This document shows, piece by piece, positions 1-64,000 of a DNA stretch of 64,000 bases. The stretch comes from Rhizobium sp. WSM4643 (lineage in GTDB: Bacteria > Pseudomonadota > Alphaproteobacteria > Rhizobiales > Rhizobiaceae): contig NZ_CP104040.1 of the NCBI RefSeq assembly GCF_025152745.1, forward strand, positions 2,604,001 through 2,668,000. Reading direction: 5' to 3'. Position numbers and translations under genes: made by a program. The notes under the pieces were generated by a model that was not told the origin of the DNA, did not search any database, and saw only the letters and a program-made list of their open reading frames with translations. Numbering within the stretch: position 1 is the stretch's first letter; each line of letters opens with the position of its first letter.

Positions 1-302
1 CCAGCCGGCTTGCCGATGCCATGGGTGATATAGGTGTAGAAAGCGCCTGCCCCGCCTACATGCCGGCTCATGGCGGTGAAGCCGACCGAGAAGAGCAGGT
101 AAAGCAGGCCGGCGAGCACGAAAGCGCCGGGGACGCCGGCGCCATTGCCAAAAGCAAAGGCAGCCGGCGAAGCGCCGACGACGGCCGTGAGCGGCGCGGC
201 CGCGGCAACGACGAAGAACACGATGTGGGCGAGGCCGACCGAGTTCCTGGCCAGACGACGCTCCGGCGATAATGGTGCGGGCATGCTTGCTTCCAGTGTC
301 AT
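1..302 (-). CDS. APC-family amino-acid permease, N-terminal part (cut by window edge)
   Basis: This is the first 100 codons of an integral membrane amino-acid permease; the rest lies beyond the left edge. After a short cytoplasmic leader the protein enters a hydrophobic helix (VFFVVAAAAPLTAVVGASPA) followed by a Gly-rich loop and a second helix ending in SRHVGGAGAFYTYI. Both match the first two membrane segments of APC-superfamily permeases, where the Gly-rich helix 1 binds the substrate. The ATG at 302-300 is preceded by AGAGGGG, a reasonable ribosome binding site. The gene is divergent from the AraC-type regulator at 424, with about 120 bp between them, so the regulator probably controls it. 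The substrate cannot be told from this fragment. Confidence 0.85.
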   Translation of the reverse strand, partial: MTLEASMPAPLSPERRLARNSVGLAHIVFFVVAAAAPLTAVVGASPAAFAFGNGAGVPGAFVLAGLLYLLFSVGFTAMSRHVGGAGAFYTYITHGIGKPA

Positions 303-423
303 GGAGAACCCCTCTTTGCTTGTTTGTTGCCAAGAAGGTAAGCGCGGCGATCTGGCCCCGAAATTGCAGTTTATGCCAATGAATCGATAATTCGCGCCAC
401 GACGGTCACCGGAGACGCTGAAA

Positions 424-1461
424 ATGGCAGTTGCATCGCATTTGATCAGCCGCATGCCCACAGTTGCTTCAATTCGAGCCTCCGTCTTGATCCCGCTGGT
501 GCAACAAATCGATAAAAGATCCGGGAAAACCGACCTCCTTCTCGCTTCGCACGGCATTTTGCGCTCGCAATTGGACGATCCCTACGCTGTCCTGCCCATG
601 GCGCGTTATGTCGCGCTGTTCGAGGAGGCCGCGACGATAACCGGCGAACCGGCACTGGGAGCTCGCATGGGCACCGGGTTCAAGCCCGCCGACATCGGCC
701 CCATCGGCATGCTCTTTGCGCTCTCGCCGACCATTCGCAGCGCTTTCGAACGGCTGTCGAAATATGTGAACGCGGTACAAGGCGCGACCAGTTCCGGCGT
801 GTTCGAGGAAAATGGCGATTTTGTCTGGAGCTACCGGATCGTCGATCCAGCGATGTGGCCGCGCCGGCAGGACAGCGAATTCACGATCGCCGCCTCCTGT
901 CAACTCGTCCGCTCGTGCTTCCGCCGTGGCTGGCGGCCGATCGAAATCCAACTCGAGCATCACGCCCCTCGCGACGCCGGTGTGCTGGAACGCATCTGTG
1001 GCGCGCGCATCCTGTTTGCCCAATCCGGCAACCGGATCGTCATGAACAGGGCGGAGGCTGATCGTGTGCACCGTGCGGAAGACAAAAGCCTGGTCGAGAT
1101 CCTGGAGCGGCATATCGGCGATCTGGTCAACGAGCCAGCGGCCGGCGATATCGTCACGGAAAAGGTCCAGGCTCTGATCGGCATCTATCTCGGCCGCAAG
1201 CCGGTGACGGTCGCAACCCTTGCCGCCGAACTGAAGATGTCGCCGCGAAGCCTGCAGCGCCGGCTGTCGGAGGAAGGCGTGTCGCTTCGCGATCTCGTTC
1301 GCCAGCACCGCCAGACACTTGCCGCCCACTATCTCGGCGACCGACATGCCGCACCGATGTCCGAGATTGCCAGTGTGCTGGGTTATGCAGACAACACGGT
1401 GCTATGGCGTGCACTGCGATCCTGGGAAAAGAAGGGGAACGACCCATCTTCGACAGGTTGA
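424..1461 (+). CDS. AraC-family transcriptional regulator (OruR/ArgR-like)
   Basis: Predicted DNA-binding regulator of 345 residues. Residues ~30-215 match the ligand-binding domain found in OruR-type AraC proteins (PYAVLPMARYVALFEEAA and the LGARMGTGFKPADIGPIG stretch). Residues ~245-335 form the double helix-turn-helix domain, with VATLAAELKMSPRSLQRRL as the first reading unit and ISEIASVLGYADNTVLWRAL-like residues in the second. The C-terminus ends shortly after the second helix-turn-helix (DPSSTG) and is a few residues shorter than usual. The start has a GGAG motif ten bases upstream. It is transcribed away from an amino-acid permease, which fits the OruR pattern of amino-acid-responsive control; that role is an inference. 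Confidence 0.9.
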   Translation: MAVASHLISRMPTVASIRASVLIPLVQQIDKRSGKTDLLLASHGILRSQLDDPYAVLPMARYVALFEEAATITGEPALGARMGTGFKPADIGPIGMLFALSPTIRSAFERLSKYVNAVQGATSSGVFEENGDFVWSYRIVDPAMWPRRQDSEFTIAASCQLVRSCFRRGWRPIEIQLEHHAPRDAGVLERICGARILFAQSGNRIVMNRAEADRVHRAEDKSLVEILERHIGDLVNEPAAGDIVTEKVQALIGIYLGRKPVTVATLAAELKMSPRSLQRRLSEEGVSLRDLVRQHRQTLAAHYLGDRHAAPMSEIASVLGYADNTVLWRALRSWEKKGNDPSSTG

Positions 1462-1623
1462 TCGAAGAAGCATGGCAACGGAGATCGCCCGATAGCTGCC
1501 CACGCCAGATCGCGGCATTCTCCAACGCGCCTCATCCTTGTACGTTGCGATCCAAAGGATCGCCTCGAAGGACACGCCGCAGCGCCGCTTCTTGCGCCAT
1601 TGCATCTAACGCCGGAACACCTG

Positions 1624-1663
1624 CCTCGTCCTTCGAGGCCCCTTCGGGGCACCTCAGGATGAG
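1624..1663. repeat. Palindromic REP-like repeat
   Basis: An imperfect inverted repeat: CCTCGTCCTTCGAGG on the left and CCTCAGGATGAGG on the right, around a GCCCCTTCGGGGC core. This type of hairpin is dispersed in many Rhizobiales genomes. A degenerate relative may lie at about 1530-1572. The stop codon of the minus-strand gene at 1654 falls inside the repeat. Confidence 0.6.
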
Positions 1664-2382
1664 GCTCTCTTGAGCGTTGCGCCTGCCCGGTGACGGCGCT
1701 CGACGCCCTTTGCCGCCAGGATGTCGTCGACGGCGGTTGACGTCAGAAATTCCGACAGTTGCTCGGCAGCGTCTGCGTCGGTTGAATCAGCGCTGATGCC
1801 GATGGCGAAGTCGATGTAACTTTGGAGTTCTGCCGGAAATTGACCCACAAGCATGACCTCGGGAGCAGCGGCGAGAATCGACGTCACGGGAACGACGCCC
1901 AACTCGGCCTCGCCACGGCCGATGGCCGCCGCTGTCTGCCCTCCTGATATGGCCACCAGCTTGGGCTTCACCTCATCGGCAATTCCCAGGCTTTCCAGCA
2001 AACCGGAGAAATAGCCGCCGCTGCTTCCTTCACTGGCGTAGGCGATTGATCTGGCGCTCTTCAACGCATGTTTGAATGCTCCCACCGACCCAATGTCGAG
2101 CGGCCGATTGCCTGCCTTGGCCGCTACCCCCATTGCGATCCGGCCGAACGCGACCTCGCTCCCCGCCTTGACTTTTCCCAAGGCGGTCAGATCCTCAACC
2201 AGGTTCGGATTGGTGATGACGAGGTCAAAAGCTTCCCCGGCTTCAATCTGCTTCTTGACGACAGGATTGAGCTCCCACTTTACCGCAACCGTGAATCCTG
2301 TGGCGGTTTCGAACCGGGATATGAGAGCAAGGACGGCAGGTCGGACCGCAATGGCGCCAAAGAGTCGGATTTCCTGAGTCAT
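1654..2382 (-). CDS. Molybdate-binding-like (ModA-type) solute-binding domain protein without signal peptide
   Basis: A 242-residue protein resembling the periplasmic-binding fold of ModA-type proteins. Visible features are FGAIAVRPAVLALISRFE at the N-terminus, the VKKQIEAGEAFDLVITNP hinge segment and the SGGQTAAAIGRGEAELGVVP stretch typical of the family. It begins MTQEIRLFGA with no hydrophobic signal peptide, so it may act in the cytoplasm or may have lost its export signal. A longer start (20 residues more) has a charged, non-signal leader and is unlikely. No ABC permease or ATPase gene lies next to it. The last residues (ASS-stop) are encoded by a REP-like palindrome, suggesting that the repeat inserted at or replaced the original 3' end. 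The ligand is unknown. Confidence 0.7.
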   Translation of the reverse strand: MTQEIRLFGAIAVRPAVLALISRFETATGFTVAVKWELNPVVKKQIEAGEAFDLVITNPNLVEDLTALGKVKAGSEVAFGRIAMGVAAKAGNRPLDIGSVGAFKHALKSARSIAYASEGSSGGYFSGLLESLGIADEVKPKLVAISGGQTAAAIGRGEAELGVVPVTSILAAAPEVMLVGQFPAELQSYIDFAIGISADSTDADAAEQLSEFLTSTAVDDILAAKGVERRHRAGATLKRASS

Positions 2383-2425
2383 GACCGAAATCTGCCCCTG
2401 ATCTATCGATCTAGTCCAACCGACC

Positions 2426-2791
2426 CTACGGCCCCGTCCCAAAGAACGCCACCCGCGTGAAAATCGTATAGTCCGCCTCCGACACCATCAGCGCCACGAA
2501 CACCAGCACCAGCAGCGGCGGCAGAAGTATGGCGTAGACAAGCGCCAGCCGTTCCCAGGCCATGTGCATGAAGACGGCGACGATGAGGCCGGCCTTCAGC
2601 ATCATGAAGAGCAGGATCAGCGTCCATCTCAGGTAGCTTTGGATGCCGAGATAATCGACCATGTAGGACGCCGCGCTGAGCACGAAGAGCAGGCCCCAGA
2701 CGAAGAAGTAGAGCCCGATCGGGTGCTGCTGTCCGGTATGTGCCTGTGCATGCGCCGTTTGGACTTGTGCATGCGCCGTTGTCTCGCTCAT
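2426..2791 (-). CDS. Cytochrome c oxidase subunit IV, prokaryotic type
   Basis: Small membrane protein of 121 residues with a His-rich, hydrophilic N-terminus (repeated AHAQ) and three hydrophobic helices (about residues 27-45, 53-75 and 82-105). This matches the prokaryotic COX4 family, an accessory subunit that stabilises the oxidase. It is the last gene of the oxidase operon and begins 7 bp after the stop of the subunit III-like gene. The ATG at 2791 was chosen because it starts the recognisable protein; a longer reading frame upstream overlaps the neighbouring gene and is Ser-rich and implausible. Confidence 0.85.
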   Translation of the reverse strand: MSETTAHAQVQTAHAQAHTGQQHPIGLYFFVWGLLFVLSAASYMVDYLGIQSYLRWTLILLFMMLKAGLIVAVFMHMAWERLALVYAILLPPLLVLVFVALMVSEADYTIFTRVAFFGTGP

Positions 2792-2798
2792 GACGACC

Positions 2799-3518
2799 TC
2801 ACCACAGATAGAAAAATGCGAAGATGAAGACCCAGACCAGGTCGACGAAGTGCCAATAGAGGCCCATGATCTCGACGGCCTCGTAGCGGCCTTTCCGGCT
2901 GGTGAAGAAGCCGCGCCGTTCCACGTCGAAATCGCCCCGCCAGACCTTGCGGGCGACGATGATGAGGAAGATGACGCCGATCGTGACATGGGTGCCGTGA
3001 AAGCCGGTGATCATGAAGAAAGTAGATCCGAACTGTGCCGCCCCCCACGGGTTTTCCCAGGGGCGCACCCCTTCGGTGATCAGCTTCGTCCATTCGAAGG
3101 CCTGCATGCTGACGAAGGTTGCGCCGAGAAGCGCTGTCAGCAGCATGAGGATCGCCGTCGTGCGGCGGTCGCGGCGATAGCCGAAATTGACCGCCATCGC
3201 CATGGTGCCGCTGCTCGAGATCAGCACGAAGGTCATGATCGCAATCAGGATCAGCGGCACGTCCTGGCCGCCGATATGGAGCGCAAAGACCTCGCTCGGA
3301 TTGGGCCATGGAACGGGCGTCGACATGCGGGCGGTCATATAGGCGATCAGGAAACAGCCGAAGACGAAGGTGTCGCTCAAGAGAAAGATCCACATCATCG
3401 CCTTGCCCCAGGAGGCGGTCTTGAAGGCGCGCTGATCCGAGCTGAAATCGGCCGCGACACCGCGCAGACCGGCCGGCCTGAGGCCTGGCTCGCCGTGTGT
3501 CTCGATAGTCTGTGCCAT
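2799..3518 (-). CDS. coxP: Heme-copper oxidase subunit III family protein (CoxP-like)
   Basis: A 239-residue integral membrane protein with several helices of the subunit III fold. The motifs AFEWTKLI, STFFMITGFHGTHVTIGV and GLYWHFVDLVWVFIF are hallmarks of heme/copper oxidase subunit III. It carries no redox centre; in this family it supports proton uptake and stability of the complex. It is the second subunit III-like gene of the operon, as in the coxMNOP clusters of rhizobia. The ATG at 3518 has AGGAG eight bases upstream, better placed than a TTG two codons earlier. The symbol is assigned by gene order and is moderately sure. Confidence 0.85.
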   Translation of the reverse strand: MAQTIETHGEPGLRPAGLRGVAADFSSDQRAFKTASWGKAMMWIFLLSDTFVFGCFLIAYMTARMSTPVPWPNPSEVFALHIGGQDVPLILIAIMTFVLISSSGTMAMAVNFGYRRDRRTTAILMLLTALLGATFVSMQAFEWTKLITEGVRPWENPWGAAQFGSTFFMITGFHGTHVTIGVIFLIIVARKVWRGDFDVERRGFFTSRKGRYEAVEIMGLYWHFVDLVWVFIFAFFYLW

Positions 3519-3529
3519 CTGCAAAGCTC

Positions 3530-4243
3530 CTAATTCAGAAGGGTGCGGCAGAGATCGACGAAATCATTCGCCCAGCCGGCAAAGAGCGCGAAGAGCAGCA
3601 GCCAGACGGCGAGCATGAAATGCGAATAGATGGCGGAAAGATCGACGCTGAGGCGCAGCCTGTCCGGCGTGACGTCGGTTGAAAATGCCCTGACCGTCGT
3701 ATGCGTGAGCACGGCGAGTCCGCCGAGGATATGCAGGCCGTGCAGGCCGGTCAGCATGTAGAAGAAGCTGTTGGCGGGGTTATCGGCCAGCACATAGCCG
3801 GCCGCCGTTAGCTCCCGCCATGCCTGGATCTGCCCGGCGAGAAAGAAGACGGCAAGGCCAAGTCCTGTCACGAGCGCCGGCCGCAGGCTTTCCATGCGGC
3901 CCTGCCCCGCCTCTCGTCTCGCCCATTGCAGCGCCGCACTGCTCAAGGCGAGTGCTGCGGTGTTCACCCAGAGCAGCCGGGGGATTGGCATGCCCCACCA
4001 ATCGGCCGACGCCATACGCATGAAATAGGCGCTGACGGCAAGGCTGAAGACGGCGCCGACGACGCCGAGAAACACGAAGAGGCCGATCTTCACCGCCGGC
4101 GGCTGTTGCCGCTCAGTGCCGATATGATCCGGCATCTGCACCGACCCGGTTTCGAGCCAGGGCTTCGAGGTCAACCGCTGCCCGGAAAGCCACCAGATCA
4201 TGATGGCGGCGATGGCGGCCAGGAAGATCAGCACGACGCTCAT
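3530..4243 (-). CDS. coxO: Cytochrome c oxidase subunit III (CoxO-like)
   Basis: A 237-residue membrane protein that is more divergent than the next gene but of the same family. Features are FYMLTGLHGLHILGGLAVL and the final IYSHFMLAVWLLLFALFAG helix, which correspond to the conserved His-containing helices of subunit III. Its ATG overlaps the stop of the subunit I gene by four bases (ATGA), so translation is probably coupled. It lies between coxN and coxP and should be a structural part of the same oxidase in the inner membrane. Confidence 0.82.
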   Translation of the reverse strand: MSVVLIFLAAIAAIMIWWLSGQRLTSKPWLETGSVQMPDHIGTERQQPPAVKIGLFVFLGVVGAVFSLAVSAYFMRMASADWWGMPIPRLLWVNTAALALSSAALQWARREAGQGRMESLRPALVTGLGLAVFFLAGQIQAWRELTAAGYVLADNPANSFFYMLTGLHGLHILGGLAVLTHTTVRAFSTDVTPDRLRLSVDLSAIYSHFMLAVWLLLFALFAGWANDFVDLCRTLLN

Positions 4244-6009
4244 GCCGGAACCTCCCGGGTGATGCCGTCGCTTGCCGGCACATTCTGCGGAATGAAATCC
4301 TCGGTCGCCCCGGGCACGCTGTAGTCATAGGCCCAGCGGTAGACGACCGGCAGATCCTTGCCCCAGTTGCCGTGGGCGGGCGGCGTCTGCGGCGTCTGCC
4401 ATTCGAGCGTCGTTGCCCGCCATGGATTGCCGCCGGCCTCCCTGCCCCGGAAAAGGCTCCAGACCAGATTGAACAGGAACACCATCTGCCCAGCCCCTAC
4501 AACAAGCGCCATGACGGTGATGAAGATATTCAGCGTATGGGCCGAAGGCGGAACGAAGGCCGTTTCTCCCATCTCGAAATAGCGGCGCGGCACCCCGAGC
4601 AGGCCGAGATAATGCATCGGGAAGAAGATTGCATAGGTGCCGAGGAAGGTGATCCAGAAGTGGATCTGGCCGAGCACCTCGTCGAGCATGCGTCCCGTCA
4701 CCTTCGGATACCAGTGATAGATGGCCCCGAAGATGACGAGGATCGGCGCCACCCCCATGACCATGTGGAAATGCGCGACGACGAACATCGTATCCGACAG
4801 CGGCACGTCGACGACGACGTTGCCGAGGAAGAGGCCGGTCAGGCCGCCATTGACGAAGGTGACGATGAAGGCGAGTGCAAAGAGCATGGGCAGCGTCAGG
4901 TGGATGTCGCCGCGCCAGAGCGTCAGCACCCAGTTATAGACCTTGATGGCCGTCGGAACGGCGATGATCAGCGTCGTGGTGGCGAAGAAGAAGCCGAAGG
5001 CCGGGTTCATGCCGCTGACATACATGTGGTGCGCCCAGACGACGAAGCTCAGCGCACCGATGATGACGATCGCCCAGACCATCATGCGATAGCCGAAGAT
5101 ATTCTTGCGCGCATGCGTGCTGATCAGATCCGAAACGATGCCGAAGGCCGGTAGAGCAACGATATAGACCTCGGGATGGCCGAAGAACCAGAACAGGTGC
5201 TGGAACAGGATTGGGCTGCCGCCGCCATGCTGCAGCTGCGTGCCCATCTCGACGATGGCGGGCATAAAGAAGCTGGTGCCGAGCACGCGGTCGAACAGCA
5301 TCATGACGCAGGCGACGAAGAGGGCGGGAAAGGCAAGCAGCGCCATGACGGTGGCGGTGAAAATGCCCCAGACGGTAAGCGGCATCCGCATCAGCGTCAT
5401 GCCGCGCGCCCGCCCCTGCAGCACCGTCACCACATAGTTCAGCCCGCCCATAGTGAAGCCGATGATGAAGACGATCAGAGAGGAGAGCATCAAGAGGATG
5501 CCCCAGTCCTTGCCGCCGGGTGTGCCTGACAGAACCGACTGCGGCGGATAAAGCGTCCAGCCGGCTCCTGTCGGGCCGCCGGGGGCGAAGAAGCCGGCAA
5601 CGAGGATCAGCACCGCAAGCAGATAGATCCAGTAGCTCAGCATGTTCGCATAGGGAAACACCATGTCGCGGGCGCCGACCATCAGCGGAATGAGGTAATT
5701 GCCGAAGCCGCCGAGGAAGAGCGCGGTCAGGAGATAGATCACCATGATCATGCCGTGCATAGTGATGAACTGGTAATAGTGATCGGCATCGATGAAGGAG
5801 AGAGCGCCGGGAAAGGCGAGCTGAATCCGCATCAGCCATGAGAGCACCAGCGCCACCAGGCCGATCGAGATGGCGGTAATCGAATATTGCACGGCGATGA
5901 TTTTCGCATCCTGGCTGAACACATATTTCGTCCACCAGCTATGTGGATGATAAAGCTCGACATCCTCGACTTCAGCGGATGGAATGCTGCCGGATGGAAT
6001 CTCGACCAT
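4240..6009 (-). CDS. coxN: Cytochrome c oxidase subunit I (CoxN-like, A1-type heme-copper oxidase)
   Basis: Catalytic subunit of 589 residues with twelve predicted helices. The metal ligands are all visible: the low-spin heme His in FITMHGMIM, the CuB His with its cross-linked Tyr in FFGHPEVYIVALP, the two CuB His in VVWAHHMYVSG, and the heme ligands in VVAHFHMVMG. The Glu of GHPEVY marks the A1 subtype with a D-channel. It reduces oxygen to water using electrons from cytochrome c and pumps protons. GGGAAGAG precedes the ATG. It follows the subunit II gene and is coupled to coxO downstream. In other rhizobia this oxidase is an alternative terminal oxidase used in free-living low-oxygen growth. 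Confidence 0.95.
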   Translation of the reverse strand: MVEIPSGSIPSAEVEDVELYHPHSWWTKYVFSQDAKIIAVQYSITAISIGLVALVLSWLMRIQLAFPGALSFIDADHYYQFITMHGMIMVIYLLTALFLGGFGNYLIPLMVGARDMVFPYANMLSYWIYLLAVLILVAGFFAPGGPTGAGWTLYPPQSVLSGTPGGKDWGILLMLSSLIVFIIGFTMGGLNYVVTVLQGRARGMTLMRMPLTVWGIFTATVMALLAFPALFVACVMMLFDRVLGTSFFMPAIVEMGTQLQHGGGSPILFQHLFWFFGHPEVYIVALPAFGIVSDLISTHARKNIFGYRMMVWAIVIIGALSFVVWAHHMYVSGMNPAFGFFFATTTLIIAVPTAIKVYNWVLTLWRGDIHLTLPMLFALAFIVTFVNGGLTGLFLGNVVVDVPLSDTMFVVAHFHMVMGVAPILVIFGAIYHWYPKVTGRMLDEVLGQIHFWITFLGTYAIFFPMHYLGLLGVPRRYFEMGETAFVPPSAHTLNIFITVMALVVGAGQMVFLFNLVWSLFRGREAGGNPWRATTLEWQTPQTPPAHGNWGKDLPVVYRWAYDYSVPGATEDFIPQNVPASDGITREVPA

Positions 6010-6074
6010 GATTTCTCTTCCCTTTCCCCGCCGGTTAACCGAACCGGCAAGCGATCTGTGACCGCTACGCCGGT

Positions 6075-6893
6075 TCAGTTTGCCGGCGGCGGTTCTCCCG
6101 ATGACGCTGTCAACTGGGTGAATGTCTGCTGCTGCCCGAGCCAGGTCTGGTAGTCCGCATCCTCGTCGACGACGACGGTGCCGCGCATTTGCGGATGGCC
6201 GACGCCGCAGAGTTCGGCGCAGAGAATCTCGAAGGTCCCCGTCCGGGTCGGCGTGAACCAGAAATAGGTGATCATGCCGGGGATCATGTCCATCTTGGCG
6301 CGGAACTCCGGCACGTAGAAATCATGGAGCACATCGACCGAACGCAGCAAGATGTGCACCGACTTGCCGATCGGCAGATGCAGCTCGCCGCCCTCGATGA
6401 TGACGTCGTCAAGGCCGCTTGCATCATTCTTGTCGAGGCCGAGCGGATTTTCGGGGGTGACGTCGCGCGTCTCGGCCCGGCCGAGCTTTCCGTCGGCACC
6501 GGGCAGCCGGAAGCTCCACTGCCACTGTTGGCTGACGACCTCGACCGATGCAGCATCTTTGGGCACCGTAATGAACTGGTTCCACACGATCAGGCCGGGG
6601 GCCAGCATCGCCGCAACGCCGACCGCCGTTCCCCCTCCCAGCAGCAATTCCAGCCTGCGGTTCTCGGGCTCGTAATGCGCCCGGTTGCCTGGCTTGTGCC
6701 GGAAGCGGAAGACGCAATAGGCCATGAACGAAACCACCGCCACGAAGACGATGCCGGTGATCCAGAAGGTGATGACGAGGGTGCTGTCGATATAGGTCCA
6801 GTTGGACGCAATCGGCGTCCACCACCACGGGCTCAGCACATGGAACAGCACGGAGCCGACGACAATCAGGACGAGGATCAGCACGACAGCCAT
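6075..6893 (-). CDS. coxM: Cytochrome c oxidase subunit II (CoxM-like)
   Basis: A 272-residue subunit with a membrane hairpin (helices about residues 3-25 and 40-65, then a third hydrophobic stretch near 90-110) and a periplasmic cupredoxin domain. The CuA site is complete: HDFYVPEF supplies the first His and CAELCGVGHPQM supplies the two Cys, Glu, second His and Met. It receives electrons from cytochrome c. The ATG at 6893 is preceded by GAGGAGGAG, far stronger than any signal before the ATG 29 codons upstream, so the shorter form is chosen. It is followed by coxN after about 65 bp. Confidence 0.93.
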   Translation of the reverse strand: MAVVLILVLIVVGSVLFHVLSPWWWTPIASNWTYIDSTLVITFWITGIVFVAVVSFMAYCVFRFRHKPGNRAHYEPENRRLELLLGGGTAVGVAAMLAPGLIVWNQFITVPKDAASVEVVSQQWQWSFRLPGADGKLGRAETRDVTPENPLGLDKNDASGLDDVIIEGGELHLPIGKSVHILLRSVDVLHDFYVPEFRAKMDMIPGMITYFWFTPTRTGTFEILCAELCGVGHPQMRGTVVVDEDADYQTWLGQQQTFTQLTASSGEPPPAN

Positions 6894-7055
6894 GTCCGCT
6901 CCTCCTCGAGCAGTGACCCGTGAAACCGCATTCCGTAAAAAGTTCGTCTTTATTATCGCACAGATAGAAAATATCGGCAATTACGGCAATTTAGGCACGC
7001 GCCACCGGCCGCGACCAGTCATTTGGAGTAATGCCCGCAGTTGGAATATTGCCCA

Positions 7056-7445
7056 TCATTTTGAATATTGCTTCAGATAGGCGATGAGATCGGTGATCTC
7101 CTGATCGTCCTTCAGGCCGACGAAGGCCATCTTGGTGCCCTTCACCTTCGCTTTAGGATTGTGCAGATAGTCGCGTAGCGTCGCCTCGTCCCAGACGAGA
7201 CCGCCGTCTCCGGCCGCCTTCATTGCGGCCGAATAGGCAAAATTAGGATGCGTTCCGGCCTTCCGGCCGAACAGCCCGTTCAGCGACGGGCCAACCTTGT
7301 TCGTATCGGACTCGGCGATATGACAGGTCGCGCATTTCTTGAAAACGACAGCACCCGCCGTCGGATCGCCCTCCTGCGCCCCGGCGCTACCGTGGAAAAG
7401 GGTAATAACGGATGCGGCGATCAGCAGAACAACACGGTAATCCAT
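7056..7445 (-). CDS. Class I c-type cytochrome (electron donor of the oxidase operon)
   Basis: A 129-residue protein with a Sec signal peptide (hydrophobic stretch VVLLIAASVITLFHGSAGA, cleavage near AQE) and a mono-heme cytochrome c domain. The heme-binding CATCH motif follows the signal by about 20 residues and the distal Met lies in GTKMAFVGLK. The fold resembles mitochondrial and CycM-type cytochrome c. The ATG at 7445 has AGG-rich sequence at good spacing; a start ten codons upstream is possible but has poor spacing. It is first in the oxidase cluster, about 160 bp before coxM, and is the likely periplasmic electron donor. Confidence 0.92.
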   Translation of the reverse strand: MDYRVVLLIAASVITLFHGSAGAQEGDPTAGAVVFKKCATCHIAESDTNKVGPSLNGLFGRKAGTHPNFAYSAAMKAAGDGGLVWDEATLRDYLHNPKAKVKGTKMAFVGLKDDQEITDLIAYLKQYSK

Positions 7446-7527
7446 GGCAAACCTCATCCTCCCAAAGGTCGCCACCCACTCGCACCCTCCACAATCATTC
7501 GCGTGCGGGTAGTGGTTCTATCCTTAA

Positions 7528-7555
7528 AGCTTAGTCCTTCGCGGGTGCAAGTCAA
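7528..7555 (-). promoter_or_regulatory. Candidate sigma-70 promoter for the cytochrome c / cox operon
   Basis: On the minus strand TTGACT (7555-7550) and TAAGCT (7533-7528) are separated by 16 bp and lie about 85 bp before the cytochrome c start. The -35 box is nearly perfect and the -10 box keeps the important first TA and last T. No clear FNR/FixK box (TTGAT-N4-ATCAA) was seen nearby. Confidence 0.4.
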
Positions 7556-7643
7556 TCCGTTCCAGTGGGCCACATGGACGCAATCTGATGTCGGCGGATC
7601 CGGCGCAGATGATGCAGGTCCCGCGCCACCTCAGCTGCCGCGA

Positions 7644-8567
7644 CTATGCCCTGATCGAAAGCGTCTCCTTTACCGCCAACTCGGCCATGGAAAGTGCGGC
7701 TTCGCGGGTCCTCGCGGCGGCGATGAAGCGGCCGTTGTGGCAGAAGCTCGCCCCCTCTATGCCGCAAACCGCCTCCAGTGCGCCATTGGTGAGCCCGGCC
7801 CAGGTCGCCGGCAGGTCGGCCCGGAGTTCGAAGCCCTCGTCGCCGCGGCGAATGCCGGTCACGCACCAGTCCTTTTCGCGCGGATGAACGACGAACAGCA
7901 GGTGATCGGCGCCAGCCTTGACGATGGCGGGACGGAAGGGCATCCCCCTCGGCAATTCCAGAACACGCCCCTCTCCCGCCGCCTCGATCGCCCGATGCAC
8001 GATCGCCTCGGCCCGCAATTTTGCGGCACTCTGGGCGATCCTGGCCTCGACGAAACTGCGGGCAATGGCAAGGGCCGCGTGGAAGGCGTGATCGTCGGCT
8101 TCAGGGTCCGTCTCGTCGAAAACCGGTTTCAGGGTCTCCAGCAGCGCCGGCAGTGTCAGCCCGGCCAGCGGCCCCGACGGGCTAAGCGCACCGTTGTCGG
8201 TCAGATCGATCGGCAGCACGAAGCTGGCGTCGAAAGAGCCATGCATCGCTTCCACATGTGCTTCGGGAAGACTGGAGGCTGCCAGATAATCACGGCCATA
8301 ATGCTTCCAGATCAGGCCGAACGAGCTGTAGGGCTGGCCATCGTCGCGTAGCGGCGCGGCGCGCTGGTGGTGATCGAATATCCCGGCAGCAGGATCATAG
8401 GCTCCGCCGACATCATAAATGATCCGGTCTTCGCCCGGCGTGATCCACGCCGGCGCCCGGCTGCGGACGATACGCGCCTGCGGGAAAAGCCGGGTCAGGA
8501 TGACGCTCGACAGCAATTCGTCGGCATGAAAGCCACCGGAATGGGTGACGAGGAAATCGGGGATCAT
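7644..8567 (-). CDS. MYG1-family metal-dependent hydrolase
   Basis: A 307-residue protein of the MYG1 family (UPF0160), which has a DHH-like phosphoesterase/exonuclease fold and is found from bacteria to mammals. Visible motifs are THSGGFHADELLSSVIL at the N-terminus, YDVGG and FDHHQ (the DHH-type metal site), and GFELRADLPATWAGL with CHNGRFIAAA near the C-terminus. Mammalian MYG1 is a 3'-5' RNA exonuclease; the bacterial role is not established. The gene stands alone between the cytochrome operon and the HIT-like gene. Length is normal for bacterial members. Confidence 0.88.
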   Translation of the reverse strand: MIPDFLVTHSGGFHADELLSSVILTRLFPQARIVRSRAPAWITPGEDRIIYDVGGAYDPAAGIFDHHQRAAPLRDDGQPYSSFGLIWKHYGRDYLAASSLPEAHVEAMHGSFDASFVLPIDLTDNGALSPSGPLAGLTLPALLETLKPVFDETDPEADDHAFHAALAIARSFVEARIAQSAAKLRAEAIVHRAIEAAGEGRVLELPRGMPFRPAIVKAGADHLLFVVHPREKDWCVTGIRRGDEGFELRADLPATWAGLTNGALEAVCGIEGASFCHNGRFIAAARTREAALSMAELAVKETLSIRA

Positions 8568-8653
8568 GGAAGCTATGCGCCTTGTCGTTCGCGGACGATC
8601 CGCTTGCAGGTCGGCTTGAGATAACTGTTGCCGCCTGCCATCTCAACCCATAC

Positions 8654-8675
8654 CTTAAATCGATGTCGATTTAAG
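8654..8675. repeat. Perfect AT-rich inverted repeat
   Basis: CTTAAATCGA and TCGATTTAAG flank a TG centre: ten perfect base pairs. It lies about 120 bp before the HIT-like gene and about 85 bp upstream of the MYG1 start on the other strand. It could be an operator or part of a dispersed rhizobial intergenic element, because the GTTACAGCGCCC that follows is also often seen in rhizobial gaps. Confidence 0.5.
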
Positions 8676-8792
8676 AATAAAATGATGCACCAATCCAATG
8701 TGTTACAGCGCCCTTTCGCACATCGCCAAAATACCTTTCTCCAGCTGAATTCATCGAAGCCCCTGAAGGGTGCTCAGGATAAGAGGCAGTCC

Positions 8793-9290
8793 GTGGAAAT
8801 CCCTCAGCACTTTCACGTTGTCGAGACGGCAGGATGGCTTGTGAACCACCGCATGAACTCCGCCCTCCCCGGTTACCTCATGATCAGTTCCAAGACCGAC
8901 ACCAACGATCTGTCGGATTTGCCTGAAGATACGTTGGCCGAATTCGGTCCATTGCTCGCAAGGGCTCAAAGTACGCTGAAACGGCATTTGAATGCGCAGC
9001 GCGTCTATATCGGCCGGTATGGACATGCGCCCGGTTATCCGATCCATTTCCATGTGATCCCGATATATGACTGGGTGGAGGAGTTGTTCTGGAAGGACGC
9101 TCGATATCGTCTGCTCGAGAATTTCGCAGAGAGACCCGGGGAAACAGCAACGGATGGCGCGGAACTGACGCTGTTTGTCTGGCGCGAATTCTGCGAACGC
9201 GCAGAGCCGCCACCGGTCAAAGGGCCATCGGTCTCAGAGGCCATCGAGTTGCTGCGGGAGACAATGCGGATTCCGGCGTCTCAAGCCTAA
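8793..9290 (+). CDS. HIT-like protein with degenerate histidine triad
   Basis: A protein of about 165 residues related to the HIT (histidine triad) nucleotide-binding superfamily. The core (PGYLMISSKTDTNDLSDLP, then VYIGRYGHAPGYPIHFHVIP) aligns with the HIT fold, but the triad reads P-I-H-F-H instead of H-x-H-x-H: the first His is Pro while the presumed nucleophilic middle His remains. The N-terminal zinc-binding CxxC segment common in HIT proteins is absent. The GTG at 8793 is chosen because the leader from an upstream start at 8628 looks non-coding; AAGAGG lies about nine bases before it. Its 3' end overlaps by 4 bp the end of a convergent small membrane gene. Confidence 0.65.
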   Translation: MEIPQHFHVVETAGWLVNHRMNSALPGYLMISSKTDTNDLSDLPEDTLAEFGPLLARAQSTLKRHLNAQRVYIGRYGHAPGYPIHFHVIPIYDWVEELFWKDARYRLLENFAERPGETATDGAELTLFVWREFCERAEPPPVKGPSVSEAIELLRETMRIPASQA

Positions 9291-9499
9291 GACAACAGCG
9301 GTCCCGGCTGTCTTGCGACGAGCGCACGGCCGGCTGCCGCTCCGGCATGCAGGCAGATGAGCCCAATCGCCGCGAGAGAATTGATCAACAGAACATCAGC
9401 CACGACCGCTGCCGAAAACGCGCCCTCACCGGACGGAAGCACCACTGTTGCGGCAAGCAGCACGCCTTCATAGGCAACGAGGGTCATGGCGGTGGCCAT
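9287..9499 (-). CDS. Small hydrophobic membrane protein downstream of the persulfide dioxygenase
   Basis: A 70-residue protein with two hydrophobic segments (about residues 3-22 and 28-58, including AVVADVLLINSLAAIGLICL). It starts 18 bp after the stop of the DUF442/beta-lactamase-like gene, on the same strand, so it is probably the second gene of that operon. I do not recognise the family; it is too short for the YeeE/YedE or TauE sulfur transporters that often accompany such dioxygenases. The function is unknown. Confidence 0.45.
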   Translation of the reverse strand: MATAMTLVAYEGVLLAATVVLPSGEGAFSAAVVADVLLINSLAAIGLICLHAGAAAGRALVARQPGPLLS

Positions 9500-9517
9500 T
9501 TCCTCGCCGCCACGCGG

Positions 9518-10798
9518 CTACAACGCATCCAGCGGTATCTTCAGATATCGCCTGCCATTCCCCTCCGGCTCCGGCAATCTCCCGCCTTGGATATTCACCT
9601 GCAGCGCGTGCAGCATCAGTTTCGGCTTGGGCAGCGTGCGGTCGCGCGCCTGACGCAGCGCCACGAAGCCGGGCTCGTCAACACCCGCAATATGAATATT
9701 GGCGCGCTTCTGCGCCGCCACCATGCTTTCCCAGCGCGGGTGCCGGCCGCCGGGCTGATAGTCGTGGCCGGAAAAGAGCCGGGTCTCCTCGGGCAGCGAC
9801 AGGATCGCCTGGATCGAGTGCCAGAGGGAGCTAGCACTGCCGCCCGGGAAATCCGTGCGCGCCGTGCCGGAATCCGGCGTGAACACCGTGTCGTGCACGA
9901 AGGCGGCGTCACCGATCACATAAGTGATCGAGGCGAGTGTGTGCCCGGGCGAAAACATCACGCGGGCTTTAAGCGCGCCGATCTCGAACGTGTCGCCATC
10001 GGCAAACAGCCGGTCCCATTGCGAGCCGTCGGTTTTAAGCGCCGGCCAGTTGTAGATCTCCTTCCAGAGAGTCTGGACGTCGGTGACATGCGCTCCGATC
10101 GCCGTCGGCGCGCCGGTCTTTCCCTTGATGTAATGTGCGGCGGAGAAATGATCGGCATGCGGATGCGTGTCGAGGATCCACTCGATCGTCAGCCCCTCAC
10201 TTTCGATATGAGCAAGGATGGCGTCGGCATTGGCTGTTCCCGTCGCCCCCGACATTTCGTCGAAATCGAGCACCGGGTCGATGATGGCACAGCGTTTCGT
10301 CGCCGGGTCGGAAACGACATATTGCACACTGCAGGTGCGGGGCTCGAAGAAGGCCTTCACATGAGCCGCCTGCCCCGACCGCCTTTCCAGCCAGCGGCGC
10401 GCGCCGGCAAGATCGAAGCCGAGGTTTTGACCGAAGGCCTCGATATCACCGTGCTTCATCCGCCCGTCCAGCACCTCGCCCAGTGCATAGAGCGTCAGCG
10501 CCCGCGTACCGCTCTTGCAATGGGCGACGACCGGCCCCTTCGCCTGCGTCACCGCCGTCTGGAAGGCGCGGATATCAGCCTCGGTGATCTCGGCCCCCTT
10601 CACTGGCACGAAGCTGTAGGCGAGCCCGACGGCGGCGGCGGAAGCCTTTTCCGCCGTATTGCCCGGCTGCCCCGGCTCCTCGCCATCCGGCCGGGCATTG
10701 ATGACGGCGGCAAAACCATCAGCCGCGAAGGCGGCAAAACCTGCGGCGTCGGGCTGCCCCGCCACCGTTATCAACTCATTGACCCTCACGGATGTCAT
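9518..10798 (-). CDS. blh: Bifunctional sulfurtransferase / persulfide dioxygenase (Blh-type)
   Basis: A 426-residue fusion. Residues ~1-110 form a DUF442 rhodanese/phosphatase-like sulfurtransferase domain with catalytic Cys in AHCKSGTRAL. Residues ~145-385 form an ETHE1-like metallo-beta-lactamase domain with the metal motif HPHADH, then GHTLAS and FSGHDYQPGG. Such proteins oxidise glutathione persulfide and detoxify hydrogen sulfide; in Rhizobium and Agrobacterium they belong to the BigR operon. Here the BigR repressor and the usual sulfur transporters are not adjacent. The start ATG at 10798 gives the expected length. Confidence 0.9.
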   Translation of the reverse strand: MTSVRVNELITVAGQPDAAGFAAFAADGFAAVINARPDGEEPGQPGNTAEKASAAAVGLAYSFVPVKGAEITEADIRAFQTAVTQAKGPVVAHCKSGTRALTLYALGEVLDGRMKHGDIEAFGQNLGFDLAGARRWLERRSGQAAHVKAFFEPRTCSVQYVVSDPATKRCAIIDPVLDFDEMSGATGTANADAILAHIESEGLTIEWILDTHPHADHFSAAHYIKGKTGAPTAIGAHVTDVQTLWKEIYNWPALKTDGSQWDRLFADGDTFEIGALKARVMFSPGHTLASITYVIGDAAFVHDTVFTPDSGTARTDFPGGSASSLWHSIQAILSLPEETRLFSGHDYQPGGRHPRWESMVAAQKRANIHIAGVDEPGFVALRQARDRTLPKPKLMLHALQVNIQGGRLPEPEGNGRRYLKIPLDAL

Positions 10799-10915
10799 CG
10801 AAGCCCCTGCGCCCGCATCATGCAGTATCGCATGTATTACACTACAATCTCACAAGTATATTGCCGAGCGCAATAATACCTTCGGCCCGGCCGGTGCGCT
10901 GTCAAAACGACAGCG

Positions 10916-11150
10916 TCACCGCACTTGCCTGATCTCGACATGCATGGCGCTGGCGCTGACGACGATGCCGCCGTCGAGCATGTCCTCCTGTATGTAGCCT
11001 CGAGAGGCGACACAGGGCCGGCAGACCCAGATCGGCCGCCGCGCCGCTGGATCGACCCAGCATTGCGAGCGGATGGAGCGGCGGCACGTGTGTCATGCGC
11101 TCGCCGATCATTACGATCCAGGTCGTAGTGACGCCTCCGATAACCTCCAA
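10916..11150 (-). pseudogene. Possible frameshifted small gene
   Basis: Two short minus-strand segments in neighbouring frames each have the high third-position GC typical of this genome. The 5' part reads VIGGVTTTWIVMIGERMTH and the 3' part reads RSQCWVDPAARRPIWVC, then ends HVEIRQVR-stop. They would join if two bases (a CA unit) had been lost, or one gained, near 11090 at ACACACG. I do not recognise the product. It may also be a non-coding gap, or a start inside the 3' part (an AGGAGG precedes an ATG that would give 22 residues). Confidence 0.3.
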
Positions 11151-11210
11151 AGCCGCCCGCGAGACGCGGCGACAGCATCCTCGTGCGGCATCAGCCTCAC
11201 GCGCATACGA

Positions 11211-11675
11211 TCAGTCCTGGCCCTGCAGGCGGTCCATGACCTGGAGCAAGAGATCGGCGCAGGCCTTCATCGGTTCGTCCTCGGCGCATTTGAGGTCGAT
11301 CCTGGTGTTGCCGTCCTCTATGCGGAAATGCGCCGCCTTGGAGGGCGGCGGGAGCATCGGGTGATGACCGCGGAAGCCCCTGTCGCCACGGAAGCCGCCG
11401 TCATCGCGGAAGCCCATCTCGCCTCTCGGGCCATGCCATTGGCGATCGGGGCCATCGGGACGTTCTCTCGCGTCCGGCCGGTCCATCGTCGGCCCATCCA
11501 TCGTCGACCCATCATCACCGGAGGCAGATGGAGGCGCTGGCGGCGGCGAAGGCGGTGTGCTGGATTCGGGCACGGCGGGCGGTGTGCCGGCCGATGGCGG
11601 GATGGGCGTTTGTTGCGCGAAAGCGACGCCGGAGAGCGCGGCGAGGGCAATGCCTGAGAGAAGAAGTCTTTGCAT
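11211..11675 (-). CDS. Secreted proline-rich hypothetical protein
   Basis: A 154-residue protein with a clear Sec signal peptide (LLLSGIALAALSGVAFAQ, cleavage after AFA), then a Pro/Ser-rich linker (residues ~22-55), a region of Asp/Arg/Gly-rich repeats (GFRDDGGFRGDRGFRG, ~85-105) and a compact C-terminal part with two Cys (CAEDEPMKACADLL) that may form a disulfide. It is likely periplasmic or exported. The C-terminal segment is probably the folded domain. No functional assignment can be made. Confidence 0.75.
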   Translation of the reverse strand: MQRLLLSGIALAALSGVAFAQQTPIPPSAGTPPAVPESSTPPSPPPAPPSASGDDGSTMDGPTMDRPDARERPDGPDRQWHGPRGEMGFRDDGGFRGDRGFRGHHPMLPPPSKAAHFRIEDGNTRIDLKCAEDEPMKACADLLLQVMDRLQGQD

Positions 11676-12104
11676 GGGAACGTTCCTGTGTCGTAGATAT
11701 CAACTGCGTGGGTAAACACCGCAGCGCGGCTTTGGTTCACGCCTGTCAGCGCCTGTGATCGAAATCTGCAAATCGTCTGGGGACCTTTCGGCAGACGCAG
11801 CGCTTCGGTTCGTCCATCCTCGCGAACAAGGTGGCTCGCATGCAAGAAGCCGTCGTCGAAGCGTCCCTGGACTGTGACGGCCGCGAGCACGACGACGCGC
11901 TGATGCCGCCGCAGCCTTGTTTTCCGTGCGGGTGGAAACGCCGCCGCGCGCTCCAACACGCGAATGACTGAGGCGACGCTCGACGATCCCGAATTCCCGA
12001 GGCGTCTTTCGCCTCGCCTCTGCCTTGTTGCTCGCGTATCCTGACACACGATTCGCCGTCCGCAAACGAGGGTGGGCATGAACGAAGCATCAAAGGAGAG
12101 CGCG
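11676..12104. other. Intergenic region upstream of ftsZ2, no supported gene
   Basis: About 430 bp between the divergent secreted-protein and ftsZ2 genes. Open frames exist on both strands but none has a good ribosome binding site, a recognisable domain or consistent codon use. It must hold the promoters of both neighbours; no clear box was identified. Confidence 0.5.
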
Positions 12105-13124
12105 ATGTCGGACGCCAAGAGCGGCATTTCTGGACTACGGCCGCATATTACAGTCATCGGCGTCGGCGGCGGTGGTGGCAATGCGATCAACAATATGATC
12201 GCGGAAAAGCTGGCAGGCGTCGAATTCGTCGCCGCAAACACGGATGCTCAGGTGCTGGCCACCTCCAAGGCGACGCGCCGCATCCAGCTTGGCGCGAATG
12301 TGACCGAGGGTCTCGGCGCCGGTTCGCTGCCTGAGGTCGGCCATGCGGCTGCCGAAGAGTCGCTCGATGAGATCATGGATCACCTGGCCGGGTCGCATAT
12401 GTGCTTCGTCACCGCCGGCATGGGCGGCGGAACGGGCACCGGTGCTGCACCGGTCATCGCCCGCGCTGCGCGTGCCGCCGGCATCCTGACGGTAGGCGTC
12501 GTCACCAAACCCTTTACCTTCGAAGGAAACCGCCGCATGCGGATGGCGGAAATCGGCATCGAGGCGCTTCGCCAGGCGGCCGATACGGTCATCGTCATTC
12601 CGAATCAGAATCTCTTCCGCATCGCCGATGCGAAAACGACGTTCGCCGATGCCTTTATGACGGCCGACCGCGTGCTTTATGCCGGCGTCGGCTGCATAAC
12701 TGATCTGATCGTCAAGGAAGGCCTGATCAACCTCGATTTCGCCGACGTGAAGTCGGTCATGTCAGGCATGGGCCGTGCGATGATGGGTACCGGCGAAGCC
12801 TCCGGTGAGAGCCGCGCGATGAAGGCGGCGGAAGCGGCAATTGCCAACCCGCTTCTCGACGATATCTCGATGCGGGGCGCCAGGGGCGTGCTGATCTCGA
12901 TCTCCGGCGGTTCGGATATGACGCTGTTCGAAGTGGACGAGGCGGCAAGCCGCATTCGCGACGAAGTGCAGGAAGACGCCGACATCGTCGTCGGCGCGAT
13001 CTTCGATCGCAGCCTCGACGGCAAGTTTCGCGTCTCGGTCGTGGCGACCGGTCTGGAAGGCAGCCCGCTGCCCGCATCCGCGCCTCACGCCGCCGAACAG
13101 ATCCAGACGCGCACGCTGCAGTAA
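12105..13124 (+). CDS. ftsZ2: FtsZ2, C-terminally truncated FtsZ homologue
   Basis: A 339-residue tubulin-like GTPase of the FtsZ family. The glycine-rich P-loop equivalent [13 protein letters not shown], the tubulin signature [10 protein letters not shown] and the T7 catalytic loop [13 protein letters not shown] are all intact, so GTP binding and polymerisation are expected. It ends shortly after the second globular domain ([20 protein letters not shown]). It therefore lacks the long linker and conserved C-terminal peptide by which FtsZ1 binds FtsA and other division proteins. Sinorhizobium meliloti FtsZ2 has the same architecture and is not essential. AAAGGAG precedes the ATG at 12105; an upstream ATG at 12072 has no such site. 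It is not in a division gene cluster. Confidence 0.9.
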
Positions 13125-13146
13125 GCGCAGCGGCGCGACATATCCA

Positions 13147-13194
13147 AGCACGACAGCCTGCCGCGTCTTTTCAGACGCGCAACGCTGTCGTGCT
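13147..13194 (+). terminator. Stem-loop after ftsZ2, probable terminator
   Basis: AGCACGACAG pairs with CTGTCGTGCT, and an inner CGCGTC pairs with GACGCG around TTTTCA. The hairpin starts 23 bp after the ftsZ2 stop. There is no long T tract after it, so it may be a dispersed hairpin element acting as terminator. Confidence 0.6.
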
Positions 13195-13222
13195 TCAATG
13201 TCATGCGCTCCAGGAAATCGCA

Positions 13223-13262
13223 GCGATCACCAGTCGTTGATTCGCGATCACCTGTCGTTGAT
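13223..13262. repeat. 21-bp near-perfect tandem repeat at a gene 3' end
   Basis: GCGATCACCAGTCGTTGAT at 13223 recurs as GCGATCACCTGTCGTTGAT at 13244, one mismatch in 19 bases. The second copy encodes the last residues (IND-R-stop) of the minus-strand small gene, so the first copy is a duplicated gene end. Confidence 0.7.
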
Positions 13263-13460
13263 CGTGGGAAGGTGCGTTTCGACCTCTACGCGGCGCTTGT
13301 CATCCAGCGGCTCAATGTGCTTCTGCCAGAAGGCCTCGGCCTCCGGCGTGTCATCCTCCCAGTGGCGGATTTTAACGATATTGTCATCGATCTTCGCCAG
13401 CCGTTTGCCGCCAAGCCGCAGGTATTCGTCCGCCAGTTCTTTCGATCGGGTCGTCTGCAT
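13248..13460 (-). CDS. Small hydrophilic hypothetical protein (rhizobial)
   Basis: A 70-residue charged protein (starts MQTTRSKELADEYLRLGGKR, ends HLPTINDR). Codon use is typical of the genome, and GGAGG lies eight bases before the chosen ATG at 13460, within an upstream alternative start. Predicted to be mostly helical and soluble. I do not know a function. A fragment matching its last residues is present again at 15941-16003, and its last codons are tandemly duplicated just downstream. Confidence 0.7.
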   Translation of the reverse strand: MQTTRSKELADEYLRLGGKRLAKIDDNIVKIRHWEDDTPEAEAFWQKHIEPLDDKRRVEVETHLPTINDR

Positions 13461-13723
13461 GTCGTGTTCCTCCATAGGTGAACCGAAAGGCCGATCGTCA
13501 TTACCGGGTTGGCCGGCAATCGGCATCCCCGTTATCGGCGCTTCGGCGCCTTCCAGTTAAACAGTACGGCGGGATCATGGTTCCAAATCATCGGCCGAAA
13601 CCGGTCCACGCGGCCGCTGAAGGCGTCGGCCGCCATCCTTGTTCCGCACGGCCCGCCGCTCTTGCCGCCGGGGCAGCCGGAGACGCGTGCTTTCCGAAAA
13701 GCGCGCATTTTCGGCATCATGCG

Positions 13724-15265
13724 CTAGACGAACAGGACGTCCGAGATATTGTGCACCACGGAAATTTCGTCGATCCCGGTGTTGGTGATGTAGAGATTAT
13801 CTACCGCTGAGTCATAGACCACGTTGGTGATCAAGTCGTCTCCCGGTATGGCAATGTTGACGTCAACCGTTGTCTTGACCCCGGTTTCGAAGTCGAAGGC
13901 CGTGCCGATATGCTCGCTGCTGGAGGAATCGCCGAAGAAGAACGTGCCGTCGACGGCAAAGCCGTAGCCGAGCCCGCCGGCGGCGAAGGTCTTGGATTCG
14001 ATCGGGCTCAGCGTTTCGGGATCGATTTTGGAGACCTGCCAGGTGGAATCATTGATGCGGCCGACGACGTAAATGCCGGTCGAATCCTGCATCGTATTGA
14101 CGGCCGTGAATCCACCCCAGTCGAACGTACCCGCCCAATTCTCGCCGATAAGGCCCGGGATTGGGTTGCCCCGCCGATCGGACGATCCGTCTGCGGCATC
14201 CCACTTTGCGAGATAGGTCTGATCGGGGAAAGGATCCTCCAGGCCTCTCGCCTCGTTGGTTCTTCCGATGATCTCGCCGCCGCGGACAGAAAAATAGGTT
14301 CCGCCGATGTCATATTCGCCCTTGTCATAGTCGCCGAGAGAGATGGCGCCGCTGGCATGGTCGGCTTCAAATGCCGCGGCGTTGTCGTAAATGCTCACCA
14401 TGGGACCATCTGGGAAACCATGGCCGGAACTGACGTAATACTTGCCAGTTAGCGGATCGATCGCGACCCCCTGGAGTTCGTAATGGTCCAGGAAGGGGCG
14501 CACCACATCCGCCTGGGCCTCGACATGATGGGTGTTCAACGACTTCCCGTCCGTCACGCCGTCGACGGTCAGAGTGATCACGCCGGCATCCGCGTGACCG
14601 GCGCCGTCGGAGACCTTGTAATATTGGAGTTTCTCGGTGACGTGCTCGCCATCATCGAGGCCCGCCTTCACGGCCGGGTCGAGATCGTAGGTGAAGCTTC
14701 CATCGCCTGCGAAATGGAAGGTGCCGAATTCACCCGCCACGTCGGTCGTCTGCCCTTGCCCCTGACCGGCAGGAATGCTGGTGCCCTCGACCGAACGCAG
14801 GAAGAGCGTGCCCGCCTCTCCCGGGTGATCATTGGCAAGCACGTTGCGGGCCATCTCGCTTCCTTCGTGGAAGGAGAAGGCGTCGTCGACCGCGATCGGC
14901 GGGCTCGTGACTCCGTGAATGTCGAGCTTGAAATGGCCGAAATCGGTATTGCCGGCGCCGTCGGAAATCTTGTAGCCGATCGTCTCCGTCAGCATCATTC
15001 CGTCAACGAAGCCCGCCTTGGCGGCCTCGTTCAGCGTATAGGTGTAAGAGCCGTCGGCCTTGACGTGGAACGTGCCGTATTCACCCTCGATATCGGTGAC
15101 CTGCCCGGCCGTCTTGGCAAGAACTCGCTCGCCATCGAAGAAGTTGAGGAACATGTTGCCGGAGCCGCCGGCCAGATCAATATCCAGCAGATTGCCCGAG
15201 ATCACGTCATTCTCGGAAGCGCTGCTGACATCATCGACCGCCACAGGTTTTGCAAGCACTGTCAT
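13724..15265 (-). CDS. Large VCBS-type repeat protein with C-terminal propeller-like region, probably exported
   Basis: A 513-residue protein. Residues ~8-110 and ~112-215 are two tandem VCBS/cadherin-like beta-sandwich modules. Each begins PVAVDD or PIAVDD, contains GxFGTFHxxxDGSYTYxL-like strands and ends with KISDGAGN or KVSDGAGH. Such modules occur in bacterial adhesins and biofilm proteins exported by type I secretion. Residues ~225-513 lack these repeats and show short beta-rich units (LQGVAIDPLTGKYYVSSG, GIYVVGRINDSTWQVSKI, GLGYGFAVDGTFFFGD) suggesting a beta-propeller. There is no Sec signal peptide; the hydrophobic end (ISDVLFV) fits a type I signal. AAGGAGATATCC precedes the ATG. 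No secretion genes are adjacent. Confidence 0.75.
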   Translation of the reverse strand: MTVLAKPVAVDDVSSASENDVISGNLLDIDLAGGSGNMFLNFFDGERVLAKTAGQVTDIEGEYGTFHVKADGSYTYTLNEAAKAGFVDGMMLTETIGYKISDGAGNTDFGHFKLDIHGVTSPPIAVDDAFSFHEGSEMARNVLANDHPGEAGTLFLRSVEGTSIPAGQGQGQTTDVAGEFGTFHFAGDGSFTYDLDPAVKAGLDDGEHVTEKLQYYKVSDGAGHADAGVITLTVDGVTDGKSLNTHHVEAQADVVRPFLDHYELQGVAIDPLTGKYYVSSGHGFPDGPMVSIYDNAAAFEADHASGAISLGDYDKGEYDIGGTYFSVRGGEIIGRTNEARGLEDPFPDQTYLAKWDAADGSSDRRGNPIPGLIGENWAGTFDWGGFTAVNTMQDSTGIYVVGRINDSTWQVSKIDPETLSPIESKTFAAGGLGYGFAVDGTFFFGDSSSSEHIGTAFDFETGVKTTVDVNIAIPGDDLITNVVYDSAVDNLYITNTGIDEISVVHNISDVLFV

Positions 15266-15544
15266 GGATATCTCCTTCAAGATCCATTCGCCTTGGTCTA
15301 TCGGGAGGAAAGCAGCTGAGATCGGCTCGGTCAACAAATTTTCTAGCAGGAGTAGTAATTTAGAACTTCACAGCTTTGTCACGTTCGGAGGGCTTCGCCC
15401 TGGCTCTAACTTGGCTTGAGGGACGGCCGAAGACGTCACGTCAAAGCTGAAGACAGCCTCCTCCCGAGGCGCCGAAGCCGGAGGCTACCGGCGCTTGTGA
15501 GATATGTCGGCGGCCGATCACCTCCGACACGGACGCACACGCTG

Positions 15545-15712
15545 CTACTGGGTCGGAGCAGACTGGACGGCCGGCGCGTTCGACGGCGCCTCGCCGGGAT
15601 GGGCAAACAGCAGATATCCGAGCGCCAGGAGAATAGCGACGACGAAAATGACGAGCACGAAAATCATCATCCCGCTGCGTGCGGGTTTACCGGCATCAGG
15701 CAAGCCAATCAC
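15545..15712 (-). CDS. Small single-pass membrane protein
   Basis: A 55-residue protein starting at GTG 15712, whose GTGA overlaps the stop of the upstream 60-residue gene, a typical translational coupling. It has one strong membrane helix (MMIFVLVIFVVAILLALGYL) between a basic N-terminus and a short Ala/Pro-rich tail (ending SAPTQ). The orientation rule suggests the tail is periplasmic. No family is recognised. AGAAGGGG precedes the start. Confidence 0.65.
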   Translation of the reverse strand: MIGLPDAGKPARSGMMIFVLVIFVVAILLALGYLLFAHPGEAPSNAPAVQSAPTQ

Positions 15713-15891
15713 CCCTTCTTGTCGTCTTTGACTCTGACGCCCGGTTTGCCGATGGGCATGACGCGGTCCTTGTCAAAGACGCTGGGCGCCATGCCTTGCT
15801 GCTCGCTCGATTCTCGGATCGGCGGCTCACGGCCCGGGTGTCTGTCTGGCGTCCCGGCCATCTTGTCCGACCGCTGCTCTCTGTCTTCCAT
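15709..15891 (-). CDS. Small hydrophilic hypothetical protein
   Basis: A 60-residue, highly charged protein (starts MEDREQRSDKMAGTPDRH, ends VRVKDDKKG) predicted to be largely disordered. A strong AGGAGG lies seven bases before the ATG. It forms a two-gene unit with the membrane protein downstream through a GTGA overlap. It resembles other small hydrophilic rhizobial proteins in this window (18006, 18217, 19031) in composition only. Confidence 0.7.
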   Translation of the reverse strand: MEDREQRSDKMAGTPDRHPGREPPIRESSEQQGMAPSVFDKDRVMPIGKPGVRVKDDKKG

Positions 15892-15940
15892 GATGTCCTC
15901 CTATATGCTTGAAACGTTTTCGCCCGAAAGAAATCGCCGA

Positions 15941-16003
15941 TCAACGGTCGTTGATGGTCGGAAGGTGCCCTTCGGTTTCCCTCCGGGCTCGCCTTCGCCA
16001 TAA
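15941..16003 (-). pseudogene. Remnant of a C-terminal end like that of the 13248-13460 gene
   Basis: Reading the minus strand to the stop at 15943-15941 gives RRETEGHLPTINDR-stop. This matches the end VEVETHLPTINDR-stop of the small gene at 13248. Upstream there is no remaining coding frame. Both places are followed further on by a TGTTCCGCACGG-type sequence, so a longer repeat may be shared. Confidence 0.5.
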
Positions 16004-16111
16004 ATGTTCCGCACGGTTCGCCACTCTTACGACCGGGACAGCGGGGAGTTCCCGGATCGGCAACAACTAATAGAAGCGCTGCCGAGGTTCCCTCAAGCAA
16101 CCGCCCTCGCC

Positions 16112-16936
16112 TCAGCCCACCAATCCCCTGATCTTCGCCGCATCCTCCGCCGTCGCCGGGTTGTACACCACCATGCTGAGATCCGGCCGGCCATCCACCT
16201 GGAAGGCGGAATATTCGAAAGCGAGTGGACCAAGGATGGGGTGGCGGATGTGTTTGGCGCCCTCGCCGTGGGTGCGCACGTCGTTATCCCGCCACATCGC
16301 CAGGAATTCCGGGCTCTTGCGGCAGAGTTCATCGACGAGAGGCTCGACCTCGGCCGCAGCACCCGCGCGGGCCGCGTCCACGCGGAAGGCCGCGACTACG
16401 AAACGGGCCACACTTTCCCAGTCGTACTGGGCGGCGCGCACGCGCGGATCGAGGAAGATGAAGCGCAGTACGTTGCGCTCCTCAGGCGGCAGCGCGCCGT
16501 AATCGGTCAGAAGCACGGTTGCCGCCCGGTTCCAACCGACGACGTCCCAAATCGCGGTGCGGATCAGCGCCGGGCTCGGGTCCAGCGCATCGAGCACGCC
16601 CTGCAGCCGCGGTGTCACCCCCTCTTGCCTGCGGTAGCGCACCTCGGGCGGGCGTCCAAGACCGAGCAGAAAAAGATGCTCGCGCTCGACATCAGTCAGC
16701 ATCAGCGCGCGAGAGATCCGGTCGAGCACATCGGCAGACGCCGCGCCGCCACGGCCCTGCTCCAGCCAAGTGTACCAGGTCGGGCTGATATTGGCGCGGC
16801 TCGCCACCTCCTCGCGGCGCAGGCCGGGCGTGCGCCGTCTCTCCCCCGCAAAGCCGAAGGCGGCGGGATCGAGCCGCACGCGACGGTCCTTCAAATAGGT
16901 ACCGAGCCGGTTATCCGAGGTGACGAACTCGCCCAT
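16112..16936 (-). CDS. XRE-type helix-turn-helix regulator with MmyB-like domain
   Basis: A 274-residue transcription regulator. Residues ~10-85 are an XRE helix-turn-helix (TPGLRREEVASRANISPTWY then LEQGRGGAASADVLDRISRAL). Residues ~105-270 match the MmyB-like ligand-binding domain (VLDALDPSPALIRTAIWDVVGWNRAA, LRFIFLDPRVRAAQYDWE, HPILGPLAFEYSAFQVDG). These proteins are usually autoregulated and control a divergent oxidoreductase gene, as here with the SDR gene at 17028. Repeats in the shared 91-bp gap are probable binding sites. The ligand is unknown. Confidence 0.9.
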   Translation of the reverse strand: MGEFVTSDNRLGTYLKDRRVRLDPAAFGFAGERRRTPGLRREEVASRANISPTWYTWLEQGRGGAASADVLDRISRALMLTDVEREHLFLLGLGRPPEVRYRRQEGVTPRLQGVLDALDPSPALIRTAIWDVVGWNRAATVLLTDYGALPPEERNVLRFIFLDPRVRAAQYDWESVARFVVAAFRVDAARAGAAAEVEPLVDELCRKSPEFLAMWRDNDVRTHGEGAKHIRHPILGPLAFEYSAFQVDGRPDLSMVVYNPATAEDAAKIRGLVG

Positions 16937-16950
16937 CCTGTTAGCCTTTA

Positions 16951-16999
16951 TACCATGATAATGTCACTACTTTACCATGATATCGGCAGAGCCGATATC
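16951..16999. promoter_or_regulatory. Putative operator of the MmyB-type regulator
   Basis: The divergent gap holds TACCATGATA at 16951-16960 and again at 16973-16982, spaced exactly 22 bp (two helical turns). A perfect inverted repeat GATATCGGC-AGA-GCCGATATC follows at 16979-16999. The two signals overlap. They lie between the regulator start (16936) and the SDR start (17028). Confidence 0.55.
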
Positions 17000-17027
17000 T
17001 GTCTCCGGCAAAAACTGGAGATATCAC

Positions 17028-17912
17028 ATGCGCGTATTCGTCACTGGGGCCACCGGCTGGGTCGGCTCGGCTGTCGTCAATGAATTGATCGCCGCTGGCC
17101 ATCAGGTGCTCGGCCTCACCCGCTCGGACAAGGGAGCGGATCAACTGGCCGCTGCCGGCGCCGAAGTCCATCACGGCACGCTCGACGATCTGGGAAGTCT
17201 GAAAAGCGGTGCGGCTGAGGCAGACGCCGTGATCCATACGGCATTCAACCATGATTTCTCGAAATTCGCAGAGAACTGCGCCGCCGACCGGCGCGCCATC
17301 GAGGCACTCGGCGAAGCCCTCCAAGGCTCCGATCATCCGCTGCTGGTCACAGCCGGCCTCGGCTTTGCCCCCGGCCGCGTCGGCACCGAGAAGGATCCGC
17401 CTATGCCGACATCTGAGACCTACCCTCGCGCCTCCGAAATCACCGCGGTATCGCTTGTCGCGCGTGGCGTGCGGGCATCCACCGTCCGGCTCCCGCCCTC
17501 GGTGCATGGCCATGGGGACCACGGCTTCGTGCCGATCCTCATCGATTTGGCCCGGCAGAAGGGCGTCTCTGCCTATATCGGCGAAGGCCAGAACCGCTGG
17601 CCGGCCGTGCACAGGCTCGATGCCGCTCGTGTCTATCGGCTGGCGCTGGAGCGCGGCGCCGCCGGCGGCCCGTTCCTGGCAGTCGCGGAAGAGGGAGTTC
17701 CCTTCAGGCAGATCGCCGAGGTCATCGGCCGGCGGCTCGATGTGCCCGCCGTGTCGCTCTCACGGGAAGAAGCGGCCGAGCATTTCGGCTGGTTCGCCAT
17801 GTTCGCCGGCTTCGAGATCCCAACCTCTAGCGAGCACACCCGCGCGCTGCTCGGCTGGCAGCCGCAGGAACCCGGCCTGCTCGCCGACATCGACCATCCG
17901 GCCTATTTTTAA
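17028..17912 (+). CDS. NAD(P)-dependent epimerase/reductase (atypical SDR)
   Basis: A 294-residue Rossmann-fold protein starting [17 protein letters not shown], which carries the TGxxGxxG cofactor loop of atypical/extended SDRs. The segment [15 protein letters not shown] and the later [19 protein letters not shown] match the family of epimerase-like proteins often controlled by a divergent MmyB- or TetR-type regulator. A clear YxxxK is not present where expected (TYPRASEI), so the catalytic chemistry is uncertain. CTGGAG precedes the ATG at 17028. Probably a cytosolic stress or xenobiotic reductase. Confidence 0.85.
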
Positions 17913-18005
17913 GAGAGCCCATCCTTGCTGAGGCGCTCGGGGCCTGGAAGGAAGAGGTGGGCGCCCCCGTCGGAAATTAGGGAGCGCCTTCCCAAAAACA
18001 GCTGC

Positions 18006-18215
18006 CTAACGCGAGCGGCCCTCGTTCATGTCGGCCGGGTCGTAATTGATGTCCCAATCCTTTTCGGGCTTGTTCTTGCCAGGCGGGTTCTTGTTCACCG
18101 TCGCATCCTCGGAGCCGGTAATGACGGTCGGCTTGGCGCTGGCGACGCCGCTGCTCTTCCGGTCAGCCCGCGACTTGGCGAACTGGCCGGTGGCATCTTT
18201 TTTCGGATTGCCCAT
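18006..18215 (-). CDS. Small basic hydrophilic protein
   Basis: A 69-residue charged protein (starts MGNPKKDATGQFAKSRADRK, ends DPADMNEGRSR), predicted to be disordered. It begins one base after the stop of the 66-residue gene upstream (TGA-C-ATG), so the two form a bicistronic unit. No function is known to me. Confidence 0.7.
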   Translation of the reverse strand: MGNPKKDATGQFAKSRADRKSSGVASAKPTVITGSEDATVNKNPPGKNKPEKDWDINYDPADMNEGRSR

Positions 18216-18216
18216 G

Positions 18217-18417
18217 TCAATCGCCCTTCTGCTTCAGCGCGTCGCCGAGATCTCTCGTCTCGGGGTCGCGATTGTTTTCGCCATACGCATCGCGGTCGCG
18301 ATCCGGATCGTCCTTGGCCTTCATGTAGCCGCGGGGCTTATTTGCCTTCGGCCCTTCCCAGCGGGGTGACTGATCGGTCGTGCCGGGGGCGCCGTCTTTC
18401 GGTGTCGTCATGCCCAT
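18217..18417 (-). CDS. Small hydrophilic protein rich in Asp/Lys/Gly
   Basis: A 66-residue protein (starts MGMTTPKDGAPGTTDQSPRW, ends LGDALKQKGD). AGGAGG lies eight bases before the ATG at 18417, so the longer upstream frame is rejected. The composition resembles hydrophilin-like stress proteins. First gene of the two-gene unit with 18006. Confidence 0.7.
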   Translation of the reverse strand: MGMTTPKDGAPGTTDQSPRWEGPKANKPRGYMKAKDDPDRDRDAYGENNRDPETRDLGDALKQKGD

Positions 18418-18500
18418 CGTGGTTCCTCCTTGGTTGGAACAGGGAAAACCGAAAAGACCAGCAAGTGTTCCCGCGGCAATACTTTCGCGCGAAGCGCGCT

Positions 18501-18926
18501 CTATCGTAGCGAGGCAAGCGTGGCGCAGCAGAAAGCAAGCAAAGTGACCACGGCATTGACCGCGTGCGAATATTCCCATTGGGTGCGAAGGCTTTCCCAA
18601 TTTTCCGGCTGCACGGTCCAGTTCTCCGTCGCCGCATTCGCCGGCTGGGTGAAGATCATGAAGATGACGAGATTGAGCGCGATCAGCGCGGCTGCCGCAA
18701 CCGACAACATCATTGCGCTTCCATCAGCCCTGAGGGTCACGGCGTTGCCGATATTGGCCACGAGCGCCAGCGGCAGGAGCAGACCGACGATCCACCATCC
18801 GGCATAGGCCTGCTGCGCGATAAAATAGTCCGCCTTCGCCATCCCGATCTTGTTCAGGAGCGCGAAGGCGTGCGCTGCAGGTGCCACGAGCGCCAGGCCC
18901 GCTATGATGATGGCCAGGAATCTCAT
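18501..18926 (-). CDS. DUF1772-type integral membrane protein
   Basis: A 141-residue membrane protein with four predicted helices (about residues 2-22, 40-60, 72-92 and 120-138). The conserved QPANAATENWTVQPENWESLRTQWEYSHAVNA loop before the last helix is typical of the DUF1772 (anthrone-oxygenase-like) group, which often carries an R-x-x-W-E-x-x-H pattern. Bacterial members are uncharacterised membrane proteins. It stands alone, with about 80 bp to the small protein gene downstream. Confidence 0.8.
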   Translation of the reverse strand: MRFLAIIIAGLALVAPAAHAFALLNKIGMAKADYFIAQQAYAGWWIVGLLLPLALVANIGNAVTLRADGSAMMLSVAAAALIALNLVIFMIFTQPANAATENWTVQPENWESLRTQWEYSHAVNAVVTLLAFCCATLASLR

Positions 18927-19030
18927 GGCGGATAAACCATCCGAAGGACGAAGGGTTCCAGCAGAAAATATGGAACAGTGTCGTCCGCCATCGGTTGATC
19001 AGAGGTCCACCTCAACCATGGAGCCGAAAA

Positions 19031-19204
19031 ATGAGCAAGACCAACGTTCGTGAACTTCGGAAACGCGCCGAACAGCAGGTCAAGAACACCAGCGCCGGCG
19101 GCCATCTCGGCGGTACATATTTCGGGCAGCAACCGGACGGAAAAACTGCCTCGTCGACGACCAACGACAGCGCCAAAGCGCGGCCGAATGACGGAAGCAA
19201 ATAA
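19031..19204 (+). CDS. Small hydrophilic protein
   Basis: A 57-residue protein (starts MSKTNVRELRKRAEQQVKNT, ends NDGSK) with a basic helical N-terminus and a Gly/Ser/Asn-rich tail. ATG 19031 has GGAG at good distance and the coding signal starts there rather than at a GTG or ATG upstream. Function unknown. Confidence 0.6.
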   Translation: MSKTNVRELRKRAEQQVKNTSAGGHLGGTYFGQQPDGKTASSTTNDSAKARPNDGSK

Positions 19205-19337
19205 TCGCCGGTGCGTTTCACCTCCCAGGAAAGCCCCCTGCTCCAGCCGCTATTGAATGGAGACGCCGCCGCGCTAGCTTCTGGTCGCGGCCGAGCGGCC
19301 GCGGGATACGATCTTCGGGCGAAGGCGGAGGGGCGAC

Positions 19338-20264
19338 GTGGCATCCTATTCGATTGACGATGCGATCCGGGAACTTGCCCCGGCTCTCGGCAAGGCGCCG
19401 GCAGGCGCGGTCAGCGGCGAATGGACCGCCACCACGATGCAGGCGGGGCGTTCCTCCCGGAGGGGCGGCTACCTCGATGCCGAGGGAAAGCATGTCCCGG
19501 AGGATTCCAGGCATCCGCTCGACAGCATCGCGGATGTCGTCGAAAAGCTCGCTGCCTCAGAGGGGCCACGTTTCAACAAGATGGTGATCCGCTGGAAGAA
19601 GCCGAAATTTCCGTTCATGCAGGCGAAGATCGCGCTCGAAACCAGTTATGACCAGACGATCGTACCGCGCGGCCCCGACGACCCGATCTACGAGATTGCT
19701 GCGGCTGCGCGGCGCGCCTTCTGGCAGAGCCGCGGCACACTGCAGGAGGACTTCGCCGTCGAGCGCGGAACGGCCAATATTCACGCCCAGACAAAATGGT
19801 TCGGCCCGCATCGCCGCATCCTCGCCATCCACACGCCGGGAAGACTGACACTTGCCACTGACGGGCTGTCGACCCCCTGGGCCGGCATATCCGAGCCGGA
19901 GAACGGCGTCGAATGCGAGCTTTTCATGAAATTCGACGCTGCGAGACTGGATACGGCGGGGATCGAAAACTGGGCGAACCTGTTGATCAACATCGGAGAC
20001 CTCGTGGCAGACGGTCATCGCGTCGCCCGCGATGTCGAGAAGCACGGCGCCATCCTGTTCTGCCGACTGACCGAGGATTATCTCCCGATGTCCCGCATCA
20101 TGCTGAGCCGCGACGCAGGCCGGATCGATGGCCTGCCTTTCGGCTCCGTACCGCTGATCCGCGCGACCCCGATCGCCGAAGCCGAAATCGAAGGGCAGGA
20201 CCTTTCCGACGACTGGGGCGCCACGGCCGCCCGGCACGCTCTCGCCAAACGCGCCATCAGATGA
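19338..20264 (+). CDS. Uncharacterised 308-residue protein, weak suppressor-of-fused similarity
   Basis: Begins at GTG 19338 with GGAGGGG upstream. The C-terminal ~170 residues contain RRILAIHTPGRLTLATDGLS, NGVECELFMKFDA, WANLLINIGDLV and PLIRATPIAEAEI. This pattern resembles the SUFU-like domain seen in some bacterial proteins associated with polymorphic toxins. The N-terminal part (residues ~1-110) is rich in charged residues with no family seen. There is no signal peptide. The similarity is by eye and modest; no function is claimed. Confidence 0.65.
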   Translation: MASYSIDDAIRELAPALGKAPAGAVSGEWTATTMQAGRSSRRGGYLDAEGKHVPEDSRHPLDSIADVVEKLAASEGPRFNKMVIRWKKPKFPFMQAKIALETSYDQTIVPRGPDDPIYEIAAAARRAFWQSRGTLQEDFAVERGTANIHAQTKWFGPHRRILAIHTPGRLTLATDGLSTPWAGISEPENGVECELFMKFDAARLDTAGIENWANLLINIGDLVADGHRVARDVEKHGAILFCRLTEDYLPMSRIMLSRDAGRIDGLPFGSVPLIRATPIAEAEIEGQDLSDDWGATAARHALAKRAIR

Positions 20265-20301
20265 TCTCAGCCGGATCGACTCAATCCGGCGCGATCTTTT
20301 G

Positions 20302-20751
20302 CTATTCCTGGATGTCGGGTTCGACGATTCTCGCGAGGTTTCGAAGCGACTCCTGCCAGCCGAGATAACAAGCCTCGGGCGGAATGACGTCAGGCACACC
20401 TGCCTGCACGATATCCACCTCAGTGCCGACCGAAACCTTCTTCAGCGTCACGGTGACTTCCATTTCGCCAGGCAGGTTGGGGTCGTCGAACCTATCGGTG
20501 TAGCGCAGGCGTTCGCCCGGGACGAGCTCGAGATATTCGCCGCCGAAGGCGTGGCTATTGCCCGTCGTGAAGTTGCGGAAGGACATTCTGAACGTGCCGC
20601 CGACAACCGGCTCCGAATGATGCACGGTGCAGAGGAAGCCGTTCGGCGGAAGCCACTTGGCAAGCGCGTCCGCCTCCAGGAATGCGCGATAGACTTTCTC
20701 CGGGCTGGTCGCCAGAACGCGGTGCAGGCGTATGGTACTCGGCATGGTCAT
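20302..20751 (-). CDS. SRPBCC (AHSA1-like) domain protein
   Basis: A 149-residue START/AHSA1-type protein. The fold signature is clear: TIRLHRVLATSPEKVYRAFLEADALAKWLPP, VVGGTFRMSFRNFTTGNSHAFGGEYLELVPGERLRYT and the terminal GWQESLRNLARIVEP helix. Members bind hydrophobic ligands in a deep cavity and are often cotranscribed with ArsR regulators; none is adjacent here. Complete and of normal length. Confidence 0.9.
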   Translation of the reverse strand: MTMPSTIRLHRVLATSPEKVYRAFLEADALAKWLPPNGFLCTVHHSEPVVGGTFRMSFRNFTTGNSHAFGGEYLELVPGERLRYTDRFDDPNLPGEMEVTVTLKKVSVGTEVDIVQAGVPDVIPPEACYLGWQESLRNLARIVEPDIQE

Positions 20752-20837
20752 GATCCTTTTGAATGGACTGAATGGACGAACCTAGGACGGGTGGGGCTTG
20801 GCCGATCCGACACCGGATCGAACTTTTCTTCAAGAAA

Positions 20838-20951
20838 AATTGCTAAAAGCATGTCACGCAAAAGTGTGCAGCCGTTTTGCGATAACGATATGCGTGGAAA
20901 CAAAGACCTAAAGCGCAAGAGAAAACGCTGAAAGATTGGGACGCGCTTTAG
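20838..20951. repeat. Dispersed rhizobial intergenic element, copy 1
   Basis: Contains AAAGTGTGCAGCCGTTTTGC, then AAACAAAGACCTAAAGCGC and a closing GCGCTTTAG that pairs with CTAAAGCGC. A second relative with the same order of motifs is at 57937-58042 (GAGTGCGCAGCGGCTTTGCG, ACCAAAGAGTTAGAACG, then ATGTTCTAG). Confidence 0.5.
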
Positions 20952-21420
20952 GGCATCGCGGCTCAACCGGGCATGCCTTCGAACTGCGGAAGATCGAGCG
21001 GCCTTGCCCAGGCCAGCCGGCGCCGGGTGAACATCTCCACCCCGGCTCGATCAGTTCGGGCCGGTCGAGGCTGCTTAGCGTTACGAAGACGAGGCCGGGA
21101 AAGGCCGTTCTGACGAATCAGGAGATTTACCGCCACGCCGAGGCAGTCGTCGCCACGTTCCTGCCGGCATTTCTGATCCAGATAAGCGATGAACACCGCC
21201 GAAGATCCGGGCCGCAGAGTCCGACAATGACTGGAATTTTCCACGCGTGCCAACGAGCCGACTGTCACAAAGCTGCCGCTCAATCGTCAGCAAATCGCCC
21301 CCTTATCGCCGCACCGTGCCCTCTTAAAGGTTCCATCGTCACGACCTCGCCCTGCCTTTGAGGGCTGAGCGATTGACCGAGGCGGTCCTGCTGCCAACCA
21401 AATCATGCACTTGAAGAGGA
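20952..21420. other. Intergenic region, no supported gene
   Basis: About 470 bp. A minus-strand frame at 20963-21283 and others are open, but none has a recognisable domain, good initiation signal or consistent codon use. It may contain a decayed gene. The promoter of the DUF4168 gene should lie in its right end. Confidence 0.4.
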
Positions 21421-21894
21421 ATGAATATGATCACTCGTTACACATCTGTCGCAACATTGAGCGCGGCAGTCTTCAGTCTGCTTGCTTTCAGCCCGGCATC
21501 CGCTGTCGACATGGCCCAGGCGCAACAGCAGCCGGCGCAGGCGCAACCGCAGGGACAGCCCGGCGGCAGCGGTGCGACCGCTCCCGTCAGCGATCAGAAA
21601 ATCGAGGCCTTCGCCGTTGCCTATCTGCAGGTCGACAAGGTGAGACAGGAATATTCCGCCAAGATCGGCGCGACGAAGGACGAGGCCGCCAAGCAGCAGT
21701 TGCAGGAAGAAGCCAAGAAGCAGATGGTCGATACCGTCCAGGCTTCTCCCGATATCTCCGTCGAGGAATACTCGTCGATCCTGACGGCCGCGCAGAGCGA
21801 CCCGGCTCTGGCCAAGAAGGTTCTGGAAAAGATCGGCACGCCGCCCCCGGGCCAGCAACAACAGCAGCAGGGGCAGCAGCCGCCGCAGCAATAA
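21421..21894 (+). CDS. DUF4168 exported protein
   Basis: A 157-residue protein with a Sec signal peptide (SVATLSAAVFSLLAFSPASAV), then a Gln/Pro-rich linker, a DUF4168 helical domain (residues ~55-135: VSDQKIEAFAVAYLQVDKVR ... SPDISVEEYSSILTAAQSDP) and a Gln-rich tail. DUF4168 proteins are periplasmic or surface proteins of unknown role. GAAGAGGA precedes the start. Confidence 0.85.
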   Translation: MNMITRYTSVATLSAAVFSLLAFSPASAVDMAQAQQQPAQAQPQGQPGGSGATAPVSDQKIEAFAVAYLQVDKVRQEYSAKIGATKDEAAKQQLQEEAKKQMVDTVQASPDISVEEYSSILTAAQSDPALAKKVLEKIGTPPPGQQQQQQGQQPPQQ

Positions 21895-22012
21895 GGCAAC
21901 GCAGCGCTTATGTCGCCACGAATAGGCAGCGGACGCCTTACCGTTCGCGCCGGAAGCAGAGCCCGCCATTTGCCGGGCTCTGTTCACCTCGCCACGGCGA
22001 CGACGGGATCGC

Positions 22013-22399
22013 TCAATATTCGGACCCGCTCTTGTTGTGCAGGTCGTGCCGTTCGGTTCCCGCCAGCGGCGGATTGAAGATGCTGACGAGAATAAGGTCC
22101 TGATCCTTGCCGCCGCGCAGATAATGCCGGTCGTGCTTGTCGAGCACGTAGATATCGCCGGCCCGGATCGGAAAGACGTTGCCGTCCATATCCTCCACTT
22201 CGCCCTCGCCCTTGATGCAATAGCAGGCCTCCAGATGATTGCGGTACTGAAGCAGGGCCTCGCTATTGGCGCGAACGACGGTATGGCACACGGTAAAGCC
22301 CATGCCGTCGTCTTTGGTCAGCAGGCGGTGGCTCGTGCCGTTGCCCCAGTCGACGAAACGCTCGGTGAGTTCCACCTCCTTCAGATTTCTGACGAACAT
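22013..22399 (-). CDS. ectC: Orphan ectoine synthase (EctC)
   Basis: A 128-residue cupin-fold protein that matches EctC along its length: [68 protein letters not shown]. The Glu of LEACY, the Tyr of GDIYVLD and the His of DKHDRHYL correspond to the residues that bind catalytic iron in characterised EctC. The enzyme closes N-acetyl-diaminobutyrate to the osmolyte ectoine. No ectA, ectB or ectD is visible in the window, so this copy is solitary. CAGGAG precedes ATG 22399. It is divergent from a LysR regulator. Confidence 0.9.
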
Positions 22400-22529
22400 C
22401 GCCGATTCTCCTGACAAATTATTGAAGATGTAGCGATGATTCATTTTCATCGCCCACCACAATTAGCTATTGAAATGGCCGGCGTTTTCAAATGATGATT
22501 CCTGCGTCATCTGTTAGGAAATTTTACAC

Positions 22530-23408
22530 ATGCAGTTGCCGCCGCTGAATGCCTTGCGCGCTTTCGAAGCCACGGCCCGCCTGATGAGCCTTTCGAAAGC
22601 GGGCGACGAGCTGCACGTCACCCATGCGGCGATCAGCCATCAAATCAAGCATCTGGAAAACTGGCTCGGCCGCAAGCTGCTGCAGAAATCGGGCCGCGGC
22701 GTTGCGTTGACCGCAGCCGGCAGCGAATATTACCGGGCCATCTCCGGATCGCTGGCGGCGATTGCGCATGCGACCGGCAACATGCGACGCGATCACGACA
22801 TGCGCGCCATCACCGTCGGCTGCATTCCCTCGATCGCATCGCGCTGGCTCGTCCCTGCCCTGCCCTCGTTCCAGGAAAGCAACCCCGATCTCGACGTCAG
22901 GATCGTCTATGCCCGCGCCGAAGAACGCTTCGACGACGAGAGCCTCGACGTGCTCATCACCATGGGCGAGGATCTGAGCGGCGGCAGGGAAAGCCGCCTG
23001 CTCTTCTCCCGCCGCAACCAGCCTGTCGCCAGCCGCCACTACATTACCAAACGCAACTGGACGATCGGCGACGTCTCGCTCGGCGGCACCGATCTGCTGC
23101 ACGACGAATCCATCGACGGCTGGAAGGAATGGTTCCGCAAGGCCGGCCAGAAAGCGCCGGAGCCGCTTCGAGGCCCGATATTCCAGGATTTCAACATGCT
23201 TGCGACGGCCGTGATCGCCGGGCATGGTGTGGCGCTCTGCCCAGTCGAGGTGTTCCGCCGGGAGATCGAGCGCGGCGATCTGCTGGTGCTTTCCGACATC
23301 GCGACGGCTGAGAACCAGGGCTATTACGTCATATCGAACAGCTGGGCGAAAAAGCCGGTGCGCCGCTTCATCGACTGGTTCATGACAGAGTGCGGATCGG
23401 GAGCGTGA
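22530..23408 (+). CDS. LysR-family regulator, GcvA-type
   Basis: A 292-residue LysR-type regulator. Residues 1-60 form the winged helix-turn-helix (LNALRAFEATARLMSLSKAG, ELHVTHAAISHQIKHLENWL) with the PPLNALRAFE start typical of GcvA-like members. The rest is the periplasmic-binding-like effector domain (ITVGCIPSIASRWLVPALPSF, FNMLATAVIAGHGVALCP). It is divergent from ectC with about 130 bp between them and is probably its regulator. Confidence 0.92.
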   Translation: MQLPPLNALRAFEATARLMSLSKAGDELHVTHAAISHQIKHLENWLGRKLLQKSGRGVALTAAGSEYYRAISGSLAAIAHATGNMRRDHDMRAITVGCIPSIASRWLVPALPSFQESNPDLDVRIVYARAEERFDDESLDVLITMGEDLSGGRESRLLFSRRNQPVASRHYITKRNWTIGDVSLGGTDLLHDESIDGWKEWFRKAGQKAPEPLRGPIFQDFNMLATAVIAGHGVALCPVEVFRREIERGDLLVLSDIATAENQGYYVISNSWAKKPVRRFIDWFMTECGSGA

Positions 23409-23630
23409 GATCCCCTGCCCTCAGTTTGTCGAGAGGGTCGCCGCCGAGACGATGGATGCAAATGGGTCGCGGTAATAAAGACATGGCATAAGCCCATCCG
23501 TGTGCGAGTTGGGCAGAGGTTGGGGATTGTTAATCAGAAATACCTAATGTAAATCTTGGCGTGCACAGGTTGTGCGGGATCTGATTTGCTACATTATCTG
23601 GTTTTACATGCGACTAGGGAGGGCCTGGAC

Positions 23631-25283
23631 ATGCGGAAAATTCATGCGGCCCCCTCGGCGCTCGGACAAACACAGTCAAAAGCTTCGAGCTCGATCGACC
23701 GGCTTTTGTTCTTTGACCGCGATTTCAATCCCGTCGCGAATTTGCTGGGCAATGAGCTGCCTGCTTCTGTCAAACCAGCAGTGTCGTTTTGGCAGTATTT
23801 TCCAGAATTGGACAAATCGGCGATTACGCTCGCCCTCCGTTCATTGGGCGACAGCGCTCAGCCTTTGCGAATATCGGGTAATCTTGGCACGCCAGCGTCG
23901 CACGGACTGACGATCTATCGGATCGGAGATCTGTTTGCCGTAGTTCGGTCCGAGGAATCTGTCGACGATGAACGCGCAACCCTTTTGCACCTGGCCACCC
24001 ACGATCCACTCACTGGACTGCCGAACCGACGCCAGTTCAGTGAGGACCTCACTATATTGCTACAGGAGACCGCCGGTTCGAACGAGACTTTGTCCCTGAT
24101 GCAACTCGATCTTGACGATTTCAAACCCGTTAACGACACGCTTGGGCATCCGGCCGGCGACAAGCTTCTTCAGCTCGCTGCAGGCCGCATTCAAGAGTGC
24201 CTTACCGAGGACGACAGAGCCTATCGACTGGCGGGTGACGAATTCACCGTCATATCAAGAGGCCCGGGACATCCCGCCAAAGGACACCAGCTAGCAGAAG
24301 CTTTGGTTGATGCATTCAAAAAGCCCTTCACGATAGATGGCATCGCGCTATTTGTCGGTGCCAGCATCGGCATATCAGCTGCTCCACCGGACGGTACAAG
24401 TCCGGAGCAGCTGATGAAGGCGTCCGACGTCGCACTCTACGCCGCGAAGAAGGACGGGCGCGGTCGCGCGAGACCCTTTGATCCCTCAATGCTTGAGTTG
24501 CTGGAACAACGCGAACTGCTGCGCCGCAGCCTTCGCATGGCTCTGGTCCAACAACAATTCTCTGTAGAGTACCAACCCATTGCCGAGGGCGGCAGCATTG
24601 TCGGCTTCGAAGCATTGCTCAGATGGCACCACCCTCTCCTTGGAATAATCCCACCAACGGCATTCATTCCGATGGCCGAGGCCGATGGAATGATGCCGGA
24701 AATAGGTGCCTGGGTCTTGGAGCAGGCATGTCGCGAGGCAATGAAGTGGCCGCAGAACTATATCGTCGCTGTCAATTTGTCCGCGGCTGAATTCTTGACG
24801 AGCGGCCTCACGGATCGGGTGTCCCAGACGCTGGACCTGGTCGGGCTACCGCCCGACCGTCTGGAGCTTGAAATAACCGAAAGCGTGCTCCTTGAGCGGA
24901 CCGTCAACAATATCGATACGTTGAACACTCTCAACGTGCTGGGCATACGAATCTCGCTTGATGATTTCGGGACCGAATATTCCTCCCTGAGTTATCTGAA
25001 GACATTCCCTTTCGACACGATCAAAATCGACAAATACTTTATCACCGATCTGGAAAGCGATCCGAAAAGCCAGACGATCGTCCGCTGTATCGTCAACCTC
25101 GCACATGGTCTTGACATGCAGGTGACGGCCGAAGGGGTCGAGACTCCGGCTCAGGCGGAATGGTTGGGCAGTGTGGGCTGCGACAGGCTTCAGGGCTATC
25201 TGGTGAGCAGGCCGCTTCCGGTCGAGGCGATCGGCGAGTTCATCAACCGGGCTGAAACATCCGTGAGCCACGTTCTGGTATAA
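23631..25283 (+). CDS. GGDEF-EAL cyclic di-GMP enzyme
   Basis: A 550-residue cytosolic protein. Residues ~20-115 form an unrecognised sensory region, ~120-280 a GGDEF domain (HDPLTGLPNRRQFSEDL; signature RLAGDEFTVI, AGDEF instead of GGDEF) and ~300-540 an EAL domain with GFEALLRW, LELEITES, SLDDFGTEYSSLSYLK, IKIDKYF, AEGVET and QGYLVSRPL. The catalytic EAL and metal-binding motifs are present, with one change (G to E in DDFGTEYS). No RxxD inhibitory site precedes AGDEF. It can plausibly make and/or hydrolyse c-di-GMP. Start: ATG 23631 with AGGGAGGG upstream. It ends 43 bp before the partner-switching genes, so it may be cotranscribed. Confidence 0.92.
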   Translation: MRKIHAAPSALGQTQSKASSSIDRLLFFDRDFNPVANLLGNELPASVKPAVSFWQYFPELDKSAITLALRSLGDSAQPLRISGNLGTPASHGLTIYRIGDLFAVVRSEESVDDERATLLHLATHDPLTGLPNRRQFSEDLTILLQETAGSNETLSLMQLDLDDFKPVNDTLGHPAGDKLLQLAAGRIQECLTEDDRAYRLAGDEFTVISRGPGHPAKGHQLAEALVDAFKKPFTIDGIALFVGASIGISAAPPDGTSPEQLMKASDVALYAAKKDGRGRARPFDPSMLELLEQRELLRRSLRMALVQQQFSVEYQPIAEGGSIVGFEALLRWHHPLLGIIPPTAFIPMAEADGMMPEIGAWVLEQACREAMKWPQNYIVAVNLSAAEFLTSGLTDRVSQTLDLVGLPPDRLELEITESVLLERTVNNIDTLNTLNVLGIRISLDDFGTEYSSLSYLKTFPFDTIKIDKYFITDLESDPKSQTIVRCIVNLAHGLDMQVTAEGVETPAQAEWLGSVGCDRLQGYLVSRPLPVEAIGEFINRAETSVSHVLV

Positions 25284-25326
25284 AGAACGAGTGATTTTTG
25301 AGGGCATCTGACGCTCCAGACAACTG

Positions 25327-25830
25327 ATGGAGGCTGTATTGGAAGAGGAAGCATCTGGCTTCGATGACCATGCATTGGCGCCGATGGTATCGCTGGAATT
25401 GAACGTTGCGACGTTCAAATCTCAGTGGCAGTTTTGCGACAGGATTACCGAATATCTCTCAGACATTCTCGGCCAAGGTCACAGCGATCCCGCTCGATAT
25501 TCGAATTTTCTTTCCGTCGCAGCCAACGAGCTCGTTGAACTAGCCTTTCGCTCGACGGGTGAGCCGGGAAGGATAAGTTTCAGTCTCTATCGGGGCGCGA
25601 CGTTCAACCGGCTGAGAATTGCCTTTGCCCGCGAGGACCGCGAGAGTACGAGTATGAAATCAAGTGAACGCCAGTCTCTACCGGGCGCCGGGTCTGACCT
25701 GAAGTCCGGCGGGACGATTTTGCTCAGAGATCTGGCAACCATATTCCGCGCCGCTATCCGAATTGAGCAAGACGGCGCCCGCAGGATGCAAATCATCGCG
25801 GATTTCCCCTCGGCCGAGGATTTCCGATGA
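25327..25830 (+). CDS. Putative HATPase-like regulator of the partner-switching cluster (1)
   Basis: A 167-residue protein. The middle contains RYSNFLSVAANELVELAFRS, which resembles the N-box helix of GHKL/anti-sigma-factor kinases, followed by SFSLYRGATFNRLRIAF as the next beta-strand pair. The ATP lid glycines are not clear. The family resembles uncharacterised proteins that precede STAS and SpoIIE genes. Its stop overlaps the next ATG by four bases (ATGA). ATG 25327 lacks a strong binding site; ATG 25384 is an alternative start. The likely role is binding or phosphorylating a STAS partner, by inference from the neighbours. Confidence 0.6.
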   Translation: MEAVLEEEASGFDDHALAPMVSLELNVATFKSQWQFCDRITEYLSDILGQGHSDPARYSNFLSVAANELVELAFRSTGEPGRISFSLYRGATFNRLRIAFAREDRESTSMKSSERQSLPGAGSDLKSGGTILLRDLATIFRAAIRIEQDGARRMQIIADFPSAEDFR

Positions 25831-26999
25831 CCCTGCTTGCCCGCCCCTTCACCGTTCATTTTGATCCGACAAATCAGGAGCTGTTGTTGTCCGGCAAGAT
25901 GCGGCCTGAAAGCTCCGACGAGATTGCCGATGCTCTCGAACTCGTGCGGCAAAGTTTGGAAAATTACAGCGGCGTCGTTTATCTCAATGTCAAACGCCTG
26001 ACGCATATCAACATGACGGCCTTCGCAGCCCTTTCCGAGGTGCTCACGGAAAGCTGCCGGACCATGCCTGAACGGAAGATCGTCATCGTTACGTCGAGCG
26101 TGGTGGCATGGTCGACCTCGTTGTTCCAGACCTTGGCGGCAGCACAACCAAACCTGTCGGTTGAAGTCTACGATTCGGCGTTTTATCCCGGCCAGAGCTT
26201 TGTCGAGGATGAGAGCTTCATTCCCATTCTGCGCACCCAGACGAAGATGACATGGCAGCACGAACGCGAACTGTTGCCTCGCCACGGTTTGCGCAGCGGT
26301 CTTGTCATCGCGGATATCTGTTGCGGAATTGGGGACTTCGCGGCGTTGGTTCAACGAGAATTTAAACCGGCACGACTTGTCGCGTTGGATCACTCCGTGC
26401 GCAGCCTCGAGTATGCACGCAGGGTCGCTGCCGACTTCGATCTGCAGGGAATCGAATACACCTATGGTGACGCGTCGCAAATGCTGCTGCGAGACAATCA
26501 ATTCGACTTTGTCACCTGCCGACATTCACTGCAGATTTTCAACCGTCCCGAGACGCTGCTCAGGGAGCTTTACCGCATCTGTAAACCTGGCGGCCGCGTC
26601 TACATCACCAATGAAAAAAATTCGCATTGTCTGGGCGAGCCACATGCTGAATCCATAAAATGGACTTATGAGGAGGTCGCCAAACTGTTCAAGCACTTCG
26701 ACATGGATGTCGAGATGGGGCCGAAAAGCCGCCATCTTCTTGCTGACGCCGGGTTCGATAGCATCAAGGTCGATTGCTTTATGGTCACGAACCTTGACGG
26801 GGATCCCCAAGACTTCGCAGACATCATCGAAGCTTGGGAGAATGTCTATGCTGGCGAGATGGCCGTCCGGCGGGGGGACTCATCAGATTTCATTCGCAGG
26901 TTCCGGCAAGGATTCAGAGATCATATCTTTGCTGCTCTTCACCCCAAGGGTTATGCAGGCTGGCCGATCTGGGCCGCTTCCGGCCGAAAGCCGCTGTGA
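25827..26999 (+). CDS. STAS-like domain fused to a SAM-dependent methyltransferase
   Basis: A 390-residue two-domain protein. Residues ~1-115 form a STAS-like (anti-sigma-factor-antagonist) domain: FTVHFDPTNQELLLSGKM, VVYLNVKRLTHINMTAFAAL, KIVIVTSS. The segment corresponding to the phosphorylatable DSSG loop reads INMTAF. Residues ~130-390 form a class I methyltransferase with motif I VIADICCGIGDFAAL, motif II region LVALDHSVRSLEYARR and the motif IV region DFVTCRHSLQIFNRPE, followed by LYRICKPGGRVYITNEK. The final TGATG overlaps the start of the phosphatase gene. A methyl-transfer output coupled to a partner-switching domain is unusual; the substrate is unknown. Confidence 0.85.
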   Translation: MTLLARPFTVHFDPTNQELLLSGKMRPESSDEIADALELVRQSLENYSGVVYLNVKRLTHINMTAFAALSEVLTESCRTMPERKIVIVTSSVVAWSTSLFQTLAAAQPNLSVEVYDSAFYPGQSFVEDESFIPILRTQTKMTWQHERELLPRHGLRSGLVIADICCGIGDFAALVQREFKPARLVALDHSVRSLEYARRVAADFDLQGIEYTYGDASQMLLRDNQFDFVTCRHSLQIFNRPETLLRELYRICKPGGRVYITNEKNSHCLGEPHAESIKWTYEEVAKLFKHFDMDVEMGPKSRHLLADAGFDSIKVDCFMVTNLDGDPQDFADIIEAWENVYAGEMAVRRGDSSDFIRRFRQGFRDHIFAALHPKGYAGWPIWAASGRKPL

Positions 27000-29362
27000 T
27001 GGACGGGAGATCATCATCGAAGAGACCGGCACGACTGGGCTCATTTCGGGCGAAGTTCATCCTAGTCGTCGGTGGCGCCGTCCTTTTCGACTTGCTGGTC
27101 AGCGGCGGCCTAGCGCTTTGGAATGTTCAGAGGCTGTCGCGCGACGCCACCCTCGAAGTCGGACAGGGTCTCGAAGCAGCAAGCCAGGAATACATCCGCA
27201 CCTATGCCGATTCCACCGCAGCCCAGGTGAGTTTGCTCCTGCGGCAGGTTCATAGCGACGTCAGTACGCTGGCAGGCGTGCTCCAGGCGCAGATCGATGA
27301 TCCCGCCCGCAATTCGGACGTCGGCGCGGCAATCGCCCGCACATCGCCTGGCAGCGTCAGCCTTGTTTACGATGAGAAGGGAAAATGGTCTCAGAACCTG
27401 CCCGGCTCCGCTTCGGTTGTGAGCGTCTGGGGTTACTTGCTCGGACCTGACCATCGGCCGAAACCCGACATTCAGCGCGATCTAGAGACGAGCGCGGTTC
27501 TTGACATCGTTGCGCCGAGCCTGCTGCAGCACGGCGCTTCCAAGCTGCAGATGTACTACATCGGACCGAAAGAACGGCCAATCTTCAGGACGGCGCCTTA
27601 CACCGACCAGGCTCAGACCTTCGATCGCCTTTATTCGGGGCACAACGAAGCCGATTTCTGGGACTTCTTTTTCCCCGGGCTTTACGAGTCCTGGCAGAGC
27701 TGGGCCAAGGACGCGAAAACGCGGCCGGTCGCGGACGATATCACGCAGACCGCTCCATATACCGATGCCATTACCGGAAAGCTGATCGTCAGTTTCTTTC
27801 ATCCATTGTGGACAGCCGACCGGAAGGATGTCACCGGGACGGCCGGCGCCGATATCACCCTCGACCAGCTCGCGCAGATTGTTGAGAATGTGAAAGTGGC
27901 CCAGTCCGGCTTTGGATTTCTCGCAATGTCCGACGGAAACGTTGTGGCGATCAACAGCACAGGAGAAAAAACCCTCGGTCTGCGTTCTGCGAGCGATCCG
28001 AGCGGAGCCGGCGCCTTGACCGGCCTGGAGCGCTCCCTGAAGGGAAGCTCCCAGCCTGCGATAGCAAAACTGGCCCTCGACCGCGAACAGGGCATCCAAC
28101 ATTTGTTGTTGCAGCAGGACGGCAACGAGGTCCCCTATATCGCTATCGTCAAGAAACTGCCGGCGACCAATCTCTGGGTCAGTGGCCCGGTTCGGCAAGA
28201 GTCGATGTTGCTGGGGGTCGTTGTGCCCGAGCGAGAAATCGATGCCTCGCTCTATGCGGCCCAGGCCAAGATTTCCGAAGCGACGAACCGGATCGTGCTC
28301 TACCAAATTCTGGCGATCCTGATGTCCCTGCTGATCGTGACGATCGCGGTCTTTGCGGCCTCGAAACGAATAACCAGCGGAATCAGCGCCCTGGCAGGGG
28401 CCGCCAAACGGATTCAGGCGAAGGATTATTCCGTCAGAGTGGCCATCACAAGCAGGGACGAAGTCGGTGAGGCCGGTGAAGCCTTCAATCGCATGGCCGA
28501 AGAGATCAGCTATCACACCGAAAATCTCGAGCAGCTCGTCGAAGAGCGAACCGCTCAAATCGAAGATGCAAAGGAAGAGATTTCGACACTGAACGCACAG
28601 CTCCAGCGTGAAAATCGACGTCTCGGAACAGAGCTGGCCGTCGCCGAGAGAATCCAGCTCATGGTTCTTCCGCTGCATCAGGAGCTTGAAGAATTTCAGG
28701 CCCTCGAGATCGCAGCCTATATGAGACCGGCGGAAGAAGTCGGTGGCGACTATTACGACGTATTGAAGAACGGAAGCCGATTGAAGATTGGCATCGGCGA
28801 CGTCACCGGACACGGGCTCGAAAGCGGCGTGTTGATGTTGATGGTTCAGTCCGTCGCCCGCGCCCTGCAGGAAGCCGGAAACACCGATGCAGTCAAATTT
28901 CTCACGGACCTGAACAGCGCCCTATTTAAAAATATCGTGAGGACTAAAATCGACAAGCATCTCACCCTGGCGTTTCTTGATTACGACGGAAAAGAGATGA
29001 TCCTGTCGGGACAACACGAGGAAGTTGTTGTCGTGCGGGCGAACGGCGAAGTCGAGCGCATAGATACGATGGATCTCGGCATACCGATCGGGTTGGAAGC
29101 CGACATTTCTGCCTTCATTAAAACCCGTGAAATAGCCTTCGATAAAGGGGACCTCATACTCTTGCATACGGACGGCGTAACAGAAGCCGAAAACGACGCG
29201 GGAGAACTATTCGGCATCGAACGTCTGTGCCGCGAAGCACTTCGCTTGAAGGATCAGAGCGCTGAGAAAATCGTTTCCGGAATTGTAACGACACTGATGC
29301 TCTTCATTGGATCTCAGAAGATCTACGACGACATCACGCTTCTCGCAGTGCGGCATAGGTGA
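26999..29362 (+). CDS. Membrane sensor phosphatase: extracytoplasmic dCache-like domain, HAMP, SpoIIE-type PP2C
   Basis: A 787-residue sensor phosphatase. Helix 1 is at ~17-40, an extracytoplasmic region of ~390 residues resembling a double Cache sensor follows (GPKERPIFRTAPYTDQ, TGTAGADITLDQLAQIVENV), then helix 2 at ~436-458. A HAMP domain (~459-510) and a coiled coil (~510-555: ENLEQLVEERTAQIEDAKEE) lead to a PP2C/SpoIIE phosphatase. Its metal-binding motifs are present: VGGDYYDV (~581), GIGDVTGHGLESG, LLHTDGVTEAEN and YDDITLLAV. It should dephosphorylate a STAS-domain Ser/Thr in response to a periplasmic signal. The ATG overlaps the methyltransferase stop (TGATG). Confidence 0.92.
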   Translation: MDGRSSSKRPARLGSFRAKFILVVGGAVLFDLLVSGGLALWNVQRLSRDATLEVGQGLEAASQEYIRTYADSTAAQVSLLLRQVHSDVSTLAGVLQAQIDDPARNSDVGAAIARTSPGSVSLVYDEKGKWSQNLPGSASVVSVWGYLLGPDHRPKPDIQRDLETSAVLDIVAPSLLQHGASKLQMYYIGPKERPIFRTAPYTDQAQTFDRLYSGHNEADFWDFFFPGLYESWQSWAKDAKTRPVADDITQTAPYTDAITGKLIVSFFHPLWTADRKDVTGTAGADITLDQLAQIVENVKVAQSGFGFLAMSDGNVVAINSTGEKTLGLRSASDPSGAGALTGLERSLKGSSQPAIAKLALDREQGIQHLLLQQDGNEVPYIAIVKKLPATNLWVSGPVRQESMLLGVVVPEREIDASLYAAQAKISEATNRIVLYQILAILMSLLIVTIAVFAASKRITSGISALAGAAKRIQAKDYSVRVAITSRDEVGEAGEAFNRMAEEISYHTENLEQLVEERTAQIEDAKEEISTLNAQLQRENRRLGTELAVAERIQLMVLPLHQELEEFQALEIAAYMRPAEEVGGDYYDVLKNGSRLKIGIGDVTGHGLESGVLMLMVQSVARALQEAGNTDAVKFLTDLNSALFKNIVRTKIDKHLTLAFLDYDGKEMILSGQHEEVVVVRANGEVERIDTMDLGIPIGLEADISAFIKTREIAFDKGDLILLHTDGVTEAENDAGELFGIERLCREALRLKDQSAEKIVSGIVTTLMLFIGSQKIYDDITLLAVRHR

Positions 29363-29365
29363 GAC

Positions 29366-29926
29366 ATGACGCCAACGGTATATGGTATCGAATCTCTGGC
29401 GGGCATAAGTCTGGATTCAAGCACCCGCCTCACGTTAAGCGACGGACCGCTTCAGCTTGGATGGAAGCACTCAGGAATGACTTCGGACTTTATCGCGGAG
29501 GTCATGGCTCTGCGGTATTCCCGTTCAAGAAAAGACTATGTGCAGGCGCATCATGACATCGGATATCTCAGCAATGAGTTGATCGAAAATGCCGTTAAGT
29601 TTCGACAGCCTGGGGAGATCCTCATTGAAGTCGGCATATTCGACGGTACTTTTTTAATAAGGGTGAAGAACACGATCGATGGCGTGACATCCTCTCGCTT
29701 GCAGCAACTGCTGCATCGCCTCCAATCGAGGGACCCCGGGGAACTTCTTCTTGAGCAAATCGAAACCAATGCCATATCGGCAGAAAGCGGTTCGGGATTG
29801 GGGTTGCTCACCCTTCTGAGCGATTACGATGCAAAAATGGCATGGGCATTCGAAGAGAACTACGACCAGCGTATCATACTGACGACGACTGCAGCTGTGG
29901 CGATGCCGCCCTCCTCCAATCTGTGA
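29366..29926 (+). CDS. HATPase-like anti-sigma-factor-kinase-type regulator (2)
   Basis: A 186-residue protein with a GHKL ATPase fold: the N-box reads HDIGYLSNELIENAVKFRQP and the glycine-rich ATP lid reads ESGSGLGLLTLLSDYD. The rest matches slr1658-type regulators. In partner-switching systems such proteins phosphorylate the STAS antagonist on Ser/Thr or sequester the target. It starts 3 bp after the phosphatase stop and ends 7 bp before the STAS gene, the expected kinase-antagonist order. Start ATG 29366. Confidence 0.8.
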   Translation: MTPTVYGIESLAGISLDSSTRLTLSDGPLQLGWKHSGMTSDFIAEVMALRYSRSRKDYVQAHHDIGYLSNELIENAVKFRQPGEILIEVGIFDGTFLIRVKNTIDGVTSSRLQQLLHRLQSRDPGELLLEQIETNAISAESGSGLGLLTLLSDYDAKMAWAFEENYDQRIILTTTAAVAMPPSSNL

Positions 29927-29933
29927 GCGAAGA

Positions 29934-30272
29934 ATGGAAATCAGCGACGAAAACTTCCGTGTATGGGCTGAGAAAAACGAGGTGTATTTCGATGGCGTAT
30001 TCCGGCTGGCAGGACCGGACGCCTATGCGCCCATTTACTCATTGGTATCAGGCCTGCTCCATGAGGGGCACAAACAGGTGACGTTCAACCTCACAGGCCT
30101 CGAATTCCTCAATTCCTCTGGCATAAATCTCCTGGCCAAGTTGACAATTGAAGCCAGAAAAATGGGCGACCTCCTGCTCATAGTCAAAGGCACCAATCAA
30201 TATCCTTGGCAAGCGAAGTCCCTCCCGAATCTCAAGAAGCTGCACCCGCTTCTCGATTTGCGCCTGGCGTGA
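29934..30272 (+). CDS. STAS-domain anti-sigma-factor antagonist-like protein
   Basis: A 112-residue single STAS domain, similar to slr1659-type antagonists. The segment FNLTGLEFLNSSGINLLAKL carries the canonical loop in which a Ser (NSSG) is the expected phosphorylation site. It ends the partner-switching operon. It is the probable substrate of the HATPase upstream and of the SpoIIE-type phosphatase. No sigma factor gene is adjacent, so the final target is unknown. Confidence 0.85.
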   Translation: MEISDENFRVWAEKNEVYFDGVFRLAGPDAYAPIYSLVSGLLHEGHKQVTFNLTGLEFLNSSGINLLAKLTIEARKMGDLLLIVKGTNQYPWQAKSLPNLKKLHPLLDLRLA

Positions 30273-30375
30273 TTCTCTTTGGGCGAAAGTGCCCTGCGCC
30301 GAGAGGTGTTCGCCGCCGCGCGGGGATGAAAAAGGGATTCGTTAAGTATTCCACGCCATCTAGGACCATAGACGT

Positions 30376-30408
30376 GACCGACATCGGACCTCGGTCCGAT
30401 GTGCGGTC
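30376..30408. promoter_or_regulatory. Perfect inverted repeat between the STAS gene and the Gly-rich secreted protein
   Basis: ACATCGGACC (30381-30390) and GGTCCGATGT (30393-30402) are separated by TC, ten perfect base pairs. Flanking GACCG and GCGGTC extend the symmetry. No T tract follows, so an operator is as likely as a terminator; it lies about 80 bp before the next start. Confidence 0.55.
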
Positions 30409-30485
30409 GGCGATCACCGTCTAACCTCTCGTATCTGTGCAAGCGGTGCATCTGCACGGCGCTTGATCGGATTTGGAGGAAAACA

Positions 30486-31136
30486 ATGCGGATAGCAACC
30501 TTAGCGTCCTTGGCCGTGCTCTCGCTGGCTCTTGCAGCAAGCCCGGCAACGATTGCCGGGATCGACATGACCGCGCTGGCAAAGAGCGGTGGAAACGGTG
30601 GCGGCAACAGTGGGGGCAATGGCGGCGGCGGTCACGGCGGCGGCGGCGGAAACAGCGGCAACCATGGCAGCAGCAGCCAGGATAGCGGTTCAACCCATGG
30701 CAACTCCAAATCTCAAGGTGTGAAAGGCAAATCCACCGAGGCGGAAAGCAAGTCCAAGTCCGTCAAGGCAGACGAGACCAAAGTCAGCACCAAAGAAAAG
30801 AACCTGTCGGCGCAACTTGCGGGCCTGAACTCCTTGAAGCGAAACTACAAGGCGTTGATGCATTCGTCCGACCCACGCATGACGGCCATTGCGGCCTATG
30901 CCGTGGCTTATGCCCAGTATGAACTCGACAATGGAATCGAGCCCGCAGCCGATGACCCTCTGTTGGGGGATCAGGCGCTGGAGGACGCATTGGCTTCAGC
31001 GACGAAAACCGGTGAAGTCAGCCCGGCGGTTTTGGACGAAGCCAAAACCATCTTGGGGGTTGGCGAAGCAAACGGGAAGATCGATCAAATCCGCACCTCT
31101 CTGGAGAACCCCGCGCCGGCGACATCCGAGGAATAG
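30486..31136 (+). CDS. Secreted Gly/Ser/Asn-rich hypothetical protein
   Basis: A 216-residue protein with a Sec signal peptide (MRIATLASLAVLSLALAASP ... AGIDM), followed by a low-complexity Gly/Asn/His region (~30-60), a Ser/Lys-rich stretch (~60-100) and a folded helical C-terminal domain (~105-215: NLSAQLAGLNSLKRNYKALM). It is probably exported or in the cell envelope. GGAGGAAAACA precedes ATG 30486. No functional prediction. Confidence 0.75.
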   Translation: MRIATLASLAVLSLALAASPATIAGIDMTALAKSGGNGGGNSGGNGGGGHGGGGGNSGNHGSSSQDSGSTHGNSKSQGVKGKSTEAESKSKSVKADETKVSTKEKNLSAQLAGLNSLKRNYKALMHSSDPRMTAIAAYAVAYAQYELDNGIEPAADDPLLGDQALEDALASATKTGEVSPAVLDEAKTILGVGEANGKIDQIRTSLENPAPATSEE

Positions 31137-31196
31137 CCGATAAATCAGTTGCGAGCGGTGTGGAGCCGACAAGTATGGCTCCGCACTAAACTACGA

Positions 31197-31239
31197 AGAG
31201 CATCTCCGTTCTGTTTGAGTATGGAGATGCTCTTTTTTT
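31197..31239 (+). terminator. Rho-independent terminator
   Basis: AGAGCATCTCC pairs perfectly with GGAGATGCTCT around a 15-base loop and is followed by a run of T's. It lies about 60 bp after the Gly-rich gene stop. Confidence 0.85.
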
Positions 31240-31487
31240 ATCAATTTCAGACGCAGAACCCTTTGCTCGATTGCTCCAAGATGACGGTCGATCACCCGCC
31301 GCCTCGAAGTCCCTATGTTGTGATGAGCCTTCGAGCGTGCCGAATTCGTTTCACGTCGGCAGTCAAGTTTGTCGACATCCCGACGGACAATGGTGTCGCA
31401 GTATTGAAAACTATCGGTCGTTTGCGAACCCGCCTTGATCCGGGCAGAGGCCGGTCTGCGGCCCCTGCCTTGCACGCGAAAGCCGCG

Positions 31488-33620
31488 TCACCCCGCGAGC
31501 TCGATGATCGCGCAGCCGTAGCCTTCGAGATCGAGCCTGCCGGCAACCGGCTTTTCGTCACCGAGAAGGTCGCGGCCAGCGGGAACGCCGCCGATGGCGG
31601 CCGGCTGGTCGGTGTAGTTCTGGATGAACAGCAACCGGCGCTCTTCGTTCATCCGCATGGTCACCTCGACGCCCTCGGGAAGGTCGCCGATCAGCGGCTC
31701 GATGCCGACGGGTGCAAACAGCCGCTCGGCAAGCGCTGCCGTCAGATCCGGGGTGAGATAGGTGCCGACATAGACCACCTGCCCCTTGCCGAGCTTGCGC
31801 GACGTCGCCATCGGCTGGCCCTCGGCATAGCGGTTGGACCAGGCCGCGACCACTTCGACATCGCCTGCGATCGCGAGGTTTTCATAAAAATAGCCGGCAG
31901 CCAATTCGCGATTGCCGATCTTGAAGCGGCGCTCGCGACGGTGTGATTCCGCTGGCTTGTTCGGTGGAATGACAAGCCCGCCCGAACGCTCCATCACATC
32001 GAAGAGCCCATTGGCGCCGGGAGCGGCAAGGCGGCCGAAATCCTCGACGCGCACGCCTGTGAGTTGCGACAGCGAGGTGCCGGGCGCGGTCTCGCGGATG
32101 ACGTGATTGTCTTCGTTGCGCGTGCCGGTGCGCGCGCCGATGACGACGGTGCCGCCCTGCTCCGCGAAGGATTTCAGCCTTTCGGTCCATTCGTCCTTCC
32201 ACATCACCCAGTGGGGGACATAGAGCAGCTTCAGCTTGGAAAGATCGTCCTCGGGATGAATGAAGCCACAGGCAATGCCGCGGTCGTAGCAATATTGGTG
32301 CAGCAGGATCGCATCGTCCTGTGGGCTCGGCAGTCCGATCGGATAGGTCTTGTGGGCTTCCTGATTATCGAAGTCGGAGCCGGCAATGCCGACATCCATG
32401 CGTACATAAGTGCCGAGGATCTTGGGCGCCAGCGCGGTCATCTCGGTTGCGAAGCGCTTCGCCTCGTCATAGCGATGGCGGGCGACGTCGTCGTGGTCGA
32501 TGATGCCCATCCAGTAAATTTCGGCGCCAAAATGCGCTGGGCGCCAGCGGAAGAACATCAACCCGTCGGCGCCATGGGCGACCGAGGAAAGCGCCATGCG
32601 GCGCAGTTCGCCCGGCTCCGGCGTCAGCGTGCAGAAACCGGGCTGGCTGCCGAAGCCCGATTGCTGCTCGGGAACGATATAGTTGCCTGAAAAACCGCGA
32701 CAGATATCGAGATGCAGCGCCTGAACCTTGGCGTGGTTTCCGAGCCGCTGGAATTCGTCGTAAAGCATCGGGTAGATGTCGTAGCCGACGAAATCGAGAT
32801 CGGTGGTGAACTGGCCGCGAAAGTCGATATCCCGGAGACCGCCGAGATTGTGGAAGACGAACCAGGAGGATTTGACGGCGCGCAGGATCTCCACCTGGTC
32901 GCGCTGAAAGCGCGCCGTCGAAAAGGCGAGGAAACGGTGATAATCCTGCAGATGGCCGGGGCTCGGGAAGGTCGGGCCGAACTCGATCGGCAGCACCACC
33001 TGCTCGAAGCTGTCATAGGCCGTCGCCCAGAAATCGCCGCCCCACGCCGTGTTGAGCTTGCTGATCTCGCCGTATTTGCCAGCGAGGAAGGCTTGGAATT
33101 CGGTGAGCGTCGCCTTGGAAAAACTTTCCGGCATGCTGGTGTTCAGCTCGTTGTCGGTCTGCCAGCCGACGACAAAAGGATTGTCGCGATAATGCTCGGC
33201 CATCGCTTTGGTGATGCGCCGGCTGTGTTCGCGAAACACCGGGCTTGCCGTGTCGCAATGCTGCCGCGAGCCATGGCTCATCGGCCGGCCCTTGCCGTCG
33301 ACCCTTAAGATCTCCGGATGCGCCACGGTCAGCCAGCGCGGCGGCGTGGCCGTCGGCGTGCACACGATCGTGTCGATGCCATAGCACCCGAGCATGGCGA
33401 TGGCGCGGTCGAACAGATCGAAATCGAAGGTGCCGAGCTTCGGCTCGAGAATATGCCAGGCGAATTCGGCCATTCTGACCACGTTGAAGCCGGCCTTCGC
33501 CATGCGCTCGGCATCGCGCTCCCAGTAGCTTTCATCGACGTGCTCGGGATAATGCGGGGCGCCGACGAGGAAGCGGTCGGTCTTGACGGGGTTCCATACG
33601 GAGAGGGTCTTGTCGGACAC
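31488..33620 (-). CDS. GH42 beta-galactosidase
   Basis: A 710-residue glycosyl hydrolase family 42 enzyme. The N-terminal TIM barrel holds the acid/base in VVGWQTDNELNTSMP (Glu of DNEL). The nucleophile Glu is in FFRWRPAHFGAEIYWMG. The middle trimerisation domain and the C-terminal beta domain (MRMNEERRLLFIQNYTDQPA) follow. It has no signal peptide and acts in the cytoplasm on beta-galactosides imported by the adjacent ABC transporter, whose ATPase gene ends 14 bp upstream. It is the last gene of the operon that is divergent from the ROK regulator at 38283. Confidence 0.93.
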   Translation of the reverse strand: MSDKTLSVWNPVKTDRFLVGAPHYPEHVDESYWERDAERMAKAGFNVVRMAEFAWHILEPKLGTFDFDLFDRAIAMLGCYGIDTIVCTPTATPPRWLTVAHPEILRVDGKGRPMSHGSRQHCDTASPVFREHSRRITKAMAEHYRDNPFVVGWQTDNELNTSMPESFSKATLTEFQAFLAGKYGEISKLNTAWGGDFWATAYDSFEQVVLPIEFGPTFPSPGHLQDYHRFLAFSTARFQRDQVEILRAVKSSWFVFHNLGGLRDIDFRGQFTTDLDFVGYDIYPMLYDEFQRLGNHAKVQALHLDICRGFSGNYIVPEQQSGFGSQPGFCTLTPEPGELRRMALSSVAHGADGLMFFRWRPAHFGAEIYWMGIIDHDDVARHRYDEAKRFATEMTALAPKILGTYVRMDVGIAGSDFDNQEAHKTYPIGLPSPQDDAILLHQYCYDRGIACGFIHPEDDLSKLKLLYVPHWVMWKDEWTERLKSFAEQGGTVVIGARTGTRNEDNHVIRETAPGTSLSQLTGVRVEDFGRLAAPGANGLFDVMERSGGLVIPPNKPAESHRRERRFKIGNRELAAGYFYENLAIAGDVEVVAAWSNRYAEGQPMATSRKLGKGQVVYVGTYLTPDLTAALAERLFAPVGIEPLIGDLPEGVEVTMRMNEERRLLFIQNYTDQPAAIGGVPAGRDLLGDEKPVAGRLDLEGYGCAIIELAG

Positions 33621-33634
33621 GGTGATGTTTCCTG

Positions 33635-34780
33635 TTATCTGTCGAGGATCGTCTTGCGGGCGCTGATCGTGCGTCCGCCATCGGGCAAGAAGAGATAGAC
33701 TTCGCTGGCGTCGAGCTTCAGCGCCACGTTCTGGTCGGCGGCAAAAGGCGCGACGTAGCTGAGCTGCACCGTGATGTTGCCGGTGCCGCTTTCCGAGGCG
33801 ATGGTCCTAAGATTGCCGGCATCTACGTAGAGAATGGTTTCGCGCCCGAGATGCTCGACCAGCCGGACCGCACCGTTGATCGCCCCGCCTTGAGCAGCGT
33901 CGGCGGCCACCGATATGTTCTCCGGCCTTACACCGAGCGTCAGGCTGGCGCCCTTCGCCAGCACCGTGGCCTCCGCCAGCTCGATCGTCACCGGCAAGAG
34001 GCCCGGTGCCGAAACCGTGATATTGCGGCTGGACACCTCATCGACGGCAACGCCGAGGAAATTCATCCGCGGCGCGCCGAGAAAGCCCGCGACGAAGAGA
34101 TTGTCTGGGTTGCGGTAGAGTTCGAGCGGCGAGCCGACCTGCTCGATCACCCCCTGGTTCAAGACGACGATCCGGCTTGCCATGGTCATGGCCTCCACCT
34201 GGTCGTGGGTGACGTAAACCATGGTGGCGCCGAGTTCGGCATGCAGGCTGCTGAGCTCGACACGCATCTGGGTTCTGAGTGCCGCATCGAGGTTCGACAG
34301 CGGCTCGTCGAACAGGAAGACATCGGGCGAACGGGTGATGGCCCGGCCGATCGCCACGCGTTGCCGCTGACCGCCGGAAAGCTGCTTCGGCCGCTTTTCC
34401 AGCTGATCGGTGATCCTCAGGATCTTGGCGGCGCGCGCCACCGCCGCCTCGATCTCGGCCTTCGGGCGCTTGGCCATGCGCAAACCGAAGCCCATGTTCT
34501 CCGCCACCGTCATATGCGGATAGAGCGCGTAGGATTGGAAGACCATGGCGATGCCGCGGTCCCCTGGCTCCTGTTTGCTGACGTCGCGGCCGTTGATCAG
34601 GATCTGGCCGGAGGAGATCTCCTCCAGGCCGGCGATCGTTTTCAAAAGCGTCGACTTGCCGCAGCCGGAGGGGCCGACCATGACGATGAACTCGCCCTGC
34701 GCTACGGAAAGATCGATGCCGCGCAGCGCATGATAGGCGCCGTAATTCTTGTTGATTTGTCGGAGTTCGAGACTGGTCAT
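33635..34780 (-). CDS. Sugar ABC transporter ATP-binding protein (MsmX/UgpC type)
   Basis: A 381-residue ATPase. Walker A is [12 protein letters not shown], the signature is [14 protein letters not shown], Walker B and the catalytic Glu are [13 protein letters not shown], the H-loop His is in [11 protein letters not shown]. The C-terminal ~140 residues form the TOBE/OB domains of the CUT1 class. It energises the two permeases upstream. It follows the second permease gene with a 58-bp gap and is followed by the beta-galactosidase gene. Confidence 0.94.
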
Positions 34781-34838
34781 GCGTCCTGGCTCTCTGCTGT
34801 TGAAATCGGAACTTCCAAGGGCCCGTTGTCGAGATCGC

Positions 34839-35690
34839 TCATCCCTTCACCGCGCCCATCGTCAGACCGGCGATGAAGTGCCGCTGCATCAGGAAGAACA
34901 TGACGACGGGCGGCACGGCGACGACGATGGTGCCGGCGGAAATGAGGTTCCAGGCCGAGACCCACTCACCGCGGAGATTGGCAAGGCCGGCAGTCACAGG
35001 CTTGACGGAGTCGCTGACGGTCAGCACCACGGCCCAGAAATAATCGTTCCAGATGAAGGTGAAGATCAGGATGGCGAGTGCGGCCAGCGCCGGCCGCACC
35101 AGCGGGATCGCCACATGCCATAAGGTCTGGAAGGGAGACGCCCCCTCGGCGCGCGCCGCCTGGAACAGCTCGTCGGGCAGTGCGGCGATGAAATTGCGCA
35201 TGAACAGCGTGGCAAAGCCGGTCTGGAAGGCGACGTGGAAGATGATCAGCGATGCCGTGGTATCGATCAGATCGAGGCGGACCATCAGGTCGCGCACCGG
35301 GATCATCATGATCTGGTGCGGCAGGAAATTGCCGCCGACGAACAGCGCGAAGATCAGCATGTTGCCGGGAAAGCGATAGCGCGACAGCACGTAGCCGGCG
35401 AGCGTGGAGAGCACCAGCACGCCGATCACCGAGGGAATGGTGATCGTCAGGCTGTTGAGGAAGTAGCGGGCCATCGGTGTCTGCGTGAAGACATCAGTAT
35501 AGTTGTCGATGACGCCGATCCCGGTCGGCCATCCCCACAGATTGCCGCCCATGACATCCTCGGTCGAGCGGAAGGAGGTGAGGATGATCGCAAACAGTGG
35601 GCAGAGCCAGAGCAGCAGGACGATGACGACGGCGAGCACGTAGAGGCGGCGCTGCCAGATGGCGCCATCGGGAATGGGACGAGGATACAT
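34839..35690 (-). CDS. Sugar ABC transporter permease 2 (MalG type)
   Basis: A 283-residue inner-membrane permease with six helices. The EAA loop reads [26 protein letters not shown]. The ATG at 35690 overlaps the stop of permease 1 (TGATG). A much longer frame through the upstream gene is a shadow. Forms the translocation pore with permease 1. Confidence 0.93.
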
Positions 35691-36574
35691 CAGCCTCCCC
35701 TTTCTTCGGTATGGATGATGCGGCTGAGGTACCAGACGATGAAGGCGGCCATGATCACGAACAGCACGGAGGCGATCGCCGCGCCATAACCGAAGCGGTA
35801 GGAGAAAATCGATTGTTCGAACATCTGGTAGGCGAGAACCGAGGACGAACCGAAAGGACCGCCATTCGTCATCACCGACACCATGTCGAAGGACCTGAGC
35901 GCCCCGACGACGGTAACGGCAATGGCGATGAAGGTAACCTGAGTCAGCTGCGGCAGCACGATGTGCCACAACATGTGCCAGCCCCTCGCCCCATCGACGC
36001 GCCCTGCCCCGATCAGCTCTTCGCTCAAATTGTTGAGGCCGGCGAGATAGAGCACCATGCAGAAGGTGATCTGCGGCCAGAGCGCGGCAATCACGATCGC
36101 GAAAGTGACGAAATGCTCGTCGGAGAGAACCGCCGGCGCCGTCGCCCCGAACGCCCTGAAGATCAGCGCGAGCAACCCGAACTCCGGCGTATAGACCCAG
36201 GTGAAGACGACGCCGACCGTCACCGAGGCGAGCACCAGCGGGATGAAGAACAGCGATTTCAGGAAGCGCATGCCGCGGATTTTCTGGTTGACCAGCAGCG
36301 CGATGGCGAGCCCGAGAGGTGGTGCCGCCATGAACATCACCAGCCAGATCAGGTTGTTCTTCAGCGACACGTAGAATTGCGGATCGTTGTAGAGTTCGAC
36401 GTAATTGCCGAAGCCGATCCAGACCATCGGGCCAAAGCCATCCCAGTCGTGCAGGCTGATCCAGAGACTTCTGACCGCCGACAGCAGGATAACCGTGAAG
36501 AACAGCACGATCGCGGGCGCGATGAGCAAAGTCGGGGTAAGCCACCAACGCTGGCGGCGCCATAATGTCAGCAT
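35690..36574 (-). CDS. Sugar ABC transporter permease 1 (MalF type)
   Basis: A 294-residue CUT1 permease. The EAA loop is ELIGAGRVDGARGWHMLWHIVLPQL. Start ATG 36574 (MLTLWRRQRWW) is preceded by GAGG; an upstream ATG adds 16 unlikely residues. It is translationally coupled to permease 2. A repeat-rich gap of about 240 bp separates it from the solute-binding gene. Confidence 0.92.
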   Translation of the reverse strand: MLTLWRRQRWWLTPTLLIAPAIVLFFTVILLSAVRSLWISLHDWDGFGPMVWIGFGNYVELYNDPQFYVSLKNNLIWLVMFMAAPPLGLAIALLVNQKIRGMRFLKSLFFIPLVLASVTVGVVFTWVYTPEFGLLALIFRAFGATAPAVLSDEHFVTFAIVIAALWPQITFCMVLYLAGLNNLSEELIGAGRVDGARGWHMLWHIVLPQLTQVTFIAIAVTVVGALRSFDMVSVMTNGGPFGSSSVLAYQMFEQSIFSYRFGYGAAIASVLFVIMAAFIVWYLSRIIHTEERGG

Positions 36575-36610
36575 TTCAGGAGCCTCATTTACGACAGAGC
36601 AAGCGGTGAA

Positions 36611-36790
36611 GCTGCCCCTCATCCGGCTGCCGCCACCTTCTCCCCGTAAACGGGGCGAAGGGGATGTGCCGCAACCTCTTCGTCCCTCGCCAACGTCCCG
36701 TATGGCACGTCCCCTCTCCCCGTCCTTACGGGGGTCCGAAGGACGGGTCGAGACGAGTGGCTCGACCCCGGTAGGTTAGGGTGAGGGGCA
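36611..36790. repeat. RIME-like palindromic repeat
   Basis: Between the binding-protein and permease genes. CTTCTCCCCGT-AAAC-GGGGCGAAGGGG forms one palindrome; CCGTCCTTACGGGGG and GGCTCGACCCCGG form others; the ends CCCTCATCC and GGTGAGGGG-like are inverted. It resembles the mosaic repeats dispersed in rhizobia and may attenuate transcription from the binding-protein gene into the permeases. Confidence 0.6.
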
Positions 36791-36812
36791 AGCGTCAAAA
36801 TGCCTTCCAGGC

Positions 36813-38087
36813 TCAGATCTTGTAAATCCGCTTGCGCGTGCCCTCGAGGCGCGTGAGGATGGCCTTGCGCCGGTCGGGCTTGGCCATGAACTCCTGGAAG
36901 CCGACGAGCCCTGCCTGCGCCATGTCGGGGTCGCTGTCGCGGTCGTAATATTGCGACGTGCCTTGCACCGTCTTCATCGTCTCGACCGCGATATTGACCA
37001 GCGGATCCTTGCTCGGCGGCAGATCGCTGCGCGGCGGCACGTTGCCGCCCGGCTCCAGGTAGGCCGCCAGATTCTCCGGCTTGTAGAAATAGGCGAGGAA
37101 ATCGCGCGCACCCTGCTTGTTCTTGGCCTTGGCGGGAATGTGGATCGAATTGACCGAGAATTCCTCGAAGTGGCCGACCTTTGCGTCGAGCACCGGGAAG
37201 GTCGCATAGGAGAGCTGCGGCAGATCTTCGGCGGTAAAAGCCGAGCGCAGGAAAGCGCCGAGGTTCATCATGCCGGCCTTCTTCTGCGCCAGCAGCGCCG
37301 CGGCCTCCTGCCAGCCGAAAGACGTGTGGTTCTCCGTGAAGAACCCCTTCGAAATCATCGCCTCCCACTGATCGAAAACCGCCGTCAGCGCGGGATCGAG
37401 ATAACTCATCTCACCGTTCATCAGCGCCATATGCTTGTCGAGGCCGTTGATGCGAAGGTTCATCTGGTCGAACCAGCCGGCCGCCGGCCACAATTCCTTG
37501 GTGCCGATCGCGACCGGCGTGATGCCGGCGGCCTTGCACTTGTCGCCATAGGCCATGAACTCTTCGGCCGTCTTCGGCACGGTGAGACCATGCTGCTCGA
37601 ACACATCCTTGCGGTAGAACATGCCCCAGAGCGTGCCGCCGGTGGGAAGGCCGTACTGCTTGCCCCCGTCGGTGACGGCGCCGGCCGTAGCACCCAGCAC
37701 GTCCTTGTACTTCTCCTTCTCGAAAAGGTCGGAGATGTCGTCAAACAGGCCGCGCTTGACGAAGGCGCGCATGCGGTTGCCCGAAAACCAGGAGCAGACG
37801 TCAGGCGCACCGGCGACGAGATAGTTGCGAATGGCCGTCTTGTGGGCCTCGTGATCCATATTGTTGATGACGACGTTGACGCCGGCTTCCTTGCTGAAGC
37901 TCGCGGCGATTGCCTTCAGCGCGTCGAGTGCGGCGCCATTGTTTTCGGCAGAGATCATCGTGACCTCCTGGGCCTGCGCGATCGCCGGGATCGGAAAGCT
38001 GCCGCTAACCGCTGCGGCGGAAACCAGCCCCGCGCCCTTCAGGAAGCGTCTGCGGGTGGTCGACGGAAATTGCTTCAAAAATGTCAT
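36813..38087 (-). CDS. Sugar ABC transporter solute-binding protein, Tat-exported
   Basis: A 424-residue periplasmic binding protein of family 1. The twin-arginine motif TRRRFLKGAG precedes a hydrophobic stretch and AIAQA cleavage site, so it is likely exported folded by Tat. Binding-protein features include YGLPTGGTLWGMFYRKDVFE and the late FLAYFYKPENLAAYLEPGGN. Start ATG 38087 has GGGAGG upstream. First gene of the operon, divergent from the ROK regulator. Confidence 0.93.
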   Translation of the reverse strand: MTFLKQFPSTTRRRFLKGAGLVSAAAVSGSFPIPAIAQAQEVTMISAENNGAALDALKAIAASFSKEAGVNVVINNMDHEAHKTAIRNYLVAGAPDVCSWFSGNRMRAFVKRGLFDDISDLFEKEKYKDVLGATAGAVTDGGKQYGLPTGGTLWGMFYRKDVFEQHGLTVPKTAEEFMAYGDKCKAAGITPVAIGTKELWPAAGWFDQMNLRINGLDKHMALMNGEMSYLDPALTAVFDQWEAMISKGFFTENHTSFGWQEAAALLAQKKAGMMNLGAFLRSAFTAEDLPQLSYATFPVLDAKVGHFEEFSVNSIHIPAKAKNKQGARDFLAYFYKPENLAAYLEPGGNVPPRSDLPPSKDPLVNIAVETMKTVQGTSQYYDRDSDPDMAQAGLVGFQEFMAKPDRRKAILTRLEGTRKRIYKI

Positions 38088-38255
38088 TGAATTCCTCCCA
38101 GTTGATCGATCGACATCTCCCGACCGTCGCCTCCTCCATGAAACGACCGACCAGGCATTCAATGCTGCGATCCGCTCCGCGATTCCTGCGATAATCCGCT
38201 TGGCTGAGTTGATCCGCGGCCGAACTTATGCATAGATCTCAGCAGCTCGCAATAA

Positions 38256-38272
38256 TTAATTTACAAAATTAA
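38256..38272. promoter_or_regulatory. Palindromic operator for the ROK regulator
   Basis: TTAATTTACAAAATTAA is a perfect inverted repeat (7-bp arms, ACA centre) 10 bp before the ROK start in the divergent gap. AT-rich palindromes of this type are the known binding sites of NagC/Mlc/XylR-class ROK repressors. Confidence 0.7.
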
Positions 38273-38282
38273 GGAATGAATC

Positions 38283-39500
38283 GTGAAGCTAAAAGGCGAC
38301 CAGACCACGGCAAGAGCCATGAACCGACGCCTCATCCTGAACCTCCTCCGTCGCGAGGGGCCGAGGAGTCGTGCCGACATCGCCACCGTCATCGGCTTGA
38401 GCCCGGCCGCCGTCACCTTCGTCGTCGCCGACCTTTTGCAAGAAGGCATCGTCATCGAAGGGAAGACCGTGCCCGGCCTCACCGGCCGTCGCCCGATCCC
38501 GGTGGATATCAATTACGAACACGCGCTTGCCGTCGGCTTCAAGCTGATGGTGGATTCGGTAGAGTGCGTGGCAACCGACCTTGCCACCAACCCCGTCGCC
38601 GCCATGCGGGTAAGCCTCGACGGCCACAAGCCCGATAAGGTCGCAGACCTGTTGGCGGGCACCGTTCCCGAACTGGTGAAGCTTGCCGGCCGGCCGAACG
38701 CGAAGCTCGCCGGCATCGGCATCTCCATGCCCGGCGTCATCAACCACGAACAGACGGCCTGCGTGCGCAGCTATCGATTCAAATGGGACAATGTCCCCCT
38801 CGCCTCGCTGGTCGCCAGCCGCGTCCATGTGCCGGTCTGGTTGGAAGACGACACCAATGCCTACGCCATCGCCCAGCAACTCTTCGGGCTCGGCCGCCAG
38901 CATCGCAACATGGCCGTTCTCGCCGTCGGCGTCGGCATCAGCTGCGCACTCGTCATCGACGGCAAGCTCTATCGCGGTGCCAATGGTGCTGCCGGCAAAT
39001 TCGGTCACACGCTTTACGAGGAGAACGGCCGGCTCTGCGAATGCGGCAAGCGCGGCTGTCTGATGGCCTATCACTCCGAAGCCTCGATGCTCCGGCGCTG
39101 GCGGGAAGCGACCGGTCGCGAGGAACTCGGTCTACCGGAACTGTCGGCTGCGCTCGCATCAGGCGATACCGTCGCCCTCGCCCTCGTCGCCGATTCCGGC
39201 CGCGGCATCGGCACCGCCCTTGCCAATCTCGTCAATATCACCGACCCCGAGGTCATCGTCGCCGGCGGCGAAGCCGTCTCTCTCGGCGACTCTTTCTTGA
39301 CACCGCTGCGCGAAGCGCTCGCCGCCCGGACTTTCCGGGCTGCGCCTCCCCTCCTGCCCGATTGGGAGGACAATTCCTGGGCGCGAGGTGCCGCCGCCCT
39401 GGTGACTCAAAAAATCTTCGACTTCGAGTCGTCGGGCGGCGTTACCGACATCGCCAGCTTGGCGAGTGTCATGACCGCGGGTTCGTCGTCGGCGGCGTAA
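38283..39500 (+). CDS. ROK-family transcriptional regulator
   Basis: A 405-residue repressor with N-terminal winged helix-turn-helix (RLILNLLRREGPRSRADIAT, SPAAVTFVVADLLQEGIV) and a ROK sugar-kinase-like domain (GIGISMPGVINHE; EDDTNAYAIAQQLFG; zinc site CECGKRGCLMAYHSEASM). It starts at GTG 38283 with AAGGA upstream. By position and operator it represses the beta-galactoside ABC operon and perhaps itself. The inducer is probably the sugar. Confidence 0.9.
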   Translation: MKLKGDQTTARAMNRRLILNLLRREGPRSRADIATVIGLSPAAVTFVVADLLQEGIVIEGKTVPGLTGRRPIPVDINYEHALAVGFKLMVDSVECVATDLATNPVAAMRVSLDGHKPDKVADLLAGTVPELVKLAGRPNAKLAGIGISMPGVINHEQTACVRSYRFKWDNVPLASLVASRVHVPVWLEDDTNAYAIAQQLFGLGRQHRNMAVLAVGVGISCALVIDGKLYRGANGAAGKFGHTLYEENGRLCECGKRGCLMAYHSEASMLRRWREATGREELGLPELSAALASGDTVALALVADSGRGIGTALANLVNITDPEVIVAGGEAVSLGDSFLTPLREALAARTFRAAPPLLPDWEDNSWARGAAALVTQKIFDFESSGGVTDIASLASVMTAGSSSAA

Positions 39501-39590
39501 AGCCGCGAGAGATCGGCGGGATTGCTTGCCGGGTAAGGCGTGCCGTGCAAAGCCCCCTCTGGCCTGCCGGCCATCTCCCCCACAGGTGGG

Positions 39591-40963
39591 CTAGGGCATA
39601 TACATATCTCGCAAAGCCCATCCATCGGCGACGGCTCGAAAGTATTTGAGGCCGTTGAAGAAGGTGATTGGGCCCGGCGGCTTGGCCGAGGCGTAGCCGT
39701 TCCAGCCGCCGAGCTTGGCGATGATCCAGGCGGCCCAAGCCAGCGAGGCCTTAGAGTGGGGATTGGACTGCAGCTTGGTTGTGCCCTTGAAACGGCTTTC
39801 GAGGGCGGCGAGGGTATCGATCTCGGCTGCCGTGAAGGTCAGGCTTGCCGGCTGGTGATCGCCGCCGCTGCGGGCTTGGACGAGTTGGAGGACGATTGCT
39901 GCGGCCTTGGCGGCGATGGCGACGAGCTTTTCCAGCCGTGCCGCCAGATGCAACTGGCTGTCCTCGATCTTGAAGCCTTGGTTCTTCATCACCCGAAAGA
40001 ACTGCTCGATCATCCAGCGCTGCTTGTACCAGGCGACGATCTGCCAGGCATCGGCCGGGCTGCTGAGCCAATGGGTGGTCAGGAGCAGCCAGTGCAAGGG
40101 CTCGACACCGTCGGGGGCGGCCGGTTCAACGATCTCGACCCAGCTCAGCCTGACGCCATCGGGCAGGCTTACCTCGCGCAGGTTTTGCGGCCGCCGGATC
40201 GTCGCTTCGCCGAAGCGCAGGCACACCGTCGCCTGCCGCGCCGGACGGTCGGCGCGCTCGCGCAGATCAATCGTCTGAGTATCGCAAAACGCCACCGTTT
40301 CGACCGCGCGGCGCAGTTTGGAACCGTCGATGAGCGCATGGTCATGCATGACGCGCGACAAAAGATCGAAGCGCCGATCGGGCAGGCGCGCCCACATGAT
40401 GAAGAAGTCACCCTCCCGGTCGGCGATCGCCGTGACCCGGGCCGCACGCGAAAGCACCAGTTTGGCCGCCTCTGCCGTCTCCACCCAGCGCCGCGATTCC
40501 TTTTCGTTCAACGGCCGCTCGGCATGCGGCGTAAGCTCTTTGCTACCCCGCGTCCAGACCCGGCCGCCCACCAGGCCAAGGCAGCTGCCGGTGTCGGCAT
40601 CGAGCGCCAGCATCGGATGCAGCAAAAGGCCAAAGCAATTGCCTTTTTTGATCTTGCCCAATTCCCGCCGGCTGTCCGGCGTCGTCGCAAACTTGATCTC
40701 GCTGGTGTCCTGCAGCGCCAGCACGTGGCGACCCTCAACCGCAGACCGGGTCTCCTGGCTCCAGCCGGCAATGATCTCTTCCACGCTCACCGCACTGTTG
40801 TTGAGAAAACGCCCGAACCGGATCTCCTGCGAATGGTTGCCCTCGGCCAACTGGCGAAGGCAAACCGTCTCGCGCAGCACAATGCGACGGAGCAGCACCG
40901 CCCCCCTTTATCGAGACGACGATCTCCAAACCGGCCCAACGAAAAATCATGCCCTACATCCAT
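39591..40963 (-). pseudogene. IS4/Tn5-type transposase, with -1 frameshift near the 5' end
   Basis: A DDE transposase of about 455 residues if joined. The 5' frame starts at ATG 40963 (MDVGHDFSLGRFGDRRLDKG, GGGAG upstream). It must shift -1 at the A3-G6 run near 40905-40913 to enter the main frame (LLRRIVLRETVCLRQLAEGN). The first Asp is in ALQDTSE, the second in IADREGDFF, and the YREK signature is YKQRWMIEQFFRVMK. The shift could be a programmed slip or a mutation; until that is known the gene is recorded as frameshifted. Confidence 0.8.
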
Positions 40964-41077
40964 CGGCGACGCTCCCAAATCAAAACGTCGCCAAAACAAT
41001 CATACAGCCCGCAGTAAAGGAATCCGACCCCCGCAAACCGAGTCAATCCGTCGCACCGACTTATGTATATGCCCTAG
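39591..41077. mobile_element. IS4-family insertion sequence, 1487 bp
   Basis: Ends CTAGGGCATATACAT (39591-39605) and ATGTATATGCCCTAG (41063-41077) are perfect 15-bp inverted repeats. A direct duplication of CACAGGTGGG lies at 39581-39590 and 41078-41087 (10 bp). The transposase is on the minus strand and its stop codon is inside the left end. Complete structure indicates recent insertion. Confidence 0.95.
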
Positions 41078-41425
41078 CACAGGTGGGGAGATTGGCTGGG
41101 CTCACCGCCTTCCCAAACAATGAGCGGCCAGCACGACGAAACGATAGATGGGCAGGAAGTTCAAGCCACTTGTGATCTCCCCACCTGTGGGGGAGATGCC
41201 CGGCAGGGCAGAGGGGGCTCCAGGGCACACCCTATCACAAGCAACGTAGGCCAACCGATGCCGGCCCAATCTTGGACAGTTATCTCACGCAGAACAACCC
41301 AGCCGCGCCGCAGATACACTGGCTTACAAAAATAGGGGCCCCCCGACACATCCCTGGTTCACTGATCGACTTAAATCCCGATACGGCCAACCGGTCGGAA
41401 AGGTCAATTCAGGAAGGATGACGAC

Positions 41426-41812
41426 ATGAAAATGATCCAGGCTATCGCGCTCGCCCTCGTTCTCGGCGGCGCAGCTGCAGCACACGCGGAACAGCCGCTG
41501 CAGCGCACCGATCTCCTCAAGAACGATATCGACGTGCCCGGACACGAGGTCGTGCAGGTGCGCGTCGATTTCGCGCCCGGCGTTCTCGCCCCCAGTCACG
41601 CGCATCCCGGCGAGGAGATCGCCTTCGTTATCGCGGGAACGCTGGAATACCAACTCGAAGGCAGGCAGCCGGTTACCCTTAAAGCCGGCCAATCCTTGTT
41701 CATTCCCACCGGCGTTGCTCACTCTGCGAAGAATGTCGGCAGCGGCAAGGCGTCGGAATTGGCAACCTACATCGTCCGCAAAGGGGCGCCGCTCGTCGTG
41801 CCCGCCAAGTGA
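41426..41812 (+). CDS. Exported cupin-domain protein
   Basis: A 128-residue protein with a Sec signal peptide (MKMIQAIALALVLGGAAAAH, cleaved near AHAEQ) and one cupin domain. Metal-type residues are SHAHPGEEIAFVIAG (His-x-His-x3-Glu) and PTGVAHSAKNVG (second motif His). Periplasmic single-cupin of unknown substrate. GGAAGG precedes the ATG. Confidence 0.85.
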   Translation: MKMIQAIALALVLGGAAAAHAEQPLQRTDLLKNDIDVPGHEVVQVRVDFAPGVLAPSHAHPGEEIAFVIAGTLEYQLEGRQPVTLKAGQSLFIPTGVAHSAKNVGSGKASELATYIVRKGAPLVVPAK

Positions 41813-41924
41813 GCCGTTCGTGTGCTGCGTGGGAGCCGCCGTTTCACCCTTGCGGTCGCCTTCCATTCACGGCAGCATGCAGGTGTCCCCAGTCATCTGA
41901 ACCTCTCACATCAGGAGGATTACC

Positions 41925-42452
41925 ATGGCAACGTTGGAGCGGCCGGCCTTTGTCGTCCATTGGAGCGAGATCGAACAGCCTGACAACTCGCATTATGACG
42001 ATGACGACGAGCTGATGAGCATCGGTGCGCCGTTCGGACGCTTTTTCGGCCTGGCAAAATTGGGCATTCATCACGAGCGCCTGCCGCCTGGCCGGCGCAC
42101 ATCCTTTCCGCATGCATAGAGCGCCGAGGAAGAATTCGTCTATGTCATCGAAGGCGCACCCGACGTCTGGCTCGATGGCTACCTCTATCGGCTGAGGCCC
42201 GGCGACGCCGTCGGATTTCCCGCCGGCACCGGGATCGCCCATAGTTTCCTCAACAACACGCAAGCCGAAGTGCACCTCCTCGTCGTCGGCGAGCGCCATA
42301 AGGCCGAAAACCGGATCTTCTATCCACTCCACCCTCACCGCCGACCGCTGCTCGATGATTGGTGGGATGACCATCCCACTCACGCCCTCGGTCCGCACGA
42401 CGGAATGCCGGACCTGGTGCGGGAAGCAAAGGACAGAGGAAGCAGCGAATAG
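41925..42452 (+). pseudogene. Cupin protein interrupted by an in-frame amber codon
   Basis: Frame 1 from ATG 41925 (after CAGGAGG) runs for 64 residues to TAG at 42117-42119, in the context SFPHA-stop-SAEEEFVYVIEG. The same frame continues without another stop for 111 residues: APDVWLDGYLYRLRPGDAVG, FPAGTGIAHSFLNN and the tail to 42452. Restoring the codon to GAG (Glu) gives the normal cupin motif HAESAEEEFVYVIEG. This is a cupin of about 175 residues with one nonsense change, or an amber read-through or sequence error. Confidence 0.8.
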
Positions 42453-42643
42453 ATCAGCCAGGCCGATAGCCGGCCGAAATGGCGGATTCGCGCAAAGCGG
42501 AGACCAACGGTTGGCTGAAGCTTCGACAGTTATGGGCTCAGGCCAGCCATCCGCAACAGCTCGTCGTTTTCGTGCGCAACACCTTCCGTCAGGCGCTGAG
42601 CCGCGCATGATGATGACGTTCAAAGCAACCGATCGGAGCTCAA

Positions 42644-42979
42644 ATGTCCACCGCCGTTTTGCCTGAACCGCCATACTATATGGTCAGTTTTTCCTCTCAA
42701 CGAACAAAGGTGGACAACGGCTATGGCGAGATGGGTTATGCGATGACCGAACTTGCAAGACAGCAGCCGGGCTATCTCGGCTTTGAAAGCGCGCGCGGAG
42801 CAGACGGTTTCGGCATACTCATCTCGTATTGGAAGGATGAGGACAGCATTCGAGCTTGGAAATCAGTCATCGATCACGTTGAGGCGCAAAATCGCGGTCG
42901 GTCAGATTGGTACACTCGGTACGAAATCCGTGTTGCGCTCGTCACGCGAGCCTACGGGTTCAACATCGAAGAGACATGA
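42644..42979 (+). CDS. Antibiotic biosynthesis monooxygenase (ABM) domain protein
   Basis: A 111-residue ferredoxin-like dimer protein: YYMVSFSSQRTKVDNGYGEM, LARQQPGYLGFESARGADGF, SYWKDEDSIRAWKSVIDH, WYTRYEIRVALV. Such proteins act in heme or quinone-related oxygenation or as stress proteins. Its stop overlaps the next ATG (ATGA). Confidence 0.85.
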   Translation: MSTAVLPEPPYYMVSFSSQRTKVDNGYGEMGYAMTELARQQPGYLGFESARGADGFGILISYWKDEDSIRAWKSVIDHVEAQNRGRSDWYTRYEIRVALVTRAYGFNIEET

Positions 42980-43356
42980 GCTGGCTTGTTGGAAGTGGCA
43001 AGCAAGGGACGTCAGGCATTTTTTTGCTGCAATGCGATTCTGCGCTAAAAGACGGCATGCAGTTGCATCACGATGTCGCCCGATTCGCCACCGTTCTTAA
43101 GAGGCTTGCACTGTTGCTTACGGCCAACGGTGCTGGCTTCTGGGGGAACCATGTCGAGGCATGCCGGCGGGCTGTCGAAAATTCCGATGTTTGGGGAGTT
43201 CGCCGTTTCCAGGATTTGTGTGGCGGCATGGGTTCTTTGAACGATCTCGTTCTACAACGCGACGGCAGTCCGCTTCTATACGAGAACGATGAACTTCACG
43301 CCCTTCTCAGCGAGGCTCGGGTTCTAGCAAGCGAGCTTGCCAGGTCGGAGTCATAA
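42976..43356 (+). CDS. Uncharacterised 126-residue protein coupled to the ABM gene
   Basis: Starts at ATG 42976, overlapping the ABM stop by four bases. Hydrophilic with a helical segment ATVLKRLALLLTANGAGFWG and a C-terminal ELHALLSEARVLASELARSE. No signal peptide or membrane helix. No family is confidently recognised. Confidence 0.6.
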   Translation: MSWLVGSGKQGTSGIFLLQCDSALKDGMQLHHDVARFATVLKRLALLLTANGAGFWGNHVEACRRAVENSDVWGVRRFQDLCGGMGSLNDLVLQRDGSPLLYENDELHALLSEARVLASELARSES

Positions 43357-43433
43357 CGCTCCGCTTGCGGCCATAGGATCGACCGATCCGCAACATCCGA
43401 CCGGGTCAACCATCAGTCGCCCAGAGTCCTACC

Positions 43434-44309
43434 CTACTGCGCAAACCTGCGGGCGCCGGCGACGCAGAGGATGACGGCAACGGTCACGGCGAGCATGGCT
43501 GAGGTCACGGGCTCGTGCAGCAAGGTTGCGGCGAGCGCCAGGCCGAAGAACGGCTGGAGCAGTTGCAGTTGGCCGACGGCGGCGATGCCGCCCTGCGACA
43601 GGCCGCGATACCAGAAGATGAAGCCGATCAGCATGGAAAACAGCGAGACATAGGCAAGGCCGAGCAGCGCCGGCGTTTCGATGCCGGAGAAGGTCTCCGG
43701 CCGATGCAAAAGCGCCACCGCGACCGTCACCGGCAGCGACAGCACGAGCGCCCAGGAAATCACCTGCCACCCGCCAAGCGTGCGCGAAAGCCTGCCGCCT
43801 TCGGCATAGCCGAGGCCGCAGACAATGACAGCCGCCAGCATCAGCAGATCGCCGACCGGCGAGGCCGTCAGGCCCTGCGTCAATGCGAATCCAGCCACCA
43901 GCGCGCTGCCGAGAACCGAAAAGACCCAGAATGCCGGCTTCGGCCGTTCTCCGCCACGGATCACGCCGAAGATCGCGGTTGCGAGCGGTAGCAGGCCGAT
44001 GAAGACGATTGAATGGGCTGAGGTGACATGCTGCAGCGCCAGCGCCGTCAGCAAGGGAAAGCCGACTACGACGCCCAGCGCCACGACGGCCAAGGAGAGA
44101 ATATCACCTCGGCTCGGCCGCTTCTCTCTGAAAGCAATCAACAGGCCGAGCGCGAGGAAGCCGGCGATCGCCGCGCGCGCCACGGTGAGGAAAACCGGAT
44201 CGAACTGCATCACCGCCACGCGCGTCGCCGGCAGCGATCCGCTGAAGATCACCACCCCGATAAAACCATTGATCCATCCCGATGCCATGCGGTCCATGAT
44301 GCGCTGCAC
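43434..44309 (-). CDS. EamA/DMT-family transporter
   Basis: A 291-residue membrane protein with ten predicted helices in two EamA repeats (e.g. VFLTVARAAIAGFLALGLLI and IGFIFWYRGLSQGGIAAVGQ). The family exports amino acids and other metabolites. It is divergent from a MocR-type regulator, a common arrangement for exporters sensed by pyridoxal-phosphate-binding regulators. Confidence 0.9.
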   Translation of the reverse strand: MQRIMDRMASGWINGFIGVVIFSGSLPATRVAVMQFDPVFLTVARAAIAGFLALGLLIAFREKRPSRGDILSLAVVALGVVVGFPLLTALALQHVTSAHSIVFIGLLPLATAIFGVIRGGERPKPAFWVFSVLGSALVAGFALTQGLTASPVGDLLMLAAVIVCGLGYAEGGRLSRTLGGWQVISWALVLSLPVTVAVALLHRPETFSGIETPALLGLAYVSLFSMLIGFIFWYRGLSQGGIAAVGQLQLLQPFFGLALAATLLHEPVTSAMLAVTVAVILCVAGARRFAQ

Positions 44310-44351
44310 TCCTTCATTCTCTGACTCTTATCGGCCAACACGGATGGTCAT

Positions 44352-44386
44352 GACAGTGACAGTCTGATACGATTTTGCGAAACTGT
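44352..44386. promoter_or_regulatory. GACAGT repeats, candidate MocR operator
   Basis: GACAGT at 44352-44357 and again directly at 44358-44363, with the reverse ACTGT at 44382-44386, lie in the 81-bp divergent gap just before the MocR start. Confidence 0.35.
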
Positions 44387-44390
44387 AGTG

Positions 44391-45797
44391 ATGCAGAAAG
44401 CAATACAGATGAGCGAAGGACGCACACGCGTGGAGATGGTCGCCGCGACGATCAGGCAGCGCATCGCCGGGCGCAGCTTGACGCCGGGTGCAAGGCTGCC
44501 CTCCGTCCGGGGGCTGGCTGCGACGTTGAAGCTGTCGACTTCGACCGTCGTCGACGCCTATGAGCGCTTGGTCGCCGAAGGCGCGATTCTGGCAAGACCA
44601 GGCTCGGGATTCTACGTTGCCAACCAGACAGCACCCTTTGCGCTTGCCGAGGCCGGGCCGAAGCTCGACCGCGCGGTCGATCCGTTTTGGATATCGCGGC
44701 AATCGCTGGAGGCCGGCGAAGCCGACCTGAAGCCCGGCTGCGGTTGGCTGCCGCCCTCCTGGCTGCCGGGGGACGGCATGCGCCGCGGGCTCAGAACGCT
44801 TGCCCGAGCCGACGGGCCGGCGCTCGCCGATTACGGCTCGCCGCTCGGCTTGCCGCAACTGCGCCAGCTGATTTCGCGGCGGATGGGTGAACGGGGGATC
44901 GAAGCCTCCCCGGACCAAATCATGCTGGCCGATTCCGGCACGCAGGCAATCGATCTGCTCTGCCGTTTCCTGCTGGAACCCGGCGACACGGTGCTGGTCG
45001 ACGATCCCTGCTATTTCAATTTCCATGCGCTGCTGCGCGCTCATCGAGCAAAGATCGTCGGCGTGCCCTACACCGCGTCCGGTCCCGATATCGAGCTGTT
45101 TGCGCAAGTCGTCGCCGATGAGCGTCCGCGGCTCTATATCACCAATTCCGCCATCCACAATCCGACCGCCGCAACCTTGTCTCCCGTTACGGCTCACCGG
45201 GTTCTAAAACTCGCCGACCAGTTCGACTTGACTATCATCGAGGATGATATCTTCGCCGATTTCGAATATACGCCGGCGCCCCGCCTTGCCGCCTTCGACG
45301 GGCTCGAACGGGTCATCCACATCGGCAGTTTCTCGAAGACCCTGTCTGCCTCGGCGCGCTGCGGTTTCGTCGTGGCGAAGCCGGAATGGATCGATGGCCT
45401 GACAGACCTGAAGATCGCCACCTCCTTCGGCGGCGGCCGGCTGACGGCGGAACTGGTGCTGAACGTCTTGAGCGACGGCAGCTATCGCAAACACATGGAA
45501 ACCTTGAGACACCGGCTCTCCCGGGCGATGAGCGAGGTCTCGGCCAGGCTGAACAATCTCGGCATAACGCCCTGGCTGGAGCCCCAGGCCGGAATGTTCC
45601 TCTGGTGCCGTCTGCCCGACGGCATCGATGCGGCTGATGTGGCGCGCGCCGCACTGGGAAAGAGGATCGTTTTGGCTCCCGGAAACGCATTCAGCCTGTC
45701 GCAATCGGCAACGAATTTCATGCGCTTCAACGTGTCCCAAACGCTCGATCCGCGGGTGTTCGAGGTGCTGGGTGATGCGCTGGCAGGAAGGGGATAA
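44391..45797 (+). CDS. MocR/GntR-type regulator with aminotransferase domain
   Basis: A 468-residue protein. Residues ~10-75 are a GntR winged helix (AATIRQRIAGRSLTPGARLPSVRGLAATLKL, STVVDAYERL). Residues ~95-465 are an aminotransferase class I fold (MLADSGTQAIDLLCRF, SAIHNPTAATL) with the pyridoxal Lys in HIGSFSKTLSASARCGFV. MocR proteins bind PLP or an amino acid to control neighbouring genes. The ATG at 44391 or the GTG one codon earlier are possible starts. Divergent from the EamA transporter. Confidence 0.92.
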   Translation: MQKAIQMSEGRTRVEMVAATIRQRIAGRSLTPGARLPSVRGLAATLKLSTSTVVDAYERLVAEGAILARPGSGFYVANQTAPFALAEAGPKLDRAVDPFWISRQSLEAGEADLKPGCGWLPPSWLPGDGMRRGLRTLARADGPALADYGSPLGLPQLRQLISRRMGERGIEASPDQIMLADSGTQAIDLLCRFLLEPGDTVLVDDPCYFNFHALLRAHRAKIVGVPYTASGPDIELFAQVVADERPRLYITNSAIHNPTAATLSPVTAHRVLKLADQFDLTIIEDDIFADFEYTPAPRLAAFDGLERVIHIGSFSKTLSASARCGFVVAKPEWIDGLTDLKIATSFGGGRLTAELVLNVLSDGSYRKHMETLRHRLSRAMSEVSARLNNLGITPWLEPQAGMFLWCRLPDGIDAADVARAALGKRIVLAPGNAFSLSQSATNFMRFNVSQTLDPRVFEVLGDALAGRG

Positions 45798-45870
45798 TGG
45801 AAGGCGAGCCGTCGCGGATCAAGCGCCTTGCCCCACGAAACGTCTGTGGCGAGGCAATAGCAAGCGCCTT

Positions 45871-46042
45871 GCTCCCTCTTCTCCCCCGCGGGGAGAAGGT
45901 GGCCCGAAGGGTCGGATGAGGGGCTGCACGGCACACCATTCATTGCCCTTCACTTGCGCTCAGCGCATTCGCTCCTATCGTCGCTCACCCCCTCAACCGC
46001 CTGCCGGCACCTTCTCCCCGCTGGGGAGAAGAGATATGCGGC
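45871..46042. repeat. RIME-like palindromic repeat
   Basis: CTTCTCCCCCGCGGGGAGAAGG-type palindrome at 45877-45900 and CTTCTCCCCGCTGGGGAGAAG at about 46011-46030, with GGATGAGGGG and CACCCCCTCA between them. Typical mosaic repeat, between the MocR and response regulator genes. Confidence 0.6.
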
Positions 46043-46122
46043 AGGGCCTCGCCCTTCCGGAAAGCGTCTTTTGCGGAAACGAAGGACATGTGCTTTCTTC
46101 CCTCGTCCTTGCCCAGCAACCA

Positions 46123-46524
46123 TCAGAATGACCGGTGGACCGCCTTGTCGTTGGCAAGACGGGTCACGCAGCCTTCGAGCTTGGCGAGCAGCAGATCGAA
46201 GTCGAGCGGCTTCGTCAGATAGTCCGCCGCTCCGCCGCGAAGGCCGGCAAGCGTGTTTTCCCGGTCGGTCAGCGCCGTCAGCAGGATGAAGGGAATATTG
46301 GAGAGCTGCGGGTGATTGATCTGAATTTCCGCCAGAAGCTGGTGCCCGTCCATCACAGGCATCGAAATATCGCTGATGACGATATCGGGCCATTTCGACA
46401 GGATCATTTCCAGCCCTTCGGCACCGTTCGAGGCCTCGAGCGTCTTGTAACCGGCGTCGTTCAATTCTTCGACGAGGAGATTCCGGATCTCGACTTCGTC
46501 TTCTATGCACAGGACTGTAACCAT
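46123..46524 (-). CDS. Single-domain response regulator
   Basis: A 133-residue receiver domain: acidic pocket IEDEVEIRN, phosphorylation Asp in DIVISDISMPVMDG, Thr in LLTAL, Lys in YLTKPLDFD. No output domain, so it probably acts by protein contact or passes phosphate onward. Ten bases separate it from the sensor-kinase stop. Confidence 0.9.
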   Translation of the reverse strand: MVTVLCIEDEVEIRNLLVEELNDAGYKTLEASNGAEGLEMILSKWPDIVISDISMPVMDGHQLLAEIQINHPQLSNIPFILLTALTDRENTLAGLRGGAADYLTKPLDFDLLLAKLEGCVTRLANDKAVHRSF

Positions 46525-46534
46525 GGGCTCTTCC

Positions 46535-48230
46535 TTAAGCTGCGACTTGTTGATCCGACAACAGAAACTCTATTGGCAGAAGAATGGTGAATGTTGTGCC
46601 TTTGCCGAGGTCGCTCGTCACCTCGACGGTGCCGCCATGCAGTTCGACGACCTGCTTGACGACGTTAAGGCCGATGCCGGTTCCGGCAATGCCCGTCGCG
46701 CTGCGGGCACGGTAATAGGGCTGGAACAGCTTCGGCAGATCCTCCGCATCCATGCCAATGCCGCCGTCGGAGATGGCAATCTCCACCGTCTTCTCGTCTG
46801 TCCGGGCGCGAAGATGAATATCAGGCGCGTTCGGCGAATATTTGACGGCGTTCGAAATCAGGTTGGTGAAGACCTGTTCCATCGCGCTGCGGTCGAATGT
46901 CAATACATCCGGTATGCGCTCGAGATCGAGATGGAACAGATGCGAGCGGCTGAGCTGGCGCTGCCTGTCGCAACAGGTGACGAGCAGGGCTTTCAGATCG
47001 CCTTCGCTGCGCTTCAGTGTGATCTGCCCGGTTTCGAGCCGGCCGCTGGCGAGGATGCTCTCCATCAGGTCGACCATGCGCACGACAGCGCTGCGGATCA
47101 CGCCGGCTTTTTCGTGAACGTAATCGCCGCTGACGTTGGTTATCGAGCGGCAGAGCCGCTGGGCAGCGGCATCGATGATGGCGAGCGGCGTGCGAAACTC
47201 GTGCGAAGCCATAGCAACGAACTGGCGCTGGAGCGCATTCACCTGGCGTTCGTGCACCAACAGGCGGTCCAGTTCCTCTCTCTGCCTTTCGATCTCGGCC
47301 GTTCGATCAGCCACCATCTCTTCCAGATGGTTGCGGTGGTGGGTGAGCTGCGCCTGGCTGTCCAGCAGGGTCAGCGAGGTCCGATGCAGACCTCGTCCGA
47401 GCCAGAACACGACGGTGATCAGCAGCGCCAGGCAGCCGAGCCCCGCCGGCGCGATCTGCCGAAGCAGCATGAATCCGGGCAGGATAGGCGGCCACACGAG
47501 ATAGCCGATCGTGCCGCCGTCATGGGACGACACAGGCACTTGCGCCCGCTCGTCCTCACCCTTCGAAGGCGCGAAATGCAATCCTTCGAGCCGCGCATAA
47601 TGGGCAATGCTTTCGGCAGCTTTTCCATCGATGAACTTGACCGAGACGGCGACGAACTCCTGGCCCGCCTCGATCTGCATCCGGGCCGAGCTCGGCAGAA
47701 TGGGACGTGCGCTGGCAATTGCCGGCCTGTTGCCAATCATGATCGTGCGAACCACAGCCAGTTGACCGAGCGCCTCTGTGCCGGGCTTCGCAACCCGATC
47801 GACGAGAACGGCGCGCATCTCTCCGGCAAGCGCGGTCATTTCTCGGCCGTCGTCATTGCCGAGCCGGGGCGGCATGGCATCCGCGCCGTCGCGGAATGCA
47901 AACATCAGGCGATTGGTATCGTCGAAGATATAGGTCCTGTCGTGCCCAAAATACCGGCTCGTCCACCGGCCGACATTATCGAGCAGCCATTCATGGTTCC
48001 GCTGCTTGGCATAAAGGAAGGCATCGTCCCATTTGGTGACGCTTTCCTGCTCCCGGGGAAGGGCCGCGATCTGCTCTTCCAATCCTTGGCCGACGAAGTC
48101 GGCCTGCCGGCAAGGAGAGATCATCGACCTTCACCGCGGCGAGCCACGCAAATCCGCACAGCAATGCTGCCGCCGCGCAGGTGAGCGTCACCAGGACGAA
48201 TGTAATGTGGGATGTGAGCCCGACCTTCAA
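46535..48230 (-). pseudogene. CHASE4-domain sensor histidine kinase, 5' end frameshifted
   Basis: The main frame (46535-48124) encodes an extracytoplasmic CHASE4-type sensor (KWDDAFLYAKQRNHEW, HDRTYIFDDTNRLMFAFRDG), a transmembrane helix (APAGLGCLALLITVVFWLG), a coiled coil, the H-box ASHEFRTPLAIID, N-box NLISNAVKYSPN, G1 SDGGIGMD and G2 GTGIGLNVVKQV. The first membrane anchor (TSHITFVLVTLTCAAAALLC) and its leader lie in a different frame upstream. Removing one C near 48107-48111 joins them as VDDLSLRQADFVG. A TTG near 48230 is a possible start. Either real loss of function or a single-base error. Confidence 0.7.
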
Positions 48231-48368
48231 TATCTGCAACCTTTTTGATGGCGCCCGCTGCCGAGAAATTGACACGCAAAGGTTGACGGACCGTGAATTA
48301 TGCGCTCCCGTGCGGGTCTGCGGCAGGCCTCCGATAGGCATTCCGCAATCGTTGAAGGAGAAGCAGCA

Positions 48369-48908
48369 TTGTCGGATATGCCAGACATCAGGATCGAACC
48401 GATCGCTGCCGCCCATATCGACAGCTTTCATCATGCGCTCGACGTGGTCGCGCGGGAGAAAAAATATCTGTCCATGCTGGAAGCAACTCCCCTGCCGCAG
48501 ACGCGTGAATTCGTGATGGGCATGATTGCGAAAGGCAATCCGCAATTCGTTGCCACCGCTGAAGGCGAGGTCGTCGGTTGGTGCGATATCAGCCGGCATT
48601 TTTTCCCGTCACACGCCCATCGCGGAAAGCTCGGAATGGGAATCCTTCCCGCTTATCGGGGCAAGGGTCTCGGACGACGGCTCATCGAGACGACCTTGAG
48701 AGCCGCACAGAAAAGCGGTTTTGCCCGGGTCGAACTCGATGTTTATGAAGACAACGCCCGTGCTATCGCTCTCTACGAAAAGATGGGATTTGCCCGCGAA
48801 GGCATCGTCCGACGTGCGGCACGTATCGACGGTCGGTTCATCGATGCGATCAGCATGGCGCTTTTGTTCGACGAGCGCGGGGCGGCTGTTATCGCCGAGA
48901 ATTCTTGA
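48369..48908 (+). CDS. GNAT-family acetyltransferase
   Basis: A 179-residue GNAT protein. Acetyl-CoA loop GMGILPAYRGKGLGRRLIE (R/Q-x-x-G-x-G/A pattern), then ELDVYEDNARAIALYEKMGF and the C-terminal DAISMALLF strand. Substrate unknown. AAGGAG lies about eight bases before TTG 48369; ATG 48378 is an alternative start. Divergent from the sensor kinase. Confidence 0.85.
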   Translation: MSDMPDIRIEPIAAAHIDSFHHALDVVAREKKYLSMLEATPLPQTREFVMGMIAKGNPQFVATAEGEVVGWCDISRHFFPSHAHRGKLGMGILPAYRGKGLGRRLIETTLRAAQKSGFARVELDVYEDNARAIALYEKMGFAREGIVRRAARIDGRFIDAISMALLFDERGAAVIAENS

Positions 48909-49105
48909 AGGAGTCCAGCTGACGCCTCTCTCCGGACGATTCTCTTTTCGACCGAGAGTTGGAAAAATGTTCATTCACGCGATTAGTCCGATGCGAATGC
49001 GACGCCATGCTCGGGCTTAGCGAGGGCGATCGCTGGACCGGGTTTTGAGGCAATTCCAGGTATCGCGACATGATTATGCAGGCTCCAGTCGCCCGGCCGC
49101 TTCCC

Positions 49106-50017
49106 CTATCGGGCGAAAGCCTCGAATGGATTCTCATGGGTCAGGCGCATCAGGGTCCCGTCGTCTATGCCCCGCCGTTTCAACTCGGGCAGCAAGACCG
49201 TGGAAAGATGGGTATACGGTTTGGGTATCCCGCCCATCGGTAACGCCGGATCGAACCAGCCGCGGTCATGGCTCAACAACAGGCGATCGCCGCAGCCCGC
49301 CTGCAGCGCCTTGATCACCAACTCAGCCACCTCGTTGTCCCCGCCCCGGCCGACATGGTCATACTCGATCCAGGCGCCTCGCTCGGCGACGGCAACGTTA
49401 TAGGCGAAGTCCTTTTCTTCCTGCGTGTGGATCGAGATGAACCTGTCGGCCCTGTAGCCCTCCGCTTCGATGACATCGAGCTGGTCCATGACGACCCGTC
49501 CTCTGATCGTATGACTGCCGATGACGGCGTCTGTCTGGGCCGCGGCGCGCGCTGCTGCCCGCAGTATTTTCGTCTCGAGCGCCGTCATCCCGTCATCGCC
49601 GGCGCTGAGCTTGATCCAGCCTGCCTGGAATCCGGTCTCGCCGATCTGCTCGGTCAGGTCGGCAAGCATCCACGCCTCCAGCTCCTTCTCGGAAGCCTGG
49701 CGGACCCATTCGGGAATCCAGGGCTCGCGGTAATTGCCGGTGGGCACGACGATCGGAAAATCCGTCGCGAGCGACACGGCAAGATCGATATCCGCGCGGC
49801 GCCCGACGCCGCCTGTCGAGCATTCGACCAGTGCCGTCACCCCGAGCTTCTTGATCCGCTCGATTTCGGGAGCCATCAGCCGAACGACGTCTTCGGTCAC
49901 CGCTTCGGCATAACCGGGCTGGTCCGGCGTCCTGAGGTCGACGAAGACGTGCTCGTGCGGGAGGATCATCCCATCGGATTTGCTCTTAGGCCCGAGCGTC
50001 GTGCGCAGATGTTTCAA
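49106..50017 (-). CDS. Phosphotriesterase-family metal hydrolase
   Basis: A 303-residue amidohydrolase-fold protein. Metal ligands: first pair in LPHEHVFVD, bridging Lys probably in AGWIKLSAG, later His in GSHTIRGR and FISIHTQEE, and the Asp in LLLSHDRGWF. Close to the phosphotriesterase-homology (Php) and lactonase group; the natural substrate is unknown. Complete. Confidence 0.9.
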   Translation of the reverse strand: MKHLRTTLGPKSKSDGMILPHEHVFVDLRTPDQPGYAEAVTEDVVRLMAPEIERIKKLGVTALVECSTGGVGRRADIDLAVSLATDFPIVVPTGNYREPWIPEWVRQASEKELEAWMLADLTEQIGETGFQAGWIKLSAGDDGMTALETKILRAAARAAAQTDAVIGSHTIRGRVVMDQLDVIEAEGYRADRFISIHTQEEKDFAYNVAVAERGAWIEYDHVGRGGDNEVAELVIKALQAGCGDRLLLSHDRGWFDPALPMGGIPKPYTHLSTVLLPELKRRGIDDGTLMRLTHENPFEAFAR

Positions 50018-50232
50018 AGTCTCTCCCCGCGATCATACCGGCTTTGCGTACAGGCCTCGACCGACACTGCCGCGAAAGTAGATCGTCACGTAACGAAATC
50101 AATCGCTCACTCGATTGAAAATCCCACAACTTGACCCTTGGTGTCGACTTCCAACTTGGCGCCCGGATTGCTGACGAACTGAATGTCGCTGGGGAAAGAT
50201 ATGCTGCATCGGCCTCTTCGGCGTCGCATCGG

Positions 50233-50889
50233 CTACTTCCCCTTCGCCTCCTTGCTCTGCGCCGGCCGGCTGATCGCGCGGACCTTGCCGCTGCCGCCAC
50301 CGCCGCAGAAGAAGCAGTCTCCGCCGTCGGATTCGAGACCGGAGACGCCGGTTCCCTCGGGCATATCAAGCCGCTCCAGCACCTCGCCGGTTTCGGGGTC
50401 GATGCGCCTGACGTCGCTGTCATCGCCCTCCCAGGTACCGTGCCAGAGCTGGCCGTCGACCCAGGTGACGCCTGTCACGACGCGGTTGGATTCGATGGTG
50501 CGGAGGATCTTGCCCGTCTCCGGGTCGATCTGATGGATCCGGCGCCCCCGGTGCTGGCCGACCCAGAGCGAGCCTTCGGCCCAGGCAAGGCCGGAATCGC
50601 CGCCATTGCCGGGCGCCGGGACGGTGGAAACGATACGTCCGGTCTTCGGGTCGATCTTGTGAATGACGTCCTCGGCGATCTGATAGAGGAACTCGCCGTC
50701 GAAGGCCGTTCCGGCATGCGATGCAACTTCGATCGAGCGCACCACTTCGCCGCTTGCGGGATCGAGCGCGTTCAGCCTGTCGCCCGAGGCGAACCAGACG
50801 TGCTCACCATCGAAGGTGACGCCGTTGACGCGCTCGGCGCCGGGAAAAGGTCCATATTCACGGATGATGGTCGCAGCCGATTTTTTCAT
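50233..50889 (-). CDS. Beta-propeller protein of YncE/Vgb type
   Basis: A 218-residue protein made of repeated blades (NGVTFDGEHVWFASGDRLNALDP, GTAFDGEFLYQIAEDVIHKIDP, GLAWAEGSLWVGQHRGRRIHQIDP, GVTWVDGQLWHGTWEGDDSDVRRIDP), each ending in DP. It has no signal peptide. The Cys-rich end DCFFCGGGGSGK is notable. Start ATG 50889 is preceded by GGATAGAAGAG. It lies 50 bp downstream of the HTH gene and is probably cotranscribed. Confidence 0.8.
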   Translation of the reverse strand: MKKSAATIIREYGPFPGAERVNGVTFDGEHVWFASGDRLNALDPASGEVVRSIEVASHAGTAFDGEFLYQIAEDVIHKIDPKTGRIVSTVPAPGNGGDSGLAWAEGSLWVGQHRGRRIHQIDPETGKILRTIESNRVVTGVTWVDGQLWHGTWEGDDSDVRRIDPETGEVLERLDMPEGTGVSGLESDGGDCFFCGGGGSGKVRAISRPAQSKEAKGK

Positions 50890-50938
50890 CTCTTCTATCC
50901 TGTTCGCCCGTAGGGCCATCTTCATCTGTCAGGCCATA

Positions 50939-52159
50939 TTAGTCGCTTGGCAAAGGTCCCGGGAGTAACAAGATCGTCGGGAAACCGGGCAGTGGCGGGC
51001 TCATCCAACGCCTTGCCCGCCCGCGCCCGAAGGATTGCACCTTGCTCTCCCCGGCAAGAGAATCCAGCGCCCGCTGCACGGTGCGCGGGCTGGCGCCGAG
51101 CGCGATCGCCAGCGCCGAACTCGACCACGCCTCGCCATCGGCGAGAAAGGCGAGCACCGCCCCATGCTGGCCTTCGACCAGCGGCGCCAACACCGCGGTC
51201 TCGCCGGCGCGCCGAGGCGAAAGCGCAAAGCCGCGTTTCGTCGCCGAAACCTCGGCGAGCGCCCGCAACTCGGCGCGCAACCGGCCGATCTCGACGCGCA
51301 GCCGGGCACGATGCGATTCATCGGCATGTTTGCCGCGGAAGGCACGCGCGACCAGCGTACCCCTGGCCATATCCCCCGGCCAGGCTTCGGCAAGCGCGCG
51401 GGCGAGCGCGAAGAGCACAGGCCGCGTTGCCAGCGACACGGAAAGTTGATCGTCGCGCACGACATGACGGCAGGCATCGACGACGAGCACACCCGAACCT
51501 AGCAACTCTTCCACCTCCTCAAGCCGCAGCGGGTTTTCCCGCCAGCGCGAGATCATCCGTGCCACGGGTGCGTTGAGTACGTCGGCGGCATTTTCCACCT
51601 CCGCCGTCAATACGGGCATACCGGCCTCGCGCGCCGCCTGCCTTGCCCTATCAAGCGCCGCACGCGCCGCTTTCGTCTGCAGGCGTCTGATCGCGATACC
51701 CGCGACCACCAGTTCGTGGGCAGCCCTTGCCGCCGGCGGCAGCGGCGTCGGGTCGAGTGTTTCGAGCGCCCGCTCGGCCTCGTCGAGCCGGCCGATCAGC
51801 ACCAGCCGGCGAAGCTCGACATTCCTGGCGTGGGCGGCGTTGACCCTGTCGCCATGCGCTTCGAGCACCTTGCGCGCCGCCTCCAGCGCTTTTGGCGGCC
51901 AGGTGAGATCGCGCGAGACCAGCGCGATCTCGGCCTCGGCGACCACGCAGCGGGCTCGCGCCACCGCCTCCCGCGGGCCGAAAGCACGCGCCGCACTCTT
52001 CAGCAGCGCCTTGGCACGGACGAGATCGCCGAGCTGCGCCATCGCAATGCCGCGCAGCGCCAGCGCCGGCGCATCGTCGCGCAATGCCACCCGCTTCAGC
52101 GCGCCGAGCGCGTCTCCCACTGCCAGCGCCCGCGCAGCTGCCGTGATCAGCGAGTCCAT
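50939..52159 (-). CDS. Helix-turn-helix regulator with helical-repeat N-terminus
   Basis: A 406-residue protein. The N-terminal ~200 residues are Ala/Leu/Arg-rich paired helices of TPR type (ALRGIAMAQLGDLVRAKALL, RRLVLIGRLDEAERALETLD). The C-terminal ~180 residues contain a winged helix (SSSALAIALGASPRTVQRALDSLAG). It resembles regulators found next to DUF899 genes and is divergent from one (52279). The signal is unknown. Confidence 0.75.
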   Translation of the reverse strand: MDSLITAAARALAVGDALGALKRVALRDDAPALALRGIAMAQLGDLVRAKALLKSAARAFGPREAVARARCVVAEAEIALVSRDLTWPPKALEAARKVLEAHGDRVNAAHARNVELRRLVLIGRLDEAERALETLDPTPLPPAARAAHELVVAGIAIRRLQTKAARAALDRARQAAREAGMPVLTAEVENAADVLNAPVARMISRWRENPLRLEEVEELLGSGVLVVDACRHVVRDDQLSVSLATRPVLFALARALAEAWPGDMARGTLVARAFRGKHADESHRARLRVEIGRLRAELRALAEVSATKRGFALSPRRAGETAVLAPLVEGQHGAVLAFLADGEAWSSSALAIALGASPRTVQRALDSLAGESKVQSFGRGRARRWMSPPLPGFPTILLLPGPLPSD

Positions 52160-52278
52160 TCAAATCCCGTCACACTTGTCACTCCCATCCTTGCCCTGCC
52201 CGGCCGTAGCTTTGTCGTCGACCGGCAAGCAACCCGCGCCGGGATGGTACGACGAGAAACAGGCAAAGGAGAAGACCC

Positions 52279-53088
52279 ATGACGATACAACTCGGAACAC
52301 GGCAGCAGTGGCTGGAAGCGCGGCTCGACCTGCTCGAAGAGGAGAAGGCGCTGACGCGGCAGAGCGACGCGCTGGCGATGAAGCGCCAGCAATTGCCCCG
52401 CGTGAGGATTGACAAGGAATACCGCTTCGACACCGAGGCCGGCAACGTTTCGCTGAAGGATCTCTTCGGCGGCCGTTCGCAGCTCCTCGTCTATCACTTC
52501 ATGTTCGGGCCGGATTATACCGCCGGATGCCCCTCCTGCTCCTCGATCGCCGACGGCTTCAACGGCTTCTTCGTCCATCTAGAAAACCACGACGTCGCCT
52601 TCACCGCGATCTCGCGCGCGCCGCTGGCAAAGCTTCTGGCATTCCGGCAGCGCATGGACTGGAGCTTTCCCTGGGCCTCCTCCTCCGGCAGCGACTTCAA
52701 CAGCGATTTCAGCGTGTGGTTCACCCCCGAGCAGCAGCGCCAGGGCGGGATAGAATATAACTACCGCCGCGAGCCGCCCGCTCCCGAACAGTCCGCTTCC
52801 GAACCATTGGCCGGCAGGACCGTGCAAGAATGGCAACTGCGCGGCAGCGACGGACCGGTCGCCCAGATCGCCGCCATGACCGAAACGGATGTCGCGACCT
52901 ATACCCGCGACCGGCCCGGAGTCAGCGCCTTCGAGCTTGCCGACGGCGCCGTCTACCACAGCTATTCCAGCTATGCCCGCGGCCTGGACGGGTTGTGGGG
53001 CATGTACCAATGGCTCGACCGCGCCCCCAAGGGCCGCAACGAAACCGGCATCTGGTGGCGCCACCACGACCGGTACGGCAAGGAGTGA
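52279..53088 (+). CDS. DUF899 thioredoxin-like protein
   Basis: A 269-residue protein of the DUF899 family: RVRIDKEYRFDTEAGNVSL, LFGGRSQLLVYHFMFGPDY, redox-like CPSCSSIADGFNGF, MDWSFPWASS and DLFSVWFTPEQ-like residues. It has the thioredoxin fold. CxxC suggests redox use; the function of the family is not established. AAAGGAG precedes the ATG. Confidence 0.9.
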   Translation: MTIQLGTRQQWLEARLDLLEEEKALTRQSDALAMKRQQLPRVRIDKEYRFDTEAGNVSLKDLFGGRSQLLVYHFMFGPDYTAGCPSCSSIADGFNGFFVHLENHDVAFTAISRAPLAKLLAFRQRMDWSFPWASSSGSDFNSDFSVWFTPEQQRQGGIEYNYRREPPAPEQSASEPLAGRTVQEWQLRGSDGPVAQIAAMTETDVATYTRDRPGVSAFELADGAVYHSYSSYARGLDGLWGMYQWLDRAPKGRNETGIWWRHHDRYGKE

Positions 53089-53093
53089 CGCCG

Positions 53094-53444
53094 ATGCTGC
53101 TTTCCGCCCACACTCCGGAGCGAGGCGACGGCAACGTCGCTCTCAACGCCGCCGAATGGCTCTCGCTGGCCGCCGCCGCAGACGGATCAGTTGGTAAACC
53201 GAGCGCTGGTATGGCGAGCCCAGGCGGCCGGACCGCCGGCCGCGTCGCTGATTGGCTGTCGCTCGCCGCCGCCCCGACATTCGCGGTCATGGCGCTGCTG
53301 ACAGCCGCGACCGGCAGCATCGACATGATCTGCACAACGACGCAGGATGCCTTCCCGATCGGCGGAATGGCGCCGATGTACCTGCTGATGAGCGGCTTCC
53401 ACCTGGCGCCCTGGCTGCGGCTCGCCGCCAGCTGGCGAGCCTGA
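53094..53444 (+). CDS. Small membrane protein after the DUF899 gene
   Basis: A 116-residue protein with AAGGAG before ATG 53094, six bases after the DUF899 stop. The first half is hydrophilic and repeats the phrase EWLSLAAA / DWLSLAAA. The second half has two membrane helices (PTFAVMALLTAATGSIDMIC and the APMYLLMSGFHLAPWLRLAA stretch). Probably cotranscribed with the DUF899 protein. No family recognised. Confidence 0.65.
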   Translation: MLLSAHTPERGDGNVALNAAEWLSLAAAADGSVGKPSAGMASPGGRTAGRVADWLSLAAAPTFAVMALLTAATGSIDMICTTTQDAFPIGGMAPMYLLMSGFHLAPWLRLAASWRA

Positions 53445-53479
53445 GCGACCGATAACGCTCCGCGACGCCGCCGATATCT

Positions 53480-53500
53480 CTTCTCCCCAGCAGGGAGAAG
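53480..53500. repeat. Small hairpin repeat
   Basis: CTTCTCCC-CAGCA-GGGAGAAG, an eight-bp perfect stem. It matches the core of the RIME-like repeats elsewhere in the window and probably acts as a terminator between the convergent genes. Confidence 0.6.
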
Positions 53501-53545
53501 AGGGAGCTAGCCGCACTTCCGCTCAACCGCGTCCGGCCTTAGCCC

Positions 53546-54205
53546 TTACCAAAGCGACCAAGTTCGTGCCCTCACCTCGATAAAGTCGATCGGCCCGCCG
53601 GCAATATCGTCGTCGAAGATCGCACAGGAAAGCTTGCCGCCGAAGACGCAGCCGCTGTCGATGTTGGTGCGATTTCCTGTCGTCATCGGGTTCGACATCG
53701 ATGGCGTATGGCCGTGGACGAGGTGCTTGCCCCAATATTCGCCCGGCTCACCGGCCACGAACCGCATCCATAGAAGATTGTCCTGGCTCTGCCGGTCAAA
53801 CGGAAATGCCGGATCGACGCCAGCATGGACGAAGATGCGGTACCGATCGACATGCATGAGCGGACGATCGGCCGCCCATTGCAGATGCTGCGGCAAAACC
53901 CTGCCGCCATAGGATATTTCGGTCTCCAGCCCGCCGTTGCCGAGCCACACGGATCTGCTTAGACCGTCGGTATAGGCAGCCACCATCATATCCTCATGAT
54001 TGCCTTTCAGGCAGATCCATCTCCAAGGCTCCGATGGACCGGCAATGATCCGGTCGAGGACACTTTTGCTGTCAGGCCCGCGATCGATATAGTCGCCAAG
54101 GAAGACGACGGTCCCTTCAGGCGCATAGGCCTCGATAAGATCGATCATCCTGTTCAGGGGATCGATACAGCCGTGGATATCACCTATGGCGAACGTGTAG
54201 CGCAT
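53546..54205 (-). CDS. PPP-family metallophosphoesterase (serine/threonine phosphatase-like)
   Basis: A 219-residue phosphatase with all PPP signatures: IGDIHGC, FLGDYIDRGPDS, CLKGNHEDM, and LVHGHTPS, VHAGVDP for the remaining metal ligands. Similar to ApaH/PrpA-type enzymes that act on phosphoproteins or dinucleotides. It lies 1.3 kb from a stand-alone RNA ligase; a link is speculative. Confidence 0.9.
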   Translation of the reverse strand: MRYTFAIGDIHGCIDPLNRMIDLIEAYAPEGTVVFLGDYIDRGPDSKSVLDRIIAGPSEPWRWICLKGNHEDMMVAAYTDGLSRSVWLGNGGLETEISYGGRVLPQHLQWAADRPLMHVDRYRIFVHAGVDPAFPFDRQSQDNLLWMRFVAGEPGEYWGKHLVHGHTPSMSNPMTTGNRTNIDSGCVFGGKLSCAIFDDDIAGGPIDFIEVRARTWSLW

Positions 54206-54402
54206 GTTTCAGCCCTCTTGGCTGCTGCGACGGCCCGCGGCCAAGGACGTGGAGGCGCGCCAGGACATCGTGCCGAGGCGTGTACCGCCCGCCGCCGGCC
54301 CATCATAGCGAACGAAAGTCAGTCGCCGTCGCGAAAACCGACTCAATCTCCGGCATTTATGGCGGTTGGCTCTCCTTCCGCTTGAGGCAATCGCCACAAC
54401 GC

Positions 54403-55149
54403 TCACGCCTGTTCAGTGGGGTAGAGCGTCAGGATATTGACATTGACCCTGCGCGGCTGCGTCACCGCATAGACAATGGCCGCGGCGACGTCCGCGGCCT
54501 CCAGCTGCTCGATGTCGCCCAGCCTTTGTTCCACCGCCTCGCGGACACTGGCGCGCATATGGGAGGTAAACTCGGTCCTGACGGCCCCAGGCTCGATGCA
54601 GGTGACGCGAATGCCATCCCGGCCAATCTCGCGCCGCAGCGATTCCGCCATAGCGCTCGCCGCATGCTTGGTTCCGGAATAGACCGTCGAGGGATGAATG
54701 TACCGGCCGGTGCCGGAGGAGACGATGACGATATGGCCGGCGCCCTGCCGCTGCATCGTCGGCAACGCCGCATGGATCGGATAGAGCAGCCCGAGGAAGT
54801 TGACCTCGACCATCTCCCGATACTCGGCGGTGGTCGTGTTTCGGAACGGCGCGGCAACGCCGACGCCGGCGACGCAGAGCAGCATGTCGAGCCTGCCGAA
54901 ATCGCCGATCGCCCGCTCCACCATCGCCGCAGCCTGTGCCTCGTCGGACACGTCGGCCTCGATCGGCAGGACCTCACCGCCGCGCTCGCGGATGCGCTCC
55001 GCCAACGCCTCAAGGCGCGGCATGCGGCGGGCGGCGATCACCACACTTGCCCCTTCCTCCACCAGCGCCAGAGCAGTCGCCGCACCTATGCCAGACGAAG
55101 CGCCGGCAATGAGGGCGACCCTGCCACTGAGCTTTTTATCTGTCTGCAT
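54403..55149 (-). CDS. Short-chain dehydrogenase/reductase
   Basis: A 248-residue classical SDR: cofactor loop AGASSGIGAAT, NAD(P)-specific AARR, VAGVG, catalytic Ser in IVSSGTG and YxxxK in YSGTKHAA. The ending has no C-terminal signature of a known substrate class. No obvious operon partner. Confidence 0.92.
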   Translation of the reverse strand: MQTDKKLSGRVALIAGASSGIGAATALALVEEGASVVIAARRMPRLEALAERIRERGGEVLPIEADVSDEAQAAAMVERAIGDFGRLDMLLCVAGVGVAAPFRNTTTAEYREMVEVNFLGLLYPIHAALPTMQRQGAGHIVIVSSGTGRYIHPSTVYSGTKHAASAMAESLRREIGRDGIRVTCIEPGAVRTEFTSHMRASVREAVEQRLGDIEQLEAADVAAAIVYAVTQPRRVNVNILTLYPTEQA

Positions 55150-55524
55150 ACCGGCTCTCCCGTCTTTTTGTTCAGGGTGAAATTATCGGCAATTAGGCTG
55201 CGATGATCATAGCAACAATGCTATATAAATCGAACAGACTATGTGGACTTCGACGCATAATGCGCGGCAGCGACTCCGCGGAGCACAAGGCGTTCGTGAC
55301 CATCGTCGCGCAGGCGCGGTTCCGGGGGCAGCAGAGACCGCTCGAAGAAGCCGCAATGGATCGTAGGATGACAACAAGACAGGGCACCCATCAGCGATCG
55401 CCGTGGCAGTCGCCGAAGATGCCGATCCACGGACGCTTGGCGCATCAATAAAGCCGGACGTTACATACCATCAGGGCCAGCTTGTAGCCCGAAGGCGACC
55501 TTACATTGTGCGATCGCCAACGCT
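55150..55524. other. Intergenic region, no supported gene
   Basis: About 375 bp. One palindrome, ATAGCA-ACAA-TGCTAT, is at 55209-55224 and may belong to the SDR promoter. Open frames inside have no recognisable product. The RNA ligase start has no strong binding site in it. Confidence 0.4.
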
Positions 55525-56160
55525 ATGCCTTCATCCCATGAAAAAATACGGACGAACCTACCACTGCCGATTTCGCCCGGAGCGACAAGCGACGATAAGG
55601 TCATGGCGAAGCTTGACGGGCTGATGATCGCCGATCTTGTCATCACCGAGAAAATGGATGGTGAGAACACGACCATTCATCGGAGTGGGTCTCACGCCCG
55701 CAGCCCCGACAGCCGTTACCATTCGTCGCGCGATTGGCTTAAAGCCTTTGCCGCCGGGATCAGCCCGCAACTGGCAGACGGCGAACGCATCGTGGGCGAG
55801 AACCTCTATGCCCGGCACTCGATCGGCTATGATGATCTGCCGTCATACTTCCTCGGCTTTGCATGGATTATCGAAGGCGAAGTTCAATCCTGGGATCTGA
55901 CCCTGGCTCGGTTCGAAGAACTGAGCATCGTTCCCGTGTCGACTCTGTATCGGGGACCATACAAAGCCGGCCTGTTCGAGGATACTGCGGCCTCGCTGGA
56001 TAGGACCAGGCAGGAGGGGTTTGTCGTTCGGATCGCTGATGCCTTCCCAGAAACCGAAATGCCAGTTCGCATGGGCAAATATGTGCGGGACAACCACGTT
56101 CAAAGTGAAACGCATTGGATGCAGTCGGAACTCATTCCCAATCGTTTGGCGAATCACTGA
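55525..56160 (+). CDS. RNA ligase (T4 Rnl-like nucleotidyltransferase)
   Basis: A 211-residue ligase-fold protein. Motif I with the nucleotidyl Lys is VITEKMDGENTTIH (Lys43), followed by RIVGENLYARHSIGY (motif III region), EGFVVRI (motif IV) and GKYVRDNH (motif V). It would activate the 5' phosphate of RNA ends with ATP. No kinase/phosphatase partner is fused or adjacent. Shorter than full Rnl1/Rnl2, i.e. essentially the adenylation domain. Confidence 0.88.
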   Translation: MPSSHEKIRTNLPLPISPGATSDDKVMAKLDGLMIADLVITEKMDGENTTIHRSGSHARSPDSRYHSSRDWLKAFAAGISPQLADGERIVGENLYARHSIGYDDLPSYFLGFAWIIEGEVQSWDLTLARFEELSIVPVSTLYRGPYKAGLFEDTAASLDRTRQEGFVVRIADAFPETEMPVRMGKYVRDNHVQSETHWMQSELIPNRLANH

Positions 56161-56175
56161 CGGCCGCTCGCCACC

Positions 56176-56216
56176 CCATCCGCCATTCCTGTGATTGTCA
56201 CAGGCATGGCGGATGG
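56176..56216. terminator. Strong stem-loop between convergent genes
   Basis: CCATCCGCCAT pairs with ATGGCGGATGG, extended by CTGTG/CACAG, around ATTGT. It lies 16 bp after the RNA ligase stop and 53 bp before the end of the minus-strand phosphatase gene, so it can serve both. Confidence 0.8.
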
Positions 56217-56268
56217 GGGGCGCTTCTGCCAAACTTCACACCGGCGCAATGCCGAACCACACCCGCGA

Positions 56269-57099
56269 TCACCCCTCCGTAAAACTGCGGCGGATCGCCT
56301 TCCAACTCTCGGCATCCGGCGCCAAGAGCAGCCGGCCCTTGGTCATCGCGGGACGATAGGCTTCACCGCTGAGCAATGCCCCGTAGCCGCCGGCTTCGTG
56401 ATGGATCAGCACGCCGGCGGCGTGGTCCCAGGGTTTGAGCTCGGCGTTCAGCGAAAAACTCATCGCCCCCGATGCCACCGACCGGTATTCATAGGCCGAG
56501 CAGCGCCATGTGGTGGTGCGGGCAAAGTGCAGCATGCTCCGAGCGTAGACCGGCTGCTCCTCGGCGGGAAACATATGCAGCGGCACGAAGCCGTGCATTT
56601 CCCCGATCGGCCTCGGCGGCGCGACGCTGAGCCGGGTCTGCGTGCCGTCGCCGGCAATATGCCACGCCCCTCGCCCCTGCCGGGCGGCGAGGAATTCGCC
56701 GGTCACGGGATAGTGGATCAGCCCGGCCACGGTCTCTCCGCCGGAGACGATCGCCACGATCATGCCGAACAGTGGCAGGCCGTGGGCGAAATTCCAGGTG
56801 CCGTCGACAGGATCGATGATCGCGGCGAGATCGGCGTCGGCAAGCCGCGCCAATACGGCGGGATCGGCCGAAACCGCTTCTTCGCCGATGAGCAGTGCCT
56901 CGGGAAAGCGCGCCGAAAGCGCCTCGGTGAGCCGTCGCTCGGCGCCGAGATCGGCATCGGTCACCAGATCGTCGGGCGCGGTCTTGGTGCGAATGCCCTC
57001 GGCGGTGATGCCGCGGAAGCGGGGCAGGATTTCCGCCTTCGCCGCCTGGCGCATATCCTCCATCACGGCGAAGAATACGTCATCCGACACCTCCCTCAT
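56269..57099 (-). CDS. Inositol-monophosphatase-family protein
   Basis: A 276-residue Mg/Li-type phosphatase: LIGEEAVS (metal Glu), IIDPVDGTWNFAHG (signature), later PWDHAAGVLIHHEAGG. It hydrolyses sugar-like phosphomonoesters, possibly myo-inositol phosphate. Its start overlaps the GDPD stop (ATGA). It is the end gene of the Ugp-type operon. Confidence 0.88.
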   Translation of the reverse strand: MREVSDDVFFAVMEDMRQAAKAEILPRFRGITAEGIRTKTAPDDLVTDADLGAERRLTEALSARFPEALLIGEEAVSADPAVLARLADADLAAIIDPVDGTWNFAHGLPLFGMIVAIVSGGETVAGLIHYPVTGEFLAARQGRGAWHIAGDGTQTRLSVAPPRPIGEMHGFVPLHMFPAEEQPVYARSMLHFARTTTWRCSAYEYRSVASGAMSFSLNAELKPWDHAAGVLIHHEAGGYGALLSGEAYRPAMTKGRLLLAPDAESWKAIRRSFTEG

Positions 57100-57926
57100 G
57101 CGCGGCGTGCCTCGATATAGGCCTTAAGCGCGGCGGGTTGGTCGGTCTGGATGACGCTGATGCCGGCCGCCATCATCCGTCCCCAGATCGCGTCGGGATC
57201 GGCAAGCGCCGCACTATCGGTCAAGCCGCAGCAGGAGACCGGATCGAGCGTGTTGACCCAGAGCGAGATTCCGGCGTTACGCAGACGCGTGTGCTGGCCG
57301 GCCAGCGTCTCAAGCGCATCGAACTTGGCTTCGCACATGAAGGGGCGCGCCGCGATAACTGCCTTGGCGGTCTCTTCGGCGCTCCCGACCCTGAAGAACG
57401 CCTGGCCCATGAACGGAATGCCGTCGATCCCGGGCTGCCTGGCGAGCCAAGCCAGCGCCTCCGGCGTGTCGGCGCGAGCCTTGAGATCGACCTGGTCGGC
57501 CATGCCGATCTCTTTGACCTTGGCCGCGACGATGCCCATCATCTCAAGGTCCTTGAGGTCGAGATCGACGAAGATGCGGCCGCGCACGGTTTCGAGCACC
57601 TGTTCCAGCGTCGGAACGGTCTGCGTCGTGAACGGCTGGTCCGGCCCGCCATCGGCCATGCGCAGCCGCAGGCTGGTGATCTCGGCGATCGTCATCTCCT
57701 CGGGGATGCGATCGATGCCAGCCATGCGCTCTAGCGTGTCGTCGTGCAGAATGAACAGCACGCCATCGGCGCTCTGGCGAATATCCACCTCAACGATGTC
57801 ATAGCCGCCGGCAATCGCATTCTCGATTGCCGCAAGGCTGTTTTCGGGAGCCTGATGCCAGGCACCGCGATGGGCGACGATGGCGCAGGCGCGCGACGGG
57901 TCGGCAATGTGGTCGATGTATTTCAT
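57096..57926 (-). CDS. ugpQ: Glycerophosphodiester phosphodiesterase (UgpQ-like)
   Basis: A 276-residue TIM-barrel phosphodiesterase. The signature AHRGAWHQAPENSLAAIENA carries the catalytic His and Glu, and DIVEVDIRQSADGVLFILHDDTLER carries the metal Glu/Asp and second His. It splits glycerophosphodiesters to an alcohol and glycerol 3-phosphate in the cytoplasm. No signal peptide. Overlaps the phosphatase start by four bases. Confidence 0.92.
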   Translation of the reverse strand: MKYIDHIADPSRACAIVAHRGAWHQAPENSLAAIENAIAGGYDIVEVDIRQSADGVLFILHDDTLERMAGIDRIPEEMTIAEITSLRLRMADGGPDQPFTTQTVPTLEQVLETVRGRIFVDLDLKDLEMMGIVAAKVKEIGMADQVDLKARADTPEALAWLARQPGIDGIPFMGQAFFRVGSAEETAKAVIAARPFMCEAKFDALETLAGQHTRLRNAGISLWVNTLDPVSCCGLTDSAALADPDAIWGRMMAAGISVIQTDQPAALKAYIEARRA

Positions 57927-57936
57927 GGGATTTCCT

Positions 57937-58042
57937 CTAGAACAATTCCAGCAAGAGTGCGCAGCGGCTTTGCGTCCGGAATTGTGTTAAACCAAAGAGT
58001 TAGAACGTTTCCGTGTTTCGGAGAAAAACGGTAATGTTCTAG
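57937..58042. repeat. Dispersed rhizobial intergenic element, copy 2
   Basis: Begins CTAGAACAATTCC and ends AATGTTCTAG, with GAGTGCGCAGCGGCTTTGCG and ACCAAAGAGTTAGAACG between. The terminal TAGAACGTTTCCGT and ACGGTAATGTTCTA pair. The TAG stop of the ATPase gene is inside it. Compare 20838-20951. Confidence 0.55.
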
Positions 58043-59145
58043 TTTGCGCCGAATGCGCCTGGTATGGCCCTGCCGCTTTCCGCATCGAAGAGATGCAGGC
58101 GGGAGGCAGGGAAATTGAGAGAGAGTTGGCTGTGATCCGGCATCTCGACGCCGAAGGCTGTCGCGATCCTCATGACTGAGCCGCCGAGCGCGGCTGCCAG
58201 GATCGCGTGCGAGCCGAGATCCTCGCGAAACCGCAGAGCTGACGTGACCACATGTCCGTTGGCCCCGCCACCGATCAGGATATCCTCTGGCCGGATGCCG
58301 AGCTTATAGTCGCCGGTAAGCCGGGCTTGCGCCACCACCTGCCCGTCGGCGAGCCTGAGCACTGTGCCGTCGCCGGTGACCGGCAGGATATTCATCGGCG
58401 GCGCGCCGATGAATTTGGCGACGAAGACCGAGGCCGGCTGGTGATAGATCGCCTTCGGCGTGTCGAACTGTTCGATCCGCCCCTTGTTGAGGATGAGGAT
58501 GCGGTCGGCCAGCGTCATCGCCTCCACCTGATCGTGGGTGACGAAGATGGTGGTGGCGCCGATGCGCCGGTGCAGTTCGGCAAGTTCGACACGCATGTCG
58601 TGCCTGAGCTGCGCGTCGAGGTTGGAGAGGGGCTCGTCGAATAGAAGTACGCCGGGCTCGCGTATGATGGCGCGGCCAATCGCGACGCGCTGGCGCTGGC
58701 CGCCGGAAAGCTGTACCGGTTTGCGGCCGAGGAAGTCCGACAGCCCAAGCATCTTCGCCACCGCGCCGACCCGCTCGATGCGCTCGGCCTTCGCCATGCC
58801 GGCGACCCTGAGGCTGTAGGCGATGTTATCGAAGACGCTCATATGCGGATAGAGCGCATAGTTCTGGAACACCATGGCGCAGCCGCGGTGTTTCGGCTCC
58901 AGATCCTGCACCTGCCGGCCGCCGATGACGATCGTGCCGCCGCTTACCCGCTCCAGCCCCGCGATCATCTGCAGCAGCGTGGACTTGCCGCAACCGGAGG
59001 GACCGAGCACGACGCTGAATTCACCGGCCCTGAGCTCGACATCCATCGGCGGAATGATGACGGTCTCCGCGTCATAGGCCTTGGTGACGCCTGACAGCGT
59101 GATGTTGGCGGCAGCAGCGCGAATGGCTATGTCGATGGCGTTCAT
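58039..59145 (-). CDS. ugpC: ABC transporter ATP-binding protein (UgpC type)
   Basis: A 368-residue CUT1 ATPase: Walker [13 protein letters not shown], signature [14 protein letters not shown], Walker [14 protein letters not shown]-loop VTHDQVEAM, then TOBE domains (IRPEDILIGG). CACGGAG lies before ATG 59145. Last transporter gene, followed by the repeat and the GDPD gene. Confidence 0.92.
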   Translation of the reverse strand: MNAIDIAIRAAAANITLSGVTKAYDAETVIIPPMDVELRAGEFSVVLGPSGCGKSTLLQMIAGLERVSGGTIVIGGRQVQDLEPKHRGCAMVFQNYALYPHMSVFDNIAYSLRVAGMAKAERIERVGAVAKMLGLSDFLGRKPVQLSGGQRQRVAIGRAIIREPGVLLFDEPLSNLDAQLRHDMRVELAELHRRIGATTIFVTHDQVEAMTLADRILILNKGRIEQFDTPKAIYHQPASVFVAKFIGAPPMNILPVTGDGTVLRLADGQVVAQARLTGDYKLGIRPEDILIGGGANGHVVTSALRFREDLGSHAILAAALGGSVMRIATAFGVEMPDHSQLSLNFPASRLHLFDAESGRAIPGAFGAN

Positions 59146-59147
59146 GG

Positions 59148-60065
59148 CTATTTCTCCGTGAGAGCAAGGCCCTGGACGAGATAGCGCTGCAGCAGCGCGA
59201 TCATCGCGAGCGGAAATATGGAAACGATGACGGCGCCGGCCATGATCATCGGAAAGTCGGGAATCTCGCCGTCCGAATCCGGCACGAGCCGCGCCAGCCC
59301 GACGACGGCGGTCTGCATGTCTGACGTCGAGGCGGCGACCAGCGGCCAGAGATATTGCGTCCAGCCGCTGAGGAAGGTCAGCACGAAAAGCGCGCCGAAA
59401 CTGGTGCGCGACAAGGGCAGCAGGATATCGAAAAGGAAGCGGATCGGCCCCGCCCCATCCATGCGCGCCGCTTTGAGCAGATCCTTGGGCAAGGTGAGGA
59501 AGAACTGGCGGAACAGGAAGGTGCCGGTGCCATGCGCCACAAGCGGCGCGATCAGTCCGAAATGCGTGTTCAGCACGCTCCATTCAAGCTTTACCGGCGC
59601 GCCGAAGACTTGGGCGATCAGCCCGTTCAAACCGGTGATATCGAGCAGCGCGTTAACCGGCGAAAACACGTTCGACGCGGCCTGGTAGGTGGTGATGACG
59701 CGGATCTCGATTGGCAGCATGATGGTCGCCAGAATCAGCGCGAAGACCACACCCGCCCAGCGAACACGGAAATAGACGATGGCATAGGCCGACAGAAGCG
59801 ACAGGACGCAGGTCGCGAATGCGTCGCCGAAGGCGACCACCAGACTGTTCAGCATCTGGATCGGGATGTGCGTCTCGGTGAAGATGTGCGCCGCATTGGC
59901 GAAAAACTGGTCGCCGGGATACCAGGCGAGCCCGTTGCGCAACATGAATTCATAGGATTGCGAGGCTGTCGTCAGGGTCAGGTACAGCGGCCCGAGGATA
60001 TAGACGATGCCGACGATGAGGACGAGGCTGGCTGCGATATTGAGGGAACGTGCGTTTTCGATCAT
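59148..60065 (-). CDS. ugpE: ABC transporter permease (UgpE type)
   Basis: A 305-residue permease with six helices. EAA loop: LLKAARMDGAGPIRFLFDILLPLSR. Ends in QRYLVQGLALTEK, typical of UgpE. It starts 4 bp after the other permease stop and ends 2 bp before ugpC. Confidence 0.9.
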   Translation of the reverse strand: MIENARSLNIAASLVLIVGIVYILGPLYLTLTTASQSYEFMLRNGLAWYPGDQFFANAAHIFTETHIPIQMLNSLVVAFGDAFATCVLSLLSAYAIVYFRVRWAGVVFALILATIMLPIEIRVITTYQAASNVFSPVNALLDITGLNGLIAQVFGAPVKLEWSVLNTHFGLIAPLVAHGTGTFLFRQFFLTLPKDLLKAARMDGAGPIRFLFDILLPLSRTSFGALFVLTFLSGWTQYLWPLVAASTSDMQTAVVGLARLVPDSDGEIPDFPMIMAGAVIVSIFPLAMIALLQRYLVQGLALTEK

Positions 60066-60069
60066 GGGG

Positions 60070-60960
60070 TCACCGCTCGTAGTTGATGCGCCGGCCGAGG
60101 AAGAGGAATTGGGCGGCGGTGAGGAGGACGACGAAGACCATCAGGATCGCCGTCTGGGTCGAGGCGCCGGAGAGGTCGTAGCCGCTGAAACCGTCGGTGT
60201 AGATTTTGTAGACGAGCAACGTGGTGGCCGCGCCCGGACCACCACGGGTGATCGTATCGATCAGCGCGAAGGCCGAGGTGACGCTTTCGGTGAACTCGAG
60301 CACCAGCGTCAGGAAGAGCTGCGGCATGATGAGCGGCAGTTGCACGTCGAAAATCCGCCGCCACGGCCCCGCCCCATCCATTGCGGCTGCCTGGTGAATG
60401 GTCTTCGGGATCGACTGCAGTCCAGCGAGCAGAATGACGAAATTGAACGGGATGCCGCCCCAGACATGCGCTGCGATCAGCGTGATGAAGGCATCCGTGC
60501 CGTCGATGCCGGGCGCCCAGATGCCCGGAAAGGCTGAGTTGAGTGGCGCGAGCACGCCGACGAACGGATTGAAGATGAAGGCGAAGACGACGCCGATCGA
60601 AGCGCCGGCAACCCCCTTCGGCCAGACCAGCACATTGCGCGCCGGCAACGACAGGCGGATCTTCCGGTCGGCCGCGACCGCAAGGATCAGCGGGACCACC
60701 ACCGCGAGTGAGGAGGCGGTGACCATGAAGACGATGGTGCGCCAACAGCCCTCCCAGAACTCCGGATCGGAGAACACCCGAGCGAAATTGTCCCAGCCGA
60801 CGAACATCGAACCGCCACCGAAGGGGCGTTCGAGGAAGAATGACCAGTAGAAGGCCTGAAAAACAGGCACGTAGAAGAAAAATGCGATCAGCAGCATGAG
60901 CGGCGCCACCAGCAAAAGCGGCAGCCAGCGATGGCTGAAGAGAGAAGATTCCGACATCAT
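60070..60960 (-). CDS. ugpA: ABC transporter permease (UgpA type)
   Basis: A 296-residue permease with an EAA loop IHQAAAMDGAGPWRRIFDVQLPLIM and the TRGGPGAATTLLVYKIY segment typical of UgpA. ATG 60960 or the adjacent one is chosen; the 30 residues further upstream are Pro-rich and unlikely. A 115-bp gap separates it from ugpB. Confidence 0.9.
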   Translation of the reverse strand: MMSESSLFSHRWLPLLLVAPLMLLIAFFFYVPVFQAFYWSFFLERPFGGGSMFVGWDNFARVFSDPEFWEGCWRTIVFMVTASSLAVVVPLILAVAADRKIRLSLPARNVLVWPKGVAGASIGVVFAFIFNPFVGVLAPLNSAFPGIWAPGIDGTDAFITLIAAHVWGGIPFNFVILLAGLQSIPKTIHQAAAMDGAGPWRRIFDVQLPLIMPQLFLTLVLEFTESVTSAFALIDTITRGGPGAATTLLVYKIYTDGFSGYDLSGASTQTAILMVFVVLLTAAQFLFLGRRINYER

Positions 60961-61075
60961 GGAGAAGCCCTGCATTGGGAGGACCGGCATGGGTGTATGG
61001 GTTCCCATGCCGGACACGGGAGCACGCGCGCCCGTGCGCGGGACGTCCAAACGTCCCGCGCGTGAGATGTCGGGA

Positions 61076-62383
61076 TCACTGCATCTTCACGCCCTTGTAG
61101 GTCTGCTCGAAGCGACGCAGCAGCTCGTCGCCACGCCTCTTGGCGTTGTAGAGCGCCACCTGCATGGTCTCCTGGCCGGCAAATGCCTTCTGGGTCTCTT
61201 CCATGAACACCTGGCGGAACTGTACATAGAAGCCCAGCCGGATGCCGCGGGTATCTGGCGTGCGCGGCTGGTTCATCGATTCGATGCCGACGGCCGCCGT
61301 CGCATATTTCGGCGAGTTCGCCTCGCCGCTCTTGGCGATCGCATCCATCACGTCGTTGGTGACGGGGACGTAGCCGGTGACGGCGGTCAGGAACATCTGC
61401 TGTTCGGGACGGCGCAGGAAGTCGAGGAAGGCCTTGGCACCTTCGATCTCGGCTTTGTCATGACCCTTCATGATGTAGATCGAGGCGCCGCCGACAAAGG
61501 TGTTGTGTCGTTCGTAGCCATCATACATCGGCGCCATGCCGATGCTGAGCTCGTATTTGCCTTCGAACGCCTTCGCCGAGGCGGTATAGGAACCCGAGGA
61601 ATTCTCCATCATGGCGCATTCGCCGGTGTTGAAGGCGGCGGTGAAGTTGCCGGCCTTGGTATCGGCATTGAGCTTGACGAGGCCTTCCTTGCGCCAGTCG
61701 ATCAGATTCTGGAGATGCTTGGCGGCGAAGGTCGTGTTGAACACATATTCGGCGTCGAGACCGTCATAGCCGTTATGCTTTGAGGCGATCGGCAGGCCAT
61801 GGCGGGCGGAAAACTGTTCGAGCACGCGCCATGTATCGCCATCTGTGGTGAAGGGGCAGGCATGACCTGAAGCCTTAAGCTTGCGGGCGGCCTCGATGAT
61901 CTCTTCCCAGGTCGCAGGCGTCTTGGTGATGCCGGCTTTCTCAAGCTCGGTCTTGTTGGTATAGAACAGCAACGTCGAGGCATTGTAGGGCTGCGCGAAA
62001 AGCGCGCCACCGGAGGTTTCGTAGTAGGCCCGCGCGCCAGCGATATAATTGCCCCACTTGACCTCGGGCAGCTCCGCCTGGACCGGCACGACGGCATCTG
62101 ACAGCATCAGGTCGAGCGTGCCGGCGTCGAAGAACTGGATGAGGACGGGGTGGTTGTTGGCACGGAAGGCGGCGATTGCCTTCTGCATCGACACTTCGTA
62201 GCTGCCCTGGCCGACGCAGGTGATGTGATGCTCCGATTGTGCGGCATTGAAAGCGCTGCACTGGTCCTGGATCGCCTTTTCGACGACGCCGGTATTGCCG
62301 TACCAGAATTCGATATTAGCGGCCTGCGCCGAACATGCGCCCGCCGTCAACGCGGCCGCAGCCGCCAGAATGGAAATCTTCAT
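61076..62383 (-). CDS. ugpB: ABC transporter solute-binding protein (UgpB type)
   Basis: A 435-residue periplasmic protein with a Sec signal peptide (ILAAAAALTAGACSAQA). Matches UgpB in IEFWYGNTGVVEKAIQDQC, FNAAQSEHHITCVGQGSYE, PFTTDGDTWRVLEQFSARHG and TGYVPVTNDVMDAI. UgpB binds glycerol 3-phosphate or glycerophosphodiesters. First gene of the operon, with two palindromes upstream. Confidence 0.88.
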   Translation of the reverse strand: MKISILAAAAALTAGACSAQAANIEFWYGNTGVVEKAIQDQCSAFNAAQSEHHITCVGQGSYEVSMQKAIAAFRANNHPVLIQFFDAGTLDLMLSDAVVPVQAELPEVKWGNYIAGARAYYETSGGALFAQPYNASTLLFYTNKTELEKAGITKTPATWEEIIEAARKLKASGHACPFTTDGDTWRVLEQFSARHGLPIASKHNGYDGLDAEYVFNTTFAAKHLQNLIDWRKEGLVKLNADTKAGNFTAAFNTGECAMMENSSGSYTASAKAFEGKYELSIGMAPMYDGYERHNTFVGGASIYIMKGHDKAEIEGAKAFLDFLRRPEQQMFLTAVTGYVPVTNDVMDAIAKSGEANSPKYATAAVGIESMNQPRTPDTRGIRLGFYVQFRQVFMEETQKAFAGQETMQVALYNAKRRGDELLRRFEQTYKGVKMQ

Positions 62384-62442
62384 CTTGCCCTCACCTGATT
62401 TGATTGGCCGGCCTCCAGCGCCGACGCCGTGACGGCACTTTA

Positions 62443-62459
62443 TTACACATCACGTGTAA
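62443..62459. promoter_or_regulatory. Inverted repeat in the ugpB promoter region
   Basis: TTACACATCACGTGTAA: perfect six-bp arms around ATCAC, 60 bp before the ugpB start. A second possible operator of the divergent gap. Confidence 0.5.
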
Positions 62460-62541
62460 CAATTTGGTGACGGGCGCAAGCCGCTTGTCGCAAAGCAGGG
62501 CTGCTGCTATAGCGCATGGATGCAAATACTGGAGACAACAG

Positions 62542-62573
62542 CAATAATTACTACACGCCTATAGTAATTATTG
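62542..62573. promoter_or_regulatory. Large palindromic operator of the second ROK regulator
   Basis: CAATAATTACTA and TAGTAATTATTG are perfect 12-bp arms separated by eight bases. It lies 18 bp before the ROK start and about 160 bp before ugpB. This is larger than usual and very likely a regulator binding site. Confidence 0.75.
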
Positions 62574-62590
62574 ACGAAGGAAGTGCTGAT

Positions 62591-63742
62591 ATGACCTATT
62601 TCCCGGAGCCGCTGATCGCCCAGCACTTCCTTCGCGAAGGCGGTGGCGTCGTCTCTTCGAACGAACGCGATCTGCTGAGGTTGATCTGGCGTCACCCCGG
62701 GCTGTCGCGCTCCGAAGTCACCGGCCACACCGACCTCACCCAGCAATCCGTCTACCGGATCATCGACCAGTTGGAGGAACGCGGCATCATTTCCTTCGGC
62801 TCGCCAAAACCCGGCGCCGGTCGTGGCCAGCCGAGCCCAACGCTCCGGCTTAACGGTTGCTACGCCTATTCGTGCGGCATCTCGGTCAATACCGACGTGA
62901 TCGGCATCTGCCTGATGGATATATCTGGCAAGGTGCTGGCCGAAAGCAGCATCATCCTGCGGGAACGTTCGATGGCCCAGTCGCTCGATCTCGTCCTGGA
63001 GCAGCTGGTCGAACACCAGAGAGAGAACGACCTCTCCGAGGAGACTTTCTTCGGGATCGGCTTTGCCATCGCCGGTTTCCACGTCAGCGGCACCCGCTAC
63101 AACGCCCCGCTGCCGCTGCACGAGTGGTCGCTCATCGAACTTGGGCCGCTACTGTCGGAATTTTTCGGCAAGCCGGTCTGGGTGCACAATGGCGGCAAGG
63201 CGGGAACGGTCGCCGAATCCATGTTCGGCGCCGGCCGCTATATCAGGCACTTCGCTTATCTGAGCTTCAACTACGGCTTCGGCGGCGGCCTGGTCAGCAA
63301 CGGCGAGCTGCTGCATAACGGCATCGGCAATGCCGGCGAATTCTCGGGCATGTACGACGCCGAGGAGAACAAGCGCCGGCCGGCTTTGCAATATCTGATC
63401 GAAAACCTCAACCGCAATGGCGTCGATGTTCCCTCGATCAGCTACATGCGCAAGCATTTCGACCCGAAATGGCCAGGCGTCGTGGAATGGGTGGACGAGG
63501 TGGCGCCTGCCTATAGCCGCCTCATCAACGCGATCTGGGCGATCTTCGATCCGCAAGGGATCGTCTTCGGCGGCCAAATTCCCTCCGCTCTGGCACAGCT
63601 TTTGATCGACCGCACCGAGATCTTCGACCGCCCCCGTTACGGCGTGCCACGCCCTCGCCCGAAGCTGATCATCTCCGAGATAGCAAGCGACGCATCGGCT
63701 ATGGGAGCCGCCATCGCCCCGTTCAAATCGGCCTATTATTGA
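62591..63742 (+). CDS. ROK-family transcriptional regulator
   Basis: A 383-residue ROK protein with a winged helix-turn-helix (LLRLIWRHPGLSRSEVTGHT, TQQSVYRIIDQLEERGII) and kinase-like domain (GIGFAIAGFHVSGTRY; HNGGKAGTVAESMFGAGR; GIGNAGEFSGMY). The zinc site Cys cluster of many ROK proteins is not seen; the region reads AEENKRRPALQY. GAAGGAAG precedes ATG 62591. Divergent from the ugp operon and likely its repressor. Confidence 0.88.
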   Translation: MTYFPEPLIAQHFLREGGGVVSSNERDLLRLIWRHPGLSRSEVTGHTDLTQQSVYRIIDQLEERGIISFGSPKPGAGRGQPSPTLRLNGCYAYSCGISVNTDVIGICLMDISGKVLAESSIILRERSMAQSLDLVLEQLVEHQRENDLSEETFFGIGFAIAGFHVSGTRYNAPLPLHEWSLIELGPLLSEFFGKPVWVHNGGKAGTVAESMFGAGRYIRHFAYLSFNYGFGGGLVSNGELLHNGIGNAGEFSGMYDAEENKRRPALQYLIENLNRNGVDVPSISYMRKHFDPKWPGVVEWVDEVAPAYSRLINAIWAIFDPQGIVFGGQIPSALAQLLIDRTEIFDRPRYGVPRPRPKLIISEIASDASAMGAAIAPFKSAYY

Positions 63743-63986
63743 TCCGAGCGACTTCGCGGCCCATCGGGCAGAAATCGGCTCCCTCTCAGCCGTTTACGGC
63801 AATTCCCACTACTTCCGCTTGAGGAGATTTTGCATTTTTCGCCGGGAGGCAACGCAGGCGATTTTCGGCCGGCCGTTCCTGCGCTATGATCTGATTCTGG
63901 CGTAGCCCACGCCTCCCCCCTCCATCGGGAAAGCAGACTTCATGTGGGGCCACCTGAACCGAGCCGACTGTTCGAGCATCTTGCAT

Positions 63987-63994
63987 AAGGAGGG
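63987..63994 (+). promoter_or_regulatory. Ribosome binding site at the right edge
   Basis: AAGGAGGG is six bases before the end of the window, so a plus-strand gene probably starts just outside. The 240 bp between the ROK stop and this site hold no gene I can support. Confidence 0.4.
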
Positions 63995-64000
63995 ATTGCG

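Follow-up and report, generated by a model that had tools for sequence, protein, structure and literature searches.

A probable bgr-type partner-switching locus in Rhizobium sp. WSM4643 with a diverged second arm that joins a STAS domain to a methyltransferase

Six co-directional genes at positions 23631-30272 of the window (the whole 64,000-nucleotide stretch analysed here, from a genome, G000, of 6.4 Mb in 4 contigs whose nearest relatives place it in the R. leguminosarum group) probably form the orthologue of the bgrRSTUWV operon of Sinorhizobium meliloti, with what looks like a live switch (U-W-V-R) and a diverged second arm (S-T) beside it; we put the probability of this reading at about 0.7. 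An earlier sequence-only reading of the locus, as a partner-switching system next to a GGDEF-EAL protein, is broadly right, yet the system in question is the orthologue of one already published. What deserves interest beyond the known bgr switch is the apparently dead S-T pair and its methyltransferase, and comparison across genomes suggests that c-di-GMP and beta-glucan, the known bgr story, are not the constant part.

Gene content and domain assignment

All six genes lie on the forward strand, and a GGDEF-EAL gene heads five coupled ones. This first gene (R, 23631..25283) encodes a protein matching Pfam GGDEF and EAL, with an AGDEF motif and an EAL signature, which from gene order would be the BgrR orthologue. 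It is followed by S (25327..25830), a GHKL-fold protein and divergent slr1658 relative that is probably a pseudokinase, carrying NELVEL and without a conserved glycine lid, and by T (25827..26999), a fusion whose N-terminal STAS domain (residues ~1-115) precedes a methyltransferase of the class I SAM type (~153-262) and a C-terminal part that is likewise conserved (263-390). U (26999..29362) combines a Cache-like region, a HAMP domain and a SpoIIE/PP2C phosphatase in which the acidic motifs of the active site are kept; W (29366..29926) is a live-looking GHKL kinase of the slr1658 superfamily (N-box NELIENAVKF, lid SGLGLL); and V (29934..30272) is a stand-alone STAS protein of the slr1659 superfamily with the phospho-loop N60-S61-S62-G63. 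In the window's open reading frames S and T share an ATGA overlap and T and U a TGATG overlap, while U and W are 3 bp and W and V 7 bp apart, so that positions, overlaps and gaps all agree with the sequence-only reading.

Scores above the Pfam cut-offs were obtained for GGDEF, EAL, methyltransferase, HAMP and SpoIIE. In the Cache-HAMP-SpoIIE architecture proposed earlier for U, the Cache-like region scores 33.8 bits against dCache_1, under the cut-off of 45. W barely exceeds the HATPase_c cut-off (26.7 against 26.4 bits), V stays under that of STAS (20.2 against 22.6 bits), S found no match in the Pfam search, and no Pfam STAS model matched the STAS part of T. At the NCBIfam cut-off of 100 bits, W (164.5, slr1658 superfamily) and V (122.4, slr1659 superfamily) both pass, and S (17.9, slr1658) and T (40.2, slr1659) both fall under it; the S proteins of S. 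meliloti (E 1.4e-6) and of genome G671 (E 4.8e-9) also hit slr1658 under the bit cut-off. A search of PDB sequences with W returned three weak matches only, all with E above 0.1 (DnaA, SrrB and an anti-sigma antagonist), and those with V and with profiles of W and V returned none. Promoter and terminator scans of the locus gave results at chance level. Of the 13 proteins that were scanned in the interval from 19338 to 33620, none matched a sigma-factor family and three had no Pfam match at all, and any distant sigma target would lie beyond this interval; the earlier remark that no sigma factor is adjacent holds for these neighbours.

Relationship to the bgr operon

The BgrRSTUWV system of Sinorhizobium meliloti was reportedly the subject of Baena et al. 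2019 (doi 10.1111/1462-2920.14624), and inhibition of BgrR by unphosphorylated BgrV is said to have been proposed; bgrR is presumably SMb20447, the first gene of a six-gene operon. We found the same six genes on pSymB of S. meliloti 1021. Given that the gene order equals that of the pSymB locus, the window genes are read as R, S, T, U, W and V, the letters being assigned from order and independently of annotation. According to passages of two papers, both citing Baena et al. 2019 for bgr, the diguanylate cyclase BgrR is modulated by a BgrSTUWV partner switch, BgrU and BgrW working on BgrV, which in turn influences BgrR (PMC8457831, PMC7647112). These accounts support the earlier suggestions that SpoIIE phosphatase, GHKL kinase and STAS protein form a partner switch and that c-di-GMP is an output, both of which we consider likely.

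BgsA is given as SM_b20391 in the part of PMC9495663 that concerns it. By position and type, the 669-residue cellulose-synthase-like open reading frame at pSymB 403635-405644 is likely to be this protein; counting from there by gene spacing would put the bgr-like locus close to SMb20447.

The absence of a neighbouring sigma factor had been taken as a sign of partner switching without one, and this is supported; it is not, however, a new kind of system, since the published bgr system matches in gene order and sigma-free partner switching is therefore already established. Novelty on this ground is ruled out by the literature (PMC7278518, and passages of PMC8256260, PMC8457831 and PMC7647112). 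S and T are not described in the bgr passages of PMC8457831 and PMC7647112, the relevant parts of PMC4614683, PMC12589917, PMC8546604 and PMC5567048 likewise hold nothing on the function of either, and nothing on it was found elsewhere in the literature searched, a body of limited coverage.

Conservation of the core and variability of its outputs

A contig scan with the fusion as query gave 268 relatives, of which the best 80 were kept. The arrangement is not due to chance, as the same gene order occurs in all 80 loci, which bears out the conserved order that the sequence-only reading had made a check of its proposal. The GGDEF-EAL, S, fusion and SpoIIE genes were found in 80/80 of these best loci and W and V in 79/80; the exception is L044, where the contig ends inside the SpoIIE gene, and the other 79 show all six genes. 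One S gene (L064) was missed at E 1e-4 and recovered by a profile search (215 bits, NELLEM), and the W genes of L067, L070 and L077 end before the tblastn match does. With start codons picked by script, the median gaps in the 80 loci are -4 (S-T), -4 (T-U), 4 (U-W) and 8 (W-V), and that between the GGDEF-EAL gene and S is 57 (range -14 to 192).

Because T was the query that picked these loci, and because no others are closer to the window, they are unfit to show how constant T is. Given this, V and T were searched independently in one sample of the order, 297 genomes in all. Matches to V and full-length matches to T each occurred in 12, and these are the same 12 genomes, belonging to four families (f1, f23, f41 and f50); 17 further genomes gave partial matches to T in the methyltransferase only. 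Across wider samples, slr1659 was matched at E <=1e-5 in 9/349 genomes of the phylum (7 over the cut-off) and in 12/337 of the class (3 over the cut-off). All eight distinct Alphaproteobacteria over the slr1659 cut-off carry the fusion, and G345, a genome of another class, exceeds the cut-off without it. At least 92% of the query fusion was covered in the 240 relatives listed, i.e., the best 120 of 909 and the best 120 of 949. A V-like match was also seen on a Burkholderia plasmid.

Thirteen further regions were fetched, 12 with the fusion and one from G345. R adjoins the core in five of them (G229, G537 and G187 of f1; G121 and G150 of f50). Seven others show no R within the 12-16 kb that were fetched (G135 and G068 of f23; G254, G237 and G286 of f41; G671 and G864 of f185). 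The adjacency of the GGDEF-EAL gene, as described for the window, thus extends to families f1 and f50, but the flanks fetched for f23, f41 and f185 do not contain the gene; in these three families, the last outside the order, the core has no neighbouring cyclase gene. In a tree of the joined S-T-U-W-V sequences from 40 loci, a single branch (support 1.0) parts those with R from those without; with the root uncertain, the tree does not tell gain of R from loss. Five of the seven loci without R have a stand-alone SpoIIE-like gene nearby on the opposite strand, three of them Pfam-confirmed.

The likely BgsA sequence, used as query in 23 chosen genomes, gave matches in nine. Identity was 78-79% in G000, G023, G187 and G281, the G281 copy having one internal stop; the homologue in the window's genome (G000) is 78% identical to this query, whose identity as BgsA is deduced as above. 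In the R-bearing genomes G229, G537, G121 and G150, as well as in all seven without R nearby, identity was at most 35% or there was no match. Several of the genomes in which V and T co-occur lack either a cyclase gene beside the core or a close relative of the likely glucan synthase, and we therefore regard the fusion as constant and the cyclase and glucan synthase as variable.

A live pair and a diverged pair

The N-box asparagine of GHKL kinases binds Mg-ATP. It is kept in 95/95 aligned rows of W and in 0/94 of S, where the window protein has a leucine instead (NELVEL). The intact N-box claimed for the second HATPase is thereby confirmed, and the residue following it is less constant (Asp in only 83/95 rows). 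For the first HATPase-like protein the fold is present as proposed, since in a Foldseek search of the S model against the PDB the one match at E <=0.001 was SpoIIAB, a stronger statement on the fold resting on VIA-align re-ranking; the catalytic asparagine is absent, and S is probably a pseudokinase, to judge from its motifs. It may still have weak nucleotide binding or activity, given that the N-box glutamate is kept in 93/93 rows and a GxGxG follows the N-box in 10/93. S is under purifying selection.

A similar opposition is seen between V and the STAS half of T. The NSSG loop claimed for V is kept in 95/95 rows, and W-V looks like a live kinase/STAS pair on these motifs. The first serine of this loop is the acceptor in SpoIIAA and RsbV. 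In the window T the loop reads N62-M63-T64-A65, and hhalign places Met63, not Thr64, opposite that serine. Nine residue types occupy this position in 94 rows, with serine in 6 and neither serine nor threonine in 88. It is therefore unlikely that phosphorylation there sets the state of the T STAS half directly; the description of T as a STAS-like domain fused to a class I methyltransferase stands, but its STAS half has no canonical phospho-acceptor serine, and the proposal that phosphorylation sets the STAS state probably does not hold for this half.

The methyltransferase part of T is far better preserved. By sequence, T is a class I SAM methyltransferase (Pfam Methyltransf_11, E 5e-19), with the SAM-binding motifs AD[IV]CCG[IV]GDF and [VI]ALDHS kept in 81/81 rows, and its linker, methyltransferase and C-terminal part are strongly conserved. 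Its structural model is weak overall (mean pLDDT 61.8, with block means of 70-94 for residues 11-110), so that fold matches were used for the type of methyltransferase only; the nearest solved relatives are mostly small-molecule methyltransferases. The best NCBIfam model is UbiE-like and under its cut-off.

In our reading, S together with the T STAS half probably descends from a second copy of W-V that diverged and lost both kinase and acceptor chemistry. The relation of S to slr1658 and of T to slr1659 is supported by profile comparison only, and W, used as query against the window's own genome, did not recover S. The chemistry loss counts as a single inherited state and not as a series of separate losses; in the tree, S and T each form a deep clade, and the W side is unsupported (0.055).

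Proposed wiring and its alternatives

We suggest that U would sense a signal, presumably periplasmic, and take phosphate off V, that W would phosphorylate V at the predicted Ser61, and that the phospho-state of V would control the diguanylate cyclase R. The STAS domain of the second arm would have been joined to a methyltransferase, giving T; S, or an S-W heterodimer, would clamp T via its unphosphorylatable STAS domain, and unphosphorylated V, of the same fold as the T STAS domain, would displace T. The methyltransferase would then occupy the seat that Rsb and SpoIIA switches give to a sigma factor, and a signal leading to dephosphorylation of V would both increase methylation and set c-di-GMP. 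The clamping and displacement steps are a tentative proposal. Mirror-tree partial correlations over 78 loci are 0.157 for S-T (permutation p 0.003), 0.197 for T-W and 0.249 for T-V (both p 0.0005), 0.105 for S-W, 0.097 for W-V and -0.49 for S-V, so that S-T is not singled out.

More speculatively, and with some doubt on our part, the locus may be a switch with live and dead copies of its core, in which the pseudokinase holds the methyltransferase and the live STAS protein competes for it. Methylation would be the constant output, and may be the ancestral one, to which the cyclase was attached later or in particular lineages. If true, an enzyme joined to a frozen antagonist copy would replace the sigma factor in partner switching. 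Should T be a genuine output, an unread methylation phenotype would exist in bgr mutants of the model symbiont, and the locus would offer a natural non-phosphorylatable STAS protein for testing partner exchange without phosphate.

It is also conceivable, though on balance we doubt it, that T is an independent enzyme whose STAS domain serves dimerisation or folding only, with S as its chaperone and no partner exchange with W-V. Such a role would suit the conservation of the methyltransferase core, where 74/110 columns are conserved at >=95% against 24/115 in the STAS domain (81 rows), and the fact that S is the fastest-evolving of the compared proteins. An enzyme unconnected with the switch would, on the other hand, hardly be expected in precisely the 12 of 297 genomes that have V, nor would S and T be expected to adjoin U-W-V in 79/80 loci and 12/12 further fusion-bearing regions; moreover, the T STAS domain scores with the model of V's own family, slr1659, and with none of the STAS models in Pfam.

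Less likely again is that the STAS domain of T still works as a phospho-switch, as the sequence-only reading implied: Thr64, or Ser63 in those proteins that have it, would receive phosphate from W or S and lose it to U, so that the methyltransferase is directly controlled. Position 64, beside the canonical site, is threonine in 83/94 rows, and SiaC is phosphorylated on a threonine (PMC7278518, and a passage of PMC7647112). The hhalign placement of Met63 argues against this, as does the lack of serine and threonine at both positions in 10/94 rows, which include all seven genomes without a neighbouring R (loop NNVA), in contrast to the invariant NSSG of V.

Finally, we consider it highly improbable that these genes make up a SiaABCD system to which an enzyme has been added: the SpoIIE part of U matches SiaA (111.5 bits) and the solved serine phosphatase 6k4e, which we take to be a SiaA domain, and W matches SiaB weakly (23.7 bits), but these scores are far under the curated cut-offs of 700 and 85, V has no match to SiaC/DUF1987 (PF09345) up to E 1, and V and W pass the slr1659 and slr1658 cut-offs instead. 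On these cut-offs, and with SiaD at 100 of 290 bits, the assignment was rejected; T matched PF09345 under the cut-off (E 0.23).

Comparison with known systems

The closest counterpart is the bgr operon of S. meliloti, in which six genes, among them those for the cyclase, the PP2C phosphatase, the kinase and the STAS protein, follow one another as in the window; the window's genome also has a synthase resembling the likely BgsA, and we found no structural difference between the two loci.

SiaABCD of Pseudomonas aeruginosa resembles the window locus in its membrane PP2C phosphatase, kinase, STAS-fold phosphoprotein, cyclase target and lack of a sigma factor (PMC7278518, and a passage of PMC8457831). 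It differs in that SiaC is a DUF1987 protein phosphorylated on Thr68, and the Sia passages mention no methyltransferase.

The slr1658 and slr1659 superfamilies of cyanobacteria and other bacteria include W and V at the NCBIfam cut-offs. A pair on a Kovacikia plasmid likewise keeps the N-box asparagine and NSSG, but adjoins a SulP-type transporter gene, and neither the fusion nor an S-like gene was found in the 24 kb of that locus covered here.

With RsbU/RsbV/RsbW and SpoIIAA/SpoIIAB, the locus shares the three biochemical roles and the kinase fold. It departs from them in having no sigma factor among the scanned neighbours and in that an enzyme sits on a STAS domain.

Sequence features of the GGDEF-EAL protein

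The GGDEF-EAL protein encoded upstream of the S-T-U-W-V core (R; window 23631-25283) shows several peculiarities in an alignment of 81 sequences. Most of these carry Glu at the position of the loop DFGTxYSS that is usually occupied by Gly, and the region N-terminal of the GGDEF motif is highly variable, with 51 variants among the 81 sequences. The window copy has no RxxD motif at its usual place. Judged from its sequence, this enzyme may be controlled in a manner unlike the textbook form.

Loci without R, and further genes of the window

At five loci where R is missing (L142, L143, L145, L148, and L149), a stand-alone SpoIIE-like gene lies near the core on the opposite strand, accompanied by a second STAS-like gene at L142 and L143. 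Within the window, an ectoine synthase-like gene (22013-22462, reverse strand; PF06339, 134 bits) is flanked by the genes of a DUF4168 protein and a LysR regulator. A GH42 beta-galactosidase gene (350 bits) and an adjoining ORF occupy 31488-34780 on the reverse strand, the ORF being a putative ABC transporter ATPase as judged from its sequence by eye.

Related slr1658/slr1659 systems

In genome G345, from another class, consecutive genes at L150 (4485-9140) encode a GGDEF protein, an slr1658 kinase, an slr1659 STAS protein, a periplasmic binding protein, and a SpoIIE phosphatase; this is a compact slr1658/slr1659 system linked to a cyclase, without the methyltransferase fusion. On plasmid pA of the cyanobacterium Kovacikia minuta (L128, 11265-13874), a SulP-type transporter gene directly adjoins the slr1658/slr1659 pair, and such a transporter is possibly a different target of this switch in cyanobacteria.
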